This document shows, in pieces, positions 1 to 43,567 of a stretch of DNA of 43,567 bases. The stretch covers positions 1 through 43,567 of the forward strand of contig JABDGY010000014.1 of the NCBI GenBank assembly GCA_013285805.1. The letters run 5' to 3'. Position 1 is the stretch's first letter, and every line of letters starts with the position of its first letter. Origin of the DNA: Bacteroidota bacterium (lineage in GTDB: Bacteria > Bacteroidota > Bacteroidia > JABEUT01). The translations under genes and the position numbers were made by a program. The notes under the pieces were generated by a model. It was not told the origin of the DNA, did no database searches, and was given only the letters and a program-made list of their open reading frames with translations.

Positions 1-219
1 ATATTCCGCAAGGCGGGCAAAGGAAAAACAGGGGCAGCCATTATTCAGAATGGAACATTGCCTGATGAGAATATTGCTATTGGCAACGTAAATACAATTG
101 TGGATATAGCTGCGCAACAAGAAATAGAAGCAACTGCGGTGATAATTATTGGTGAAGTTGTGAAACTGCACAACAGGTTCCCTTTGCACCTGGCCGATTT
201 AAAACATTTACTCAACTAA
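1..219 (+). CDS. cobA: Uroporphyrinogen-III C-methyltransferase, 3' end only (partial)
   Basis: Open frame from the first base, giving the last 72 residues. The segment AAIIQNGTLPDENIAIGNV, followed by an AVIIIGEVVKLH stretch, matches the C-terminal end of SUMT-type tetrapyrrole methylases, where an 'IQxGT' strand and a final 'xIxIGEVV' strand are conserved. SUMT methylates uroporphyrinogen III twice with SAM to give precorrin-2. The next gene, 8 bases downstream, encodes the following siroheme step, which supports the call. The N-terminal SAM-binding part lies outside the window. It could be a CysG-like multidomain protein, but that is unlikely because the dehydrogenase domain sits in the next gene. 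Confidence 0.8.
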   Translation: MFRKAGKGKTGAAIIQNGTLPDENIAIGNVNTIVDIAAQQEIEATAVIIIGEVVKLHNRFPLHLADLKHLLN

Positions 220-227
220 TTTCAAAA

Positions 228-1685
228 ATGAGCACAACAAAGAACAAATTATTTCCTGTATTTCTGAAGCTTGAAAAGTTCAGGGTGCTGATTGTGGGGG
301 GCGGTAAGGTGGCGCTGGAAAAGGTTAATGCAGTGTTACAAAACAGCCCTGCCACAAGAATTTCGCTGGTGGGCATAACCGTGTCCGATGAAATTTTTGC
401 ACTGGGCAAACAGTTCCCTAATCTTTCTGTATATCAGCGGCCCTTTCTTACTAATGACCTAGACGAAAAGGATTTTGTAATAGTAGCGGTAAATAACAGG
501 GAAGTAAGTCATGAAATAAGACTGGAGGCTGAAAAGCGGAAAATAATAACCAATGTTGCCGATACTCCTGAGCAATGCGATTTTTACCTTGGCTCTATAG
601 TGCAGAAGGGCCATGTGAAAATTGCAGTATCGACAAATGGTAAGTCTCCTACTATCGCCAAACGTATAAAAGAGACCCTTCAGGAGAGTTTTCCTGACGA
701 AATAAACGATTCTGTCACAAATCTTTCGAAACTAAGAGTATATCTTAGCGGTGATTTCTCTGCAAAGGTGAAAAAGCTGAATGAAATAACTTCTACTCTT
801 TCTACGGAAGAAGGGCAAAAGAAGCATAAGAAAATTAAACGGCAACGTTTAGTATATTCCATTTTCTTTGCGGTCATTTTGTTAGTTACAGGCTATATTT
901 TTGCTTTCTATGTGCCACCCGGAACAATTTCTGTTCTGGCAGGTAAAATAGATGTAACGCAATGGCGATTTGCATTAATTGGATTTACCGCAGAGGTTAT
1001 TAATGGTGCACTAGGAATGGCTTACGGGGTTACTACTACTACGCTTCTATTATCTGCGGGTATTGCACCTGCATTCACTTTAATTATAGTGCATATACTG
1101 GAAGTGTTTACCGCAGGCAGCACAGGATTAATTCATTACAAAATGGGTAACGTGAATAAGAAACTGTTGCGTGGCCTATTGTTACCGGGCATACTGGGTG
1201 CAGTAATAGGCGCATATATACTTTACTCCTTCAGGCAATACAACAACATTATTAAGCCAGTTGTGTCGGTATATACGCTTATTCTTGGTGTGCAGATAAT
1301 TTACAAAGCACTGAGAAAAGTGCGTGTAAAGAATAAGATAAAGAAGCTTTTCCCGCTCGCTATCATTGCCGGCTTTCTTGATTCTATAGGTGGAGGTGGC
1401 TGGGGCACTATTGTTTCTTCTACACTAATTGCCGGCGGAAGAAGTGCGCGTTACACCATTGGCTCGGTTATTTTATCTAGATTTTTTGTGGCACTGGCCA
1501 GTTCAATATCCCTTGTTTTCCTTGTCGGCTTTTCACAATGGTCGATAATAGGATGGCTGGTTGTAGGCGGATTGGCAGGTTCGCCTGTAGGGCCTTACCT
1601 GGCAAAGCGAATGCCTGTTAAAATTACTATGATACTGGTGGCTATCACCATTATCATCATCAGCTTGAAACAGATACTTTTTTAA
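228..1685 (+). CDS. Precorrin-2 dehydrogenase (CysG-N/Met8-like) fused to a TSUP (TauE/SafE) membrane transporter
   Basis: 485 residues in two parts. Residues about 8-160 are a siroheme-synthase N-terminal domain: a Rossmann loop at VGGGKVALEK (23-32) and NVADTPEQCDF (109-119), which carries the conserved aspartate of the Met8/CysG dehydrogenase family. This part should oxidise precorrin-2 to sirohydrochlorin with NAD and may insert iron. A charged linker (about 180-208) leads to a membrane segment (209-228). Residues about 240-485 are a multi-helix TSUP domain with the repeated small-residue signatures NGALGMAYG and GGGGWG, as in sulfite/sulfonate exporters of the TauE/SafE family. The gene sits between the SUMT gene and the FNR, ferredoxin and cysH genes, so the transporter half probably moves sulfate, sulfite or another sulfur anion. 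The open frame is continuous across the junction, so this is a real fusion. Confidence 0.85.
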   Translation: MSTTKNKLFPVFLKLEKFRVLIVGGGKVALEKVNAVLQNSPATRISLVGITVSDEIFALGKQFPNLSVYQRPFLTNDLDEKDFVIVAVNNREVSHEIRLEAEKRKIITNVADTPEQCDFYLGSIVQKGHVKIAVSTNGKSPTIAKRIKETLQESFPDEINDSVTNLSKLRVYLSGDFSAKVKKLNEITSTLSTEEGQKKHKKIKRQRLVYSIFFAVILLVTGYIFAFYVPPGTISVLAGKIDVTQWRFALIGFTAEVINGALGMAYGVTTTTLLLSAGIAPAFTLIIVHILEVFTAGSTGLIHYKMGNVNKKLLRGLLLPGILGAVIGAYILYSFRQYNNIIKPVVSVYTLILGVQIIYKALRKVRVKNKIKKLFPLAIIAGFLDSIGGGGWGTIVSSTLIAGGRSARYTIGSVILSRFFVALASSISLVFLVGFSQWSIIGWLVVGGLAGSPVGPYLAKRMPVKITMILVAITIIIISLKQILF

Positions 1686-1706
1686 CAAAACACATTTTAA
1701 CGAATT

Positions 1707-2717
1707 ATGATAACAACAGATATAACCATTATCGGAGCAGGGCCTGCAGCACTTTTTGCAGTGTTTGAAGCAGGATTGCTTAAGCTCCGCGTACATCTCA
1801 TTGACTATTTACCCCAACCGGGAGGGCAGCTTTCAGAAGTATACCCGAAAAAACCGATTTATGATATACCGGGCTACCCTACAGTGCAGGCACAGGAGTT
1901 GGTAGATAAACTTCTGGAACAAAGCAAGCCTTTTAATCCCGGTTTTACATTGGGAGAAAGAGTGGAGTCACTTGAAAAAAGAGGTGAGCGCGATTTTGTG
2001 TTGACCACCGATAAAGGCACACAGATAAACAGCAAAGCGGTAATAATAGCGGGTGGCCTTGGCTGTTTTGAGCCACGCAAGCCTGAAGTGGCGGACCTGA
2101 ATAGGTTTGAAGGCGGCAAGGGAATTAACTACATGGTATTGGACCCTGAGAAGTTCCGCAATAAGAAACTGGTACTTGCAGGTGGCGGAGACTCAGCTCT
2201 TGACTGGACTATTCACTTAGCGCAGATTGCTTCGGAAGTTACATTGGTACATAGAAGCGAATCTTTCCGTGGCGCACCAGATAGTGTGAACAAAGTTTTT
2301 GAATTATCGAAACAAGGGAAAGTAAATCTGTTGCTTAATTCAAACCTTGCAAAGGTTGATGGCAACGGAGTGCTAAAAGAAGTGATAGTACAAAATAAAA
2401 ATGCAGATGACAGCCGTGTTATTGCGACCGATGAGTTGATATTACTTTTTGGCCTTAGCCCGAAGCTTGGCCCGATTGAAAAATGGGGATTGAATATTGA
2501 AAAGAATTCCATTGAAGTCAACCCGGAAGATTATTCTACTAATGTAGAAGGTGTATTTGCAATAGGTGATATTAATACATATAAGAACAAGCTGAAACTT
2601 ATTTTATGCGGATTTCACGAGGCTGCAATTGCCAGCCATAGCATATACAAGTACATTAATCCGGGAGTGAAATATACATTGAAGTATACAACAGTAAATG
2701 GCGTAAATGCATTTTAA
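1707..2717 (+). CDS. Ferredoxin--NADP+ reductase, thioredoxin-reductase-like type
   Basis: 336 residues. An N-terminal FAD loop IIGAGPAALFAVFEAG is followed by the PGGQLSEVYPKKPIYDIPG segment typical of the YumC/Chlorobium-type FNR. An NADPH loop AGGGDSALDW lies near residue 155 and a second FAD motif FAIGDINTY near residue 285. The redox CxxC of true thioredoxin reductase is absent, which separates it from TrxB. It transfers electrons from NADPH to a ferredoxin, and a 2Fe-2S ferredoxin gene begins 3 bases after its stop. In this operon the pair most likely feeds a ferredoxin-dependent sulfite reductase. That enzyme is not in the window. Confidence 0.88.
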   Translation: MITTDITIIGAGPAALFAVFEAGLLKLRVHLIDYLPQPGGQLSEVYPKKPIYDIPGYPTVQAQELVDKLLEQSKPFNPGFTLGERVESLEKRGERDFVLTTDKGTQINSKAVIIAGGLGCFEPRKPEVADLNRFEGGKGINYMVLDPEKFRNKKLVLAGGGDSALDWTIHLAQIASEVTLVHRSESFRGAPDSVNKVFELSKQGKVNLLLNSNLAKVDGNGVLKEVIVQNKNADDSRVIATDELILLFGLSPKLGPIEKWGLNIEKNSIEVNPEDYSTNVEGVFAIGDINTYKNKLKLILCGFHEAAIASHSIYKYINPGVKYTLKYTTVNGVNAF

Positions 2718-2720
2718 GAA

Positions 2721-3038
2721 ATGGCAGAGAACATTAAAATAACGGTTATTAATAAAGGCTCAGAGCAAAGCTTTGAAGCCCCTGATGATGTGGGTTTGAA
2801 CCTGATGGAGTTTTTGAAAGCTACGGACCATCATGAAATTGAAGGTATGTGCGGTGGAATGGCTTTATGCGCTACCTGCCATGTAAAGGTACTTGAAGGC
2901 AATACCGGTGAGGAAGGAATTAATGATGAAGAAGCAGCCATTTTAGAAACACTTCCTGAAGTATTCAGCAACTCGCGCCTGTCGTGCCAGATAAAATTAA
3001 CAGATAAGATAAAGAACCTGAAAATAGAATTGGTGTAA
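2721..3038 (+). CDS. 2Fe-2S ferredoxin (adrenodoxin/plant-type fold)
   Basis: 105 residues. The cluster ligands are visible as C-x5-C-x2-C in GMCGGMALCATCHV (about residues 43-56) plus a fourth cysteine in RLSCQIKL near the C-terminus, which is the adrenodoxin-like pattern. It is a soluble one-electron carrier. It lies 3 bases after the FNR gene, and its stop codon directly abuts the ATG of the APS/PAPS reductase gene, so it is cotranscribed and probably translationally coupled. The probable client is sulfite reductase (inferred from context); other ferredoxin clients are possible. Confidence 0.88.
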   Translation: MAENIKITVINKGSEQSFEAPDDVGLNLMEFLKATDHHEIEGMCGGMALCATCHVKVLEGNTGEEGINDEEAAILETLPEVFSNSRLSCQIKLTDKIKNLKIELV

Positions 3039-3764
3039 ATGAAAGAGATTGACTTAATAAAAGACCTTGTTAGTTTGCAATCGCCTGTTGAAGCTTTAAA
3101 ATCGCTTGCACGTGTTTACGCCGGTAAAGTGGTTTTCTCGACCAGCTTCGGGTATGAAGACCAGGTAATAACGCATTTGTTATTTGCGAATGAAATTCCT
3201 GTTGAGGTTTTTACGCTTGATACGGGAAGGCTTTTCCCGGAGACCTATTCAACCTGGAATAAGACATTGGATAAATACAAAAGACCTATTAAAGTTTATT
3301 ACCCTGATGCTAATGCAATTGAGAAATTAGTTACTCAGAAAGGGCCAAACAGTTTTTATGAATCAGTTGAAAACAGAAAAGAATGCTGCTTTGTACGAAA
3401 GGTGGAGCCGTTAAAGAGAGCTTTGAAAGGAAACGCAATATGGGTAACAGGTATACGTGCAGAGCAATCGGCTAACCGTAAAGATATGCCACAGGTGGAG
3501 TGGGATGAAGCCAACCACATTATAAAGTACCACCCATTGTTACACTGGACGTTTGAAGAGGTAAAGGATTTTGTCGGTAAGAATAATATCCCGTACAATC
3601 CTCTACATGATAAAGGGTTTGTCAGCATAGGCTGTGCCCCCTGTACGCGGGCCGTTAAGGCGGGAGAGGATTTTCGTGCCGGACGATGGTGGTGGGAAGA
3701 CAGTAGCAAAAAAGAATGTGGATTGCATGTTCATCCGGCTATGGGGAAGGCTTTAACTGTTTAG
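3039..3764 (+). CDS. cysH: Phosphoadenylyl-/adenylyl-sulfate reductase (CysH family)
   Basis: 241 residues. The PAPS-reductase fold is marked by VVFSTSFGYEDQVITHL (the P-loop-like SxSxGxxDQ region), a tandem cysteine pair in KECCFVRKVEPL, a CxxC in GCAPCTRAV, and the C-terminal ECGLH catalytic cysteine. The CC plus CxxC set ligates a 4Fe-4S cluster and is the hallmark of the APS-using (assimilatory APR) branch, so APS is the likelier substrate. The product is sulfite. The gene abuts the ferredoxin gene and ends the operon; a lysS promoter follows. Confidence 0.88.
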   Translation: MKEIDLIKDLVSLQSPVEALKSLARVYAGKVVFSTSFGYEDQVITHLLFANEIPVEVFTLDTGRLFPETYSTWNKTLDKYKRPIKVYYPDANAIEKLVTQKGPNSFYESVENRKECCFVRKVEPLKRALKGNAIWVTGIRAEQSANRKDMPQVEWDEANHIIKYHPLLHWTFEEVKDFVGKNNIPYNPLHDKGFVSIGCAPCTRAVKAGEDFRAGRWWWEDSSKKECGLHVHPAMGKALTV

Positions 3765-3812
3765 TTATTAGAGTTTTTCCACAATCCTATTCAATGCTTG
3801 GCACTTTATCTC

Positions 3813-3820
3813 TATATTTG
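3813..3820 (+). promoter_or_regulatory. Bacteroidota -7 box (TAnnTTTG) for lysS
   Basis: TATATTTG, a full match to the TAnnTTTG consensus, lies 19 bases before the lysS ATG in the cysH-lysS gap. It indicates that lysS has its own promoter. No convincing -33 TTG at 17-23 bp spacing was seen. Confidence 0.6.
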
Positions 3821-3839
3821 AAAATCATTTTTTTCAACT

Positions 3840-5348
3840 ATGGAGTTATCAGAACAGGAGTTAGTCCGTCGCAAGAAATTAGAAGAAATAAAGGCATTGG
3901 GGATAGACCCATACCCGGCAGACCTTTTTGAAGTAAACGCCAACAGCGCAGATATACTCGAGAACTACGAGCGTAATAAACTCGATTATAAGAATATAAG
4001 CATAGCCGGACGTATTATGGTACTGCGCCCTATGGGCAACGCAGCGTTTGCGGAATTGCAGGATGCAAGGGGCCGCATACAGATTTATGTAAAACGCGAT
4101 GAGATTTGTCCCGGGGAGGATAAGACAATGTACAATACTGTTTTCAAAAAGCTGATTGACATTGGAGATATTATTGGTGTGAAGGGCTTTGTATTTACAA
4201 CGAATTCAGGAACTATTTCTATACACGTAACTTCATTTACGCTGCTTACCAAATCAGTAAGGCCTTTACCTGTAGTTAAGGTTGATAGTGAAGGCGTGGC
4301 GCATGATGTGGTAACTGACCCTGAGTTGCGTTATCGCCAGCGTTATGTAGACCTTATTATTAACCCGGAAGTGAGGAATGTATTTGTACAGCGTACAATA
4401 ATCATAAATTCCATGCGTAACTTTTTTAACGAAAGAGGTTACCTGGAAGTGGAGACACCTATTATGCAGCCTATTCCCGGTGGAGCGACAGCACGGCCTT
4501 TCATAACACATCATAATACGCTGGATATTCCATTATATCTGCGCATAGCCAATGAACTTTACCTGAAGCGCTTAATTGTTGGAGGGTTTGATGCAGTATA
4601 TGAATTTGCGAAAGACTTCCGTAATGAGGGTATGGACAGGACGCACAACCCGGAGTTTACTATGATGGAGATATACGTGGCGTATAAGGACTACGAGTGG
4701 ATGATGCAGATGACTGAAGAGATGATCGAAAAGATAGCCATGGATTTATATAACACTACTAAAGTGCAGTGTGGTGATAATATGCTGGATTTTCATCGCC
4801 CTTTTAAACGAATCAGTATTTATGATTCTATAAAGGAACATACAGGTGTTGATGTTTCGGGTATGACAGAAGAAGAATTGAAAAAAGTATGCCGCGATTT
4901 GAAAATAGAAGTACTGCCATCAATGGGGAGGGGCAAACTGGTAGACGAAATATTCTCTACCGCGTGCGAGCACCACTACATACAGCCAACTTTTATTACC
5001 GATTACCCGGTTGAAATGTCGCCATTAACAAAAAAACACCGTTCTAAACCCGGCCTTGTAGAACGGTTTGAGCTTATGGTGAATGGTAAAGAACTTTGCA
5101 ATGCATACAGTGAGCTTAATGACCCTATTGACCAACGCGCCCGTTTTGAAGACCAGATGAAACTGGTTGAAAAAGGCGATGATGAGGCGATGCTTATAGA
5201 CAACGATTTTTTACGCGCGCTGGAATATGGCATGCCACCCACTTCAGGAATGGGTATGGGAATAGACAGGCTGACCATGCTCATGACCAATTCTCCTTCT
5301 ATTCAAGACGTAATTTTCTTCCCGCAAATGCGACCTGAAAAGTTTTAG
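3840..5348 (+). CDS. lysS: Lysyl-tRNA synthetase, class II
   Basis: 502 residues, the normal bacterial length. An N-terminal OB-fold anticodon-binding domain (about 50-160, containing [21 protein letters not shown]) precedes the class II catalytic core. Visible class II landmarks are [17 protein letters not shown], motif 2 around [20 protein letters not shown] and motif 3 [14 protein letters not shown] near the C-terminus. It charges tRNA-Lys in the cytoplasm. The start is supported by a -7 box 19 bases upstream and by the conserved 'LxxRRxKLxxIxxxGIxPYP' N-terminus. Confidence 0.97.
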
Positions 5349-5456
5349 ATTTTGCCCTGGATTATTAACCCATAGACAGGGATAATGACCATTATAATAT
5401 CGATTGTTACTTAATAATCTACCTCGGATTCTTAACCTTTTCTGCAAAATAAGGTT

Positions 5457-5485
5457 TTGTTATTAATCTAAATGTTTTAGATTTG
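5457..5485 (+). promoter_or_regulatory. Promoter with overlapping inverted repeat, upstream of the secreted protein gene
   Basis: A -33 TTG (5457-5459), an 18-base spacer and a -7 box TAGATTTG (5478-5485) match the Bacteroidota sigma-A pattern. A perfect 8-bp inverted repeat, AATCTAAA-tgt-TTTAGATT (5465-5483), overlaps the spacer and the -7 box, which is where a repressor would sit. The ATG is 55 bases downstream. Confidence 0.55.
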
Positions 5486-5540
5486 TTCCTGCTCTTTCGT
5501 AAAAATCAAAAAATAAATAACACAACCTAATCCCTGAATC

Positions 5541-6422
5541 ATGAAACATTTAATTACTCTCGTCTCAATTTTTACGCTTTCTATCGGAAGCCTTATGGCT
5601 CAAACACCAAACCCCGGTTTTGAATCGTGGACTGCGCATACCGGTTACAACACACCCGACAGTTGGAATAATGCTAACCCTACAACCTATATTACAGGTG
5701 TATTTACTTGCGTAGAGGCCAGCGGTGCAAATGCGCACAGCGGAAAATATGCACTGGAATTAATTACACAAACCTACCTGAGTAACACTGCCCCAGGTAT
5801 TGCTACTACAGGCACCATCAATACAATAACCCAGGCAGTTAGCCCTGGTATAGCTACCACTGTAACTCCTGATAGTATTATGGGTTATTTTAAGTATACC
5901 TCGGTAAGTGGCGATGCAGGATTTATTTCTTTTACCATTTTCGGAACCAGTAATACCGATACGGTTGCCCAGGCGTATTTTCAAACTCCTGCTTCAACTG
6001 TAGGAAGCTGGACCCGTTTCTCAGCGCCGCTTGTATACAGGTCGGCTCATGCTGTTACAACATCTGAGTGGATAATATTATCAAGCCTTAATCAAACAAC
6101 AGGCAAAGTTGGCAGTGTACTTTATGTAGATGATATAGCGCTTGTTACCAACCCATCGGGAATTAAGAACATTAGTTCTGATAAAGGACTGACTGTATAT
6201 CCTAATCCTGTAAGCAGTCAGGTAACAATTAATAACACGGTTACTTCCAAAGCAACCTTTGTGTTATATGATATTACCGGCCGTAAGGTGATGACAACTA
6301 ATATCGGAAGTTCCTTTAACACTGTTGATGTATCGGCTCTTCCGGCGGGTATGTATATCTATACTATTATAGATGAAAACAATTCGGTAATCAAAACCGA
6401 TAAGCTTATTATCCAGAGATAA
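5541..6422 (+). CDS. Secreted protein with T9SS type A C-terminal sorting domain, PCMD-like body
   Basis: 293 residues. A cleavable signal peptide (MKHLITLVSIFTLSIGSLMAQ) is followed by a body that begins NPGFESWTA and ends in a YVDDIALV strand. That start and end pattern is seen in PCMD/carbohydrate-binding-like jelly-roll domains of Bacteroidota surface proteins. Residues about 213-293 form a sorting domain with LTVYPNPVSSQVTI and the end GMYIYTIIDENNSVIKTDKLIIQ, which directs export by the type IX system and anchoring at the cell surface. The ligand is unknown. It has its own promoter and lies 85 bases upstream of a TonB-dependent receptor gene, so the two may act together in capturing something at the surface (inference). 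Confidence 0.8.
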   Translation: MKHLITLVSIFTLSIGSLMAQTPNPGFESWTAHTGYNTPDSWNNANPTTYITGVFTCVEASGANAHSGKYALELITQTYLSNTAPGIATTGTINTITQAVSPGIATTVTPDSIMGYFKYTSVSGDAGFISFTIFGTSNTDTVAQAYFQTPASTVGSWTRFSAPLVYRSAHAVTTSEWIILSSLNQTTGKVGSVLYVDDIALVTNPSGIKNISSDKGLTVYPNPVSSQVTINNTVTSKATFVLYDITGRKVMTTNIGSSFNTVDVSALPAGMYIYTIIDENNSVIKTDKLIIQR

Positions 6423-6507
6423 TATCTCATTATTACAACACAGTTCATTTCAGTAACCCTGTTATGGGCTGTGTTGTTTATATATTCAACAGCCAAAGAA
6501 AAATCAA

Positions 6508-8904
6508 TTGAAAAGCAGGATATATCTTTTATTTATTTCCTTTTTGTTAACCTGTTCAGCGGCAATAGCACAGAATACGGGAACCCTGAAAGGTATAGTT
6601 ACGGACTCCGCATCGAAAGAAACTGTCATAGGCGCTGTGGTGCACGATTCAGCTGATATAACAATTGCTGCAGCCACTGATGTTACCGGGGCTTATGAAT
6701 TGCATTTGAGCCCGGGCAGGCATAAAATTATTTGTTCCATAATCAGCATGAACCCCGATACGTTTGTGGTGAATATACAAGCAGGCGCCGTTACAGAACG
6801 TAATATCCGTTTAACATCGGGTAGTACAGAAATGCAAACACTTGTGGTTTCTGCAGGTAAATATGAAAGGAAGCTGGAGGACATTACCGTTTCCATGGAA
6901 GTATTGAAGCCTACACTTATTGAAAATAAAAATGCAACTAATATTACAGGTGCGCTTGAACAAACCCCCGGATTGGATATATTGGATGGAGAACCCCAGA
7001 TACGTGGCGGCAGCGGATTTAATTTCGGTGTAGGAAGCAGAGTTGCAGTTCTTATAGACGGATTACCTGCTTTGCCCGGCGATGGAGGAAAAATAGACTG
7101 GAACTTTGTCCCGGTTGAAAATATTTCCCAGGTCGAAGTTATCAAGGGAGCATCTTCGGTTACATATGGATCATCGGCATTAAGTGGCAGTATAAACATA
7201 CGTACTGCATACCCTACCGATGTGCCCCAAACGCAAGCATCTGTATATTATGGCATGTATTCAAAACCTTCTATTGCCCATGCAGCCTGGGATACAACAG
7301 CAAACCATAATATGTACGGAGCAAGTTTCCTGCATTCTCAAAAATTCGGGCAACTTGATTTGGTGCTGGGAGGAATGGTGCTATATGACATTGGCTATAT
7401 AGGCCCGCCGCCCAACACTTCATTAAATGGCGCGGCTATTGATTCCAATTCTTTAGGCGAAAAAACAGGCAGATTCAATTTCGACCTGCGTTATCGACCT
7501 AAGAAAGCACCCAAAATAAATTTTGGCCTGAATGGCAATTTCATGTATTCTACTAACAATACATCTTTGATATGGGCTAATGATAGCTCAGGGTTATACA
7601 GGGCATATCCATATACTACAACGTTGCAAAAGCAAACGGTTTTCTATCTCGACCCTTTCTTCAATTATACGTCAAGTACAGGTTGGCAAAGCAGTTTCCG
7701 TGCCCGCTATTATTATACCAATAATAACGTAACCAATAGCCCTTCAAACACAACCAATGTAACCTATGGCGAATACCAGTGTATTAAATCTTTTGACCAA
7801 CTTGGCGGGCTTAACGTTACAGCCGGCTTGGTAATGACACAAACATATTCCCGCGCTGACTCTGCCACCGTTTACGGAACCTTCTATCCTTCGTCAAATA
7901 ACCAATTACAGAACTATGCTTTTTATACTCAACTTGACAAAAAGTTTTTCAAAGTATTGAATGTATCAGTTGGTTTCAGAGATGAAAATTTTGAAGTGAA
8001 TAGTGAGGGGTTCCAATCACATCCTATATTCCGTTCCGGTTTAAACCTGCAGGTGGCTAAGGCTACATTCCTTCGTTGCTCATATGGACAGGGATATCGC
8101 TTCCCTTCTATCACCGAAAAATATCTGAACTCAGAAATTGGTGGCTTACCTGTTTTCTCTAACCCGAATCTTGAGCCCGAATCAAGCTGGAATGCTGAGA
8201 TAGGTATAAAGCAAGGTTTTAAAATCAACAATTTTACCGGCTTTATAGATTTAGCAGCCTTCTGGCAACAGTATCAGAATACTATAGAAATTACATATGG
8301 CACATGGGGTTTTACCCCCGGCCCGGGTGGTACTTACAATGAGCTTAACGGATTTAAATACCTGAATATTGGCCCAACAAGAGTAAGGGGGCTTGAGCTT
8401 TCGGTGCCGGCGCAAGGAAAGCTTTCAAAAAACTGGGAGCTTGATGTGTTGGCGGGCTATACGTATACGGTGCCGCAAACGTTAGCGCCAAATTATGTTT
8501 ATGCAACTGATAGCTTAGGGAATAAGCAAACCTATACCAATACCAGCACCAATACCGCCAATAATATTCTGAAATACCGTTTCCAGCATATTGCTAAAAT
8601 CGATTTACAAATAACTTACAAGAGATATTCAATTGGCGGTGACTGGCGTTATTATAGTTTCATGCAGAATATTGATACTGTATTTTACGTGGACGACCAG
8701 ATTGCGCATTACGGGATTCAACAATACAGGTTAGAGCATAACAGTGGTACTTCAGTATTTGATGCGCGTGTTTCAGCTGATGTTACCAAAATCTTCAAGA
8801 TATCTTTTATAGTGAATAATGTTGCAAACCTCAGTTATTCGCTTCGCCCGCTTAAAATAGAATCACCCAGGGTGTTTATGGTGAAGTTGTCTGTCAAGGT
8901 CTGA
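6508..8904 (+). CDS. TonB-dependent outer-membrane receptor with N-terminal CarboxypepD_reg-like domain
   Basis: 798 residues. The start is TTG: no ATG or GTG in frame gives the signal peptide (MKSRIYLLFISFLLTCSAAIAQ). A CarboxypepD_reg-like domain follows (about 25-105: GTLKGIVTDSASKETVIGAVV). The plug domain (about 120-235) contains RGGSGFNFGVGSRVAVLIDG and VEVIKGASSVTYGSSALSG, the classic plug signature. A beta-barrel continues to the end, finishing with SPRVFMVKLSVKV. The plug and barrel resemble siderophore/cobalamin-type receptors (BtuB/FepA-like) more than SusC, because it lacks the SusC length of about 1000 residues. The substrate cannot be read from sequence. It converges with the Lrp gene, whose stop lies 2 bases away. 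Confidence 0.88.
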   Translation: MKSRIYLLFISFLLTCSAAIAQNTGTLKGIVTDSASKETVIGAVVHDSADITIAAATDVTGAYELHLSPGRHKIICSIISMNPDTFVVNIQAGAVTERNIRLTSGSTEMQTLVVSAGKYERKLEDITVSMEVLKPTLIENKNATNITGALEQTPGLDILDGEPQIRGGSGFNFGVGSRVAVLIDGLPALPGDGGKIDWNFVPVENISQVEVIKGASSVTYGSSALSGSINIRTAYPTDVPQTQASVYYGMYSKPSIAHAAWDTTANHNMYGASFLHSQKFGQLDLVLGGMVLYDIGYIGPPPNTSLNGAAIDSNSLGEKTGRFNFDLRYRPKKAPKINFGLNGNFMYSTNNTSLIWANDSSGLYRAYPYTTTLQKQTVFYLDPFFNYTSSTGWQSSFRARYYYTNNNVTNSPSNTTNVTYGEYQCIKSFDQLGGLNVTAGLVMTQTYSRADSATVYGTFYPSSNNQLQNYAFYTQLDKKFFKVLNVSVGFRDENFEVNSEGFQSHPIFRSGLNLQVAKATFLRCSYGQGYRFPSITEKYLNSEIGGLPVFSNPNLEPESSWNAEIGIKQGFKINNFTGFIDLAAFWQQYQNTIEITYGTWGFTPGPGGTYNELNGFKYLNIGPTRVRGLELSVPAQGKLSKNWELDVLAGYTYTVPQTLAPNYVYATDSLGNKQTYTNTSTNTANNILKYRFQHIAKIDLQITYKRYSIGGDWRYYSFMQNIDTVFYVDDQIAHYGIQQYRLEHNSGTSVFDARVSADVTKIFKISFIVNNVANLSYSLRPLKIESPRVFMVKLSVKV

Positions 8905-8906
8905 CA

Positions 8907-9371
8907 TCAAGCTAACTTAAAAGCAGTTTCCTGTTTTATTTCTTTCATTACAAAGGAGCTTTGTACATTAGCAATGTTATCCAGTGACGATAGTTTGTCC
9001 ATTACAAATTCCTGGAAACTGTTCATATCCTTGGTAATCACTTTTACGCTGTAATCAATGGTACCTGAAAGGCACTGTACTTCCATTACTTCATCAAACT
9101 TTACTATAGCTTTTTCAAATTTTGAAAGCATGCCTTGCGAATGTTCTTTCAGTTTCACGCTGCAAATAGCGGTAAGTCCCTTCTCAATTTGATTCTTGTC
9201 AAGCAGGGCGACATATTTCTGTATTATTCCTGCTTTTTCAAGTTGCTTTATACGTTCATAGGTAGGTGATACTGAAAGGCCTACCGAATCAGCAATCTCT
9301 TTAATGCTTTGCAGGGCATTTTTTTGCAGGCGGTTCAAAATGCGTTTATCAGTAGCATCGAGTTTATACAT
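8907..9371 (-). CDS. Lrp/AsnC-family transcriptional regulator
   Basis: 154 residues. An N-terminal winged helix-turn-helix (LDATDKRILNRLQKNALQ then IKEIADSVGLSVSPTYERI) is followed by the RAM/AsnC ligand-binding domain, with the typical GTIDYSVKVITKDMNSFQEF segment. Proteins of this family form octamers and respond to amino acids. It is transcribed divergently from pheA, a phenylalanine-biosynthesis gene, so autoregulation and control of the aromatic amino-acid operon are the natural inference. Candidate operator sequences lie in the 153-base intergenic region. Confidence 0.92.
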   Translation of the reverse strand: MYKLDATDKRILNRLQKNALQSIKEIADSVGLSVSPTYERIKQLEKAGIIQKYVALLDKNQIEKGLTAICSVKLKEHSQGMLSKFEKAIVKFDEVMEVQCLSGTIDYSVKVITKDMNSFQEFVMDKLSSLDNIANVQSSFVMKEIKQETAFKLA

Positions 9372-9403
9372 AGTGCAGAATTTTTTACTGTTTAGCTATA
9401 TTA

Positions 9404-9429
9404 TTCATATGTATTCAATATGAACGTTC
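9404..9429. promoter_or_regulatory. Candidate Lrp operator: overlapping inverted repeats
   Basis: TTCATAT (9404-9410) and ATATGAA (9418-9424) form an inverted repeat with a 7-base spacer. An 8-bp palindrome, GAACGTTC (9422-9429), overlaps its right arm. Both lie between the divergent Lrp and pheA genes. Assignment to the Lrp-type protein is inferred from position only. Confidence 0.4.
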
Positions 9430-9500
9430 TGAATTGGTACAAAATAAAGGAATATTTACTAAATAACATATATAAATCAAAAATAAAAACTGTTAATAGT

Positions 9501-9508
9501 AGTTTTGT
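9501..9508 (+). promoter_or_regulatory. -7 box (TAnnTTTG) for the pheA operon
   Basis: TAGTTTTG matches the Bacteroidota -7 consensus. It lies 16 bases before the pheA ATG, so the leader would be very short. Confidence 0.55.
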
Positions 9509-9524
9509 AAAAAATAAATAAGTC

Positions 9525-10409
9525 ATGAGACCATTGAAAGTTGCCATACAAGGCATAGCAGCATCCTACCATCACGAAGCATCTCGTCTTTACTTCAAAA
9601 ACGAATTCGATATAATGGAGTGCAGCACATTTAAGAATGTGTGTGATAAACTGGCCACGAACGACATTGATTATGCCGTAATGGCCATTGAGAACTCCAT
9701 TGCCGGTAGCATACTGCCAAATTACAACCTGGTTAAAGATTATGGGTTCTACATAATCGGTGAGTTGTACCTGCATATCGGGTTTCATTTGTTAACCAAT
9801 AAAAATGTGGTGTTAAGGGATATAAAATGGGTGGAATCGCACCCTATGGCTATAGCGCAGTGTATGGAGTTTCTCTCTAAGCATCCTGAAATGACTATAG
9901 TAACAAGTGGTGATACAGCCACAGTGGCTAAGAAAATCAAGGAAGGAGATTATACTGATAGGGCTGCTATTGCAGGCACAGGAGCCGCAGAATATTACGA
10001 CCTTGAAGTACTTAGGAATAATATTGAAGATAACCCGGAGAACTATACCAGGTTCTTAATAATTGCAAAGCACTGCCCGTACGATGAAAAGGCCGATAAG
10101 TCGACTATAAGTTTTGAATTGCCGGATGGTGTAGGGCAATTATCGGGTGTATTGAATATTATAAATGAATATAAGGTGAATTTGAGTAAAATACAGTCAG
10201 TACCGGTTCCGGGTAGGCCCGATAAATATTCTTTTTATCTCGATTTGGAGTGGGAAACCAAGGATCAGCATGAGTACCTGTTGAAAGAAATAGAAAAAGT
10301 AACCAGGGGATTTGCGTTCATGGGGCAATATAAGAAGGATGTAATTAATACTCCGGAGTTAAAGGAAGTTAAGATTCAGAAAGGGAAATTTGTTTTAGAA
10401 ACAGCATAA
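9525..10409 (+). CDS. pheA: Prephenate dehydratase with ACT domain
   Basis: 294 residues. The dehydratase part (about 1-185) shows KVAIQGIAASYHHEASRLYF, the AIENSIAGSILPNYNLV motif and the NYTRFLII segment that contains the conserved Thr-Arg-Phe of the active site. The C-terminal ACT domain (about 195-275: GVGQLSGVLNIINEYKVNLSKIQS) is the usual site of phenylalanine feedback inhibition. It converts prephenate to phenylpyruvate. No chorismate mutase is fused to it; in this operon that activity is on the DAHP synthase protein. It is the first gene of an operon with a thioesterase and the DAHP synthase/chorismate mutase. Confidence 0.93.
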   Translation: MRPLKVAIQGIAASYHHEASRLYFKNEFDIMECSTFKNVCDKLATNDIDYAVMAIENSIAGSILPNYNLVKDYGFYIIGELYLHIGFHLLTNKNVVLRDIKWVESHPMAIAQCMEFLSKHPEMTIVTSGDTATVAKKIKEGDYTDRAAIAGTGAAEYYDLEVLRNNIEDNPENYTRFLIIAKHCPYDEKADKSTISFELPDGVGQLSGVLNIINEYKVNLSKIQSVPVPGRPDKYSFYLDLEWETKDQHEYLLKEIEKVTRGFAFMGQYKKDVINTPELKEVKIQKGKFVLETA

Positions 10410-10426
10410 CCACAAATATTTATGAA

Positions 10427-10888
10427 ATGGAAACAACAATGGAAATAAACGTGAAAAAGAACAGTATTGTTATGTTGAATGAAGGTAAACTGGTCTATCG
10501 TAACTCAAAGCTATGTATGACAAAGGATTTGGGCTTGCATGGCAATATGTTCGGCGGAAAAATGATGTCGCTAATTGATGAAGTAACATCAATATTTGCG
10601 TGTGAAATATGCGATACACCGCGTATGATAACAAAGAAGATTGAAGAGGTGATTTTCGAAAGGCCCGTCAAGGTGGGCCAGATAATTAAAGTCTATTGCG
10701 GAATTGAAAAAATCGGGAACACATCAATAACCATTAAGGTAGAGGCAAGGGGCTATAACGTATATACCGAAGTCGAAAAACTTGTCTGTTCAACCCGAAT
10801 GATTTTTGTACGAATAGATGATGAAGGGAATGCCATCCCCATTTCTGACAAAATAAGGGGAAAATTTAAAAAGGAAGTTAACTTATAG
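10427..10888 (+). CDS. Acyl-CoA thioesterase, hotdog fold (4HBT family)
   Basis: 153 residues. Single hotdog domain with LHGNMFGGKMMSLIDEVTSIFA, the family's helix segment with 'N-x-F/L-x-GG-x-x-M-x-x-I/M-D', and RPVKVGQIIKVYCGIEKIG in the central strands. The family hydrolyses acyl-CoA thioesters; the acyl group cannot be predicted. It lies 17 bases after pheA and 30 bases before the DAHP synthase gene, all on one strand, which is unexpected company for an acyl-CoA thioesterase. A second hotdog protein (17556-18077) is only distantly similar. ATG at 10427 is the first start, and a second ATG at residue 5 is possible. Confidence 0.82.
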   Translation: METTMEINVKKNSIVMLNEGKLVYRNSKLCMTKDLGLHGNMFGGKMMSLIDEVTSIFACEICDTPRMITKKIEEVIFERPVKVGQIIKVYCGIEKIGNTSITIKVEARGYNVYTEVEKLVCSTRMIFVRIDDEGNAIPISDKIRGKFKKEVNL

Positions 10889-10918
10889 TGCAGTAAAGAA
10901 CGTTTAACAATCTGAAAA

Positions 10919-12043
10919 ATGAAACTCAAATTAAATATAAAACCTGTAAGCGAATGGCTGCCTGGACTAAAACACCCCCTGGTAATAGCAGGCCCATGCA
11001 GTGCTGAAAGTGAAATACAGGTAGCTGAAACTGCAATTGCAATAAAAGAAGATACCAACTGTAATGTATACAGGGCAGGTATATGGAAACCCCGTACGCG
11101 CCCCGATTGCTTTGAAGGAGTTGGTGAGCAGGGGCTACAATGGTTAAAGGCTGTTAAAACTATTACCGGTATGTATACAGCTACCGAAGTGGCAAATGCC
11201 GGGCACGTTGAGGCATGCCTGAAACACGGAATAGATATTTTGTGGATTGGGGCAAGAACGACTGTTAACCCTTTCCAGGTACAGGAGATAGCCGATGCGT
11301 TAAAAGGGACTGATGCTGTGGTACTGGTTAAAAACCCTGTGCATGCCGACATACAGTTATGGGCCGGGGCATTGGAGAGAATTAATAAAGCAGGCATTAC
11401 TAAGTTGGGCGCTATTCATCGTGGGTTCCATGCATTCGAAAGTGCACCGTTCAGGAATATACCGTTGTGGCAATTGGTAATTGAATTGAGAACGGCTTGC
11501 AAAGAATTACCCATTATTTGCGACCCGAGCCATATATGCGGGAACACTGAGTTGATACCCTATATTTCGCAAAAGGCAATGGATATGGCATTGGACGGGC
11601 TAATGATTGAGACCCATATTCAACCGGGTATAGCAAAGAGCGACGCCAAACAGCAATTAACACCTTTGCAATTGAAGAGATTATTGAATACGCTGATACT
11701 TAGAAAACCGGATAGCGAAAGCGCTGAATTTAAAAGCAGCCTTGAGGCCTTGCGCGAAAAGATAAACTCGGCTGACGAGCAACTGCTGCTGGTTCTATCG
11801 CAGCGCATTGATTATTCAAAGAAGATAGGGGAGTACAAAAAGGCAAATAACATTACTATACTGCAGGTAAACCGTTGGGAAGAATTGCTGAAAAATAGAA
11901 TGAATCTTGGGCAGGTAATGGGATTAAATTCAGAATTTGTAAAAGAAATGTATAGCCTGATACATGAGGAATCAATACAAGTGCAAACAGAAATAATGAA
12001 TGTAGGTAGGAATAATGCTATCCGTAAAGGGGAGCTTGTATAA
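10919..12043 (+). CDS. Bifunctional DAHP synthase (type I-beta) / chorismate mutase (AroQ class)
   Basis: 374 residues. The N-terminal part (about 1-265) is a KDO8P/DAHP synthase barrel: PLVIAGPCSAESEIQVAETA, the KPRTRPDCFEGVGEQGL segment, GAIHRGFHAFE and CDPSHICGN. The C-terminal part (about 275-365) is an all-helical AroQ chorismate mutase with LEALREKINSADEQLL and the ISYSKKIGEYKK-like Arg/Lys helix. Together the halves catalyse the first committed step of the shikimate pathway and chorismate to prephenate, which feeds PheA from the same operon. This fusion order is common in Bacteroidota. Tyrosine-branch and aminotransferase genes are not present here. Confidence 0.93.
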   Translation: MKLKLNIKPVSEWLPGLKHPLVIAGPCSAESEIQVAETAIAIKEDTNCNVYRAGIWKPRTRPDCFEGVGEQGLQWLKAVKTITGMYTATEVANAGHVEACLKHGIDILWIGARTTVNPFQVQEIADALKGTDAVVLVKNPVHADIQLWAGALERINKAGITKLGAIHRGFHAFESAPFRNIPLWQLVIELRTACKELPIICDPSHICGNTELIPYISQKAMDMALDGLMIETHIQPGIAKSDAKQQLTPLQLKRLLNTLILRKPDSESAEFKSSLEALREKINSADEQLLLVLSQRIDYSKKIGEYKKANNITILQVNRWEELLKNRMNLGQVMGLNSEFVKEMYSLIHEESIQVQTEIMNVGRNNAIRKGELV

Positions 12044-12118
12044 ATTTAACGGTTAGTAAACGACATTTAACCCTAAAAACTCGTATTTTCGCTATAAGTG
12101 ATTATGCTTAAAGGCGAT

Positions 12119-14563
12119 ATGAAAGTTTTAAGGCCACTGTTAGTTTGTATTTTTACTTTAATGCAGGTTCTGCGTGCACAAGGTGCTAACCTCACCGGCA
12201 AAATAACCGATGAGGCGGGGCAACCCCTTCCTTTTGTAGTAGTATATATTGATGGTACCACTTATGGCACCACAGCAAATGTCGATGGTATTTATTCCCT
12301 TGAATTAAAACCGGGCAAGTATACAATCGATTACCAGTTAATAGGATATACACAACATAAAGAGGCGGTTGAAATAATTAACTCGAATGTTACTCTTAAT
12401 GTTCAGTTAAAGGCTGAAGGCATTAAGATGAGCGAAGTAGTGGTGAATGGTAATGCCGAGGACCCTGCTTATGGAATAATTCGCAAAGCGATAGAGAAGA
12501 GAAAATTTTACCTGGAACAGGTTGATGCCTATTCTTGCGATGTATATATAAAGGGCTTACAGCGTATAACCAAGCATCCGCAAAAAATATTCGGACAGGA
12601 ATTGCATTTCAATGAGCTTGATTCTACTTCAGGAATTATTTACTTGTCGGAATCGGTTTCCAAGTTCAACTTTAAGCAGCCCGATAATATCAGGGAGGAA
12701 ATGATATCATCGAAGGTAAGTGGCAATAACCAGGCCTTCAGCTACAACCAGGCATCGGATATGCTGATTGATTTCTATAAGAACATAATACAGATTGATG
12801 TATTAAGTGAGCGTGGGCTAGTATCTCCTATAGCCAATGATGCCATGTTCTTTTATAAGTATCATTTAGCCGGTTCGTTTGTTGAAAACGGCAAGGTGAT
12901 AGACAAAATTCAGGTTATCCCCAAACGCAGTTACGACCCTGTTTTTAGGGGATATATTTACATACAGGAAGATACATGGCGCATACACAGCACCGATTTG
13001 TATTTGACTAAAGATGCCCAAATCAATTTCATCGATACCTTATTTGTAAGCCAATCGTACTTACCGGTAACGCCTGATGTGTGGATGCTCTTTTCAAATA
13101 AATTCAGGTTCAACTTCAATATTTTAGGAATACAGGGCAATGGAGTTTACGTATCGATCAATAAGAACTATGTGCTAAACCCCGATTTCCCTAAGCACTT
13201 CTTCAATGGAGAGGTGATGAAGATTGACGATGATGCAAATAAGAAAGATTCATCATACTGGAACCAGACACGCCCTGTGCCACTTACCAAAGAAGAAGAT
13301 AAAGATTATGTACGAAGGGATAGCATACATGCAAAGCACGAAACCAAAGAGTACCTTGATTCTGTTGATGCAAGGCGGAATAAACTAAAGCCATCAGCTA
13401 TTTACCGGGGCTACCGTTATTTCCAGCGCTATAAAAAACAGACATGGTTCGTGTCTCCCCTCATCCAGACTATAGGTTTTAATACGGTGCAGGGTTGGAA
13501 TGGGGGATTGAGAATAGGTTATAATAAGGAATATGAGGACAACAGACGTCTTACTATTATAACATCGGCCGGGTATGGGTTTTCAAATCAGCGTTGGCTG
13601 GGCGATGGATATGTTTACTATTCATATAATCCTGAGAAGCTGTCCTATTTCTATATAGGAGGAGGAGTGAAACCTGTGCAATTTAATGATGCAGCCCCTA
13701 TTACCCCATTCCTTAATTCGCTTTTTACCTTGTTCGAAGACCAGAACTATATGAAGCTTTACCAGAAAGCCAGTATTCACGCTGCTCATTCTACGGAGTT
13801 GGTGAATGGTTTAAAATTTACAGTAGGCTCAGAATATGCTTACCGTACCCCACTCATGAACACTACCGATTATAAACTTGTACAGGTTGGCTCAAGACAA
13901 TATACTTCAAACGACCCTCAATCGTCCACAAACGATTCTTCGTCTTTCCAGCATAATACCTCATGGACGGTTTGGGCGCAGTTTAAAATCAGCCTGAAGC
14001 AGAAATACTATACCCTACCGCACCAAAAAATAATAGTAGATACCAAGTATCCTATTATAACACTCGATTATCGGAAAGCTATTGGTGGTATTCCCGGGCT
14101 TAGTGCCAATTACGATTACGCAAAGGTTACCATATCAGGGAATATTAATTTTAAAATGTTTGGTGAAACCGAATATAGTGTGGCTGCAGCTCAATTCCTT
14201 ACCGAGAAAGATGTTTGGTTTATGGATTATCATCATTTCAATGGCGATGAGATTATTTTTTCTTCATTTGCGTTGAACAGTTACCATTTGTTGGACTATT
14301 ATAAATACAGTACGGCAGGCCCGTCTATTGAAGCACATGTTCAACATAATTTCCATGGTTTTCTTTTTAACAAAGTTCCATTGTTGCGCAAACTGAAGTT
14401 GAATGAAATGGTGGGAGTGAATTACCTGGTTACCGATGTGATACAATATTACGAGGTATTTGTCGGGGTGCAGAAGTTCAATGCCTTCAGGGTCGATTTT
14501 GCCACTTCGTTTGCCAATAATGCCAAGGTTACTGAAGGAATACGCATTGGCATAGGGTTTTAG
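12119..14563 (+). CDS. DUF5686 / CarboxypepD_reg-like outer-membrane protein
   Basis: About 815 residues from the chosen ATG. The signal peptide MKVLRPLLVCIFTLMQVLRAQ is followed by a CarboxypepD_reg-like beta-sandwich (ANLTGKITDEAGQPLPFVVV to about residue 105). A long region of DUF5686 type follows, with YSCDVYIKGLQRI and many amphipathic beta strands ending IRIGIGF, as expected for an outer-membrane barrel. The function is unknown. In-frame GTG (12098) and ATG (12104) exist upstream, but a near-consensus -7 box, TATTTTCG (12084-12091), puts transcription start close to 12095-12098, so 12104 or 12119 is more likely; 12119 gives the cleaner signal peptide. Confidence 0.8.
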   Translation: MKVLRPLLVCIFTLMQVLRAQGANLTGKITDEAGQPLPFVVVYIDGTTYGTTANVDGIYSLELKPGKYTIDYQLIGYTQHKEAVEIINSNVTLNVQLKAEGIKMSEVVVNGNAEDPAYGIIRKAIEKRKFYLEQVDAYSCDVYIKGLQRITKHPQKIFGQELHFNELDSTSGIIYLSESVSKFNFKQPDNIREEMISSKVSGNNQAFSYNQASDMLIDFYKNIIQIDVLSERGLVSPIANDAMFFYKYHLAGSFVENGKVIDKIQVIPKRSYDPVFRGYIYIQEDTWRIHSTDLYLTKDAQINFIDTLFVSQSYLPVTPDVWMLFSNKFRFNFNILGIQGNGVYVSINKNYVLNPDFPKHFFNGEVMKIDDDANKKDSSYWNQTRPVPLTKEEDKDYVRRDSIHAKHETKEYLDSVDARRNKLKPSAIYRGYRYFQRYKKQTWFVSPLIQTIGFNTVQGWNGGLRIGYNKEYEDNRRLTIITSAGYGFSNQRWLGDGYVYYSYNPEKLSYFYIGGGVKPVQFNDAAPITPFLNSLFTLFEDQNYMKLYQKASIHAAHSTELVNGLKFTVGSEYAYRTPLMNTTDYKLVQVGSRQYTSNDPQSSTNDSSSFQHNTSWTVWAQFKISLKQKYYTLPHQKIIVDTKYPIITLDYRKAIGGIPGLSANYDYAKVTISGNINFKMFGETEYSVAAAQFLTEKDVWFMDYHHFNGDEIIFSSFALNSYHLLDYYKYSTAGPSIEAHVQHNFHGFLFNKVPLLRKLKLNEMVGVNYLVTDVIQYYEVFVGVQKFNAFRVDFATSFANNAKVTEGIRIGIGF

Positions 14564-14604
14564 GGCTGTGATTGCTGTCACATACCCCGTTTTTGTATAA
14601 AGCG

Positions 14605-14612
14605 TATCTTTG
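14605..14612 (+). promoter_or_regulatory. -7 box (TAnnTTTG) for the desaturase operon; decides its start
   Basis: TATCTTTG is a full consensus match and lies 19 bases before ATG 14632. The open frame extends upstream of this box (to 14572), but a start there would precede transcription initiation, so 14632 is the supported start. Confidence 0.65.
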
Positions 14613-14631
14613 CACCTCATTACTAAAAACG

Positions 14632-15600
14632 ATGGCTAAAAAGACAGAATTCTTTTATACGGAAGAAAAGGACCTTCACTTTGTGCGGCCGCTGGAGATT
14701 ATCCGTGAGCATCCTGAAATAAGGAGCTATATGGGTAGGAACAGAAATACTTTTTGGGTGACATTTATATTGGTTACCCTGCAGTTAGGTATTATGTACC
14801 TGGTTCATAACCTGGCATGGTATTGGGTATTGATAGTAGCTTATCTGGCAGGTGCTTTCCTGGTACATGCATTGTTTGTAATGGTGCACGAGTGTTCACA
14901 TAACCTTATTTTCCAGAAGAAGCAGAATAATACGCTGCTGGGTATTTTTGCCAATATGGCCATGTTCTTTCCAAGTTCAGTTTCATTCCAGCGTTACCAC
15001 CTTAAGCACCATGCTCACCAGGGAGTACATGAATATGATGCCGATTTACCATCGGAATGGGAAGCTCGTCTTGTCAATAACAGCACTTTAGGTAAAGCAT
15101 TATGGTTATTGCTTTATCCTGTAATTCAAACCTTGCGCGTACCTCGTATGAGAGAGATAAAACCTTTTGATGGATGGGTGGCTCTTAATATTATAGCTGT
15201 AGTAGGTGTTGATGTGGCTGCGTGGATATTTTTAGGCCCAATGGCATTTGTTTACCTGTTTGCTTCCATGTTCTTTTCAGTTGGGCTGCACCCGCTAGGT
15301 GCACGCTGGGTACAAGAGCATTATATGACCAGCGATGACATTCAGGAAACCCACAGTTACTATGGTCCGCTTAATACTATTGCTTTTAACGTGGGTCACC
15401 ATAACGAACATCATGATTTTCCTTCTGTTCCATGGAATAACCTTCCAAAAGTACGCCAGGCAGGAGCCAAGTGGTACAACAGCATTCCATATCATACTTC
15501 GTGGACAAAACTCTGGCTGAAGTTTCTCTTCGACAGAAACGTATCTATATACCACCGTATGCTCAGGAAAAAGCCTGAGAAAAAAACTGTAAAGGCTTAA
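14632..15600 (+). CDS. Membrane fatty-acid/sphingolipid desaturase, resembling dihydroceramide delta4-desaturase (DEGS)
   Basis: 322 residues from the promoter-supported ATG. The three histidine boxes of a membrane di-iron desaturase are clear: HECSH (86-90), HLKHH (123-127) and HNEHH (257-261), among about four to six hydrophobic segments. Beyond the generic family, the N-terminus (FFYTEEKDL then LEIIREHPEIRSYMG) resembles the Lipid_DES N-terminal domain. The block VGLHPLGARWVQEHYM (217-232), the HSYYGPLN segment (241-248) and FNVGHHNEHHDFPSVP (252-267) resemble eukaryotic DEGS1 very closely as I remember it; DEGS1 is also about 323 residues. It would then introduce a delta4 double bond in a dihydroceramide or related sphingoid lipid. 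gpsA follows 7 bases downstream, which fits a lipid operon. The substrate is inferred. Confidence 0.85.
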   Translation: MAKKTEFFYTEEKDLHFVRPLEIIREHPEIRSYMGRNRNTFWVTFILVTLQLGIMYLVHNLAWYWVLIVAYLAGAFLVHALFVMVHECSHNLIFQKKQNNTLLGIFANMAMFFPSSVSFQRYHLKHHAHQGVHEYDADLPSEWEARLVNNSTLGKALWLLLYPVIQTLRVPRMREIKPFDGWVALNIIAVVGVDVAAWIFLGPMAFVYLFASMFFSVGLHPLGARWVQEHYMTSDDIQETHSYYGPLNTIAFNVGHHNEHHDFPSVPWNNLPKVRQAGAKWYNSIPYHTSWTKLWLKFLFDRNVSIYHRMLRKKPEKKTVKA

Positions 15601-15607
15601 TAGAAGC

Positions 15608-16603
15608 ATGGCAGAAAAAAGAATAGCCATTCTGGGTGCAGGTAGCTGGGCTACTGCATTGGTTAAGATATTTTCAAATAACGTGCCGCAAATTGCCTGG
15701 TGGGTTAGGAAAAAGGAAAATGTCGATTACATTAAAAAGTACAAACACAATCCCAATTACCTTAGCGATATTGAAATTGACCTTAACAAAGTCACCATTT
15801 ATACTAACCTTAAGGAAGCAATAGCGAATGCCGATATATTGATAATTGCTGTGCCATCGGCATTTATGAGCGAAGCTTTTGCCGGAGTTAAGAAAGATGA
15901 CTTTAAAGGTAAGCTTCTGTTCTCAGCGGTAAAAGGTACATTGCCCGATAAGAAAATGATGGTGAGCCAGTTCTTCCAACAGCAATTTAATATTCCAATT
16001 TCATCAATGGGCATCATAGCTGGTCCTTGTCACGCTGAAGAGGTGGCTATGGAAAAGCTTTCGTACTTAACTGTTGGCTGCGATGATTTGAAAGAAGCCC
16101 GCAATCTTGCCAACTTACTTACATGCCGCTATTTAAAAGCCGGAATATCTTCAGATATGTTAGGCATAGAATATGCAGCAGCCTTGAAAAATATTTTTGC
16201 TATTGCCAGCGGTATATGCCATGGACTAGGTTATGGCGATAACTTCCAGGCAGTGCTTGTCGCTAATGCCATACAGGAAATAAAGCGTTTTATTGATACG
16301 GTTCACCCTATACAAAGAGATACCAATGCTTCAGCTTATTTAGGCGACTTGCTGGTTACAGCATATTCTCAGTTTAGCCGAAACCGTACGTTAGGAAGTA
16401 TGGTGGGTAAGGGCTATTCTGTGAAATACGCACAGATGGAAATGAATATGGTTGCGGAAGGATTTTATGCCGCTAAAACTATTTATACCATCAACCAGCA
16501 GTATAAAGTAGAGATGCCCATTTGCGAAGCTGTGTACAGAATACTGTATGAGAAAATGTCGCCCTCAGTAGAAATTCGTTTACTTGCCGAAAAGCTTGCG
16601 TAA
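15608..16603 (+). CDS. gpsA: Glycerol-3-phosphate dehydrogenase [NAD(P)+]
   Basis: 331 residues, the normal length. N-terminal Rossmann loop ILGAGSWATALVKIF; SAVKGTLPDKKMMVSQFF and GPCHAEEVAMEKLSYLTVG match the family's central motifs. ALKNIFAIASGICHGLGYGDN carries the catalytic lysine region, and the all-helical C-terminal domain follows. It reduces dihydroxyacetone phosphate to sn-glycerol-3-phosphate for phospholipid synthesis. It follows the desaturase gene by 7 bases, and its TAA overlaps the next ATG by one base. Confidence 0.95.
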   Translation: MAEKRIAILGAGSWATALVKIFSNNVPQIAWWVRKKENVDYIKKYKHNPNYLSDIEIDLNKVTIYTNLKEAIANADILIIAVPSAFMSEAFAGVKKDDFKGKLLFSAVKGTLPDKKMMVSQFFQQQFNIPISSMGIIAGPCHAEEVAMEKLSYLTVGCDDLKEARNLANLLTCRYLKAGISSDMLGIEYAAALKNIFAIASGICHGLGYGDNFQAVLVANAIQEIKRFIDTVHPIQRDTNASAYLGDLLVTAYSQFSRNRTLGSMVGKGYSVKYAQMEMNMVAEGFYAAKTIYTINQQYKVEMPICEAVYRILYEKMSPSVEIRLLAEKLA

Positions 16604-17496
16604 TGGAAACCTTAGCCAATTGTCCCATATGTAATTCTTCGGCCTTTACTCCTTTTATAGAGTGTACCGATTATACGGTAAGTAAGGATAAGTTCGCCAT
16701 TGTACAATGCAGTTCATGCGGATTCAAACTAACAAACCCACGCCCTGCAGAAGAGGAAGCAGGGAAATATTACCAGTCGGAAGACTACATATCGCATTCC
16801 AATACCAGTAAAGGGCTTGTAAACAATATGTACCAGCGTGCAAGGAAGTTTACACTTAAGCGCAAATTGAAACTGGTAACTAAAGTCAGCAGTAAGCAAC
16901 AGGGTAATTTACTCGACCTTGGTTGCGGAACAGGAGAGTTTTTAAATACCTGTAAAGAAGCCGGCTGGAAAGTGCAGGGTATTGAACCTTCGCCCGGTGC
17001 AAGGGAATTCGGAGCTAAACAATATGGTTTACAGGTCCATGAAATAAATAACTGGCAACCATTTGCCGATAATAGCTTTGATATAGTTACTGCATGGCAT
17101 GTACTTGAACACGTTTACCAGATTGAAGAAACTATCAGGCAGGTAAAAAGAATATTATCACCCACGGGCACGTTTATTGTGGCACTGCCCAATTGCAGTT
17201 CAGCCGATGCAGCATTCTATAAACAATACTGGGCAGCGTATGATGTGCCACGCCATATATGGCATTTTACACCTAAAGATGTGAAAGCGCTTTTTGAAAA
17301 GCAGGGTTTTGCATTGAAAGAAGTATTACCCATGCCCCTCGATGCCTATTATATATGCATGCTTAGCGAAAAGTATAAAACAGGCAGCATTAATTATGGC
17401 AGGGCTGCTGTTCATGGCTGGGCAAGTAACCGCCAGGCCCATGCCAATGGCTCGACGTACTCAAGCCAGATATATATATTGAAGCCGGTTAAATAA
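16603..17496 (+). CDS. SAM-dependent methyltransferase with N-terminal zinc-ribbon-like segment
   Basis: 297 residues. An N-terminal zinc-ribbon-like part (NCPICNSSAF, then VQCSSCGFKLTNPRP) precedes a class I methyltransferase fold: motif I LLDLGCGTGEFL near residue 103, IEPSPGAREFG after the second strand, and DIVTAWHVLEHVY at motif IV/post-I. This architecture is common in Methyltransf_23-like proteins of sugar, lipid or small-molecule pathways, but the substrate cannot be assigned. The start overlaps the gpsA stop by one base (TAATG), so translation is probably coupled. Confidence 0.82.
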   Translation: METLANCPICNSSAFTPFIECTDYTVSKDKFAIVQCSSCGFKLTNPRPAEEEAGKYYQSEDYISHSNTSKGLVNNMYQRARKFTLKRKLKLVTKVSSKQQGNLLDLGCGTGEFLNTCKEAGWKVQGIEPSPGAREFGAKQYGLQVHEINNWQPFADNSFDIVTAWHVLEHVYQIEETIRQVKRILSPTGTFIVALPNCSSADAAFYKQYWAAYDVPRHIWHFTPKDVKALFEKQGFALKEVLPMPLDAYYICMLSEKYKTGSINYGRAAVHGWASNRQAHANGSTYSSQIYILKPVK

Positions 17497-17511
17497 GGGT
17501 TACTATCTTTG
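17479..17511 (+). promoter_or_regulatory. Promoter for the thioesterase-adenosyltransferase-Ppx operon
   Basis: TTG at 17479-17481, a 22-base spacer and TATCTTTG at 17504-17511. The -7 box is a full match and the spacing is inside the 17-23 range known for this phylum. The first ATG is 44 bases downstream. Confidence 0.5.
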
Positions 17512-17555
17512 TTCCGTATTAGTTAAAGTTACCTGTGACTTTATAAAACACTTTT

Positions 17556-18077
17556 ATGAAAACAAAGACTCCCAAAGAAAGTTACGCTATATCAACCCAC
17601 CTTGTATTGCCCAATGAAACTAACCTGTTAGGCAACCTTATGGGTGGAAGGTTATTACACTGGATGGATATTACTGCTGCCATTGCAGCACATCGCCATA
17701 GTCAACGTGTGGTGGTAACGGCATCGGTTAACCATGTATCGTTTGAACGTGCTATAAAGCTGGGCGATTATGTAACCATTGAAGCAAAGGTTTCCCGTGC
17801 ATTTAATACATCTATGGAAGTATTTTTAGATGTAACCGTAGAGACAGGTTTTACCGGTGAAAGGGTAAAATCGAATGATGCAACGTATGTATTTGTTGCT
17901 GTAGACCAGGTGGGCAGGCCTATTGAAGTACCGCAGTTGACTCCCGAAACTCCACTGGAAAAAGAGCGGTATGATACGGCGTTAACAAGAAGGCAATTGA
18001 GCCTTCTATTATCAGGTAAGGTAAAACCTGATGCAGTTCCCGAACTAAGAGATTTATTGCTTGGAAAAAATAAATAA
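17556..18077 (+). CDS. Acyl-CoA thioesterase, hotdog fold (YciA/ACOT-like)
   Basis: 173 residues. The segment ETNLLGNLMGGRLLHWMDITAAIAA is the characteristic 'N-x-x-G-x-x-MGG-x-x-L-x-W-M-D' of YciA/BACH-type hotdog thioesterases, and VSFERAIKLGDYVTIEAKV is the following strand pair. It hydrolyses acyl-CoA in the cytoplasm; the chain length is unknown. It is first in a tight three-gene operon (gaps of 2 and 1 bases) with a cobalamin adenosyltransferase and a Ppx/GppA phosphatase, which do not form an obvious pathway with it. Confidence 0.87.
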   Translation: MKTKTPKESYAISTHLVLPNETNLLGNLMGGRLLHWMDITAAIAAHRHSQRVVVTASVNHVSFERAIKLGDYVTIEAKVSRAFNTSMEVFLDVTVETGFTGERVKSNDATYVFVAVDQVGRPIEVPQLTPETPLEKERYDTALTRRQLSLLLSGKVKPDAVPELRDLLLGKNK

Positions 18078-18079
18078 TC

Positions 18080-18634
18080 ATGGCTCTGAAAATATATACC
18101 AAAACGGGTGACAAAGGACAAACATCTTTGTTAGGTGGTACCCGTGTGCCCAAGCACCATATTCGTATAGAAGCTTACGGAACGGTTGATGAGCTGAACT
18201 CATGGATTGGCCTGTTGCGCGATTCGATTACTGATAAACATGTACAGGGTATATTGATAGAAGTACAGGACAGGCTTTTTACAATGGGTTCTTCATTAGC
18301 ATCTGACCCTGAGAAATCGAAAGTGAAGATACCGCACTTAAGTGAGGAGGACGTTACCTTGTTTGAAAAAGAGATAGATGCCATGGATGCTGTGCTTCCG
18401 CCTATGAAGAACTTTGTATTACCTGGTGGACATCAAACAGTATCATACTGCCACATTACCCGCTGTGTTTGCCGTAGGGTAGAACGCAGGGTTATTCACC
18501 TAGCCGAAAATGAACAAGTGGATGAACTGGTAATAAAGTACCTCAACCGCCTTTCTGATTACCTGTTTATGCTGGCCCGTAAGCTCACCCAAGACCTGAA
18601 AGCTACTGAGGTTCCCTGGAAGCCCAAGATGTAA
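18080..18634 (+). CDS. Cob(I)yrinic acid a,c-diamide adenosyltransferase, PduO/MMAB type
   Basis: 184 residues. KIYTKTGDKGQTSLLGGTRV at the N-terminus is the ATP-binding signature of the PduO/MMAB family, and GTVDELNSWIGLLRD and CRRVERRVIHLA with YLNRLSDYLFMLAR are the conserved helices. It transfers adenosyl from ATP to cob(I)alamin, making coenzyme B12 for enzymes such as methylmalonyl-CoA mutase. No cobalamin biosynthesis genes are adjacent, so it may serve salvage. Confidence 0.93.
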   Translation: MALKIYTKTGDKGQTSLLGGTRVPKHHIRIEAYGTVDELNSWIGLLRDSITDKHVQGILIEVQDRLFTMGSSLASDPEKSKVKIPHLSEEDVTLFEKEIDAMDAVLPPMKNFVLPGGHQTVSYCHITRCVCRRVERRVIHLAENEQVDELVIKYLNRLSDYLFMLARKLTQDLKATEVPWKPKM

Positions 18635-18635
18635 T

Positions 18636-19559
18636 ATGCAGCGCATAGCTATTCTAGACCTGGGCACAAACACCTTTAACCTCCTTGTAGCAGAGAAAGG
18701 TAAGGATGGCAACCCTGTATTTATTTATTCGAAAGAGTTACCTGTAGAACTGGGTAAAGGAGGAATACATAAAGCGCATATTACGGCTGAGGCTATAGAA
18801 AGGGCCATAAAAGCATTGCATGCCCACCGCAAAACCATGACGGAACATGGTATTAAAGACCAATATGCTTTTGCTACATCGGCTGTGCGAGGCGCTGAAA
18901 ATAAGAAGGAGTTTACTGAAAGGGTCTGCATTGAAACCGGAATAGAGATTAATATATTATCGGGCGAGGAGGAAGCTAAATGGATATACGAAGGTGTAAA
19001 ACATGCATCGGTATTAGGTAAGCATACTTCGGTGATAATGGATATTGGCGGCGGCAGCACTGAGTTTATTTTTGCAAATGATAAAGAGATATTCTGGAAG
19101 AAGAGTTACCCGCTTGGTGTAACCAGGCTTTATGAGATATTCCGGAAGGCAGACCCGCTTATTCATAAACAAGAGGAAGTAAAGGAGCATATTACGGACA
19201 TGCTGCAAGATATGTTTGCGGCGGGTGAACAATTTAGACCAGTTAATTTAATTGGCTCTTCAGGTTCATTCGACAGTTTTGCGGAAATTCTGCAGGCAAG
19301 GATAGGCGGTAAACAAAACCCAGGCAATGGCTTCGATTTCCCGATGGATGAGTTTGAAAAACTGCACCACCTACTCATGTCTTCAACCGTTGATGAGAGG
19401 CTGAAAATGAAGGGGCTTATTGAGATGCGTGCACCCATGTTTGCTTATTCATCTATTCTTACCAAAACAGTTCTTGATAAATTAGCAATTAAACAGATGA
19501 GGTTATCACATTATGCTCTGAAAGAAGGCATAGCAGGGCATTTGCTGGCTAAATTATAA
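18636..19559 (+). CDS. Ppx/GppA-family phosphatase (exopolyphosphatase / pppGpp phosphohydrolase)
   Basis: 307 residues. Acetate/sugar kinase/Hsp70-like fold with the N-terminal IAILDLGTNTFNLLVAE and the second glycine-rich strand VIMDIGGGSTEFIF near residue 135. The conserved GEEEAKWIYEGV lies between them. The short form (about 300 residues, no C-terminal HD-like domain) is common in Bacteroidota. It hydrolyses polyphosphate and/or pppGpp; which one cannot be told here. It is the last gene of its operon and converges with the PHP-phosphatase gene, with a 6-base overlap of the 3' ends. Confidence 0.9.
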   Translation: MQRIAILDLGTNTFNLLVAEKGKDGNPVFIYSKELPVELGKGGIHKAHITAEAIERAIKALHAHRKTMTEHGIKDQYAFATSAVRGAENKKEFTERVCIETGIEINILSGEEEAKWIYEGVKHASVLGKHTSVIMDIGGGSTEFIFANDKEIFWKKSYPLGVTRLYEIFRKADPLIHKQEEVKEHITDMLQDMFAAGEQFRPVNLIGSSGSFDSFAEILQARIGGKQNPGNGFDFPMDEFEKLHHLLMSSTVDERLKMKGLIEMRAPMFAYSSILTKTVLDKLAIKQMRLSHYALKEGIAGHLLAKL

Positions 19560-20297
19560 AGTCTTATTAAGCAGTTTTGATGAGCCAAGCAGTTTTTGAA
19601 AGTGCTTATCTGTATAAGCTTTTTTAATCAGCTCTATATGGCCCATGTGGTGGCAATCGGAACCTACAAAACTTATCATGTCGTGTTCAATAAGCCATTG
19701 TGCTGCCTTTTTTGTCATAGGTGAATAATGCCCTGTAACCGAGTTGATGTTCATCTGCAGGTAAACCCCGCGCCCGGCCAGCTCTTCGTATTTTTCAAAA
19801 TCGTTTTGCCAGAAGCCATAACGCTCAACGTGGGCCAGCACAGACTTGTAGCCCTGTATGCCCATTTCAAATATCAATTCGTTTATATTATCGGGAGGGT
19901 TTATAAAAGGTATCTCCCACAATAAATATTTGTTGCCGAATGTCAACACGTTTTTTTCCTTTAGCTTCTTTTCAAATTCAAAGTCGTAGTAATATTCCGC
20001 GGCAGCTTCTACTTGTATAGTAAGCCCTGCTTCTTTCACTGCCTGTTTCACGTTCTTCAGCCCGCCCAAAATAATCTCGGGAGTGTTGCGGTATGAATCA
20101 GTCATTATGTGAGGCGTGGTAACTACCTTGCTGTAACCAAAGTCCTGCATAGCCCTGATAAGGTTAAGCGAGTCCTCCATAGTCTGCGCCCCATCGTCAA
20201 TAGCGGGAATGAAGTGCGAGTGCATATCGGTTTTTAACACCGATAAATCAGGAAGGGGCAGTTCCTTCGTTTTATTAAAAATATCAAATAGTCCCAT
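19554..20297 (-). CDS. CpsB/YwqE-type tyrosine-protein phosphatase (PHP domain)
   Basis: 247 residues. PHP metal-binding motifs are TDMHSHFIPAIDDGA (about 24-38), VVTTPHIM (about 59-66), LAHVERYGFW and FVGSDCHHMGH near the C-terminus. The order and the IDDGAxTMEDSL segment match CpsB/YwqE manganese-dependent phosphotyrosine phosphatases, which act on the tyrosine kinase controlling capsule and exopolysaccharide export. It is the last gene of the folK-to-PHP minus-strand operon, 6 bases after pfkA; the epimerase upstream also suggests polysaccharide work. No cognate kinase is in the window. Confidence 0.87.
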   Translation of the reverse strand: MGLFDIFNKTKELPLPDLSVLKTDMHSHFIPAIDDGAQTMEDSLNLIRAMQDFGYSKVVTTPHIMTDSYRNTPEIILGGLKNVKQAVKEAGLTIQVEAAAEYYYDFEFEKKLKEKNVLTFGNKYLLWEIPFINPPDNINELIFEMGIQGYKSVLAHVERYGFWQNDFEKYEELAGRGVYLQMNINSVTGHYSPMTKKAAQWLIEHDMISFVGSDCHHMGHIELIKKAYTDKHFQKLLGSSKLLNKTL

Positions 20298-20303
20298 TAA
20301 TCT

Positions 20304-21275
20304 TTATGCCGATAATATGTGTGCAATCTTCAAAAGTCCTTCGTTTATATCTACAGTATGCTTGCGGGTTTGTGTAAATGGAGTGTACACAATATGATTA
20401 TTCACAAGCCCCGCCATCTCATTTTTTCTTCCCTGCAAAAGTCCTTCCATGGCCGCGTGCCCTAAGCGGCTTGCCAGCAAACGGTCGAAGCAGGTGGGGC
20501 TGCCACCGCGCTGCATATGGCCAATAACAGTAACTCGGGTGTCGTAATGGTGAAATTTCTTCTTTACTTTTTCAGCAATTTCAAATGCACCACCTTCTTT
20601 ATCACCTTCGGCCACAATAATTATACACGACGATTTATGCCTCTTCCATCCATCTTCCAATCGCTGAATAACTTCATCAATATCTGTTTTGCTTTCCGGT
20701 ATCAGTATGTCTTCTGCGCCGCAGCCAAGGCCACTGTTAAGGGCTATAAATCCTGCGTCGCGGCCCATAACCTCGACAAAAAACAGGCGATTATGCGATG
20801 CAGCCGTATCGCGTATTTTATCTACCGCTTCAATTACGGTGTTAAGTGCTGTATCGAATCCTATGGTATAATCGGTTCCAAATAAGTCGTTATCAATTGT
20901 ACCCGGAGCGCCCATGCAGGGGATATTGGTAATATTCGAAAACTCCAGCCCGCCTTTAAATGTACCATCTCCGCCAATCAAAATAAGCCCTTCTATGCCG
21001 TCATCGGCTAACCTATTTTGCGCCTGCTCCATTCCCTCTTTGGTTTTGAAGCGTTCGCTTCGAGCCGTCTTTAATATAGTTCCTCCACGTTGTATTATGT
21101 TGCTTACTGAATGAGAATCCATAGGCAGGAAATCGCCATCCATAAGGCCATCGTAACCGCGGCGCACACCAACCATTTCAAGGCCGTGATACAAACCGGT
21201 GCGAATCACCGCACGCACACAGGCATTCATGCCCGGCGCATCACCGCCCGATGTAAGTACCGCTACTTTCTTCAT
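20304..21275 (-). CDS. pfkA: ATP-dependent 6-phosphofructokinase
   Basis: 323 residues, the normal bacterial length. N-terminal VAVLTSGGDAPGMNACVRAV; the GGDGTFKGGLEF loop; PGTIDNDLFGTDYTIGFDTA with the catalytic TxDND region; the EVMGRDAGFIAL block; and GHMQRGGSPTCFDRLLASRLG. GGDGT followed by TIDND indicates the ATP-type enzyme. It phosphorylates fructose-6-phosphate in glycolysis. Its ATG overlaps the stop of the upstream epimerase by 4 bases (ATGA). Confidence 0.96.
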   Translation of the reverse strand: MKKVAVLTSGGDAPGMNACVRAVIRTGLYHGLEMVGVRRGYDGLMDGDFLPMDSHSVSNIIQRGGTILKTARSERFKTKEGMEQAQNRLADDGIEGLILIGGDGTFKGGLEFSNITNIPCMGAPGTIDNDLFGTDYTIGFDTALNTVIEAVDKIRDTAASHNRLFFVEVMGRDAGFIALNSGLGCGAEDILIPESKTDIDEVIQRLEDGWKRHKSSCIIIVAEGDKEGGAFEIAEKVKKKFHHYDTRVTVIGHMQRGGSPTCFDRLLASRLGHAAMEGLLQGRKNEMAGLVNNHIVYTPFTQTRKHTVDINEGLLKIAHILSA

Positions 21276-22273
21276 ACAGTTTGAGGTACTTTATAATTCT
21301 CCTTAAACCATTTCCATGTGGTTTCAATTCCATGCTTGAAATCTACTTCCGGAGCAAACCCTAAAAGTTCTTTGGCTTTATCAATGGCTGCTTTCGAGTC
21401 TTTCACATCACCTAACCTTGTTGGCTGGTAAGAGGGAGAGAGAGAAGAGCCTGCAAAGTTTTTTAATATGTGGAATAGCTCATTTACTGTGGTCTGACCG
21501 CCGGTGGCAACATTAAAGGCATTTCCACTTGCATTGTCGGGTGCGAACAAAGCTTTAATGTTAGCCTGCACCACATTCTCTACAAAAGTAAAGTCGCGGG
21601 TTTGGCTACCGTCTCCATAAATTACCGGAGGCTTATTCTGCATTAAAGCAGTTATAAAAAGCGGTATAGCTGCGGCATAGGGTCCAAACGGATTCTGCCT
21701 CGGGCCAAAAATATTGAAGTAACGCAAGCCTATTAAACTCATGCCATAATTGCGAGTAAACACCGATGCATATAACTCATTGCTGTATTTCGATACTGCA
21801 TAAGGCGATAGCGGAATAGGCAAGTCGGTTTCACGCTTGGGCAACGATTTACTGTCTCCGTAAACCGATGAAGAACTTGCATAAACCAAACGCTTAACAC
21901 CTGCATCGCGGGCTGCAACCAGCACATTTAAAAAGCCTGTAACGTTTACCTCGTGCGTGGCTATGGGGTTAGCAACCGAGCGTGGCACCGAGCAGAGAGC
22001 GGCTTCGTGTAAAACGTAGTCAATGCCCTTGAATACCTTTTCGCAAGTGGCTTTATCGCAAATGCTGCCCTGTATAAACTCAAAGCCTTTGTGTTTTTCA
22101 AATGGCTTTATATTGTCAATGTTGCCGGTGGAAAGGTCGTCGAATACCACAACGCGTTTGGCATTATGGTTCACAAGGTATTCGGTAAGGTGAGAGCCGA
22201 TAAAGCCCGCGCCCCCGGTTACAACAAATGAATAGTCGCTTAAATTAACGGAATGGAACTTCTTGTTCTGCAC
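21272..22273 (-). CDS. NAD-dependent sugar-nucleotide epimerase, UDP-GlcNAc 4-epimerase (WbpP)-like
   Basis: 333 residues, starting with GTG. An extended SDR: VTGGAGFIGSHLTEYLV, the VLHEAALCSVPRSVANP segment, the SSSVYGDSK strand, the YAVSKYSNELYASVF catalytic YxxxK, and RYFNIFGPRQNPFGPYAAAIP. The last block and 'SVPRSVxxP' are typical of WbpP/Gne-type C4 epimerases acting on UDP-GlcNAc or UDP-GlcNAcA. UDP-glucose epimerase or dTDP-glucose dehydratase are less likely alternatives. The upstream TAG and this GTG share one base (TAGTG), and no ATG or other start gives a full Rossmann loop, so the GTG is supported. Confidence 0.87.
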   Translation of the reverse strand: MQNKKFHSVNLSDYSFVVTGGAGFIGSHLTEYLVNHNAKRVVVFDDLSTGNIDNIKPFEKHKGFEFIQGSICDKATCEKVFKGIDYVLHEAALCSVPRSVANPIATHEVNVTGFLNVLVAARDAGVKRLVYASSSSVYGDSKSLPKRETDLPIPLSPYAVSKYSNELYASVFTRNYGMSLIGLRYFNIFGPRQNPFGPYAAAIPLFITALMQNKPPVIYGDGSQTRDFTFVENVVQANIKALFAPDNASGNAFNVATGGQTTVNELFHILKNFAGSSLSPSYQPTRLGDVKDSKAAIDKAKELLGFAPEVDFKHGIETTWKWFKENYKVPQTV

Positions 22274-22770
22274 TAAATCTTTTGGTTTTGCAAAATGTAT
22301 GTCTGCTGCCAGCTTTGCGATAGGGGTATCGTCCAGTTCTTTTCGAACTCGGCTTTGGTAGCTACAAGGTTGTTAAATACTATAGTATCGGGGGTTATCT
22401 TTCCTTCTTCGGCAAGGCGGCTAAGCTGGTCGAGTGTGCACGATACCACGTTGCCATTGTCCATATAAGCCACAAGGCTTCGGTTCAGCATAGTTACGCC
22501 TAACTTGCCCTCGAGTTCTTTTATAAAGCGCACCGATGTATCAATAGCGCGGCCACACATATTGTCGCCCTCTTCGTCGGCCATGAAAACCAGGAAGCGG
22601 TTATGCAATAGCTTTGAGTGCGATTTAAGCAGGCTGCCATGGCTCAGCCAGTTATCGGTAAAGGCTGTAAGCGCCTCAGTAACAGTTTTTTGCTCCTCGC
22701 CTGTAAACTCGCGTTCTGCCTGGAAAATCCACACCTTCGATGCAGGGGCCATTTGTTCGTAAGCTGTCAT
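22273..22770 (-). CDS. Conserved protein of unknown function (family often mislabelled 'ABC transporter ATPase')
   Basis: 165 residues with no membrane segment or signal peptide. It begins with MAPASKVWIFQAEREFTGEE and contains WLSHGSLLKSHSKLLHNRFLVF, then a LDQLSRLAEEGKITPDTIVFNNLV region. I recall homologues with a WIYQxxRxFxxxE start across Bacteroidota, sometimes annotated 'ABC transporter ATPase'. There is no Walker A, signature motif or Walker B here, so that label is unsupported. It is the second gene of the folK operon and is coupled to the epimerase by a one-base overlap. Confidence 0.75.
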   Translation of the reverse strand: MTAYEQMAPASKVWIFQAEREFTGEEQKTVTEALTAFTDNWLSHGSLLKSHSKLLHNRFLVFMADEEGDNMCGRAIDTSVRFIKELEGKLGVTMLNRSLVAYMDNGNVVSCTLDQLSRLAEEGKITPDTIVFNNLVATKAEFEKNWTIPLSQSWQQTYILQNQKI

Positions 22771-22803
22771 ACTTGTTCTTTAAATCGACTACTAATTTAC
22801 CAT

Positions 22804-23295
22804 TTATTTCGATACCAGCCTTGATACCTCCAGGCTGTCCCCGCATTCCTGCAAAAGCTGTTCCATACTCTTCTGTAAAACAGGGTGCATAAGGCCAGGC
22901 GCCAATTCATTTAATGGGTTAAGCACAAACCTGCGGCTTTGCAAATGGGGGTGAGGTACTATTACTTTTTCTGTTTCTATTATATCATTATTAAAGAACA
23001 AAATGTCTATATCAATGGTGCGTGGTTCATAGCGTTCGGCGGTACGTATGCGGCCCAATGCTGACTCAATTCCAAGTATAGTATCCATTAATGTATCTGC
23101 ATTTAATGCAGTCTCCAGCAATACCACCTGGTTTAAAAAGTCGGTGCTGTCGGTCATTTGCCAGGGCTCGGTTTCATAGACTGATGAGCGCTGCACCACC
23201 TTGCCTGCTTTTTCATTCAGCAGTTCTATGCTTCGCTGCAGGTTCTCTTCCCGCCTCCCCCTGTTGCTCCCTAACGATATGTACACCCTATTCAT
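22804..23295 (-). CDS. folK: 2-amino-4-hydroxy-6-hydroxymethyldihydropteridine pyrophosphokinase
   Basis: 163 residues from the ATG at 23295. VYISLGSNRGRREENLQRSIELL is the HPPK N-terminus, VYETEPWQMTDSTDFLNQVV is the substrate region, and RYEPRTIDIDILFFN carries the metal-binding DIDIL motif. It pyrophosphorylates the pterin precursor of folate. The frame runs back to 23370, but a full -7 box (23300-23307, minus) lies just upstream of ATG 23295, and the family starts with 'VYLSLGSN', so the upstream extension is not coding. First gene of a five-gene operon running to 19554. Confidence 0.94.
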   Translation of the reverse strand: MNRVYISLGSNRGRREENLQRSIELLNEKAGKVVQRSSVYETEPWQMTDSTDFLNQVVLLETALNADTLMDTILGIESALGRIRTAERYEPRTIDIDILFFNNDIIETEKVIVPHPHLQSRRFVLNPLNELAPGLMHPVLQKSMEQLLQECGDSLEVSRLVSK

Positions 23296-23299
23296 AGTA

Positions 23300-23307
23300 C
23301 AAAGGTA
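23300..23307 (-). promoter_or_regulatory. -7 box (TAnnTTTG) for the folK operon, only 4 bases before the ATG
   Basis: TACCTTTG on the minus strand, followed by TACT and then ATG. A start site 4-7 bases after the box would fall on or beside the A of the ATG, so the mRNA is probably leaderless. Confidence 0.55.
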
Positions 23308-23332
23308 GTTTTTTACCCCTCTTTCGGCTTTT

Positions 23333-23360
23333 GTCATTCTGAGTGTAGCGAAGAACCGCA
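23333..23360. repeat. Dispersed 'CATTCTGAG...GCGAAGAA' type repeat
   Basis: TCATTCTGAGTGTAGCGAAG lies upstream of the folK promoter. From memory, near-identical strings (CATTCTGAGCGAAGCGAAGAATC) are scattered in intergenic regions of many Bacteroidota. Only one copy is seen in this window. Confidence 0.35.
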
Positions 23361-23423
23361 AAGCGCTCACGAATTCCTTAACAAAACGATTTGAACATGA
23401 GTAATCTGCCGGGTTAATTTGTT

Positions 23424-23544
23424 CTTTGGGCGTGCCCCCTTTGGGGTCGGGCTATTCGCTATTACTCCTCGCTTCGCTGTGGGGTAACCGCTTCTATCCC
23501 TCACGCAAATACCTGTGGAGTTCTGTTTTAGGGAACGCCCAAAG
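23424..23544. repeat. Small MITE/REP-like element with 10-bp terminal inverted repeats
   Basis: CTTTGGGCGT (23424-23433) and ACGCCCAAAG (23535-23544) are perfect inverted ends of a 121-base element. The interior is G+C rich with short hairpins (GCCCCCTTTGGGG; TCGGGCTATTCGCTATTACT; GGGGTAACCGC). It has no ORF. It fills most of the 405-base gap between folK and the secreted PLD-like gene; a short similar piece, GGGGAACGCCCC, occurs near 31236. Confidence 0.55.
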
Positions 23545-23700
23545 CTTAAAAACTCAAGACGAAAATTTATTGATTGTGAATCAATACCTTAAAACGGTTT
23601 AGGAGATTCTCTCGTATAATATCAACGAAATATTACCCAAAAGTTATGGTAATGTTAAATAATGTCCCTACATTCGTGTAACTCAAAAATTAACCCTGGT

Positions 23701-25161
23701 ATGAAAAAGATAAAGTTACTCACTGTATTAGCCTTATTTGCAGGGCTTTCTGCAAACATTAGCGCGCAAAAAAACGTTACCAAGTACATTAAAACTTACT
23801 TTACCCAAGCACCCGATAACACATTCTCGAGCGGTGTTAAAGCTGTGTATTGTAACAACACCATTTTCGATACGCTGGCGGCATACATTAACAAAGCAAA
23901 GTACACCATCGACATTGCCATATATGAATATGAAACCTGGAGCGGAGACCCCATCTACACCGCTATCAACAATGCATACAGCCGTGGTGTAAAAATACGC
24001 CTGATACAAGATAACGGATATGCTTCAAAGAACACAGGTGTAGCAAAGCTCAACTCTTCCATACCTACGCTTACCAGCCCTGCACCCGCTTCTGCACCTT
24101 GCGGTGGCAGCTACAACATTATGCACAACAAGTTTGTTATAATAGATGAATACGCTACTGCCGACACAACCAATACGTATGTATGGACAGGCTCACCCGA
24201 CTGGGACCAGGCTATGAGCCAGGGCGACTACAACAACTGCATAGTGTTCCAGTCGAAGGTGCTGGCAAGGGCATTCACCAACGAGTTCGACATTATGTGG
24301 GGCGACACAACCCACGGCGGAAAATCAAGTTCATCGGGCAAATTCGGCCCATGCAAGCCCAACTCGGGCACACACAAGTTTACTATTGGCGGGTCCGAGG
24401 TTGAACTTTACTTCAGCCCCAGCGACAGTGTGAACAACCATATAGTAAAGGAAATTGAAACAGCGCAAACTGATCTTTACTGCGGCATGTTTACCTTTAC
24501 CGAAACTACCGACGCCACAGATATTGTTAACGAGCACAAGGCCGGCGCCTTTGCTGCAGCCATACTCGACAACTACAGCAGCGGAAGCTATACGCCTTAC
24601 ACCACCATTTTACCGGGCGGCCTTGGCAGCGACTTCCAGGGTTTTGTAAGCAGCAGCTACCTTTACCATAACAAGTACCTTATTGTAAACCCTTCGGCCC
24701 CGTGCCAGAACCCTGTTGTGCTTACCGGCTCGCATAACTGGACATCTTCTGCTGACCAGGAGAATGACGAGAACACTGTGATAGTACATAACGACACCAT
24801 TGCCAACCAATACCTGCAAGCCTTTGCGGGCGACTTTAAAACCATAAGCGGCAGCTCATTGGCTACTACCAAGAATCCTTGCAAGCCCACAGGCATTGAT
24901 GAACCGGCAACCGAATTGCAGCTCGATGTGTTCCCTAACCCATACAGAGGCAACGTAACCATTAGCTATACCCTGGCGCAAGACACTAAGGTAACCATGT
25001 ATGTTTACAACATAATGGGCGAGAAGGTGGCTACACTGGTTGACGCGAATCTCGAAAGTGGCCAACACCAGTTCCAATTCAACGGTGCTTCTTCAGGTGT
25101 TTACATTCTTCAGGTTAATGAGGGTGGGCGCATCTATACCAGGAAGCTGATACAAGAGTAA
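23701..25161 (+). CDS. Secreted phospholipase D-like nuclease/lipase with T9SS sorting domain
   Basis: 486 residues from ATG 23701, which begins a clean signal peptide (MKKIKLLTVLALFAGLSANISAQ). The 13 in-frame codons upstream probably precede transcription start, since a -7-like TACATTCG lies near 23671. There are two PLD half-domains. The first has H142-N-K144-x4-D149 followed by TGSPDW. The second has H323-N-K325 followed by GSHNW but Asn at the usual Asp position (330). A T9SS type A sorting domain (about 405-486, LDVFPNPYRGNVTI) ends the protein. PLD-fold enzymes act on phosphodiesters, so a secreted or surface nuclease or phospholipase is likely. The paired extracellular cysteines (C134, C218, C261, C335) may form disulfides. 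Confidence 0.83.
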   Translation: MKKIKLLTVLALFAGLSANISAQKNVTKYIKTYFTQAPDNTFSSGVKAVYCNNTIFDTLAAYINKAKYTIDIAIYEYETWSGDPIYTAINNAYSRGVKIRLIQDNGYASKNTGVAKLNSSIPTLTSPAPASAPCGGSYNIMHNKFVIIDEYATADTTNTYVWTGSPDWDQAMSQGDYNNCIVFQSKVLARAFTNEFDIMWGDTTHGGKSSSSGKFGPCKPNSGTHKFTIGGSEVELYFSPSDSVNNHIVKEIETAQTDLYCGMFTFTETTDATDIVNEHKAGAFAAAILDNYSSGSYTPYTTILPGGLGSDFQGFVSSSYLYHNKYLIVNPSAPCQNPVVLTGSHNWTSSADQENDENTVIVHNDTIANQYLQAFAGDFKTISGSSLATTKNPCKPTGIDEPATELQLDVFPNPYRGNVTISYTLAQDTKVTMYVYNIMGEKVATLVDANLESGQHQFQFNGASSGVYILQVNEGGRIYTRKLIQE

Positions 25162-25184
25162 CTCCCTACAGGTTTTTATATACA

Positions 25185-25217
25185 AGGCCCTGGCAATAAA
25201 TGTCAGGGCTTTTTTTC
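25185..25217 (+). terminator. Rho-independent terminator after the PLD-like gene
   Basis: A stem with arms GCCCTGgCA and TGtCAGGGC around an ATAAA loop, followed by seven T's (ending near 25216). It lies 24 bases after the stop codon. Confidence 0.85.
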
Positions 25218-25524
25218 TTCGCCCGCCGTAGTTTTACACGAAGGCCGGGTCGCCCACCGTAGCCGTTACTTCGTAATTGCGAGGCTGTTTTAGCAGGCGT
25301 GGCAATCTCAGTATTCAATCTCGCGCAAGGCGCAAAGGTTTTACCGCACATTCCCGGTAGCCATAGGGTGAGGTCGCAGTTTTAAATAAGTTATTGATTT
25401 TCAATATTTTAAACGAGGTAACACTTTTTGATACTTTTGAGATGTTATATAATTGATATTCAACGTTTTGAATAACTGTTACCCCGCCGAATCTGTTACC
25501 CCGTGTTACCCCGTTAGCTATACA
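25218..25524. other. Intergenic stretch without a gene; short GTTACCCCG repeats
   Basis: No credible ORF. The left half contains worn fragments of dispersed repeats, for example TTGCGAGGCTGTTTTAGCAG near 25275. The right half is AT-rich and ends in three copies of GTTACCCCG at 25478-25486, 25495-25503 and 25505-25513. Their function is unknown. Confidence 0.5.
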
Positions 25525-25824
25525 CTATGATATATTCTTATATTTCTTTTTAGAGTCTTTTTTACAGCTAAATACACGAAGTATAAATATTACATCTTCC
25601 TCAACGCTGTATATAATAAGATATGGGAATTTTTTAATGTACTTCTCTCTTGTGTATTTGTACTTATTCGGATATCCCAAGGGAGCTAACTGTATTTCCC
25701 GTGAACATTTGAAAACAGTATCGGCAAATTTTTCTCCTAAGCCTTTTTGTTGTTTTTCATACCAGGTTTTTGCCTGTATTATATCATTAACAGATTTATC
25801 AGTAAATATTAAACGATGCCTCAT
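25525..25824 (-). CDS. ParE/RelE-family toxin
   Basis: 99 residues. The compact RelE/ParE fold is indicated by LIFTDKSVNDIIQAKTWYEKQQ (first strand and helices), a central LAPLGYPNKYKYTREKYIKKF with many basic residues, and the final strand YLIIYSVEEDVIFILRVFS. It overlaps its partner by 4 bases (ATGA), antitoxin first, the usual order for this class. ParE proteins poison gyrase and RelE proteins cut ribosome-bound mRNA; the target cannot be decided here. The tyrosine- and lysine-rich tail, KKDSKKKYKN, is intact, so there is no sign of decay. Confidence 0.82.
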   Translation of the reverse strand: MRHRLIFTDKSVNDIIQAKTWYEKQQKGLGEKFADTVFKCSREIQLAPLGYPNKYKYTREKYIKKFPYLIIYSVEEDVIFILRVFSCKKDSKKKYKNIS

Positions 25825-26054
25825 TTTTTACTTACAATCCTTTTTGCCGATTCTAAGGTGTAGTATTTTAATTTACCTGCCTTATGTTCAGCCAGGGTTT
25901 TATCTAATTCCGCCTTTTGTTCCAAGGTAAGCAGGCTTTCACGCCCTTCTTCCTCTTTATACGATTTCAGCATTTTATAAATTACCTCTAATGCCTTATC
26001 ATCAATATCATCTATATATTGATGAGCCTTCTTTCTTAATGCAACTGCTGTCAT
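25821..26054 (-). CDS. Antitoxin of a type II toxin-antitoxin pair
   Basis: 77 residues from ATG 26054 (a TTG two codons earlier is possible). Highly charged and helical: LRKKAHQYIDDIDDKALEVI, then KMLKSYKEEEGRESLL and LEQKAELDKTLAEHKAGK, resembling small Bacteroidota antitoxins of ParE-like toxins. It has a DNA-binding N-terminus of unclear class and a C-terminal tail (YYTLESAKRIVSKK) that should wrap the toxin. A -7 box (26082-26089, minus) gives a leader of about 20 bases. Such pairs are usually autorepressed. Confidence 0.78.
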   Translation of the reverse strand: MTAVALRKKAHQYIDDIDDKALEVIYKMLKSYKEEEGRESLLTLEQKAELDKTLAEHKAGKLKYYTLESAKRIVSKK

Positions 26055-26081
26055 AGCCAATTATATTAAATGTGTATAATA

Positions 26082-26089
26082 CAAAGTTA
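26082..26089 (-). promoter_or_regulatory. -7 box (TAnnTTTG) for the toxin-antitoxin pair
   Basis: TAACTTTG on the minus strand, 27 bases upstream of the antitoxin ATG. It matches the consensus fully. Confidence 0.55.
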
Positions 26090-26150
26090 CTTATTTCGTA
26101 GCATTTATTTTTATAATCCCCCACTTGTTTTCAACAACCCCTATTATAGG

Positions 26151-26220
26151 ATTAAGGAATCCCGATAGCTATCGGGAGGAATAAGCCGGGAATAAGTTTA
26201 CTTACTCCTTATTCCTTACA
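26151..26220. repeat. Nested hairpin element around CCCGATAGCTATCGGG
   Basis: A perfect 16-bp palindrome, CCCGATAGCTATCGGG (26161-26176), is flanked by two further inverted pairs: TAAGGAAT (26153-26160) with ATTCCTTA (26211-26218), and AGGAATAAG (26177-26185) with CTTATTCCT (26208-26216). The pairs compete, so alternative foldings exist. REP-like dispersed elements with this palindrome are common in Bacteroidota (from memory). Confidence 0.55.
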
Positions 26221-26658
26221 CCTCTTCTACTGGCATAAAAAACAATAACTTATCAATGAAATAACAATGCATAAACAATGCAATTATCAATAAAACGCCA
26301 TTGATACTGAATTTGCAAGTGGCTGAAAACCAATAAGGAGTTATTGATATATCAATGTTTTTTCATATTATTTGGTTTACTATGAAGTGTGTCGAATAGC
26401 GTCTACTTCAAAATTGTTAACTTTTTACATTTGGTTATTAAATTTATTTCACCGCAGAGGTCGCAGAGTAAAATCAGCGCAAAGAACGCAGAGTTTTTCA
26501 TTTTTAATTCCTCATTTTTAATTGCCTAACGCAAAGTTAAGCCTAATGTTTACTATATTAAATAAAAAAGTGATAAAGTTTTTAACAGGTCAATCCATCA
26601 CTAACGACTAATGACTGTCGACTAACGACTACCTATTTTCATTCTTACTTCTTACCTA
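26221..26658. other. Intergenic stretch of degenerate short repeats, no gene
   Basis: AT-rich with no supported ORF. CGCAGAG occurs three times (26453-26459, 26462-26468, 26487-26493). CTAACGACTA occurs twice, 21 bases apart (26601-26610, 26622-26631). TTACTTCTTAC occurs twice (26645-26655, 26659-26669), the second copy overlapping the 3' end of the next gene. Together they look like an accumulation of dispersed repeat debris. Confidence 0.5.
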
Positions 26659-27087
26659 TTACTTCTTACTTTCTTTCGCTCCATATCGTATTGCCTCTTC
26701 AAGTACATCAATGTTTATGTCTTTCAGTGTTTTGAACTTAATGCAGTACCCTGTTACGCTGGCCTTGCCCAGTTTTTTTCCAAACGTTTTGGCTAAGTAG
26801 GTCTTATCTTTTATACCGAGTATATAGACAGAGATGCCGGTTTTGTTTGCGCTCAAACCAATCTGAAAAAAATCTTTGGTCTTTCCGTCGGCATATTTTA
26901 TGGTGTAAAGCCCGTAGCCTATGGTAGGGTTGTTAACGGTTTTATTCTCGCTGTTTTTACCGGTGTCGAACCATAGTTTACAGCCCGATAAAACTTTAAG
27001 TATGCGCTTGTGCAACTCTTGTATTTCGCTGCGCTTTGGTTCAGCCAGGCTGGTAATGTACTCTTCTATTTGTTCTTTTATGCTCAT
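26659..27087 (-). CDS. DUF1801-type small cytoplasmic protein
   Basis: 142 residues with no signal or membrane segment. IEEYITSLAEPKRSEIQELHKRIL at the N-terminus and a central TIGYGLYTIKYADGKTKDFFQIGLS resemble the DUF1801 (YdhG-like) fold. The C-terminal helix (DINIDVLEEAIRYGAKESKK) is typical of the family. The biochemical role of DUF1801 is not settled. It stands alone between repeat-rich stretches; its 3' end carries a copy of a short dispersed repeat. Confidence 0.7.
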   Translation of the reverse strand: MSIKEQIEEYITSLAEPKRSEIQELHKRILKVLSGCKLWFDTGKNSENKTVNNPTIGYGLYTIKYADGKTKDFFQIGLSANKTGISVYILGIKDKTYLAKTFGKKLGKASVTGYCIKFKTLKDINIDVLEEAIRYGAKESKK

Positions 27088-27139
27088 AAAATATTCAATT
27101 ATGGTTGCTTACTCTGCTCTTCAAATTTCGCATTGTTTT

Positions 27140-27457
27140 TTAATATTCCCACAGAAAGGAATAGCCTGAGTGCAAATAATCGAGCAGCATTAATATTACA
27201 AAGGGCATTTCAATAATTAAAATCCAGTAATACTTTTTTTGATTATTGATGAATTGAACAAATAAATCGGCTATGAATAAAAATACTATTGTAATAACCT
27301 TTGAAAATATAAGGATTGCCCCTGTTAGTCCGTCAATCTGACCGCGCTCCTGGCTATGCAGGTAATTTATTGTTAGAGGTATTAATACAAGGAGGTATAT
27401 AATAACTAAGTGAAAAGGAGATAACCTATACTTTTTTCTGGGTCTAGTGGTGTCCAT
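27140..27457 (-). CDS. Small membrane protein of unknown function
   Basis: 105 residues. About three hydrophobic segments: FHLVIIYLLVLIPLTINYL (16-34), LTGAILIFSKVITIVFLFIADLF (44-66) and YWILIIEMPFVILMLLDYL (77-95), with a short basic N-terminus (TRPRKKYR). I recognise no family. It probably sits in the inner membrane. It is AT-rich and orphan, between DUF1801 and the cassette at 27968. Confidence 0.55.
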   Translation of the reverse strand: MDTTRPRKKYRLSPFHLVIIYLLVLIPLTINYLHSQERGQIDGLTGAILIFSKVITIVFLFIADLFVQFINNQKKYYWILIIEMPFVILMLLDYLHSGYSFLWEY

Positions 27458-27769
27458 TTGTTATATTATTTCAAACAAAAGTTACACAAAGTTCGTTATT
27501 CAATTTCTTTAGTAAAAATAACAATAAAAAAATACAATGAGCCCTCTCTACAACCCTCTCCCAGCGCGGTGTCCATTGTTAAATACAGCGATTTACAATG
27601 AATGGGTTAAATCTTTGATTTTCAGAATATTATGTAATAATTTGATTCTCTCATGGTTCCGCCTGATTGCTAACCGCTAGTAGTTTCGCTTAGAAAAGAG
27701 AAACCTGATGTTTGTTTTCAACAGGGTATAATGCTAAAATCCTTATCTATCAAATATGAACTTTAACTA
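27458..27769. other. Intergenic AT-rich region with an inverted repeat
   Basis: No gene seen. CATTGTTAAAT (27574-27584) and ATTTACAATG (27591-27600) form an imperfect inverted repeat around ACAGCG. The rest has no structure I can support. Confidence 0.4.
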
Positions 27770-27875
27770 TAATTTTGTATTATAATGGGTAAGCCATATT
27801 AATTTCTTTCACTCAAAAAGTCGATATTTTAATATAAAAATGCATTTCAGTACGTAAAAACTGCATCTTAGGACG
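27770..27875 (+). promoter_or_regulatory. Candidate control region of the ParB-like/Dam/HNH cassette
   Basis: A -7-like box TAATTTTG (27770-27777) lies about 190 bases before the first ATG. A direct repeat, TGCATTTCAGTACG (27841-27854) and TGCATCTTAGGACG (27862-27875), has 11 of 14 identical positions and a 21-bp period, that is two helical turns, as for dimers bound on one face of the DNA. The binding protein is unknown. Confidence 0.4.
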
Positions 27876-27967
27876 AGTTTTGTTGAATGAGTAAAAATCT
27901 TTTTTATGTTAAGGGGCTGAAATTTATCATATAAAAGAAGATTAATTAGAAAACTAAAACAAATCAA

Positions 27968-29215
27968 ATGAGCCAAGAAGTAAGAACCTTGAAACTTAAA
28001 GATTTAGTCTTATGGACTGAAAATCCAAGAGACCCGATTGATAAAGACGCAAAAGATCAAGATGTTGTAAACAGAGCTATAGATGGGCAGCATTCTAAAT
28101 GGACTCTCAGTAAGCTTGCGTTTGAAATGGGGGACTACTATGATTTTAGTGAACTGCCAACAGTCGTATTTCATGGTAAAAGACCAATAGTGTATGATGG
28201 TAATCGAAGAATTATACTTGGCAAATTAAAACATGGATATGTAAAGCATGATCATTTTGACATTTCAAATCTTCCCAATTTTCCTTCTGAAATACCATGT
28301 AATGTCTGTTCTGAGAAAATTGCTTTAAAAAATGTATTGAGAAAACATGGAGAATCAGGTTCATGGCAACCGCTTGAAAGGGATATGTTTCTACATAAAT
28401 TCATGCATCAAGAAAAAAGTATTTTTCTTGTGCTTGATGAAAATACAGGATTAATTAGTACACATAATCACTTGAATCAACGTTACGTAAAAGACGAAAT
28501 TTTCACTAATGAAAACCTTAACGCTTTAGGTTTTGAAATAAAAGGTAATAAACTTTTTAGCGTTTTTTCAGATAAAGAGGCAACATCAATACTCGCTGAC
28601 TTATCCAAAAAGGTAGAGGATAAGCAAATTACTACACGGAATAATAGAGGTAAGGTTTTTGATGTGCTTGATAAGAAACATCAGCAACTAATTGATGAGA
28701 GTAAAGAAAATGAAGCCACCCCGGCAAAAATAGATTTTAGAAAAGATAAAAAAGGGAAGAAGGGGAAAGCGAAACAAAAATTAACAAAACGCAGACTTAA
28801 AAATGATGAATTGCTGTTTGGGGCAAAATTATATTTAATTTCTGGTGACGTTAATGAGCTATATAGGGGTATTGATGACCTGTATGGTTATTATCTTAAT
28901 GATAAAGATAAATTATCTTCTTCTTTCCCAGGTTTAATTAGAATGGCACTGCGTTTGCTATGCGAAATGGCTGCCAAAGAGGAAGATTTAAGGATAGATG
29001 AATATGTCAAGAAGTATTTTGCTAATGCTAAAAAGGAGCTCAATACCGATGAAAAGACTACACTTTCTAATCAAAATGTCTCCGATGCTACTATTGTTCA
29101 GTTATTGCATACTGGAGCACACAATTATAAATCATCTAATAATATTGCACAGACAATTGCGATTTCGATTATTCTCGGAGAAATGATTAAAATAACACAT
29201 GGAAAAGCAGAATAG
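27968..29215 (+). CDS. ParB/Srx-fold protein, first gene of an AT-rich cassette
   Basis: 415 residues. Residues about 5-95 look like a ParB N-terminal/sulfiredoxin-fold domain: LKLKDLVLWTENPRDPID (ENPR at 18-21), then LPTVVFHGKRPIVYDGNRRI (DGNRR at 77-81), the positions where ParB proteins have 'NPR' and 'GERR/DGHHR'. Next come a CxxC (C111, C114), the GSWQPLERDMFLHKF segment, and a lysine-rich linker (about 254-278). The C-terminal region (about 283-415) is helical and contains IRMALRLLCEMAAK and LLHTGAHNYKSSNN, vaguely HEPN/DUF4145-like. No CTP-binding or partition partner is nearby, so chromosome segregation is unlikely. Its 3' end overlaps the methyltransferase gene by 17 bases. The function is not known; it may be DNA-binding, nucleolytic or regulatory. 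Confidence 0.7.
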   Translation: MSQEVRTLKLKDLVLWTENPRDPIDKDAKDQDVVNRAIDGQHSKWTLSKLAFEMGDYYDFSELPTVVFHGKRPIVYDGNRRIILGKLKHGYVKHDHFDISNLPNFPSEIPCNVCSEKIALKNVLRKHGESGSWQPLERDMFLHKFMHQEKSIFLVLDENTGLISTHNHLNQRYVKDEIFTNENLNALGFEIKGNKLFSVFSDKEATSILADLSKKVEDKQITTRNNRGKVFDVLDKKHQQLIDESKENEATPAKIDFRKDKKGKKGKAKQKLTKRRLKNDELLFGAKLYLISGDVNELYRGIDDLYGYYLNDKDKLSSSFPGLIRMALRLLCEMAAKEEDLRIDEYVKKYFANAKKELNTDEKTTLSNQNVSDATIVQLLHTGAHNYKSSNNIAQTIAISIILGEMIKITHGKAE

Positions 29216-30092
29216 CCGCAAAATATATTCACCGTTAAGGTATCCAGGTGGGAAGGGTTGTATTTTTCCATTTGTTTCTGATTTATTTTACGAGAATCAA
29301 TTAATAGGTATGAATTATGCAGAACCATATGCAGGAGGGGCTGGGCTTGCCCTAAGGCTGTTATTTGAAGGCTATGTGGAAAAGATATATATTAATGATA
29401 TAGATAAATCTATTTATTCATTTTGGAATGTAGTGCTAAATAGGCCTAAGGAATTTTGTAAGTGGATTAGAAATGTAAAAATCGATATTAACAGGTGGGA
29501 GTATTATAAGGATATGCAATCTAACATAGTACGTATAGATGAATTCGAATTAGCTAAATCAACTTTTTTCCTCAATCGCACAAATATTTCTGGTGTAATT
29601 AAGGGAGGGGCAATTGGGGGCAAAATGCAAGAGGGGAAGTATAAATTGGATGCTAGGTTTAATAAAGCAGACTTGATTAATCGAATAATGAAAATTGCTG
29701 AATTAAAAAGTCGAATAGCTGTTTCGAATTTGGATGGGATTAGTTTTCTAAAAAAAATGGACAATAAAAAAGAAGACATTTTTATATATTTAGATCCACC
29801 CTATTTCCAAAAGGGCGCAGATTTATATATGAATTTTTACAAGGAAAATGATCATAAGAAATTATCAAAACGAGTTGCTAAATTGAAAAAGAAGTGGATG
29901 GTTTCTTATGATAATCAAGAGTTTATATTAAATCTTTACGCTGAACAAAAAAAAATAACCTACAAACTTTCACAATGTGCTTCAAATAGAATTGGTGATG
30001 AAATTTTGATTTTTTCTAATAAAATCGATTTTGCCAGTTCAATTAGTGCATTAAAAAGCCCAATGATATTAAATCAATTGTGTGTACAATAA
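29199..30092 (+). CDS. D12-class DNA N6-adenine methyltransferase (Dam/DpnM family)
   Basis: 297 residues. YSPLRYPGGKG (10-20) is the D12-family N-terminal SAM motif, YAEPYAGGAGLAL (40-52) is motif I, INDIDKSIYSFW (65-76) follows, and the catalytic DPPY is at 199-202. FLNRTNISGVIKGGAIGG (124-141) occupies the place of the 'NRxxxNGxxR' segment of Dam. It methylates adenine N6 in a specific duplex sequence; the site is unknown, and the divergent NRT segment argues against assuming GATC. It overlaps the ParB-like gene by 17 bases and precedes the HNH gene by 18 bases, so the three form one unit. Base composition is much more AT-rich than in the flanking housekeeping genes. Confidence 0.9.
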   Translation: MEKQNSRKIYSPLRYPGGKGCIFPFVSDLFYENQLIGMNYAEPYAGGAGLALRLLFEGYVEKIYINDIDKSIYSFWNVVLNRPKEFCKWIRNVKIDINRWEYYKDMQSNIVRIDEFELAKSTFFLNRTNISGVIKGGAIGGKMQEGKYKLDARFNKADLINRIMKIAELKSRIAVSNLDGISFLKKMDNKKEDIFIYLDPPYFQKGADLYMNFYKENDHKKLSKRVAKLKKKWMVSYDNQEFILNLYAEQKKITYKLSQCASNRIGDEILIFSNKIDFASSISALKSPMILNQLCVQ

Positions 30093-30110
30093 AATTTATT
30101 AAACAAAGGC

Positions 30111-31097
30111 ATGGAAAATAAAACAGAAAACCTATCTATAGTAGTTGATGAGTCTAATGCTGAAAAAACACGTCACTTTTTGGATATATATGAAATGGAA
30201 ACCATTATTGGCGATAGTGATAATAAATTCTATTTAGGCACGAAGGAACCAAGAATTTGCCGATTCTGTAAGAAGAATGAAAAAGAAGTTACATTTAAAA
30301 TGGATGCCCATGTTATGCCGCAATTTATGGGTAATAGGAACTTACTGTCCTATTTTGAATGCGATGAATGTAATAGCCTTTTTAGTAACTATGAAGATTC
30401 ATTTGCAAACTTCCTTGGTATCACTAGAACCTTTGCTCAAATCAAAGGACAATCAAGAAAGGTTCCTAAATTTAAGGACCCAAGAACTGGGATTGAAGTT
30501 TACCTTTCTGATACAGGCATACAATTGACAACTGTAGAGGGTAAGGATTCAATAAAAATTGATGAAGAAGGCAAGTCCTTAGAAATTACTACAACACGGC
30601 CAACTTACATCCCTATTCATATTCCTAAAGTACTTATAAAGATTGGGTTATCTATGTTACCTGATAGTGCGGTTGAAGATTATGATCTTACAAGGAAATT
30701 TATTTTACAGTCAGACAAAGACATTAATTTCAATAATAGTAATATGCTTCGCATATTTGGTTATTTCATCCCAGGGCCTCCTAAATTTCCAACACCATTT
30801 GCGCAACTTTATAGAAAAAAAACTGAAAAAGCTGAGCTTCTTTGTCCTTCAAGGCAATTGATACTTTTTTATGCGAACTATTACTTTCAAATGGTGTTAC
30901 CTTTCGCTGATTCTGATAAAAACTTACAGGGGAAGCAAATTAATGTTCCACTTTTCCCTTTACTTGTTGATAAGTCTTATATGGATAAATATGGTGACTA
31001 TAGAAGGCTTAATCTTAATTTAACAAGTAATCAAAAGAAGAAAGGCGAAGAGCATAAAATTACATTCTCTTTTGAAGGCCTTACACAGACTTTATAA
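30111..31097 (+). CDS. HNH endonuclease-like protein (HNH_5-type zinc-binding core), third gene of the cassette
   Basis: 328 residues. A zinc-type HNH core is visible: C50-x2-C53, DAHVMP with H67, C84-x2-C87 immediately followed by N88, and E95-D96. This reproduces the CxxC...H...CxxCN...E/D pattern of ParA-independent HNH_5 nucleases. The remaining 220 residues (about 105-328) are not recognised; they contain IPIHIPKVLIKIGLSMLP and a FYANYYFQMVLPF segment and may recognise DNA or partner proteins. It follows the methyltransferase by 18 bases. In a restriction-modification reading it would be the cutting enzyme against which the methyltransferase protects; this is inference. Confidence 0.75.
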   Translation: MENKTENLSIVVDESNAEKTRHFLDIYEMETIIGDSDNKFYLGTKEPRICRFCKKNEKEVTFKMDAHVMPQFMGNRNLLSYFECDECNSLFSNYEDSFANFLGITRTFAQIKGQSRKVPKFKDPRTGIEVYLSDTGIQLTTVEGKDSIKIDEEGKSLEITTTRPTYIPIHIPKVLIKIGLSMLPDSAVEDYDLTRKFILQSDKDINFNNSNMLRIFGYFIPGPPKFPTPFAQLYRKKTEKAELLCPSRQLILFYANYYFQMVLPFADSDKNLQGKQINVPLFPLLVDKSYMDKYGDYRRLNLNLTSNQKKKGEEHKITFSFEGLTQTL

Positions 31098-31453
31098 AGT
31101 ATTAAAGAGTGCCACTTAATAGAAAATCTTACTTAATAAGCCTTTCGCTATTAAGGGTAGGTAACAATTAGTTCTTTTCATGGTGGGATAACGGGACTCG
31201 ACTCCGTGCCGCCTTAGCTTTAGCGGTGGCGCAAAGGGGAACGCCCCATAAACAAAAATAGATTGCTTCGTTCCTCGCAATGACGGGCTGTTTTACATAA
31301 TCAGATGCTTCGATAGGCTCAGTGTGATTGCCCTCCCCCTAACCCCCTTCAATAGGGTATAACTTCTCAAATCTTCAATCGTTAATCGATATTCGTTATT
31401 CCGGCTGTTCACACCCTACTTTTTGCTAATATTGCACAAGCAAAATACAACCC
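31098..31453. other. Intergenic region of dispersed-repeat fragments downstream of the cassette
   Basis: No gene. It holds strings I recognise as recurrent in Bacteroidota intergenic DNA: GATTGCTTCGTTCCTCGCAA (31261-31280), CTTCGATAGGCTCAGTGTGA (31309-31328), and a hairpin-forming GGGGAACGCCCC near 31236. A stretch resembling a tRNA 3' end on the minus strand lies at 31181-31207. The 3' edge carries a weak -7-like TAATATTG (31427-31434) that may serve sppA. Confidence 0.5.
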
Positions 31454-33229
31454 ATGAAAAACTTCTTCGCCTCGCTGTTCGGAGCCATAATAGGAATCTT
31501 CCTGTCGTTCTTCCTTATATTCATAATAATAATGGGTATGATAAGCAGCGCGGTAAAATCGTTCAAGACCGAAAAACCCAATGTGGTAAGCCCCTCTAGC
31601 GTATTGGAAATAAGGCTAAACAAGGCTGTGCGGGAGCGCAGCGACGAACGTGGCTTCGACTTTAACCTGGGCGATGGTGAAAAGCGCTTTACCGAAAACT
31701 CGGGCCTTAACGATATTATAGCCGACATACGCCATGCCGCCACCGACAACAACATTAAGGGTATTTACCTTAACCTGGGCGATGTGCCATCGGGCCTTGC
31801 CACAGTCGAGGCGGTGCGCAACGAGCTGGCCAAGTTCAAGGAAACCTCGCATAAATTTATTATTGCTTACGCTTCGGGCTACAGCCAGAAATCGTATTAC
31901 CTGGCCTCGGTAGCCGATAAGGTTTACCTATACCCTGAAGGAGAAATTTTCCTGAAGGGATTATCGGCGCAAATAATGTTTTACAAAAAAGCCCTCGATA
32001 AGCTGGGTGTAACCGTGCAGGTATTCCGCCACGGCCGCTACAAGAGCTATGTTGAACCGTTTATACTGGATAAAATGAGTCCCGATAACCGCCTGCAGAC
32101 AAGGATGCTGCTGTCGTCGGTATGGGATAAAATGCTTACCGATATTGGCGCTAACCGTGGCATAACTGTAGGCGCTATAAACGAAATGGCCGACAGCATG
32201 AGCATACACTCGGCAGAACTGGCAGAGAGCCACAAGCTTGTGGACAGCCTGCTGTACCCCGACGAAGTGATGGATAAAATGCGCACCAAATTGGGCATAA
32301 GCGCCAGGCAGGATATATCGTTCATTGGCCTCGACGATTACCGCCAGACCTTTTATGAGCCCTACAGCAGCACTTCGAAAATAGCGGTGATATATGCCAG
32401 CGGCGATATAGTGCAGGGTAATGGCACCGATGAGGAAATAGGCTCGAACCGTATGTCGAAAGCCATACGCGAGGCCCGCCTCGACCCTGCAGTAAAAGCC
32501 ATAGTGCTGCGCGTTAACTCTCCCGGTGGCGATGCGCTGGCTTCGGATATTATGTGGCGCGAAATTGACCTTGCTAAAAAAGCCAAGCCTGTGGTGGTAT
32601 CTATGGGCGATTATGCGGCATCGGGCGGTTATTACATTGCCTGCGATGCCAATACCATTGTGGCCGAGCCTACTACCATTACCGGTTCAATAGGCGTATT
32701 CGGCCTTATACCTAATGCACAGCAATTGCTTAACGATAAACTGGGAATAACTGTTGATACCGTTAGCACCAACACACACGCTGCGGCCGGCTCGGTGTTC
32801 TACCCGTTGCAATCGAACGAAATGGCGGTGCTGCAAGGAGGCGTTGAGAATTTCTATCACACCTTTTTAAGCCGTGTGGCAGCCGGCAGGAACATGACCG
32901 TCGCAAATGTAGATAGCATTGCGCAGGGCAGGGTGTGGAGCGGGGCACAGGCCATAAAAATAGGCTTAGTAGATACCCTTGGCGGTATGGATGTTGCGTT
33001 GAAAATAGCGGCTAAGAAAGCTAACATAACTACCTATAGCGTGGAAGAACTGCCTGCGGCATCGAACGCATGGAAGAGGTTCCTGGCGCGTTTCAACCCC
33101 GAAGACATGGATAACAAAATACTGCAGGATAAGCTGGGCGACTTTTACGCCCCTGTGCAGGAACTGACAAAAGCGGCTACTACAAAAGGCATACAGGCAC
33201 GTATGCCCTACCAATTAATAATACAATAA
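31454..33229 (+). CDS. sppA: Signal peptide peptidase SppA, 67K type
   Basis: 591 residues, the long tandem-domain form. A single N-terminal membrane anchor (about 8-30) is followed by two S49 peptidase domains. GRYKSYVEPF (194-203) carries the lysine general base K197, and MGDYAASGGYYIA (384-396) carries the nucleophile S390, preceded by VLRVNSPGGDALAS. ITGSIGVFGL follows. The serine and lysine come from different repeats, as in E. coli SppA. It degrades cleaved signal peptides in the membrane. G+C content is visibly higher than in the cassette upstream. purE starts 21 bases after it. Confidence 0.94.
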   Translation: MKNFFASLFGAIIGIFLSFFLIFIIIMGMISSAVKSFKTEKPNVVSPSSVLEIRLNKAVRERSDERGFDFNLGDGEKRFTENSGLNDIIADIRHAATDNNIKGIYLNLGDVPSGLATVEAVRNELAKFKETSHKFIIAYASGYSQKSYYLASVADKVYLYPEGEIFLKGLSAQIMFYKKALDKLGVTVQVFRHGRYKSYVEPFILDKMSPDNRLQTRMLLSSVWDKMLTDIGANRGITVGAINEMADSMSIHSAELAESHKLVDSLLYPDEVMDKMRTKLGISARQDISFIGLDDYRQTFYEPYSSTSKIAVIYASGDIVQGNGTDEEIGSNRMSKAIREARLDPAVKAIVLRVNSPGGDALASDIMWREIDLAKKAKPVVVSMGDYAASGGYYIACDANTIVAEPTTITGSIGVFGLIPNAQQLLNDKLGITVDTVSTNTHAAAGSVFYPLQSNEMAVLQGGVENFYHTFLSRVAAGRNMTVANVDSIAQGRVWSGAQAIKIGLVDTLGGMDVALKIAAKKANITTYSVEELPAASNAWKRFLARFNPEDMDNKILQDKLGDFYAPVQELTKAATTKGIQARMPYQLIIQ

Positions 33230-33250
33230 ACCAAAAACTCAAAACAACCT

Positions 33251-33775
33251 ATGCAAACATTAGTAGGAATTATGATGGGCAGCGCATCGGACCTGCCATT
33301 GATGAAAGAGGCGGCAGCCATATTGGAAAGCTTTGAAATACCTTTTGAAATTAATGTGCTGTCGGCTCACCGCACACCCGACAAAGCTATGGAATATGCG
33401 GCCAACGCTGCCAAGCGTGGCCTGAAAGTTATGATTGCCGGAGCGGGCGGAGCGGCTCACTTACCCGGTGTGGTTGCGGCTTTTACCCCATTGCCTGTTA
33501 TCGGTGTTCCGGTTAAGTCGGCCAATTCAATGAGCGGGCTCGACTCACTGCTTTCTATAGCGCAAATGCCGGGTGGTGTTCCTGTTGCTACCGTTGCAAT
33601 AGATGGCGCTATGAATGCCGGCATACTGGCTGCACAAATTATAGGTACAGGTAATCCTGAAATACAAAAGAAAGTTATTGCCTACAAAGAAAAACTGAAA
33701 GAGAAGATTTACAAGTCGGCGGAAGAAACCAACAAGCTCGACTTTAAGTTCCAGGTTAAGTACGCTGTAGTATAG
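33251..33775 (+). CDS. purE: N5-carboxyaminoimidazole ribonucleotide mutase
   Basis: 174 residues. Class I PurE signature: [16 protein letters not shown] at the N-terminus, the [14 protein letters not shown] segment with the catalytic histidine, [16 protein letters not shown], and [20 protein letters not shown]. It isomerises N5-CAIR to CAIR in purine synthesis. PurK is not in the window. Spacings of 21 bases to sppA and 18 bases to the dehydratase gene suggest cotranscription. Confidence 0.95.
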
Positions 33776-33793
33776 CCTAATTAAAAGCAGCTG

Positions 33794-35686
33794 ATGCGCT
33801 TAGAGTTTATACGTAGTCATTTGCCACGCTGGTTCATTCTGGTGATTGACACGTTTTTCGTTTTCTGCGCGCTCATTGTCGCTTACCTGCTCAGGTTCAA
33901 CTTTCACATTCCGCAATCGGAAAGGGACACATTTGTATATGTGTTTCCTTTTGTGATTTGTTGCCGTGCGCTTAGCTTTTACATTACGGGCGTATATAAA
34001 AACATTATACGCTACACCGAAGCGCGCGATGTGCAGCAGATTGTGGTGGTGCTTACGGCGGTAAGTTGTTTTTTCGCGCTTGCGAACCAAATAACCTACC
34101 GCATTTTCTCGGGCCACTTTGCAGTGCCGTATTCTATCATCGCCATTGAGTTTATGTCTACCACCTTTATAATGATTGCCGCAAGGCTCATTTATAAGGC
34201 TACCTATTCCGGTACGTTTAACCCGGCTAAAACCAAGCGCAGCATAATTATTTACGGCGCCCGCGAAGCCGGTATTATTGCCAAGCGTGCCGTAGAGCGA
34301 GATGCAGGGGCCAAGTATGAAGTGGCAGCGTTTTTAGATGAGGATAAAAATATGTGGGGCAAGCGGCTGGAGGGTATCACCATTTATTCGCCCGATAAAC
34401 TGAAAGGCTTGCTGGCAGATAATAATGTGGCTCACCTTGTAATTTCTGAACCCGATATTTCTTTCGAACGCAAGAATGAAATAATTGATACTTGCCTGAG
34501 CAATGGCGCTAAGGTGCTGAACGTGCCGCCCATCAATAACTGGATTAACGGCGAACTGAGCTTTAAGCAGATTAAGAAAGTCCGCATAGAAGATTTATTG
34601 GAACGCGACCCAATAGTGCTCGACCGAGATAAAATTAATACACAGTTGCATGGAAAGACTGTGCTTATTACAGGCGCTGCAGGTTCTATCGGCAGTGAAA
34701 TTGTGCGGCAGGTAATGCCGTTCCATCCTAAAAAACTGGTGCTGGTCGACCAGGCTGAATCGCCTTTGTATGATGTGGAACTGGAGATGAAAGAAATTCC
34801 ATCTATGCCTTACAAAGCATACATAGCGGATATATGTAACAGCGAGCGCATGCAGAATATCTTCAACGCGGAAAAGCCCGATATTATTTTTCATGCCGCA
34901 GCTTATAAGCATGTGCCTATTATGGAGGAAAATCCTGCCGAGGCTATTTTGGTAAACGTAAAAGGCACTATGCAACTGGCAGATATATCGGTGCAAAGCG
35001 GGGTTGAGAAATTTGTAATGGTATCGACCGACAAGGCTGTGAATCCCACAGGTGTTATGGGTGCATCGAAACGCATTGCGGAAATTTATGTGCAGGCATT
35101 GAATAAAAAAGGCAAAACACGTTTTGTAACTACCCGCTTCGGCAATGTGCTGGGTTCGAATGGTTCGGTTATTCCCCGCTTCCGGCAGCAGATAGAAAAA
35201 GGCGGCCCTATTACCATTACCGACCCTGAAATAACGCGCTTCTTTATGACTATACCCGAGGCCTGCCAGCTGGTGCTGGAAGCAGGTGCCATAGGGCAGG
35301 GGGGAGAGATTTATGTGTTCGATATGGGTAAGTCGGTGAAAATACTTGACCTTGCCAAACGCATGGTGCAGCTATCGGGATTGAAGTTAGATAAGGATAT
35401 TAAGATTGTATATACCGGCCTGCGCCCGGGTGAAAAACTGTATGAAGAATTGTTGCATAACAACGAGAATTCATTACCTACTCACCACCCATTGATATTA
35501 ATTGCCAAAGTAAAAGAAGAAGATTACGACAAGGTTTCTAAAACCATAAACGAGCTTATTGGTATGGCCACCACCCGTGACGATATGAGTATCGTTCAGA
35601 AGATGAAAGAAATTGTTCCTGAATTTGTAAGCAACAACTCTGTTTTCGAAAAACTCGATAAAGCTACTTCGATAAAGCAGGCTTAG
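33794..35686 (+). CDS. Membrane nucleotide-sugar 4,6-dehydratase, FlaA1/WbpM/CapD type
   Basis: 630 residues. Four N-terminal membrane helices (about 12-135) are followed by a first Rossmann-like domain (IIIYGAREAGIIAKRA near 150) and the catalytic SDR domain (TVLITGAAGSIGSEIVRQVM near 285). VSTDKAVNPTGVMGASKRIAE shows the serine/methionine/lysine arrangement (MxxxK) that replaces YxxxK in this family. Homologues such as WbpM and PglF dehydrate UDP-GlcNAc to the 4-keto-6-deoxy sugar that starts modified sugars in O-antigen, capsule or protein glycans. Its 3' end overlaps the opposing FKBP gene by 23 bases. Confidence 0.9.
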   Translation: MRLEFIRSHLPRWFILVIDTFFVFCALIVAYLLRFNFHIPQSERDTFVYVFPFVICCRALSFYITGVYKNIIRYTEARDVQQIVVVLTAVSCFFALANQITYRIFSGHFAVPYSIIAIEFMSTTFIMIAARLIYKATYSGTFNPAKTKRSIIIYGAREAGIIAKRAVERDAGAKYEVAAFLDEDKNMWGKRLEGITIYSPDKLKGLLADNNVAHLVISEPDISFERKNEIIDTCLSNGAKVLNVPPINNWINGELSFKQIKKVRIEDLLERDPIVLDRDKINTQLHGKTVLITGAAGSIGSEIVRQVMPFHPKKLVLVDQAESPLYDVELEMKEIPSMPYKAYIADICNSERMQNIFNAEKPDIIFHAAAYKHVPIMEENPAEAILVNVKGTMQLADISVQSGVEKFVMVSTDKAVNPTGVMGASKRIAEIYVQALNKKGKTRFVTTRFGNVLGSNGSVIPRFRQQIEKGGPITITDPEITRFFMTIPEACQLVLEAGAIGQGGEIYVFDMGKSVKILDLAKRMVQLSGLKLDKDIKIVYTGLRPGEKLYEELLHNNENSLPTHHPLILIAKVKEEDYDKVSKTINELIGMATTRDDMSIVQKMKEIVPEFVSNNSVFEKLDKATSIKQA

Positions 35687-36239
35687 CTTGCTGCACTGCT
35701 ATCAACTTAATATCGTATATCACAATTGCCCCGGGGGGAATTTTGCTCCTGTCGCCCACTAACCCATTTGCTAAATCAGACGGAATGATAAATAAAGCTT
35801 TGTCGCCCACATGCATTATCTGCACAGCCTCGTGTACTCCTGTCTCTACATTATCTTCCGCTACCTTAATCTGCTTGACAGAATCTTTGGTATCGTAACA
35901 AACGGTGCCGTCTTTCATCAGGCTTATTTTATAATTTACCGAAGCAATCTCACCACCTTTGGCTTGTTCGCCCTTACCATGTTCTTCGAACATGTAATAG
36001 ATTCCTGATGCAGTTTTCTGCATATCGTAATTACGCCTCTTTATATATTGCTGAATCTCGTCGTCCTGCTGTTTTATAAACTCTTTGTGCGATTCAATAA
36101 GGCCCTTATTCACATCCTTCTGGTTAACGTCGTGGTGAGGGTTTTGTGGTATGTCGTTATCGTCAGTACCGCAACCGCATAGCAAGGCAGTAGCCATCGC
36201 CAGTGGTGCGAAAAATTTATTTAATGAATAGGATTTCAT
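35664..36239 (-). CDS. FKBP-type peptidyl-prolyl isomerase lipoprotein, GldI-like
   Basis: 191 residues. A lipoprotein signal (MKSYSLNKFFAPLAMATALL, lipobox LCGC) puts the lipidated cysteine at 23. The residues just after it, GTDDND, are acidic and resemble the Bacteroidota lipoprotein export signal, so surface exposure is plausible. Residues about 85-185 are an FKBP domain (GGEIASVNYKISLMKDGTVCYD, then VQIMHVGDKALFIIPSDLANG and IPPGAIVIYDIKLI). It resembles GldI, a gliding/T9SS-associated isomerase, but this identity is tentative. It overlaps the DHH gene by 4 bases and is downstream of it. Confidence 0.82.
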   Translation of the reverse strand: MKSYSLNKFFAPLAMATALLCGCGTDDNDIPQNPHHDVNQKDVNKGLIESHKEFIKQQDDEIQQYIKRRNYDMQKTASGIYYMFEEHGKGEQAKGGEIASVNYKISLMKDGTVCYDTKDSVKQIKVAEDNVETGVHEAVQIMHVGDKALFIIPSDLANGLVGDRSKIPPGAIVIYDIKLIAVQQAKPALSK

Positions 36240-37255
36240 TTTCCGGTAAGTTCTTTTTTGTAGGAAGAAAGCAGGCCCAGGAATTTCATTATCGTTTCAT
36301 CCATCGACAGGTCACTCATGCCACCGGCTGCGTTCACATGCCCTCCGCCTTCAAAATTGGCGCGGGCAAATTTGTTCACATCAAAAGTATCTTTCGAGCG
36401 GAACGAAATGCGTATCTCCCCGTTTTCCTTTTCCGTAAACAATGCCGAAAACACAACTCCCTGAACGGATAAAGGTTCGTTTACTAATCCTTCTGTATCC
36501 CCATCCTTATAATCGAAACGCTTTAAATCGCTTTGGGTAAGTGCAATAAATCCTGTAGCATATTCGGGGAATATTTTCATCTTCTCCATCAGGGCAAAAC
36601 CCATGAGTCTCAGGCGTATCTCGCGGTTGTTGTCGTTAATCAGCTTATAGACTTTGGTAATCTCCGCGCCTTTTTCCATTAATTCAGCCACTACATAATG
36701 CGTATGCGTAGTAGTTGAAGAAAAACGGAACGAGCCTGTATCGGTCATAATGCCGGCATAAAGGCAGTTGGCAATATCTTTATTTACCCTGTCTGTTTCA
36801 CCCAGCTTTTCAATCAGGTCAAAAACAAGCTCCGCGGTAGAAGAAGCCTTCACACTATGGAAAGCTATATCGGCAAAGTTCTCGGGTTGAGGGTGGTGGT
36901 CAACCAGCATTATAACTGCATCGGCCTTGGCTACTTCCACACCCAGTTCATCAATGCGCTTCAGCCCGTTAAAGTCGAGGCACACTATAAAGTCAGCCTT
37001 GCGAATAGCAGCAACAGCTTCCTTAGGTTTTTTATCGTAGGTAATAATGCTTTTTGCCCCCGGCATCCAGTTTAAAAAGTCTGGAAACACATTGGGAGAA
37101 AGTACTGTTACCTTGTGTTTCAGCTTCTTAAGGAAATGAGAAACCCCCAGCGAAGAACCTATGGCGTCTGCGTCGGGTGATTTATGCATTATGATAGCCA
37201 CCTTCTGGGGCGTATCGAGTATTTCTTTCAGTTTTAAAAGCTCCTGTTCTGTCAC
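36236..37255 (-). CDS. DHH/DHHA1 phosphoesterase, NrnA-like (oligoribonuclease / pAp phosphatase)
   Basis: 339 residues from GTG 37255. Metal motifs: IIMHKSPDADAIGSSLG near the start, LDFNGLKRIDELG, LVDHHPQPENF, MTDTGSFRFSSTT, and the DHHA1 end GGGHVNAAGGMS. The family degrades nano-RNA and dephosphorylates pAp, the by-product of PAPS-dependent sulfate assimilation. The frame runs to a TTG at 37279, but that codon lies inside a consensus -7 box (37277-37284, minus), so the GTG is the better start. The product of the following gene, overlapping by 4 bases, is the FKBP lipoprotein. Confidence 0.9.
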   Translation of the reverse strand: MTEQELLKLKEILDTPQKVAIIMHKSPDADAIGSSLGVSHFLKKLKHKVTVLSPNVFPDFLNWMPGAKSIITYDKKPKEAVAAIRKADFIVCLDFNGLKRIDELGVEVAKADAVIMLVDHHPQPENFADIAFHSVKASSTAELVFDLIEKLGETDRVNKDIANCLYAGIMTDTGSFRFSSTTTHTHYVVAELMEKGAEITKVYKLINDNNREIRLRLMGFALMEKMKIFPEYATGFIALTQSDLKRFDYKDGDTEGLVNEPLSVQGVVFSALFTEKENGEIRISFRSKDTFDVNKFARANFEGGGHVNAAGGMSDLSMDETIMKFLGLLSSYKKELTGK

Positions 37256-37276
37256 AAATAATAGGGTTGTAAGAGG

Positions 37277-37284
37277 CAAAGTTA
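37277..37284 (-). promoter_or_regulatory. -7 box (TAnnTTTG) for the DHH-FKBP operon; decides its start
   Basis: TAACTTTG on the minus strand, 21 bases before GTG 37255. It overlaps the alternative TTG start at 37279 and so excludes it. Confidence 0.6.
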
Positions 37285-37330
37285 ATGTATAAACCGAACT
37301 TACAGGTTTTTGGTGTTAAGAGAGTCTTAA

Positions 37331-37610
37331 TTATTACGCCCTTACAGGGCTGACAGTGTATTTAGTCATAATCCCGTAGGGCTTCACCCTACGTTAAAAT
37401 ATCACGTCCTTTCAGGACTTTATTGCCTTGAAAGGGCAAAATATAGCAGTGCAGTGTATTGAGGACTAATCAAATAAGACTTCACCCTACGTTAATATAT
37501 GGCACCCCGTTGGAGGTTTTCTTGCCCTGAAAGGGCAAAATATGCCAGCCCAGGGTAAAGCCCTGCGCAATAGGGTTGGTGAAAGTCTAAGCCCTGTAAG
37601 GGCGCAATAA
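37331..37610. repeat. MITE-like hairpin-rich element with 21-bp terminal inverted repeats and an internal tandem duplication
   Basis: The left end (37331-37351, TTATTACGCCCTTACAGGGC...) and the right end (37590-37610) are inverted repeats of 21 bases with one mismatch. Inside are two related units offset by about 98 bases: CTTCACCCTACGTTAA at 37382-37397 and 37480-37495, and TTGCCnTGAAAGGGCAAAAT beginning at 37423 and 37522. Small hairpins recur (GTAGGGCTTCACCCTAC, GTCCTTTCAGGAC, CAGGGTAAAGCCCTG). No ORF. No target-site duplication was evident. Confidence 0.7.
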
Positions 37611-37639
37611 AATTTACGTTACAGGTAATTTTACTCTTG

Positions 37640-37647
37640 TATATTTG
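37640..37647 (+). promoter_or_regulatory. -7 box (TAnnTTTG) for ndk
   Basis: TATATTTG, 27 bases before the ndk ATG and 30 bases after the right end of the MITE-like element. Confidence 0.6.
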
Positions 37648-37674
37648 CCGACACTTTAAAAAAAACAGACTATT

Positions 37675-38094
37675 ATGGCAGGAAACAGGACATTTACCAT
37701 GGTTAAACCCCTTGCAGTAGCGGAAGGCAATGCAGGCGCGATATTGCAAATGATTCAAAAGGCTGGATTTAAGATTATAGCTATGAAGCAAACCCGCCTC
37801 AGCAAAGAGGCTGCCGGCGCTTTCTATGCTGTGCATAAGGAACGCCCTTTTTACGGGGAACTGGTTCAGTCTATGTCATCGGGCCCTATTGTAGCTGCTA
37901 TATTGGAAAAAAGCAACGCTGTTGAAGATTTCCGCAAGCTTATTGGCGCGACCGACCCGGCTAAAGCTGATGAAGGTACCATACGTAAACTGTATGCCAA
38001 GTCTATATCCGACAATGCAGTGCATGGTTCTGACAGTGATGAGAACGCCAAAATTGAAGGCGATTTCTTCTTCTCTATGCTGGAAAGGCTTTAA
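37675..38094 (+). CDS. ndk: Nucleoside diphosphate kinase
   Basis: 139 residues, the normal length. [11 protein letters not shown] at the N-terminus (lysine 11 binds phosphate), [19 protein letters not shown] in the middle, and [12 protein letters not shown] with the phosphorylated histidine 117. It equilibrates nucleoside tri- and diphosphates. Its 3' end overlaps the opposing Hpt gene by 4 bases. Confidence 0.96.
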
Positions 38095-38438
38095 ACTATC
38101 TTTTTCTTCTCAGTCTCAATAAGCTGCATAAGCTTATCCGATAACTCTTTTAACTGAGGCATCAAAGACTTCACTTCGTTTAAGGCAAAGATGGAGTCTT
38201 TTGTCGTTTCTATTTTTGCCAGCAAGTCCGACAAATCAATGTCGTTACTGTACTGGATAGACGATTTCATGTGGTGGGCGCTGCGCTTCAGGTTAGTAAA
38301 GTCGCTGCGGGAAATAGCCTGTTCTATATTAGCAATATCAAGGGGTATGTTTTTATACATCAGGTCAAGTATCTCTACCACAAAACCCATATCGCCTTCG
38401 GCTAGTGCATATAAGTAACTTAAGGTTCCCTCGGCCAT
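38091..38438 (-). CDS. Stand-alone Hpt (histidine phosphotransfer) protein
   Basis: 115 residues, all helical. [16 protein letters not shown] (50-65) is the Hpt motif; H55, followed by H-M-K, is the expected phosphorylation site. The four-helix Hpt bundle fills the whole protein, so it acts as a phosphorelay shuttle. It begins 1 base after the stop of the LytTR response regulator gene, so the two are cotranscribed. It would carry phosphate between a hybrid or orthodox kinase and a regulator; the CHASE3 kinase at 43035 is the nearest candidate. Confidence 0.85.
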
Positions 38439-38439
38439 T

Positions 38440-39129
38440 TTATAGCTTGTTAAGTATATTCATAAGCTGGTCCTTCATGTTGCGGCTCACAGGCACATGC
38501 TTGTCACTTATTACAATGGTATGGTCATCTATCTCCCTTATCTTATCAATACGTACAATATAAGAGCGGTGCACGCGCACAAAATCTCTCTTAGGCAATT
38601 TATCTTCAATGGCCTTCATGGTCGAAAGCACAGTATAGCGCTGTTTATCTACTGTATATATGTGTACATAGTCGGCCAGGGCCTCTATCATATAAATATC
38701 CCTCATATTTAGGCGCACAAACTTGTTGGTAACCTTTATAAAAAGCTCATTGCTTTCAGGGCTCTCCTGCTTCAGGCTCTCCTGCATCTCCTTTGCTTTG
38801 GTAACGGCTTTCAGGAAGCGCGGATATTCAACGGGCTTTATTATATAATCGGTTACGTTAAAATCAAATGCCTCGGCTGCATATTCTTTCTTCGATGTTA
38901 TAAGTATTACCTGGGGTATATCGCGGAAGGTCTTAATAAAGTCGATGCCGCTCATTTCGGGCATTTCCACATCAAGCAGCAGCAGGTCGGGCTTTTCAGC
39001 TTTTATAGCATCAAGAGCCTCAACAGGGTTGGTATAAACCCCCGACAACGTAAGGAAGGACGTTTTCTCAACGCAATGTCGTACGGCTGCACGTGCTACT
39101 TCATTATCATCTATAATAATACACTTCAT
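38440..39129 (-). CDS. LytTR-family response regulator
   Basis: 229 residues from ATG 39129. A receiver domain (1-120) with acidic D7-D8, phospho-acceptor D53 in LLLLDVEMPEMSG, T78/S79 and K98 (IIKPV) is followed by a LytTR DNA-binding domain (about 130-229: VRLNMRDIYMIEALADYVHI, the FVRVHRSYIVRIDKI segment). LytTR proteins bind pairs of direct repeats on one face of DNA. The upstream extension to 39168 is excluded because a -7 box lies at 39147-39154. It is divergent from, and adjacent to, three genes whose promoters carry 21-bp-spaced direct repeats, and is their likely activator (inference). Confidence 0.92.
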   Translation of the reverse strand: MKCIIIDDNEVARAAVRHCVEKTSFLTLSGVYTNPVEALDAIKAEKPDLLLLDVEMPEMSGIDFIKTFRDIPQVILITSKKEYAAEAFDFNVTDYIIKPVEYPRFLKAVTKAKEMQESLKQESPESNELFIKVTNKFVRLNMRDIYMIEALADYVHIYTVDKQRYTVLSTMKAIEDKLPKRDFVRVHRSYIVRIDKIREIDDHTIVISDKHVPVSRNMKDQLMNILNKL

Positions 39130-39146
39130 GGTAGGGTTTAACAATC

Positions 39147-39154
39147 CAAAAATA
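39147..39154 (-). promoter_or_regulatory. -7 box (TAnnTTTG) for the LytTR-Hpt operon
   Basis: TATTTTTG on the minus strand, 17 bases before ATG 39129. The LytTR-type direct repeat at 39189-39220 lies about 35 bases upstream of it, so the same site could also act on this promoter. Confidence 0.5.
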
Positions 39155-39188
39155 ACAAATTCCGGCAATTTTATTTCTGATAAATGTA

Positions 39189-39259
39189 ACCAATCATCGA
39201 ATGAACGTTGCTACTCATCGGTTTCTGTAAGCGCGGGGCATCAAATGGTAGTAAAATTG
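39189..39259 (+). promoter_or_regulatory. LytTR-type promoter 1: 21-bp-spaced direct half-sites plus TTG..TATA core
   Basis: Half-sites ACCAATCATCG (39189-39199) and GCTACTCATCG (39210-39220) are offset by 21 bases. After a 36-base gap comes TTGAGTATAAAA, with TTG at 39257-39259. There is no TAnnTTTG box. The regulated ATG is at 39289. Confidence 0.65.
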
Positions 39260-39288
39260 AGTATAAAACAAATTAATCTTACGTAAAA

Positions 39289-39975
39289 ATGAAAACAATT
39301 AAAAGAAATAGCATCTGGGTTGAAGAAACCAGGATAGGTACAATAATGATATTGATTGTAATTCTTTCAATGTTGTTTGCAGGTAAAGCATCAGCAGCGC
39401 CCACCACCACGGCAGCTAATACAAATAACTGTCTTGAGTCATGCTCGGCAGACTGTAATAATTTCAATGCCGTTATAAAGTGGAGCACAACCAGCGATAT
39501 GGGCAATACGGTTTTTACCGTTGACCGCACCCGCGACGGTGTTCACTTTGAAATAGTGGCAACGTTAACAGCAGTTGCAGGCGATTCAAAACACGAATAT
39601 TCAGTAGTTGACGAAACTCCTATGAGTGGTGTATATTATTACCGCATATCCGATTGCGATTCTACCGGTAAAACTACTTACCTGAACATGGTTGCATACA
39701 CACCTTGCGAGAACGACCAGGTTATAGAAGCGTTTAACACGGGACGTGAGTTGTTTATACAGGTGAACGCCCCTAAACCCGACAGCACTTCAATAGTTCT
39801 TAAAGATATGAAGGGTAATGTGGTTATTTCTGAGAAACGAAAAGTATCGTTAGGCTTGAACAATTTCAGCTTAAAACCCAGTATTGAAAAAGGGGTATAT
39901 GTACTGTCTATTAAATATGGCAAGTATAAACTGAATAAGGTATTGGCATTAGAGCCTGCAGTGGCTAAACAATAG
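39289..39975 (+). CDS. Small exported protein: FnIII-like plus T9SS-CTD-like domain (paralogue 1)
   Basis: 228 residues. A basic n-region of about 16 residues precedes a hydrophobic stretch (TIMILIVILSMLFAGKASAA), giving a signal peptide or anchor. Residues about 45-145 are an FnIII-like repeat seen in many T9SS cargo proteins (FNAVIKWSTTSDMGN, the RTRDGVHFEIVATLTAV segment, then YYYRISDCDSTGKTTYLN). Residues about 150-228 resemble a sorting-domain beta-sandwich (IVLKDMKGNVVISEKRKV, then EKGVYVLSIKYGKYKLNKV) but lack the YPNP start. Four conserved cysteines (SCSADC, TPC and one in SDCDS). It has no catalytic domain. It is a close tandem paralogue of 40176-40859, with the same promoter and terminator design. 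Confidence 0.75.
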   Translation: MKTIKRNSIWVEETRIGTIMILIVILSMLFAGKASAAPTTTAANTNNCLESCSADCNNFNAVIKWSTTSDMGNTVFTVDRTRDGVHFEIVATLTAVAGDSKHEYSVVDETPMSGVYYYRISDCDSTGKTTYLNMVAYTPCENDQVIEAFNTGRELFIQVNAPKPDSTSIVLKDMKGNVVISEKRKVSLGLNNFSLKPSIEKGVYVLSIKYGKYKLNKVLALEPAVAKQ

Positions 39976-40006
39976 GGGTTGGGTTCCGGGCACCTACAGG
40001 GGCAGG

Positions 40007-40030
40007 GGAGGCACAAAATGCCTCCTTTTG
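40007..40030 (+). terminator. Rho-independent terminator after paralogue 1
   Basis: GGAGGCA (40007-40013), loop CAAAA, TGCCTCC (40019-40025), then TTTTG and more T's. It is preceded by a conserved stretch (GGGTTCCGGGCACCTACAGG) that is also found after paralogue 2. Confidence 0.8.
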
Positions 40031-40073
40031 CTTTTTATGCCTTTTCATTCAGAAAGCCATTCGGGGCATTATT

Positions 40074-40144
40074 ACCAATCATCGAATGAACCATACCACT
40101 CGTCGGTTTCCATGAGCGCAGGGCTGCAAACCGCCGTAAACTTG
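40074..40144 (+). promoter_or_regulatory. LytTR-type promoter 2
   Basis: Half-sites ACCAATCATCG (40074-40084) and ACCACTCGTCG (40095-40105), 21 bases apart. TTG of the core is at 40142-40144, again 36 bases after the second half-site, followed by CATATATAAAACAAATTAA. The ATG is at 40176. Confidence 0.65.
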
Positions 40145-40175
40145 CATATATAAAACAAATTAAACCCAAGGTAAA

Positions 40176-40859
40176 ATGAAAACAACAGAAACATACAAAA
40201 GCGACAAAAAGGAAACGAGTGTAGCTTTAACATTTGTAGCTATATTCTTCCTTTTATTATTAATGGCCGGAAAAGTATCGGCTGCACCTTCAGGAACCAC
40301 TACCACAAACAGCAGCATTGAATCATGCTCGGCAGATTGTAATAATTTCAGTGCCGTTATAAAGTGGAGCACAAACAGCGATATGAGCAACACTATTTTT
40401 ACTGTTGAACGTACCCGCGATGGTGTTCATTTTGAAACAGTGGCAACTATAACTGCCGCTGCAGGTGATTCAAAACATGAATACTCAGTAGTAGATGAAA
40501 GCCCCATGAATGGTGTTTCATATTACCGTATATCCGATAATGATTCTGCCGGTAAAACTACTTATCTGAACACGGTTACATATACTCCTTGCGAGAACGA
40601 CCAGGTAATAGATGCATTTAACACGGGAAGTGACATATTTATACAGGTAAACGTGCTTAAACCCGACAGCAGCACAATAGTGCTTAAAGATATGAAGGGT
40701 AATGTGGTGGTTTCCGAGAAACGGAAAGTATCGGTGGGGTTGAACAATTTCAGTTTAAGGCCCAATATTGAAAAAGGGGTGTATGTACTGTCTGTAAAAT
40801 GTGGCAAGTACAAACTGAATAAGGTATTCGTATTAGAGCCTGCAGTGGCTAAACAATAG
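40176..40859 (+). CDS. Small exported protein: FnIII-like plus T9SS-CTD-like domain (paralogue 2)
   Basis: 227 residues, nearly the same sequence as the preceding gene over the FnIII-like part (CNNFSAVIKWSTNSDMSN, RTRDGVHFETVATITAA) and the C-terminal sandwich (EKGVYVLSVKCGKYKLNKV). The N-terminal 25 residues differ but keep the same plan: about 15 charged residues, then VALTFVAIFFLLLLMAGKVSA. It shares upstream half-sites, core promoter and terminator type with paralogue 1, so the duplication covered the entire transcription unit. It is probably exported; a binding or structural role is likelier than an enzymatic one because no catalytic domain exists. Confidence 0.75.
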   Translation: MKTTETYKSDKKETSVALTFVAIFFLLLLMAGKVSAAPSGTTTTNSSIESCSADCNNFSAVIKWSTNSDMSNTIFTVERTRDGVHFETVATITAAAGDSKHEYSVVDESPMNGVSYYRISDNDSAGKTTYLNTVTYTPCENDQVIDAFNTGSDIFIQVNVLKPDSSTIVLKDMKGNVVVSEKRKVSVGLNNFSLRPNIEKGVYVLSVKCGKYKLNKVFVLEPAVAKQ

Positions 40860-40891
40860 GGGTTGGGGTTCCGGGCACCTACAGGGGCAGG

Positions 40892-40920
40892 GGGAGGCGA
40901 AAGCCTCCCTTTGTTTTTTT
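40892..40920 (+). terminator. Rho-independent terminator after paralogue 2
   Basis: GGGAGGC (40892-40898), GAAA tetraloop, GCCTCCC (40903-40909), followed by TTTGTTTTTTT. Strong stem with a GNRA loop. Confidence 0.9.
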
Positions 40921-40948
40921 ATGCCCTAATGCCTTTCGGCGCATAATT

Positions 40949-41019
40949 ACCACTCATCGAATGAAAGCTACCAATCGTCGGTTTGAGTAAACGCAGGGGG
41001 TAAAAGAGGCGTAGAATTG
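40949..41019 (+). promoter_or_regulatory. LytTR-type promoter 3
   Basis: Half-sites ACCACTCATCG (40949-40959) and ACCAATCGTCG (40970-40980), 21 bases apart. Core TTGTATATAAATAAA starts at 41017, again after a 36-base gap. The ATG is at 41042. Confidence 0.65.
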
Positions 41020-41041
41020 TATATAAATAAACCTCGACAAA

Positions 41042-42838
41042 ATGAAAACGAACACACGCACAAACACCGACGGCAGGTTAGAACTGGTAACTGTAATAAC
41101 CTTCTTTATCATCCTCTTCTTTGTAACCATATTTTCGGACAAAGCTTCGGCGCAGGTAAATGGTAATTCGGGCCACTGCCGCCAATTCGATGGCAGCAGC
41201 ACCAGTGTTACATTCAGTAATAACGATATGAACCTGGAATCGGGTAATACCATGACGGTTACCTGCTGGGTAAAGTCAATCAATTCTGCCAGTGAAGGAA
41301 ACTGGGCCAACCTGGTTACCTTAAATAACTCTGCAAGTAATGGCGATGATGGGCAATTCTGGCTGCAACACAGCCAGTTAAATACTGTTTTTGAGTTTGC
41401 CGTAAAGAACAATGCAGGCACAAGAAATTATATACAGAGCGTTACCAATCCTACCGATGGTGTGTGGTACCATGTAGCCGGTGTATACGATGGCAGTTAT
41501 TTAAAGATATATGTTAACGGTGTTATGGAGGCACAAACCTCCATGACAGGAACCATAAATTCATTCCTCAGCACCTATGCCCTCAATTTTGGCCAATGGG
41601 CTTATAACGGAGATAGCTACCGCCACTTTAACGGTGATATTGACGAGGTTACCATTTGGAACGTGGCCCTTACCCAAACGCAAATACGTACCTATATGTG
41701 CCAAAGTCTGCAAGGAACTGAAAGCGGCCTTATAGGTTACTGGAGGATGAATGAGACTAACAGCAATAAGGTTTATGACATGACCTCAAATGCCAGGACA
41801 GGTAAAGCCAGCGGAGGCAGTTCAACCATTGTATGGTCAGGTGCACCTATAGGCAACGCAAGCATTTATACCTATGGTGGTTCAAAGCTATCATTAAGCA
41901 ATCCTACCTATGGCGATTCACTGGTGGTGAATAATTTCAGCTCTACTCCAACAGGTATACAGATTTACAGGATTGATACCACACCCAATACTACCGTACC
42001 TCCTTCGGGATATACTGCGGTGGCTAATAACTATTATTATGGAGTGTTTTTAATCGGTTCAACATCACCTACTTATGAAGTAAACTATTACTATAAATCG
42101 AATCCTGTGGTTACAGCCCCTTCTTATTTCGGGCTGGTTAAACGCAACGATAACTCAGTATTGACATGGACCGATGTAGCTGCCACACTCAACACAATGA
42201 TATATGCCTTCCAGAAAACCGGGCAAAGCGGCAGGAATGAATATGTGCCTGCACTAACCAGGGGTGGACTGCCCATTAAACTGGCAAGTTTTAACGCACA
42301 ACCCGAAGGCAACCAGGTTGACATTAACTGGGTTACAGCTACAGAAGTAGATAATAAGTACTTTACAGTGGAACGTACCACCGACGGAATTAATTATGAT
42401 GCAATTGCCATTGTAAACGGAGCCGGAAACAGCGACCATGATATCAGCTATTCTGCAGTTGACCCAAACCCGTTGGAAGGTACTGCTTATTACAGGTTGC
42501 GCCAGACCGATTTTGATGGTAACACCCAGGTATTTCCTATTGTGGCAGTTACTTTCTCCGGTTTTGAAAATGTAAACAGTTACAATCTTGCCAATGTTTA
42601 CCCCAATCCTTTCCGCAATAACCTTACCCTGAATATTGAGAGCGCTAAAAGCCAACAACTTACAATAAACATAATGAACGGAAATGGAATGGAAGTAGAT
42701 ACTTATACCATAAACTGTTCAACCGGTAGCAACACCTTTGAATATGGAAAAGCGAATATGCTTGCCGGTGGAATATATTTTATCTGCATAATAGATGCCA
42801 ATGGCCTGAAAACAGTGCAAAAAATAGTAAAGCAATAG
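41042..42838 (+). CDS. Exported LamG-domain protein with FnIII-like repeat and T9SS sorting domain
   Basis: 598 residues. A signal peptide with a long charged n-region (MKTNTRTNTDGRLELVTVIT) precedes a hydrophobic core and SAQ cleavage. Residues about 45-215 are a LamG/concanavalin-like jelly roll (HCRQFDGSSTSVTFSNNDMN, the WYHVAGVYDGSYLKIYVNG strand pair, FNGDIDEVTIWNVALTQTQI). A middle region of unknown type follows (about 250-390). The FnIII-like repeat is at about 400-490 (INWVTATEVDNKYFTVERTT, then AYYRLRQTDFDGNTQ). The sorting domain is at about 510-598 (NVYPNPFRNNLTLNI). LamG domains bind glycans or proteins. Its promoter matches those of the two small paralogues upstream. Confidence 0.82.
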   Translation: MKTNTRTNTDGRLELVTVITFFIILFFVTIFSDKASAQVNGNSGHCRQFDGSSTSVTFSNNDMNLESGNTMTVTCWVKSINSASEGNWANLVTLNNSASNGDDGQFWLQHSQLNTVFEFAVKNNAGTRNYIQSVTNPTDGVWYHVAGVYDGSYLKIYVNGVMEAQTSMTGTINSFLSTYALNFGQWAYNGDSYRHFNGDIDEVTIWNVALTQTQIRTYMCQSLQGTESGLIGYWRMNETNSNKVYDMTSNARTGKASGGSSTIVWSGAPIGNASIYTYGGSKLSLSNPTYGDSLVVNNFSSTPTGIQIYRIDTTPNTTVPPSGYTAVANNYYYGVFLIGSTSPTYEVNYYYKSNPVVTAPSYFGLVKRNDNSVLTWTDVAATLNTMIYAFQKTGQSGRNEYVPALTRGGLPIKLASFNAQPEGNQVDINWVTATEVDNKYFTVERTTDGINYDAIAIVNGAGNSDHDISYSAVDPNPLEGTAYYRLRQTDFDGNTQVFPIVAVTFSGFENVNSYNLANVYPNPFRNNLTLNIESAKSQQLTINIMNGNGMEVDTYTINCSTGSNTFEYGKANMLAGGIYFICIIDANGLKTVQKIVKQ

Positions 42839-42879
42839 AGGAGGATAGAAGTAGTATACGCCCCTTAATGGGGCACAAT

Positions 42880-42927
42880 GCGGGGGAGCAGCTATAAGGG
42901 GTTTTAGCTGTCTTCCCTGCTTTTTTT
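42880..42927 (+). terminator. Rho-independent terminator after the LamG protein gene
   Basis: A long stem: GCGGGGGAG-CAGCT (42880-42893) pairs with AGCTG-t-CTTCCCTGC (42906-42920) with one bulged base and two G-U pairs, followed by seven T's. Confidence 0.8.
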
Positions 42928-43034
42928 CTGGGATTTATCAGTCAAAAAAATGATTTGCATCAGCAATAGGTTAAGGTAATATAGCTACCTTGCATTTGAA
43001 TTTATTGCTTTAATGCAATAAAAACCCCTACAAG

Positions 43035-43567
43035 TTGAAAATACAGAAGAAAGTAATTTATGTGTTCGCACTTGCATTCAGCGCATTGCTGTTTGTGGCG
43101 GGATTCTCAGTTTATAATACCCGCCTTGGTACTCACTCAGCCGAAATGATTTCGCATACGCAGGAGGTGCGTTATAATATTGAAAGAGTATTATCTATTA
43201 ATACTGATATAGAAGATGCCGCAAGGGGATATGCGCTTTCGGCAGACAGTAAATTTGCCGATTCCTGTTATAAATCGGCTACATCACTTAACCAGCATCT
43301 TGAAAAATTAAGCGAACTGGTGAAAGACAACCCTGTGCAGGAACAGCGTTCGACTGAACTGGTTTCACTTGCCCGTAATAAGTCATTTTATGCTGCTCAG
43401 CAAATGGCAACTGAGCTATCAACTGACAGTAATGCAGCTAAAATACAAGCCATTGCCCGGCAAATGAAAGATGAAGAAAACAGGTTGCTTAGTGTGCGTT
43501 TTGCCGATAATCAATCGGCTGCCAAGCGCTCTGTTATTACAACCTTATTAAGCTGTATTTTTCTTTT
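43035..43567 (+). CDS. CHASE3-domain sensor histidine kinase, N-terminal part (cut by window end)
   Basis: At least 177 residues, open at the window edge. The start is TTG 43035, since no in-frame ATG or GTG lies before the first membrane helix (VIYVFALAFSALLFVAGFSV, 7-26). The periplasmic part has the CHASE3 pattern: EVRYNIERVLSINTDIEDA, then ARGYALSADSKF and a helical region with SLARNKSFYAAQQMATELS. A second membrane helix begins at the edge (VITTLLSCIFLF). CHASE3 precedes histidine kinase or diguanylate cyclase modules; a kinase is likeliest beside the LytTR regulator and Hpt gene. The kinase domain itself is not visible. Confidence 0.7.
   Translation, partial: MKIQKKVIYVFALAFSALLFVAGFSVYNTRLGTHSAEMISHTQEVRYNIERVLSINTDIEDAARGYALSADSKFADSCYKSATSLNQHLEKLSELVKDNPVQEQRSTELVSLARNKSFYAAQQMATELSTDSNAAKIQAIARQMKDEENRLLSVRFADNQSAAKRSVITTLLSCIFL

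Follow-up and report, generated by a model that had tools for sequence, protein, structure and literature searches.

In animals and plants the desaturase DES converts dihydroceramide to ceramide, and the 4E double bond that distinguishes the two lipids is commonly regarded as a eukaryotic mark. A dihydroceramide substrate requires the presence in the cell of serine palmitoyltransferase (SPT), the first enzyme of ceramide synthesis. Sulfonolipids are sulfur-bearing ceramide look-alikes. A DES-like gene in a Bacteroidota genome raises the question of whether its product is a genuine member of the DES family and, if so, which lipid it would act on. The gene lies in a stretch of 43,567 nucleotides (contig JABDGY010000014.1), termed here the window. 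Genomes and loci compared with it are designated by G and L numbers, respectively.

The desaturase gene and its product

The predicted desaturase gene and its main features are presented in Table 1. An alternative longer frame of the gene starts at TTG 14572, and homology to relatives begins at the ATG. A TATCTTTG motif, located at window positions 14605-14612, ~20 bases upstream of the ATG and within the longer frame, resembles the Bacteroidota -7 promoter element, the consensus of which is TAnnTTTG. The ATG start is favoured because this promoter-like motif sits inside the TTG-started frame. The blocks quoted in the preliminary description, including FFYTEEKDL (residues 7-15), HPEIRSYMG (residues 27-35) and FNVGHHNEHHDFPSVP (residues 252-267), and the three histidine boxes are all found in the 322-residue product. 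The length, described previously as practically that of DEGS, compares with 323 residues for animal DES.

Table 1. Coordinates of the predicted desaturase, its sequence blocks and the genes that follow it in the window
Feature	Coordinates	Strand	Basis
Predicted DES-family membrane desaturase, 322 aa + stop (322 codons, ATG to TAA)	14632..15600	+	ORF, Pfam, similarity to eukaryotic DES
Lipid_DES (PF08557) N-terminal domain, residues 4-37	14641..14742	+	hmmscan 23.6 bits, cut-off 23
FA_desaturase (PF00487) domain, residues 63-277	14818..15462	+	102.5 bits
Histidine box 1, HECSH, residues 86-90	14887..14901	+	H86, E87 and H90 invariant in 89/89 distinct bacterial relatives
Histidine box 2, HLKHH, residues 123-127	14998..15012	+	H123, H126 and H127 invariant, 89/89
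GLHPLGARWVQEHYM block, residues 218-232	15283..15327	+	G218, H220, P221, E229 and H230 common to eukaryotic DES
HSYYGPLN block, residues 241-248	15352..15375	+	Alignment columns
Histidine box 3, HNEHH, residues 257-261, inside FNVGHHNEHHDFP	15400..15414	+	Invariant, 89/89
GpsA-type glycerol-3-phosphate dehydrogenase	15608..16603	+	7-base gap 3' of desaturase
Class I methyltransferase, next after gpsA	16603..17496	+	

Membership of the DES family

Domain searches with hmmscan identified both PF00487 (E 4e-29) and PF08557 (E 3e-5) in the window protein, and at these values, above the gathering score in both cases, a chance match is excluded. The Lipid_DES match, which the preliminary description had named as a check, passes narrowly. 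When the whole of the window's own genome was searched with PF08557, a single place was found, the desaturase gene (27.2 bits), while the same search of 14 control genomes returned no match. Four bacterial relatives score 43-53 bits with this model. The eukaryotic DES references used here are one animal and one plant sequence that do not come from database records; the animal sequence is supported by its score of 74.3 bits with PF08557 across the full 37 positions. The window protein displays 38% and 39% identity with these animal and plant DES, respectively, over ~310 residues (E 3e-78 and 9e-78), and all 93 bacterial relatives tested align with the same two sequences (34-42% with the animal and 37-44% with the plant enzyme). 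Sixty-six alignment columns are common to the two non-database eukaryotic rows and to 90% or more of the 89 distinct bacterial rows, and within the HSYYGPLN block the same holds for S242, Y243, Y244, G245, L247 and N248.

In BLAST comparisons with the remaining FA_desaturase proteins from the same genome and its sisters (G000, G001, G005, G006 and G184; DES set aside), the window protein reaches an E of 2e-5 at best. A quick tree of 99 rows, with long branches and comprising the two non-database eukaryotic rows and seven other PF00487 proteins, splits DES and the eukaryotic rows from these seven with SH-aLRT of 99-100, so that the phylogeny suggested earlier groups the protein with eukaryotic DES and apart from other desaturases. 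No named desaturase or oxygenase model of NCBIfam was matched above its cut-off, the best of seven matches reaching 33.8 bits where 350 are required. The window protein thus shares the FA_desaturase domain and the histidine boxes with acyl-lipid desaturases and carotenoid oxygenases (DesA, CrtR, CrtW), but differs from them in the sub-cut-off status of all seven NCBIfam matches and in its weak similarity to sister-genome desaturases. It resembles eukaryotic DES (DEGS1) in its length, N-terminal Lipid_DES stretch, three histidine boxes and YYGPLN and NVGxHNEHHDFP blocks, and is unlike it in a borderline Lipid_DES score (23.6 bits, versus 74.3 bits for the non-database animal protein) and in its bacterial hosts, many of which are without SPT. 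Judged from sequence, membership of the DES family is well supported, the weak point being the two eukaryotic rows, which are not database sequences. The earlier proposal of a DES homologue rather than an acyl-lipid desaturase agrees with the Lipid_DES match, the full-length eukaryotic similarity and the separation from bacterial desaturases.

The AlphaFold2 model of the window protein is confident and helical (mean pLDDT of 88.7). Structural matches of this predicted fold, obtained with Foldseek, are of a general desaturase/AlkB type and include giant-virus desaturases, FtAlkB, and 8xks_K and 8xqw_M, which are chains of chloroplast motor complexes; such matches to a model say nothing about the substrate of the desaturase. 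When the PDB was searched with phmmer, allowing E values as high as 1, the protein gave one chance match and no DEGS.

Distribution of the desaturase

The desaturase is present in all 11 genomes of the window's genus. PF08557 matches above the cut-off were identified in 13 of 40 genomes (own genome included), comprising the 11 genus members together with G016 and G032. Across the class, 197 evenly sampled genomes included 13 with the gene, always with at least 413 bits, and nothing else was retrieved at E 1e-40. A scan of genome contigs revealed at least 501 confirmed relatives on contig stretches, and the 80 listed among them carry Bacteroidota names with one exception. The DES family is widespread in Bacteroidota and is no oddity of this genome. 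The exception (L051) is a relative with 55% identity whose contig, 6.4 kb long, bears the label candidate division KSB1; either the gene moved out of Bacteroidota by transfer or the contig was misbinned. In viral contigs, 91 pattern matches included no confirmed relative of the desaturase, and a plasmid search gave one weak match, an Anabaena desaturase (29%). Local acquisition from a eukaryotic or viral source in recent times is ruled out by the presence of the gene throughout the genus, by the number of relatives and by a matching GC content (0.422 in the gene, 0.413 in the window).

SPT and SulA in the genus and in enumerated genomes

The alpha-oxoamine synthases enumerated in the congeners G001 (98% complete) and G005 (96% complete) are Kbl, SulA, BioF-like and PRK07505-like enzymes, and SPT was not found among them. 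NCBIfam models were run on ten of the twenty synthases, none of them from G005, for which the classes derive from scores and from the SulA search. The SulA protein comprises 414 residues in G001 and is cut, at 376 residues, in G005. Scores of the G001 protein are 613.7 bits with SulA (7u7h), 578.5 bits with 28eh, a cysteate-C-fatty acyltransferase, and 248.5 bits with SPT (3a2b). A report on SulA describes a Lys that is replaced by Ala in Spt (PMC9304779), and the G001 protein carries the SulA-type Lys. SulA was also detected in the genus member G006. Among the 13 genomes, the CFB-type SPT model scored above its cut-off in G010 and G016, with a near-match in G032 (505 bits); this places SPT in one of the 11 genus genomes, G010, where the SPT gene is followed by an epimerase/reductase-like gene. 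In the window's own genome, which is 60.4% complete, SPT and SulA were both undetected.

A similar picture emerges from G134, G153 and G162 (99-100% complete), which contain Kbl and SulA, with a BioF-like enzyme in G134 and G153 and probably a PRK07505-like enzyme in G134 (the protein of L124 begins like that of L121); SPT was not among the alpha-oxoamine synthases found in these three genomes. G184 (99% complete) carries the desaturase without SulA and without SPT, its SulA-negative status in the 197-genome sample being deduced from its not being named among the positives. SulA is absent from G184, G207 and G213. G134, which belongs to the same genus as G184 (loci L115, L121 and L141), has SulA. 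The protein adjacent to SPT in G016, a candidate N-acyltransferase, has a homologue in 15 of the 16 genomes searched, all except G000. Homologues with 56% identity to this SPT neighbour occur in G010 (L153, G010:C301), with SPT, and in G006 (L152, G006:C173:16423-17538), where SPT was undetected; this gives a hint that the SPT of G006 was recently lost or is unassembled.

SPT and SulA across the wider set of carriers

Fifty carriers of the desaturase were taken from 80 named loci, isolates and large contigs being preferred; three of them probably correspond to G001, G009 and G032. SulA was identified in 48 of the 50 carriers, with at least 654 bits, and SPT in 33, the latter in a search at E 1e-120 that a proteobacterial-type SPT would escape, unlike in the enumerated genomes. 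All 17 carriers that lack SPT possess SulA, while the two that lack SulA, Mucilaginibacter roseus and Mucilaginibacter sp. UR6-1, both possess SPT. Detection of SulA in 96% of the carriers suggests that missing assembly cannot explain the 17 absent SPTs. The DES tree of the 50 carriers requires at least nine changes of SPT state, and the desaturase gene therefore persists without SPT. No column of the DES alignment separates SPT-less from SPT-bearing carriers.

In the class sample, SulA was found in 173 and SPT in 15 of the 197 genomes. With the own genome excluded, SPT is enriched together with the desaturase (5 of 12 carriers versus 10 of 184 others, p = 0.0008, kinship not corrected). SulA displays no statistical link to the desaturase (11 of 12 carriers versus 162 of 184 others, p = 1, own genome excluded) because it is near-universal in the class.

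Gene neighbourhood

The desaturase and the gpsA gene that follows it (Table 1) are probably co-transcribed. The order desaturase, gpsA, methyltransferase is the same in the window and in L147 and L149, all from genus members, while clustering of 80 loci plus the window revealed no conserved neighbourhood outside the genus, the top neighbour family occurring in at most 17 loci. Directly upstream of the desaturase, positions 12098-14563 of the window encode a large DUF5686 protein (801 bits), the N-terminus of which is carboxypeptidase-regulatory-like. Two YciA-like 4HBT acyl-CoA thioesterases, both below the cut-off of the YciA model, lie within 8 kb (10427-10888 and 17556-18077). A contig of G006, the one genome in which this arrangement was seen, carries the desaturase together with SulA, CysN and CysD in a span of less than 12 kb (L147, G006:C180, 4275-15911); the sulfate-activation genes CysN and CysD, placed between SulA and the desaturase, could supply sulfonate synthesis. 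In G001 and G005, proteins of ~816 residues that combine an N-terminal PRK07505-like alpha-oxoamine synthase domain with a long C-terminal part are encoded ~9-11 kb from the desaturase (L112, G001:C80, 1402-3849; L113, G005:C13, 253-2703).

Candidate substrates of the desaturase

The preliminary description proposed that the gene may make true ceramides. This reading is partly supported. It is weakened for the window's genus, where G001 and G005 are without SPT and one of 11 genomes contains it, and survives for SPT-bearing relatives, including the two SulA-less Mucilaginibacter, in which a ceramide product is possible. With SPT largely missing in the genus and SulA present, the group probably builds its lipids on capnine as the usual long-chain base, not on sphinganine. 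From the gene content of these genomes, the best explanation, which we hold with evenly balanced confidence, is that the protein is a DES-family di-iron desaturase with N-acylcapnine as its main substrate in the genus and dihydroceramide as a substrate where SPT exists. The metal-binding histidines of this membrane protein are intact. By analogy with the DES family, the enzyme would use O2, together with reducing equivalents from an electron donor, to take two hydrogens from the C4-C5 bond of an N-acylated long-chain base at a di-iron centre. In the genus, N-acylcapnine made via SulA would yield 4E-unsaturated capnoid lipids, as the pathway content of relatives suggests; dihydroceramide may also be desaturated by the same enzyme family in SPT-bearing relatives. 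Flavocristamide A is a 4E-unsaturated capnoid.

The claim of a sulfonolipid substrate derives from the SPT-less carriers, the close chemical resemblance between capnine and sphinganine, and the repeated changes of SPT state on the DES tree. Counting against it are the statistical association of the desaturase with SPT and not with SulA, the gene in G184 with neither enzyme, the two SulA-less Mucilaginibacter, the lack of detected SulA in the own genome, the absence of a conserved neighbourhood outside the genus, the homologue of the SPT neighbour in G006 and the absence of a DES column that tracks SPT. For the window's genus, such a substrate is preferred to ceramide, with roughly even chances. 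A broader statement, that the Bacteroidota DES clade consists of sulfonolipid delta4-desaturases acting mainly on N-acylcapnine, and on dihydroceramide where SPT was gained or kept, is tentative and falls somewhat short of even. Of the capnine pathway (SulA/CFAT/CapB and 3-ketocapnine reductase), SulA orthologues occur in nearly all of the 50 carriers and in G001, G005 and G006, in contrast with the own partial genome (60%), which shows no SulA. In the available parts of the literature, the enzymes of the sulfonolipid pathway are named without a desaturase (PMC10191378), no desaturase is named for this pathway in two further reports (PMC9304779, PMC11211663), and the accessible portions of open-access papers contained no description of a bacterial DES or of a sulfonolipid desaturase.

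The enrichment of SPT in carriers of the class sample, its presence in 33 of the 50 carriers, two of them without SulA, and its presence in the genus member G010 are what would be expected if the enzyme were a true dihydroceramide delta4-desaturase that makes 4E-sphingenine ceramides, with SPT seemingly lost just where a genome is incomplete or unrepresentative. This is unlikely, however, as the near-complete genomes G001, G005, G134, G153 and G162 are without SPT, and 17 of the 50 carriers lack it while 48 show SulA. G184, with the desaturase and neither SPT nor SulA, would fit a DES-family enzyme redirected to other lipids, such as phospholipid acyl chains or amino lipids, and unconnected with long-chain bases, and the next gene in the genus, gpsA, is a phospholipid-precursor gene. 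Such a role is rather improbable, given that the blocks resembling eukaryotic DES span the full length of the protein, including the N-terminal Lipid_DES stretch, that carrier genomes already contain several further FA_desaturase proteins, and that all 50 carriers possess SPT or SulA, although SulA is common anyway.

A hydroxylase similar to DEGS2, acting on the long-chain base to give hydroxy-capnoids such as RIF-1 with its 5-hydroxy base, has a slim chance of being correct. The desaturase gene occurs in MAGs labelled Cyclobacteriaceae (L061, L073 and L089), the family to which Algoriphagus belongs. DEGS2 makes phytoceramides (PMC11765627), and RIF-1 from Algoriphagus carries a 5-hydroxyl on its capnine base (PMC3463246); on the other side, no sequence feature examined distinguishes a desaturase from a hydroxylase.

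Implications for sulfonolipid biology

The existence of a widespread bacterial DES clade means that the 4E double bond cannot be presumed eukaryotic. A desaturase that persists with sulfonolipid synthesis but without sphingolipid synthesis predicts unsaturated capnoid lipids, and a sulfonolipid delta4-desaturase, if this assignment is true, would be a missing tailoring step of sulfonolipid biosynthesis. Sulfonolipids trigger multicellular development of a choanoflagellate (PMC3463246) and are discussed as immune modulators (PMC11211663); in view of these roles, their unsaturation could matter biologically. Should N-acylcapnine indeed be the substrate, bacteria could show eukaryotes unsaturated sulfonates that resemble sphingosine-1-phosphate and ceramide-1-phosphate.

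Follow-up and report, generated by a model that had tools for sequence, protein, structure and literature searches.

A putative divergent relative of the PD-λ-5 anti-phage pair followed by an HNH nuclease gene in an AT-rich island of a Bacteroidota genome

Three adjacent genes, A, B and C, lie in an AT-rich island of the window, the whole 43,567-nucleotide stretch of DNA analysed here, which is one contig of a Bacteroidota assembly of 2.05 Mb and 60% completeness. Genes A and B probably form a two-gene, restriction-modification-like anti-phage module that represents a divergent branch of PD-λ-5, while C would be an independently acquired HNH nuclease gene. In E. coli, PD-λ-5 has been shown to protect against phages (Vassallo 2022, PMC9519451); the phage-defence phenotype of the copy in the window, and every biochemical step proposed for it, we infer.

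The AT-rich island between a PLD-like gene and sppA

The open reading frames of the window place the three genes on the + strand at the same coordinates as the preliminary description, with the same overlap and spacing. Gene A (27968..29215) codes for a predicted ParB/Srx-fold protein of 415 aa, assigned from its ORF, PADLOC, hhalign and an AF2 model. It overlaps by 17 nt gene B (29199..30092), whose 297-aa product is a D12-class N6-adenine DNA methyltransferase according to Pfam and the PADLOC PD-Lambda-5_B model. After a gap of 18 nt follows gene C (30111..31097), coding for an HNH_5-family nuclease of 328 aa recognized by Pfam and phrog_26663.

The island (25162..31453), delimited by GC content and by comparison with the same-genus genome G561, has a GC content of 0.336 (25200-31450). 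Its flanks are a PLD-like gene (window 23662-25161) and sppA (window 31454-33229). A, B and C (GC 0.333, 0.309 and 0.331) are more AT-rich than the PLD-like gene (0.475) and sppA (0.499), the latter contrast having been correctly noticed at the outset, and their third-position GC is 0.25-0.27 versus 0.56-0.58 in the two flanking genes. Upstream of A-B-C the island carries on the - strand a gene for a ParE-family toxin (25525..25824; Pfam PF05016, 4.4e-7) and, overlapping it, an antitoxin-like gene for an addiction-module component (25821..26060; PF09720, E 0.0011, below the curated cut-off). The neighbourhood first described as a toxin-antitoxin pair with repeat debris thus holds for the toxin and its antitoxin-like companion, and the debris reduces to one dispersed repeat, GATTGCTTCGTTCCTCGCAATGACG, at 31261-31285, just downstream of C, the 24-base core of which has two copies in the 60%-complete assembly. 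The search for terminal direct repeats bounding the island gave none that is convincing, and Pfam searches of the island genes found no core gene of BREX or DISARM (PglZ, BrxC, DrmA/B etc.).

In G561 the PLD-like gene and sppA, each 72% identical to its counterpart in the window, are 94 bp apart, while 6.3 kb separate them here. The entire AT-rich segment has therefore either been inserted here or been lost there. In other sister genomes that have sppA, the genes preceding it are different ones, so that the empty site is demonstrated in one genome only, G561. Gene A is absent from all ten other same-genus genomes searched, and the window-type A subfamily was found in 2 of 395 genomes of the class, its own included. 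It is probable that the island carrying A-B was gained horizontally between the PLD-like gene and sppA. The flanking genes also differ in composition from their relatives: sppA has a GC content of 0.50 here, far above the 0.39-0.40 of same-genus G424 and G561, and the PLD-like gene 0.475 compared to 0.39 in G561. An AT-rich island with few genes and a rare A subfamily would also suit decaying cargo that plays no present role in defence, but the three ORFs are intact and their motifs conserved, which leaves this explanation with hardly any weight.

The A-B pair and its kinship to PD-λ-5

Gene B provides the closest link to PD-λ-5. Its product matches the Pfam family MethyltransfD12 (3.9e-19) and, over 276 of 297 residues, the PADLOC model PD-Lambda-5_B (PDLC04018; E 5.2e-111). 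The DPPY motif at residues 199-202 is invariant in an alignment of 12 sequences, and 7m6b is a relative in the PDB (2.5e-32). All PADLOC models matched by the products of A, B and C belong to PD-Lambda-5, MTase_II or orphan-MTase entries.

The A protein has no significant Pfam match, and a sequence search of the PDB returned chance matches only. It matches PADLOC PD-Lambda-5_A with an E-value of 1.6e-9 over residues 6-270 (265 of 415 residues). A profile of window-type A proteins was aligned by hhalign to a PD-λ-5 A profile from loci whose members reach 6e-168 against the PADLOC PD-Lambda-5_A models; the alignment has a probability of 99.5% (E 3.8e-23) and spans 385 columns, nearly the full length, with ~16% identity. 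Judged from these profiles, A is homologous to PD-Lambda-5_A along its whole length, though very divergent in sequence.

The AF2 model of A, computed with 15 sequences (mean pLDDT 81, pTM 0.59), features an alpha/beta amino-terminal part, a poorly predicted linker (residues 261-294) and an alpha-helical carboxyl-terminal domain (296-411). Its top PDB matches are all ParB/Noc proteins, at marginal significance (Foldseek E 5e-3, probability 0.99), and several of the matched structures hold CDP or a CTP analogue. A [DE]GNRR motif is found in 36/36 sequences of the A family, as DGNRR at residues 77-81 in A, at the place corresponding to the GERR nucleotide-binding motif of ParB proteins. These weak structural matches of the model and the [DE]GNRR motif are the basis for the predicted ParB fold. 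NTPase and nicking activities were reported for ParB/Srx proteins (review PMC12839542). The carboxyl-terminal domain has an invariant AH at residues 384-385 and a conserved R...E. This R...E...AHN pattern raised the suspicion of a HEPN domain, for which neither Pfam nor the PDB gave support; the domain could be HEPN-like. No copy of A was found in annotated phages and plasmids, and a pattern scan of viral contigs for the A motif returned an unrelated contig.

The association of A with B is found well beyond the window. A genome-wide scan with window-type A yielded 13 other loci, many of them in metagenome bins, from Saprospiraceae, Cyclobacterium, Algoriphagus, Sphingobacterium, Chitinophaga, Prevotella, Prevotellaceae, Alistipes, Bacteroidales, Alphaproteobacteria, Rhodospirillaceae, Sulfuritalea and Omnitrophota. 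Window-type A is accompanied by B in all 13. The preliminary description was thus right to see in the ParB-fold protein a true partner of the methyltransferase, and the case it had raised of a ParB-like gene usually found without the others does not apply. B directly follows A in 12 loci; in the thirteenth (L077) the pair is split by the insertion of a transposase-like ORF (L077:1547-2851). The overlap is exactly 17 nt in 5 of the 15 pairs compared. Distances among A and among B proteins co-vary (Spearman 0.82 without an outlier; 0/2000 permutations as high), which indicates that the two genes evolve as a single unit. The genomes searched were one per species and the scans were seeded by short peptides, so that counts given here are samples and not a census; a first scan of genome contigs seeded with B alone had returned no relatives.

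On this sequence evidence A and B are a divergent branch of a pair of the PD-λ-5 type, a kind already known (PMC9519451). They share with it a PD-Lambda-5_B methyltransferase, a ParB-like protein of the PD-Lambda-5_A type and the co-oriented arrangement of A adjoining B, both genes being homologous, as well as a mobile, often prophage-borne nature. The E. coli copy has no genes other than A (501 aa) and B (294 aa). It lies in a P2-like prophage, flanked by the replication endonuclease gene and the portal gene, a site that Vassallo 2022 (PMC9519451) described as the P2 defence hotspot. The window differs by the strong divergence of A and by the HNH gene after the pair; a third gene is lacking in E. 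coli, and most close relatives have an OLD-type ATPase/TOPRIM gene in place of the HNH gene. The ParB layout had not been recognized as that of any type I-IV system, BREX or DISARM; because a ParB-like gene with a D12 methyltransferase is PD-λ-5, this arrangement had already been described and A-B is known under that other name. The literature search found no mechanistic paper on PD-λ-5.

Operons of the MAE_28990 type (HEPN, ParB nuclease and DNA methylase; Anantharaman 2013, PMC3710099) also combine a ParB-type protein with a DNA methylase, but the window has no separate HEPN gene and the A carboxyl-terminal domain is HEPN-like by eye at most.

Partners of the methyltransferase in other loci

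A further 66 loci with B were compared, many of them viral contigs picked by similarity to B, and were classed by profile scores within 1.8 kb of B. The partner is of ParB type in 53 and of OLD type in 11 more. ParB-type A occurs without the OLD-type gene, D, in 30 loci of the PD type and 7 of the window type, and together with D in 10. A ParB gene is joined by a REase-like third gene in 5 loci, and by a third gene beyond the distance limit in 1. D without a ParB-type gene accounts for 11 loci, all viral contigs, and the remaining 2, one at a contig edge, have neither.

Gene D (~520 aa) adjoins A or B in 8 of the 13 genome loci, within 50 bp and either upstream of A or downstream of B, and a fragment of it is present in a ninth. 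Examples are L041:6667-8229, L072:6421-7986, L078:3064-4653, L079:10131-11687, L081 and L082. AAA_15/AAA_21 domains are present in its product, which matches profiles of AriA, GajA and, to 9e-26, retron ATPase-Toprim; by these matches D is an OLD-type ATPase/TOPRIM nuclease, akin to the OLD-family nucleases GajA, AriA and the retron ATPase-Toprim proteins. The window has no D. Pairs with neither C nor D are found in five of the 13 close relatives and in a viral relative, L086. The literature search found no mention of D in association with a PD-λ-5-type pair.

In viral contigs L122, L126, L128-L131, L140, L145, L150 and L153 an OLD-type ATPase gene directly precedes the B-family methyltransferase and the neighbourhood lacks a ParB-type gene; the two genes may form a distinct defence pair borne by phages. 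A three-gene version, found in L049:6472-9411, L057, L135, L142 and L152, comprises the methyltransferase, a ParB protein (~370 aa) and a third protein (~300-340 aa) that has a D...(Q)xK REase-like stretch and no significant Pfam match. This exchange of partners suggests that A and D belong to an effector arm and B to a modification arm.

The HNH nuclease gene C and the reading of the locus

C is an HNH_5 protein (Pfam 7e-9; phrog_26663 2e-40). Its core, C50-x2-C53, H67 and C84-x2-C87-N88, is intact, as first noticed, and invariant in 22 relatives. A fold search against the PDB gave no significant match, and the literature search on PF14279 returned one unrelated survey.

About 50 relatives of C were sampled, mostly in prophages and plasmids, all without window-type A or B. 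Plasmid-borne relatives occur in Hymenobacter (46-47% identity) beside copper and efflux genes, in Treponema beside a type I restriction-modification locus and in Fusobacterium beside a ToxN-like toxin; the others come from 33 viral or prophage contigs and a few genomes. No partner recurs consistently beside them, their neighbours being integrases, phage genes and unrelated ORFs, and a short methyltransferase-type motif is present in an adjacent ORF in only 1 of the ~50. Conversely, no C-family protein was found near any of the 66 other B loci. A conserved A-B-C trio, the gene order that the preliminary description had suggested checking, is rejected on these two samples, within which the trio occurs in this genome only. 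A small ORF with an HNH-like C..C-H-C..CN pattern lies ~500 bp upstream of a D-less A-B pair in L080 (2031-2306).

The adjacency of a methyltransferase and an HNH nuclease gene recalls classical type II restriction-modification, in which B would shield host DNA from cleavage by C and A would be a regulator. Yet B is paired with A, not with C, across Bacteroidota, Pseudomonadota and viral contigs, and relatives of C lack a neighbouring methyltransferase, a situation that would be untenable for an unregulated restriction enzyme. The methyltransferase and its would-be cognate nuclease are not conserved together, and this scheme is very unlikely. From the initial impression of restriction-modification there remains a defence-like, modification-linked pair in a horizontally variable island, without the HNH gene as a conserved partner. 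A type IV enzyme of the GmrSD kind (ParB and HNH; PMC12839542) likewise combines the two folds, but in the window they are encoded by distinct genes, which belong to different families and have the methyltransferase gene in between, and no Pfam match to DUF262 (GmrS) or to a GmrD-type HNH was found in A or C.

The locus might instead be a three-gene system, a PD-λ-5-like pair with a variable nuclease slot occupied here by C in place of D, where C would cut as directed by A or by the mark of B. The frequent proximity of D to A-B, the B loci with a REase-like third gene or D alone and C itself, which fills the downstream slot 18 nt after B and agrees with the pair in GC content, all suit such a system. 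However, it is a single case, C being in no other A-B locus; the pairs with neither C nor D indicate that A-B seems complete; and relatives of C occur in many unrelated contexts. We consider it unlikely, though well ahead of the type II scheme. Its extended form, with the methyltransferase as a hub, ParB-fold, OLD/TOPRIM, REase-like and here HNH_5 proteins as exchangeable effectors, and the HNH protein having replaced OLD as the cutting subunit of A-B, is doubtful to the same degree.

C is best read, from its sequence relatives, as a self-sufficient nuclease gene that arrived separately and is not a conserved partner of A-B. It is probably co-transcribed with them. The common GC content of the three genes (0.31-0.33) and the 18-nt gap also fit a joint three-gene acquisition, which counts against separate arrival; shared composition would allow joint transfer of A-B-C, and a functional link may exist in this genome.

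In the reading preferred here, of a PD-λ-5-like pair next to an independent nuclease, B would put N6-methyl marks on adenines in DNA, the activity characteristic of its family. A, with its nucleotide-binding-type [DE]GNRR motif and helical carboxyl-terminal domain, would be gated by nucleotide and act with B as sensor or effector. It would use the presence or absence of the marks, or B itself, to attack or block unmarked incoming DNA or to trigger abortive shutdown. C would be an HNH_5 nuclease whose gene moves independently and settled immediately downstream of B; it probably adds a separate, unrelated anti-DNA activity. The ~16% identity of A, and its match to a single PADLOC model over 265 of 415 residues, mean that the activity of A-B may differ from that of PD-λ-5.

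These results correct a tempting but unsupported three-gene reading and assign this rare locus of Bacteroidota to a defence family of validated activity. The same methyltransferase is found repeatedly with nuclease-type partners of different kinds, ParB-fold, OLD/TOPRIM or REase-like. Comparison of loci that have a given partner with loci that lack it would therefore be a direct test of what A and the methyl mark do in PD-λ-5.
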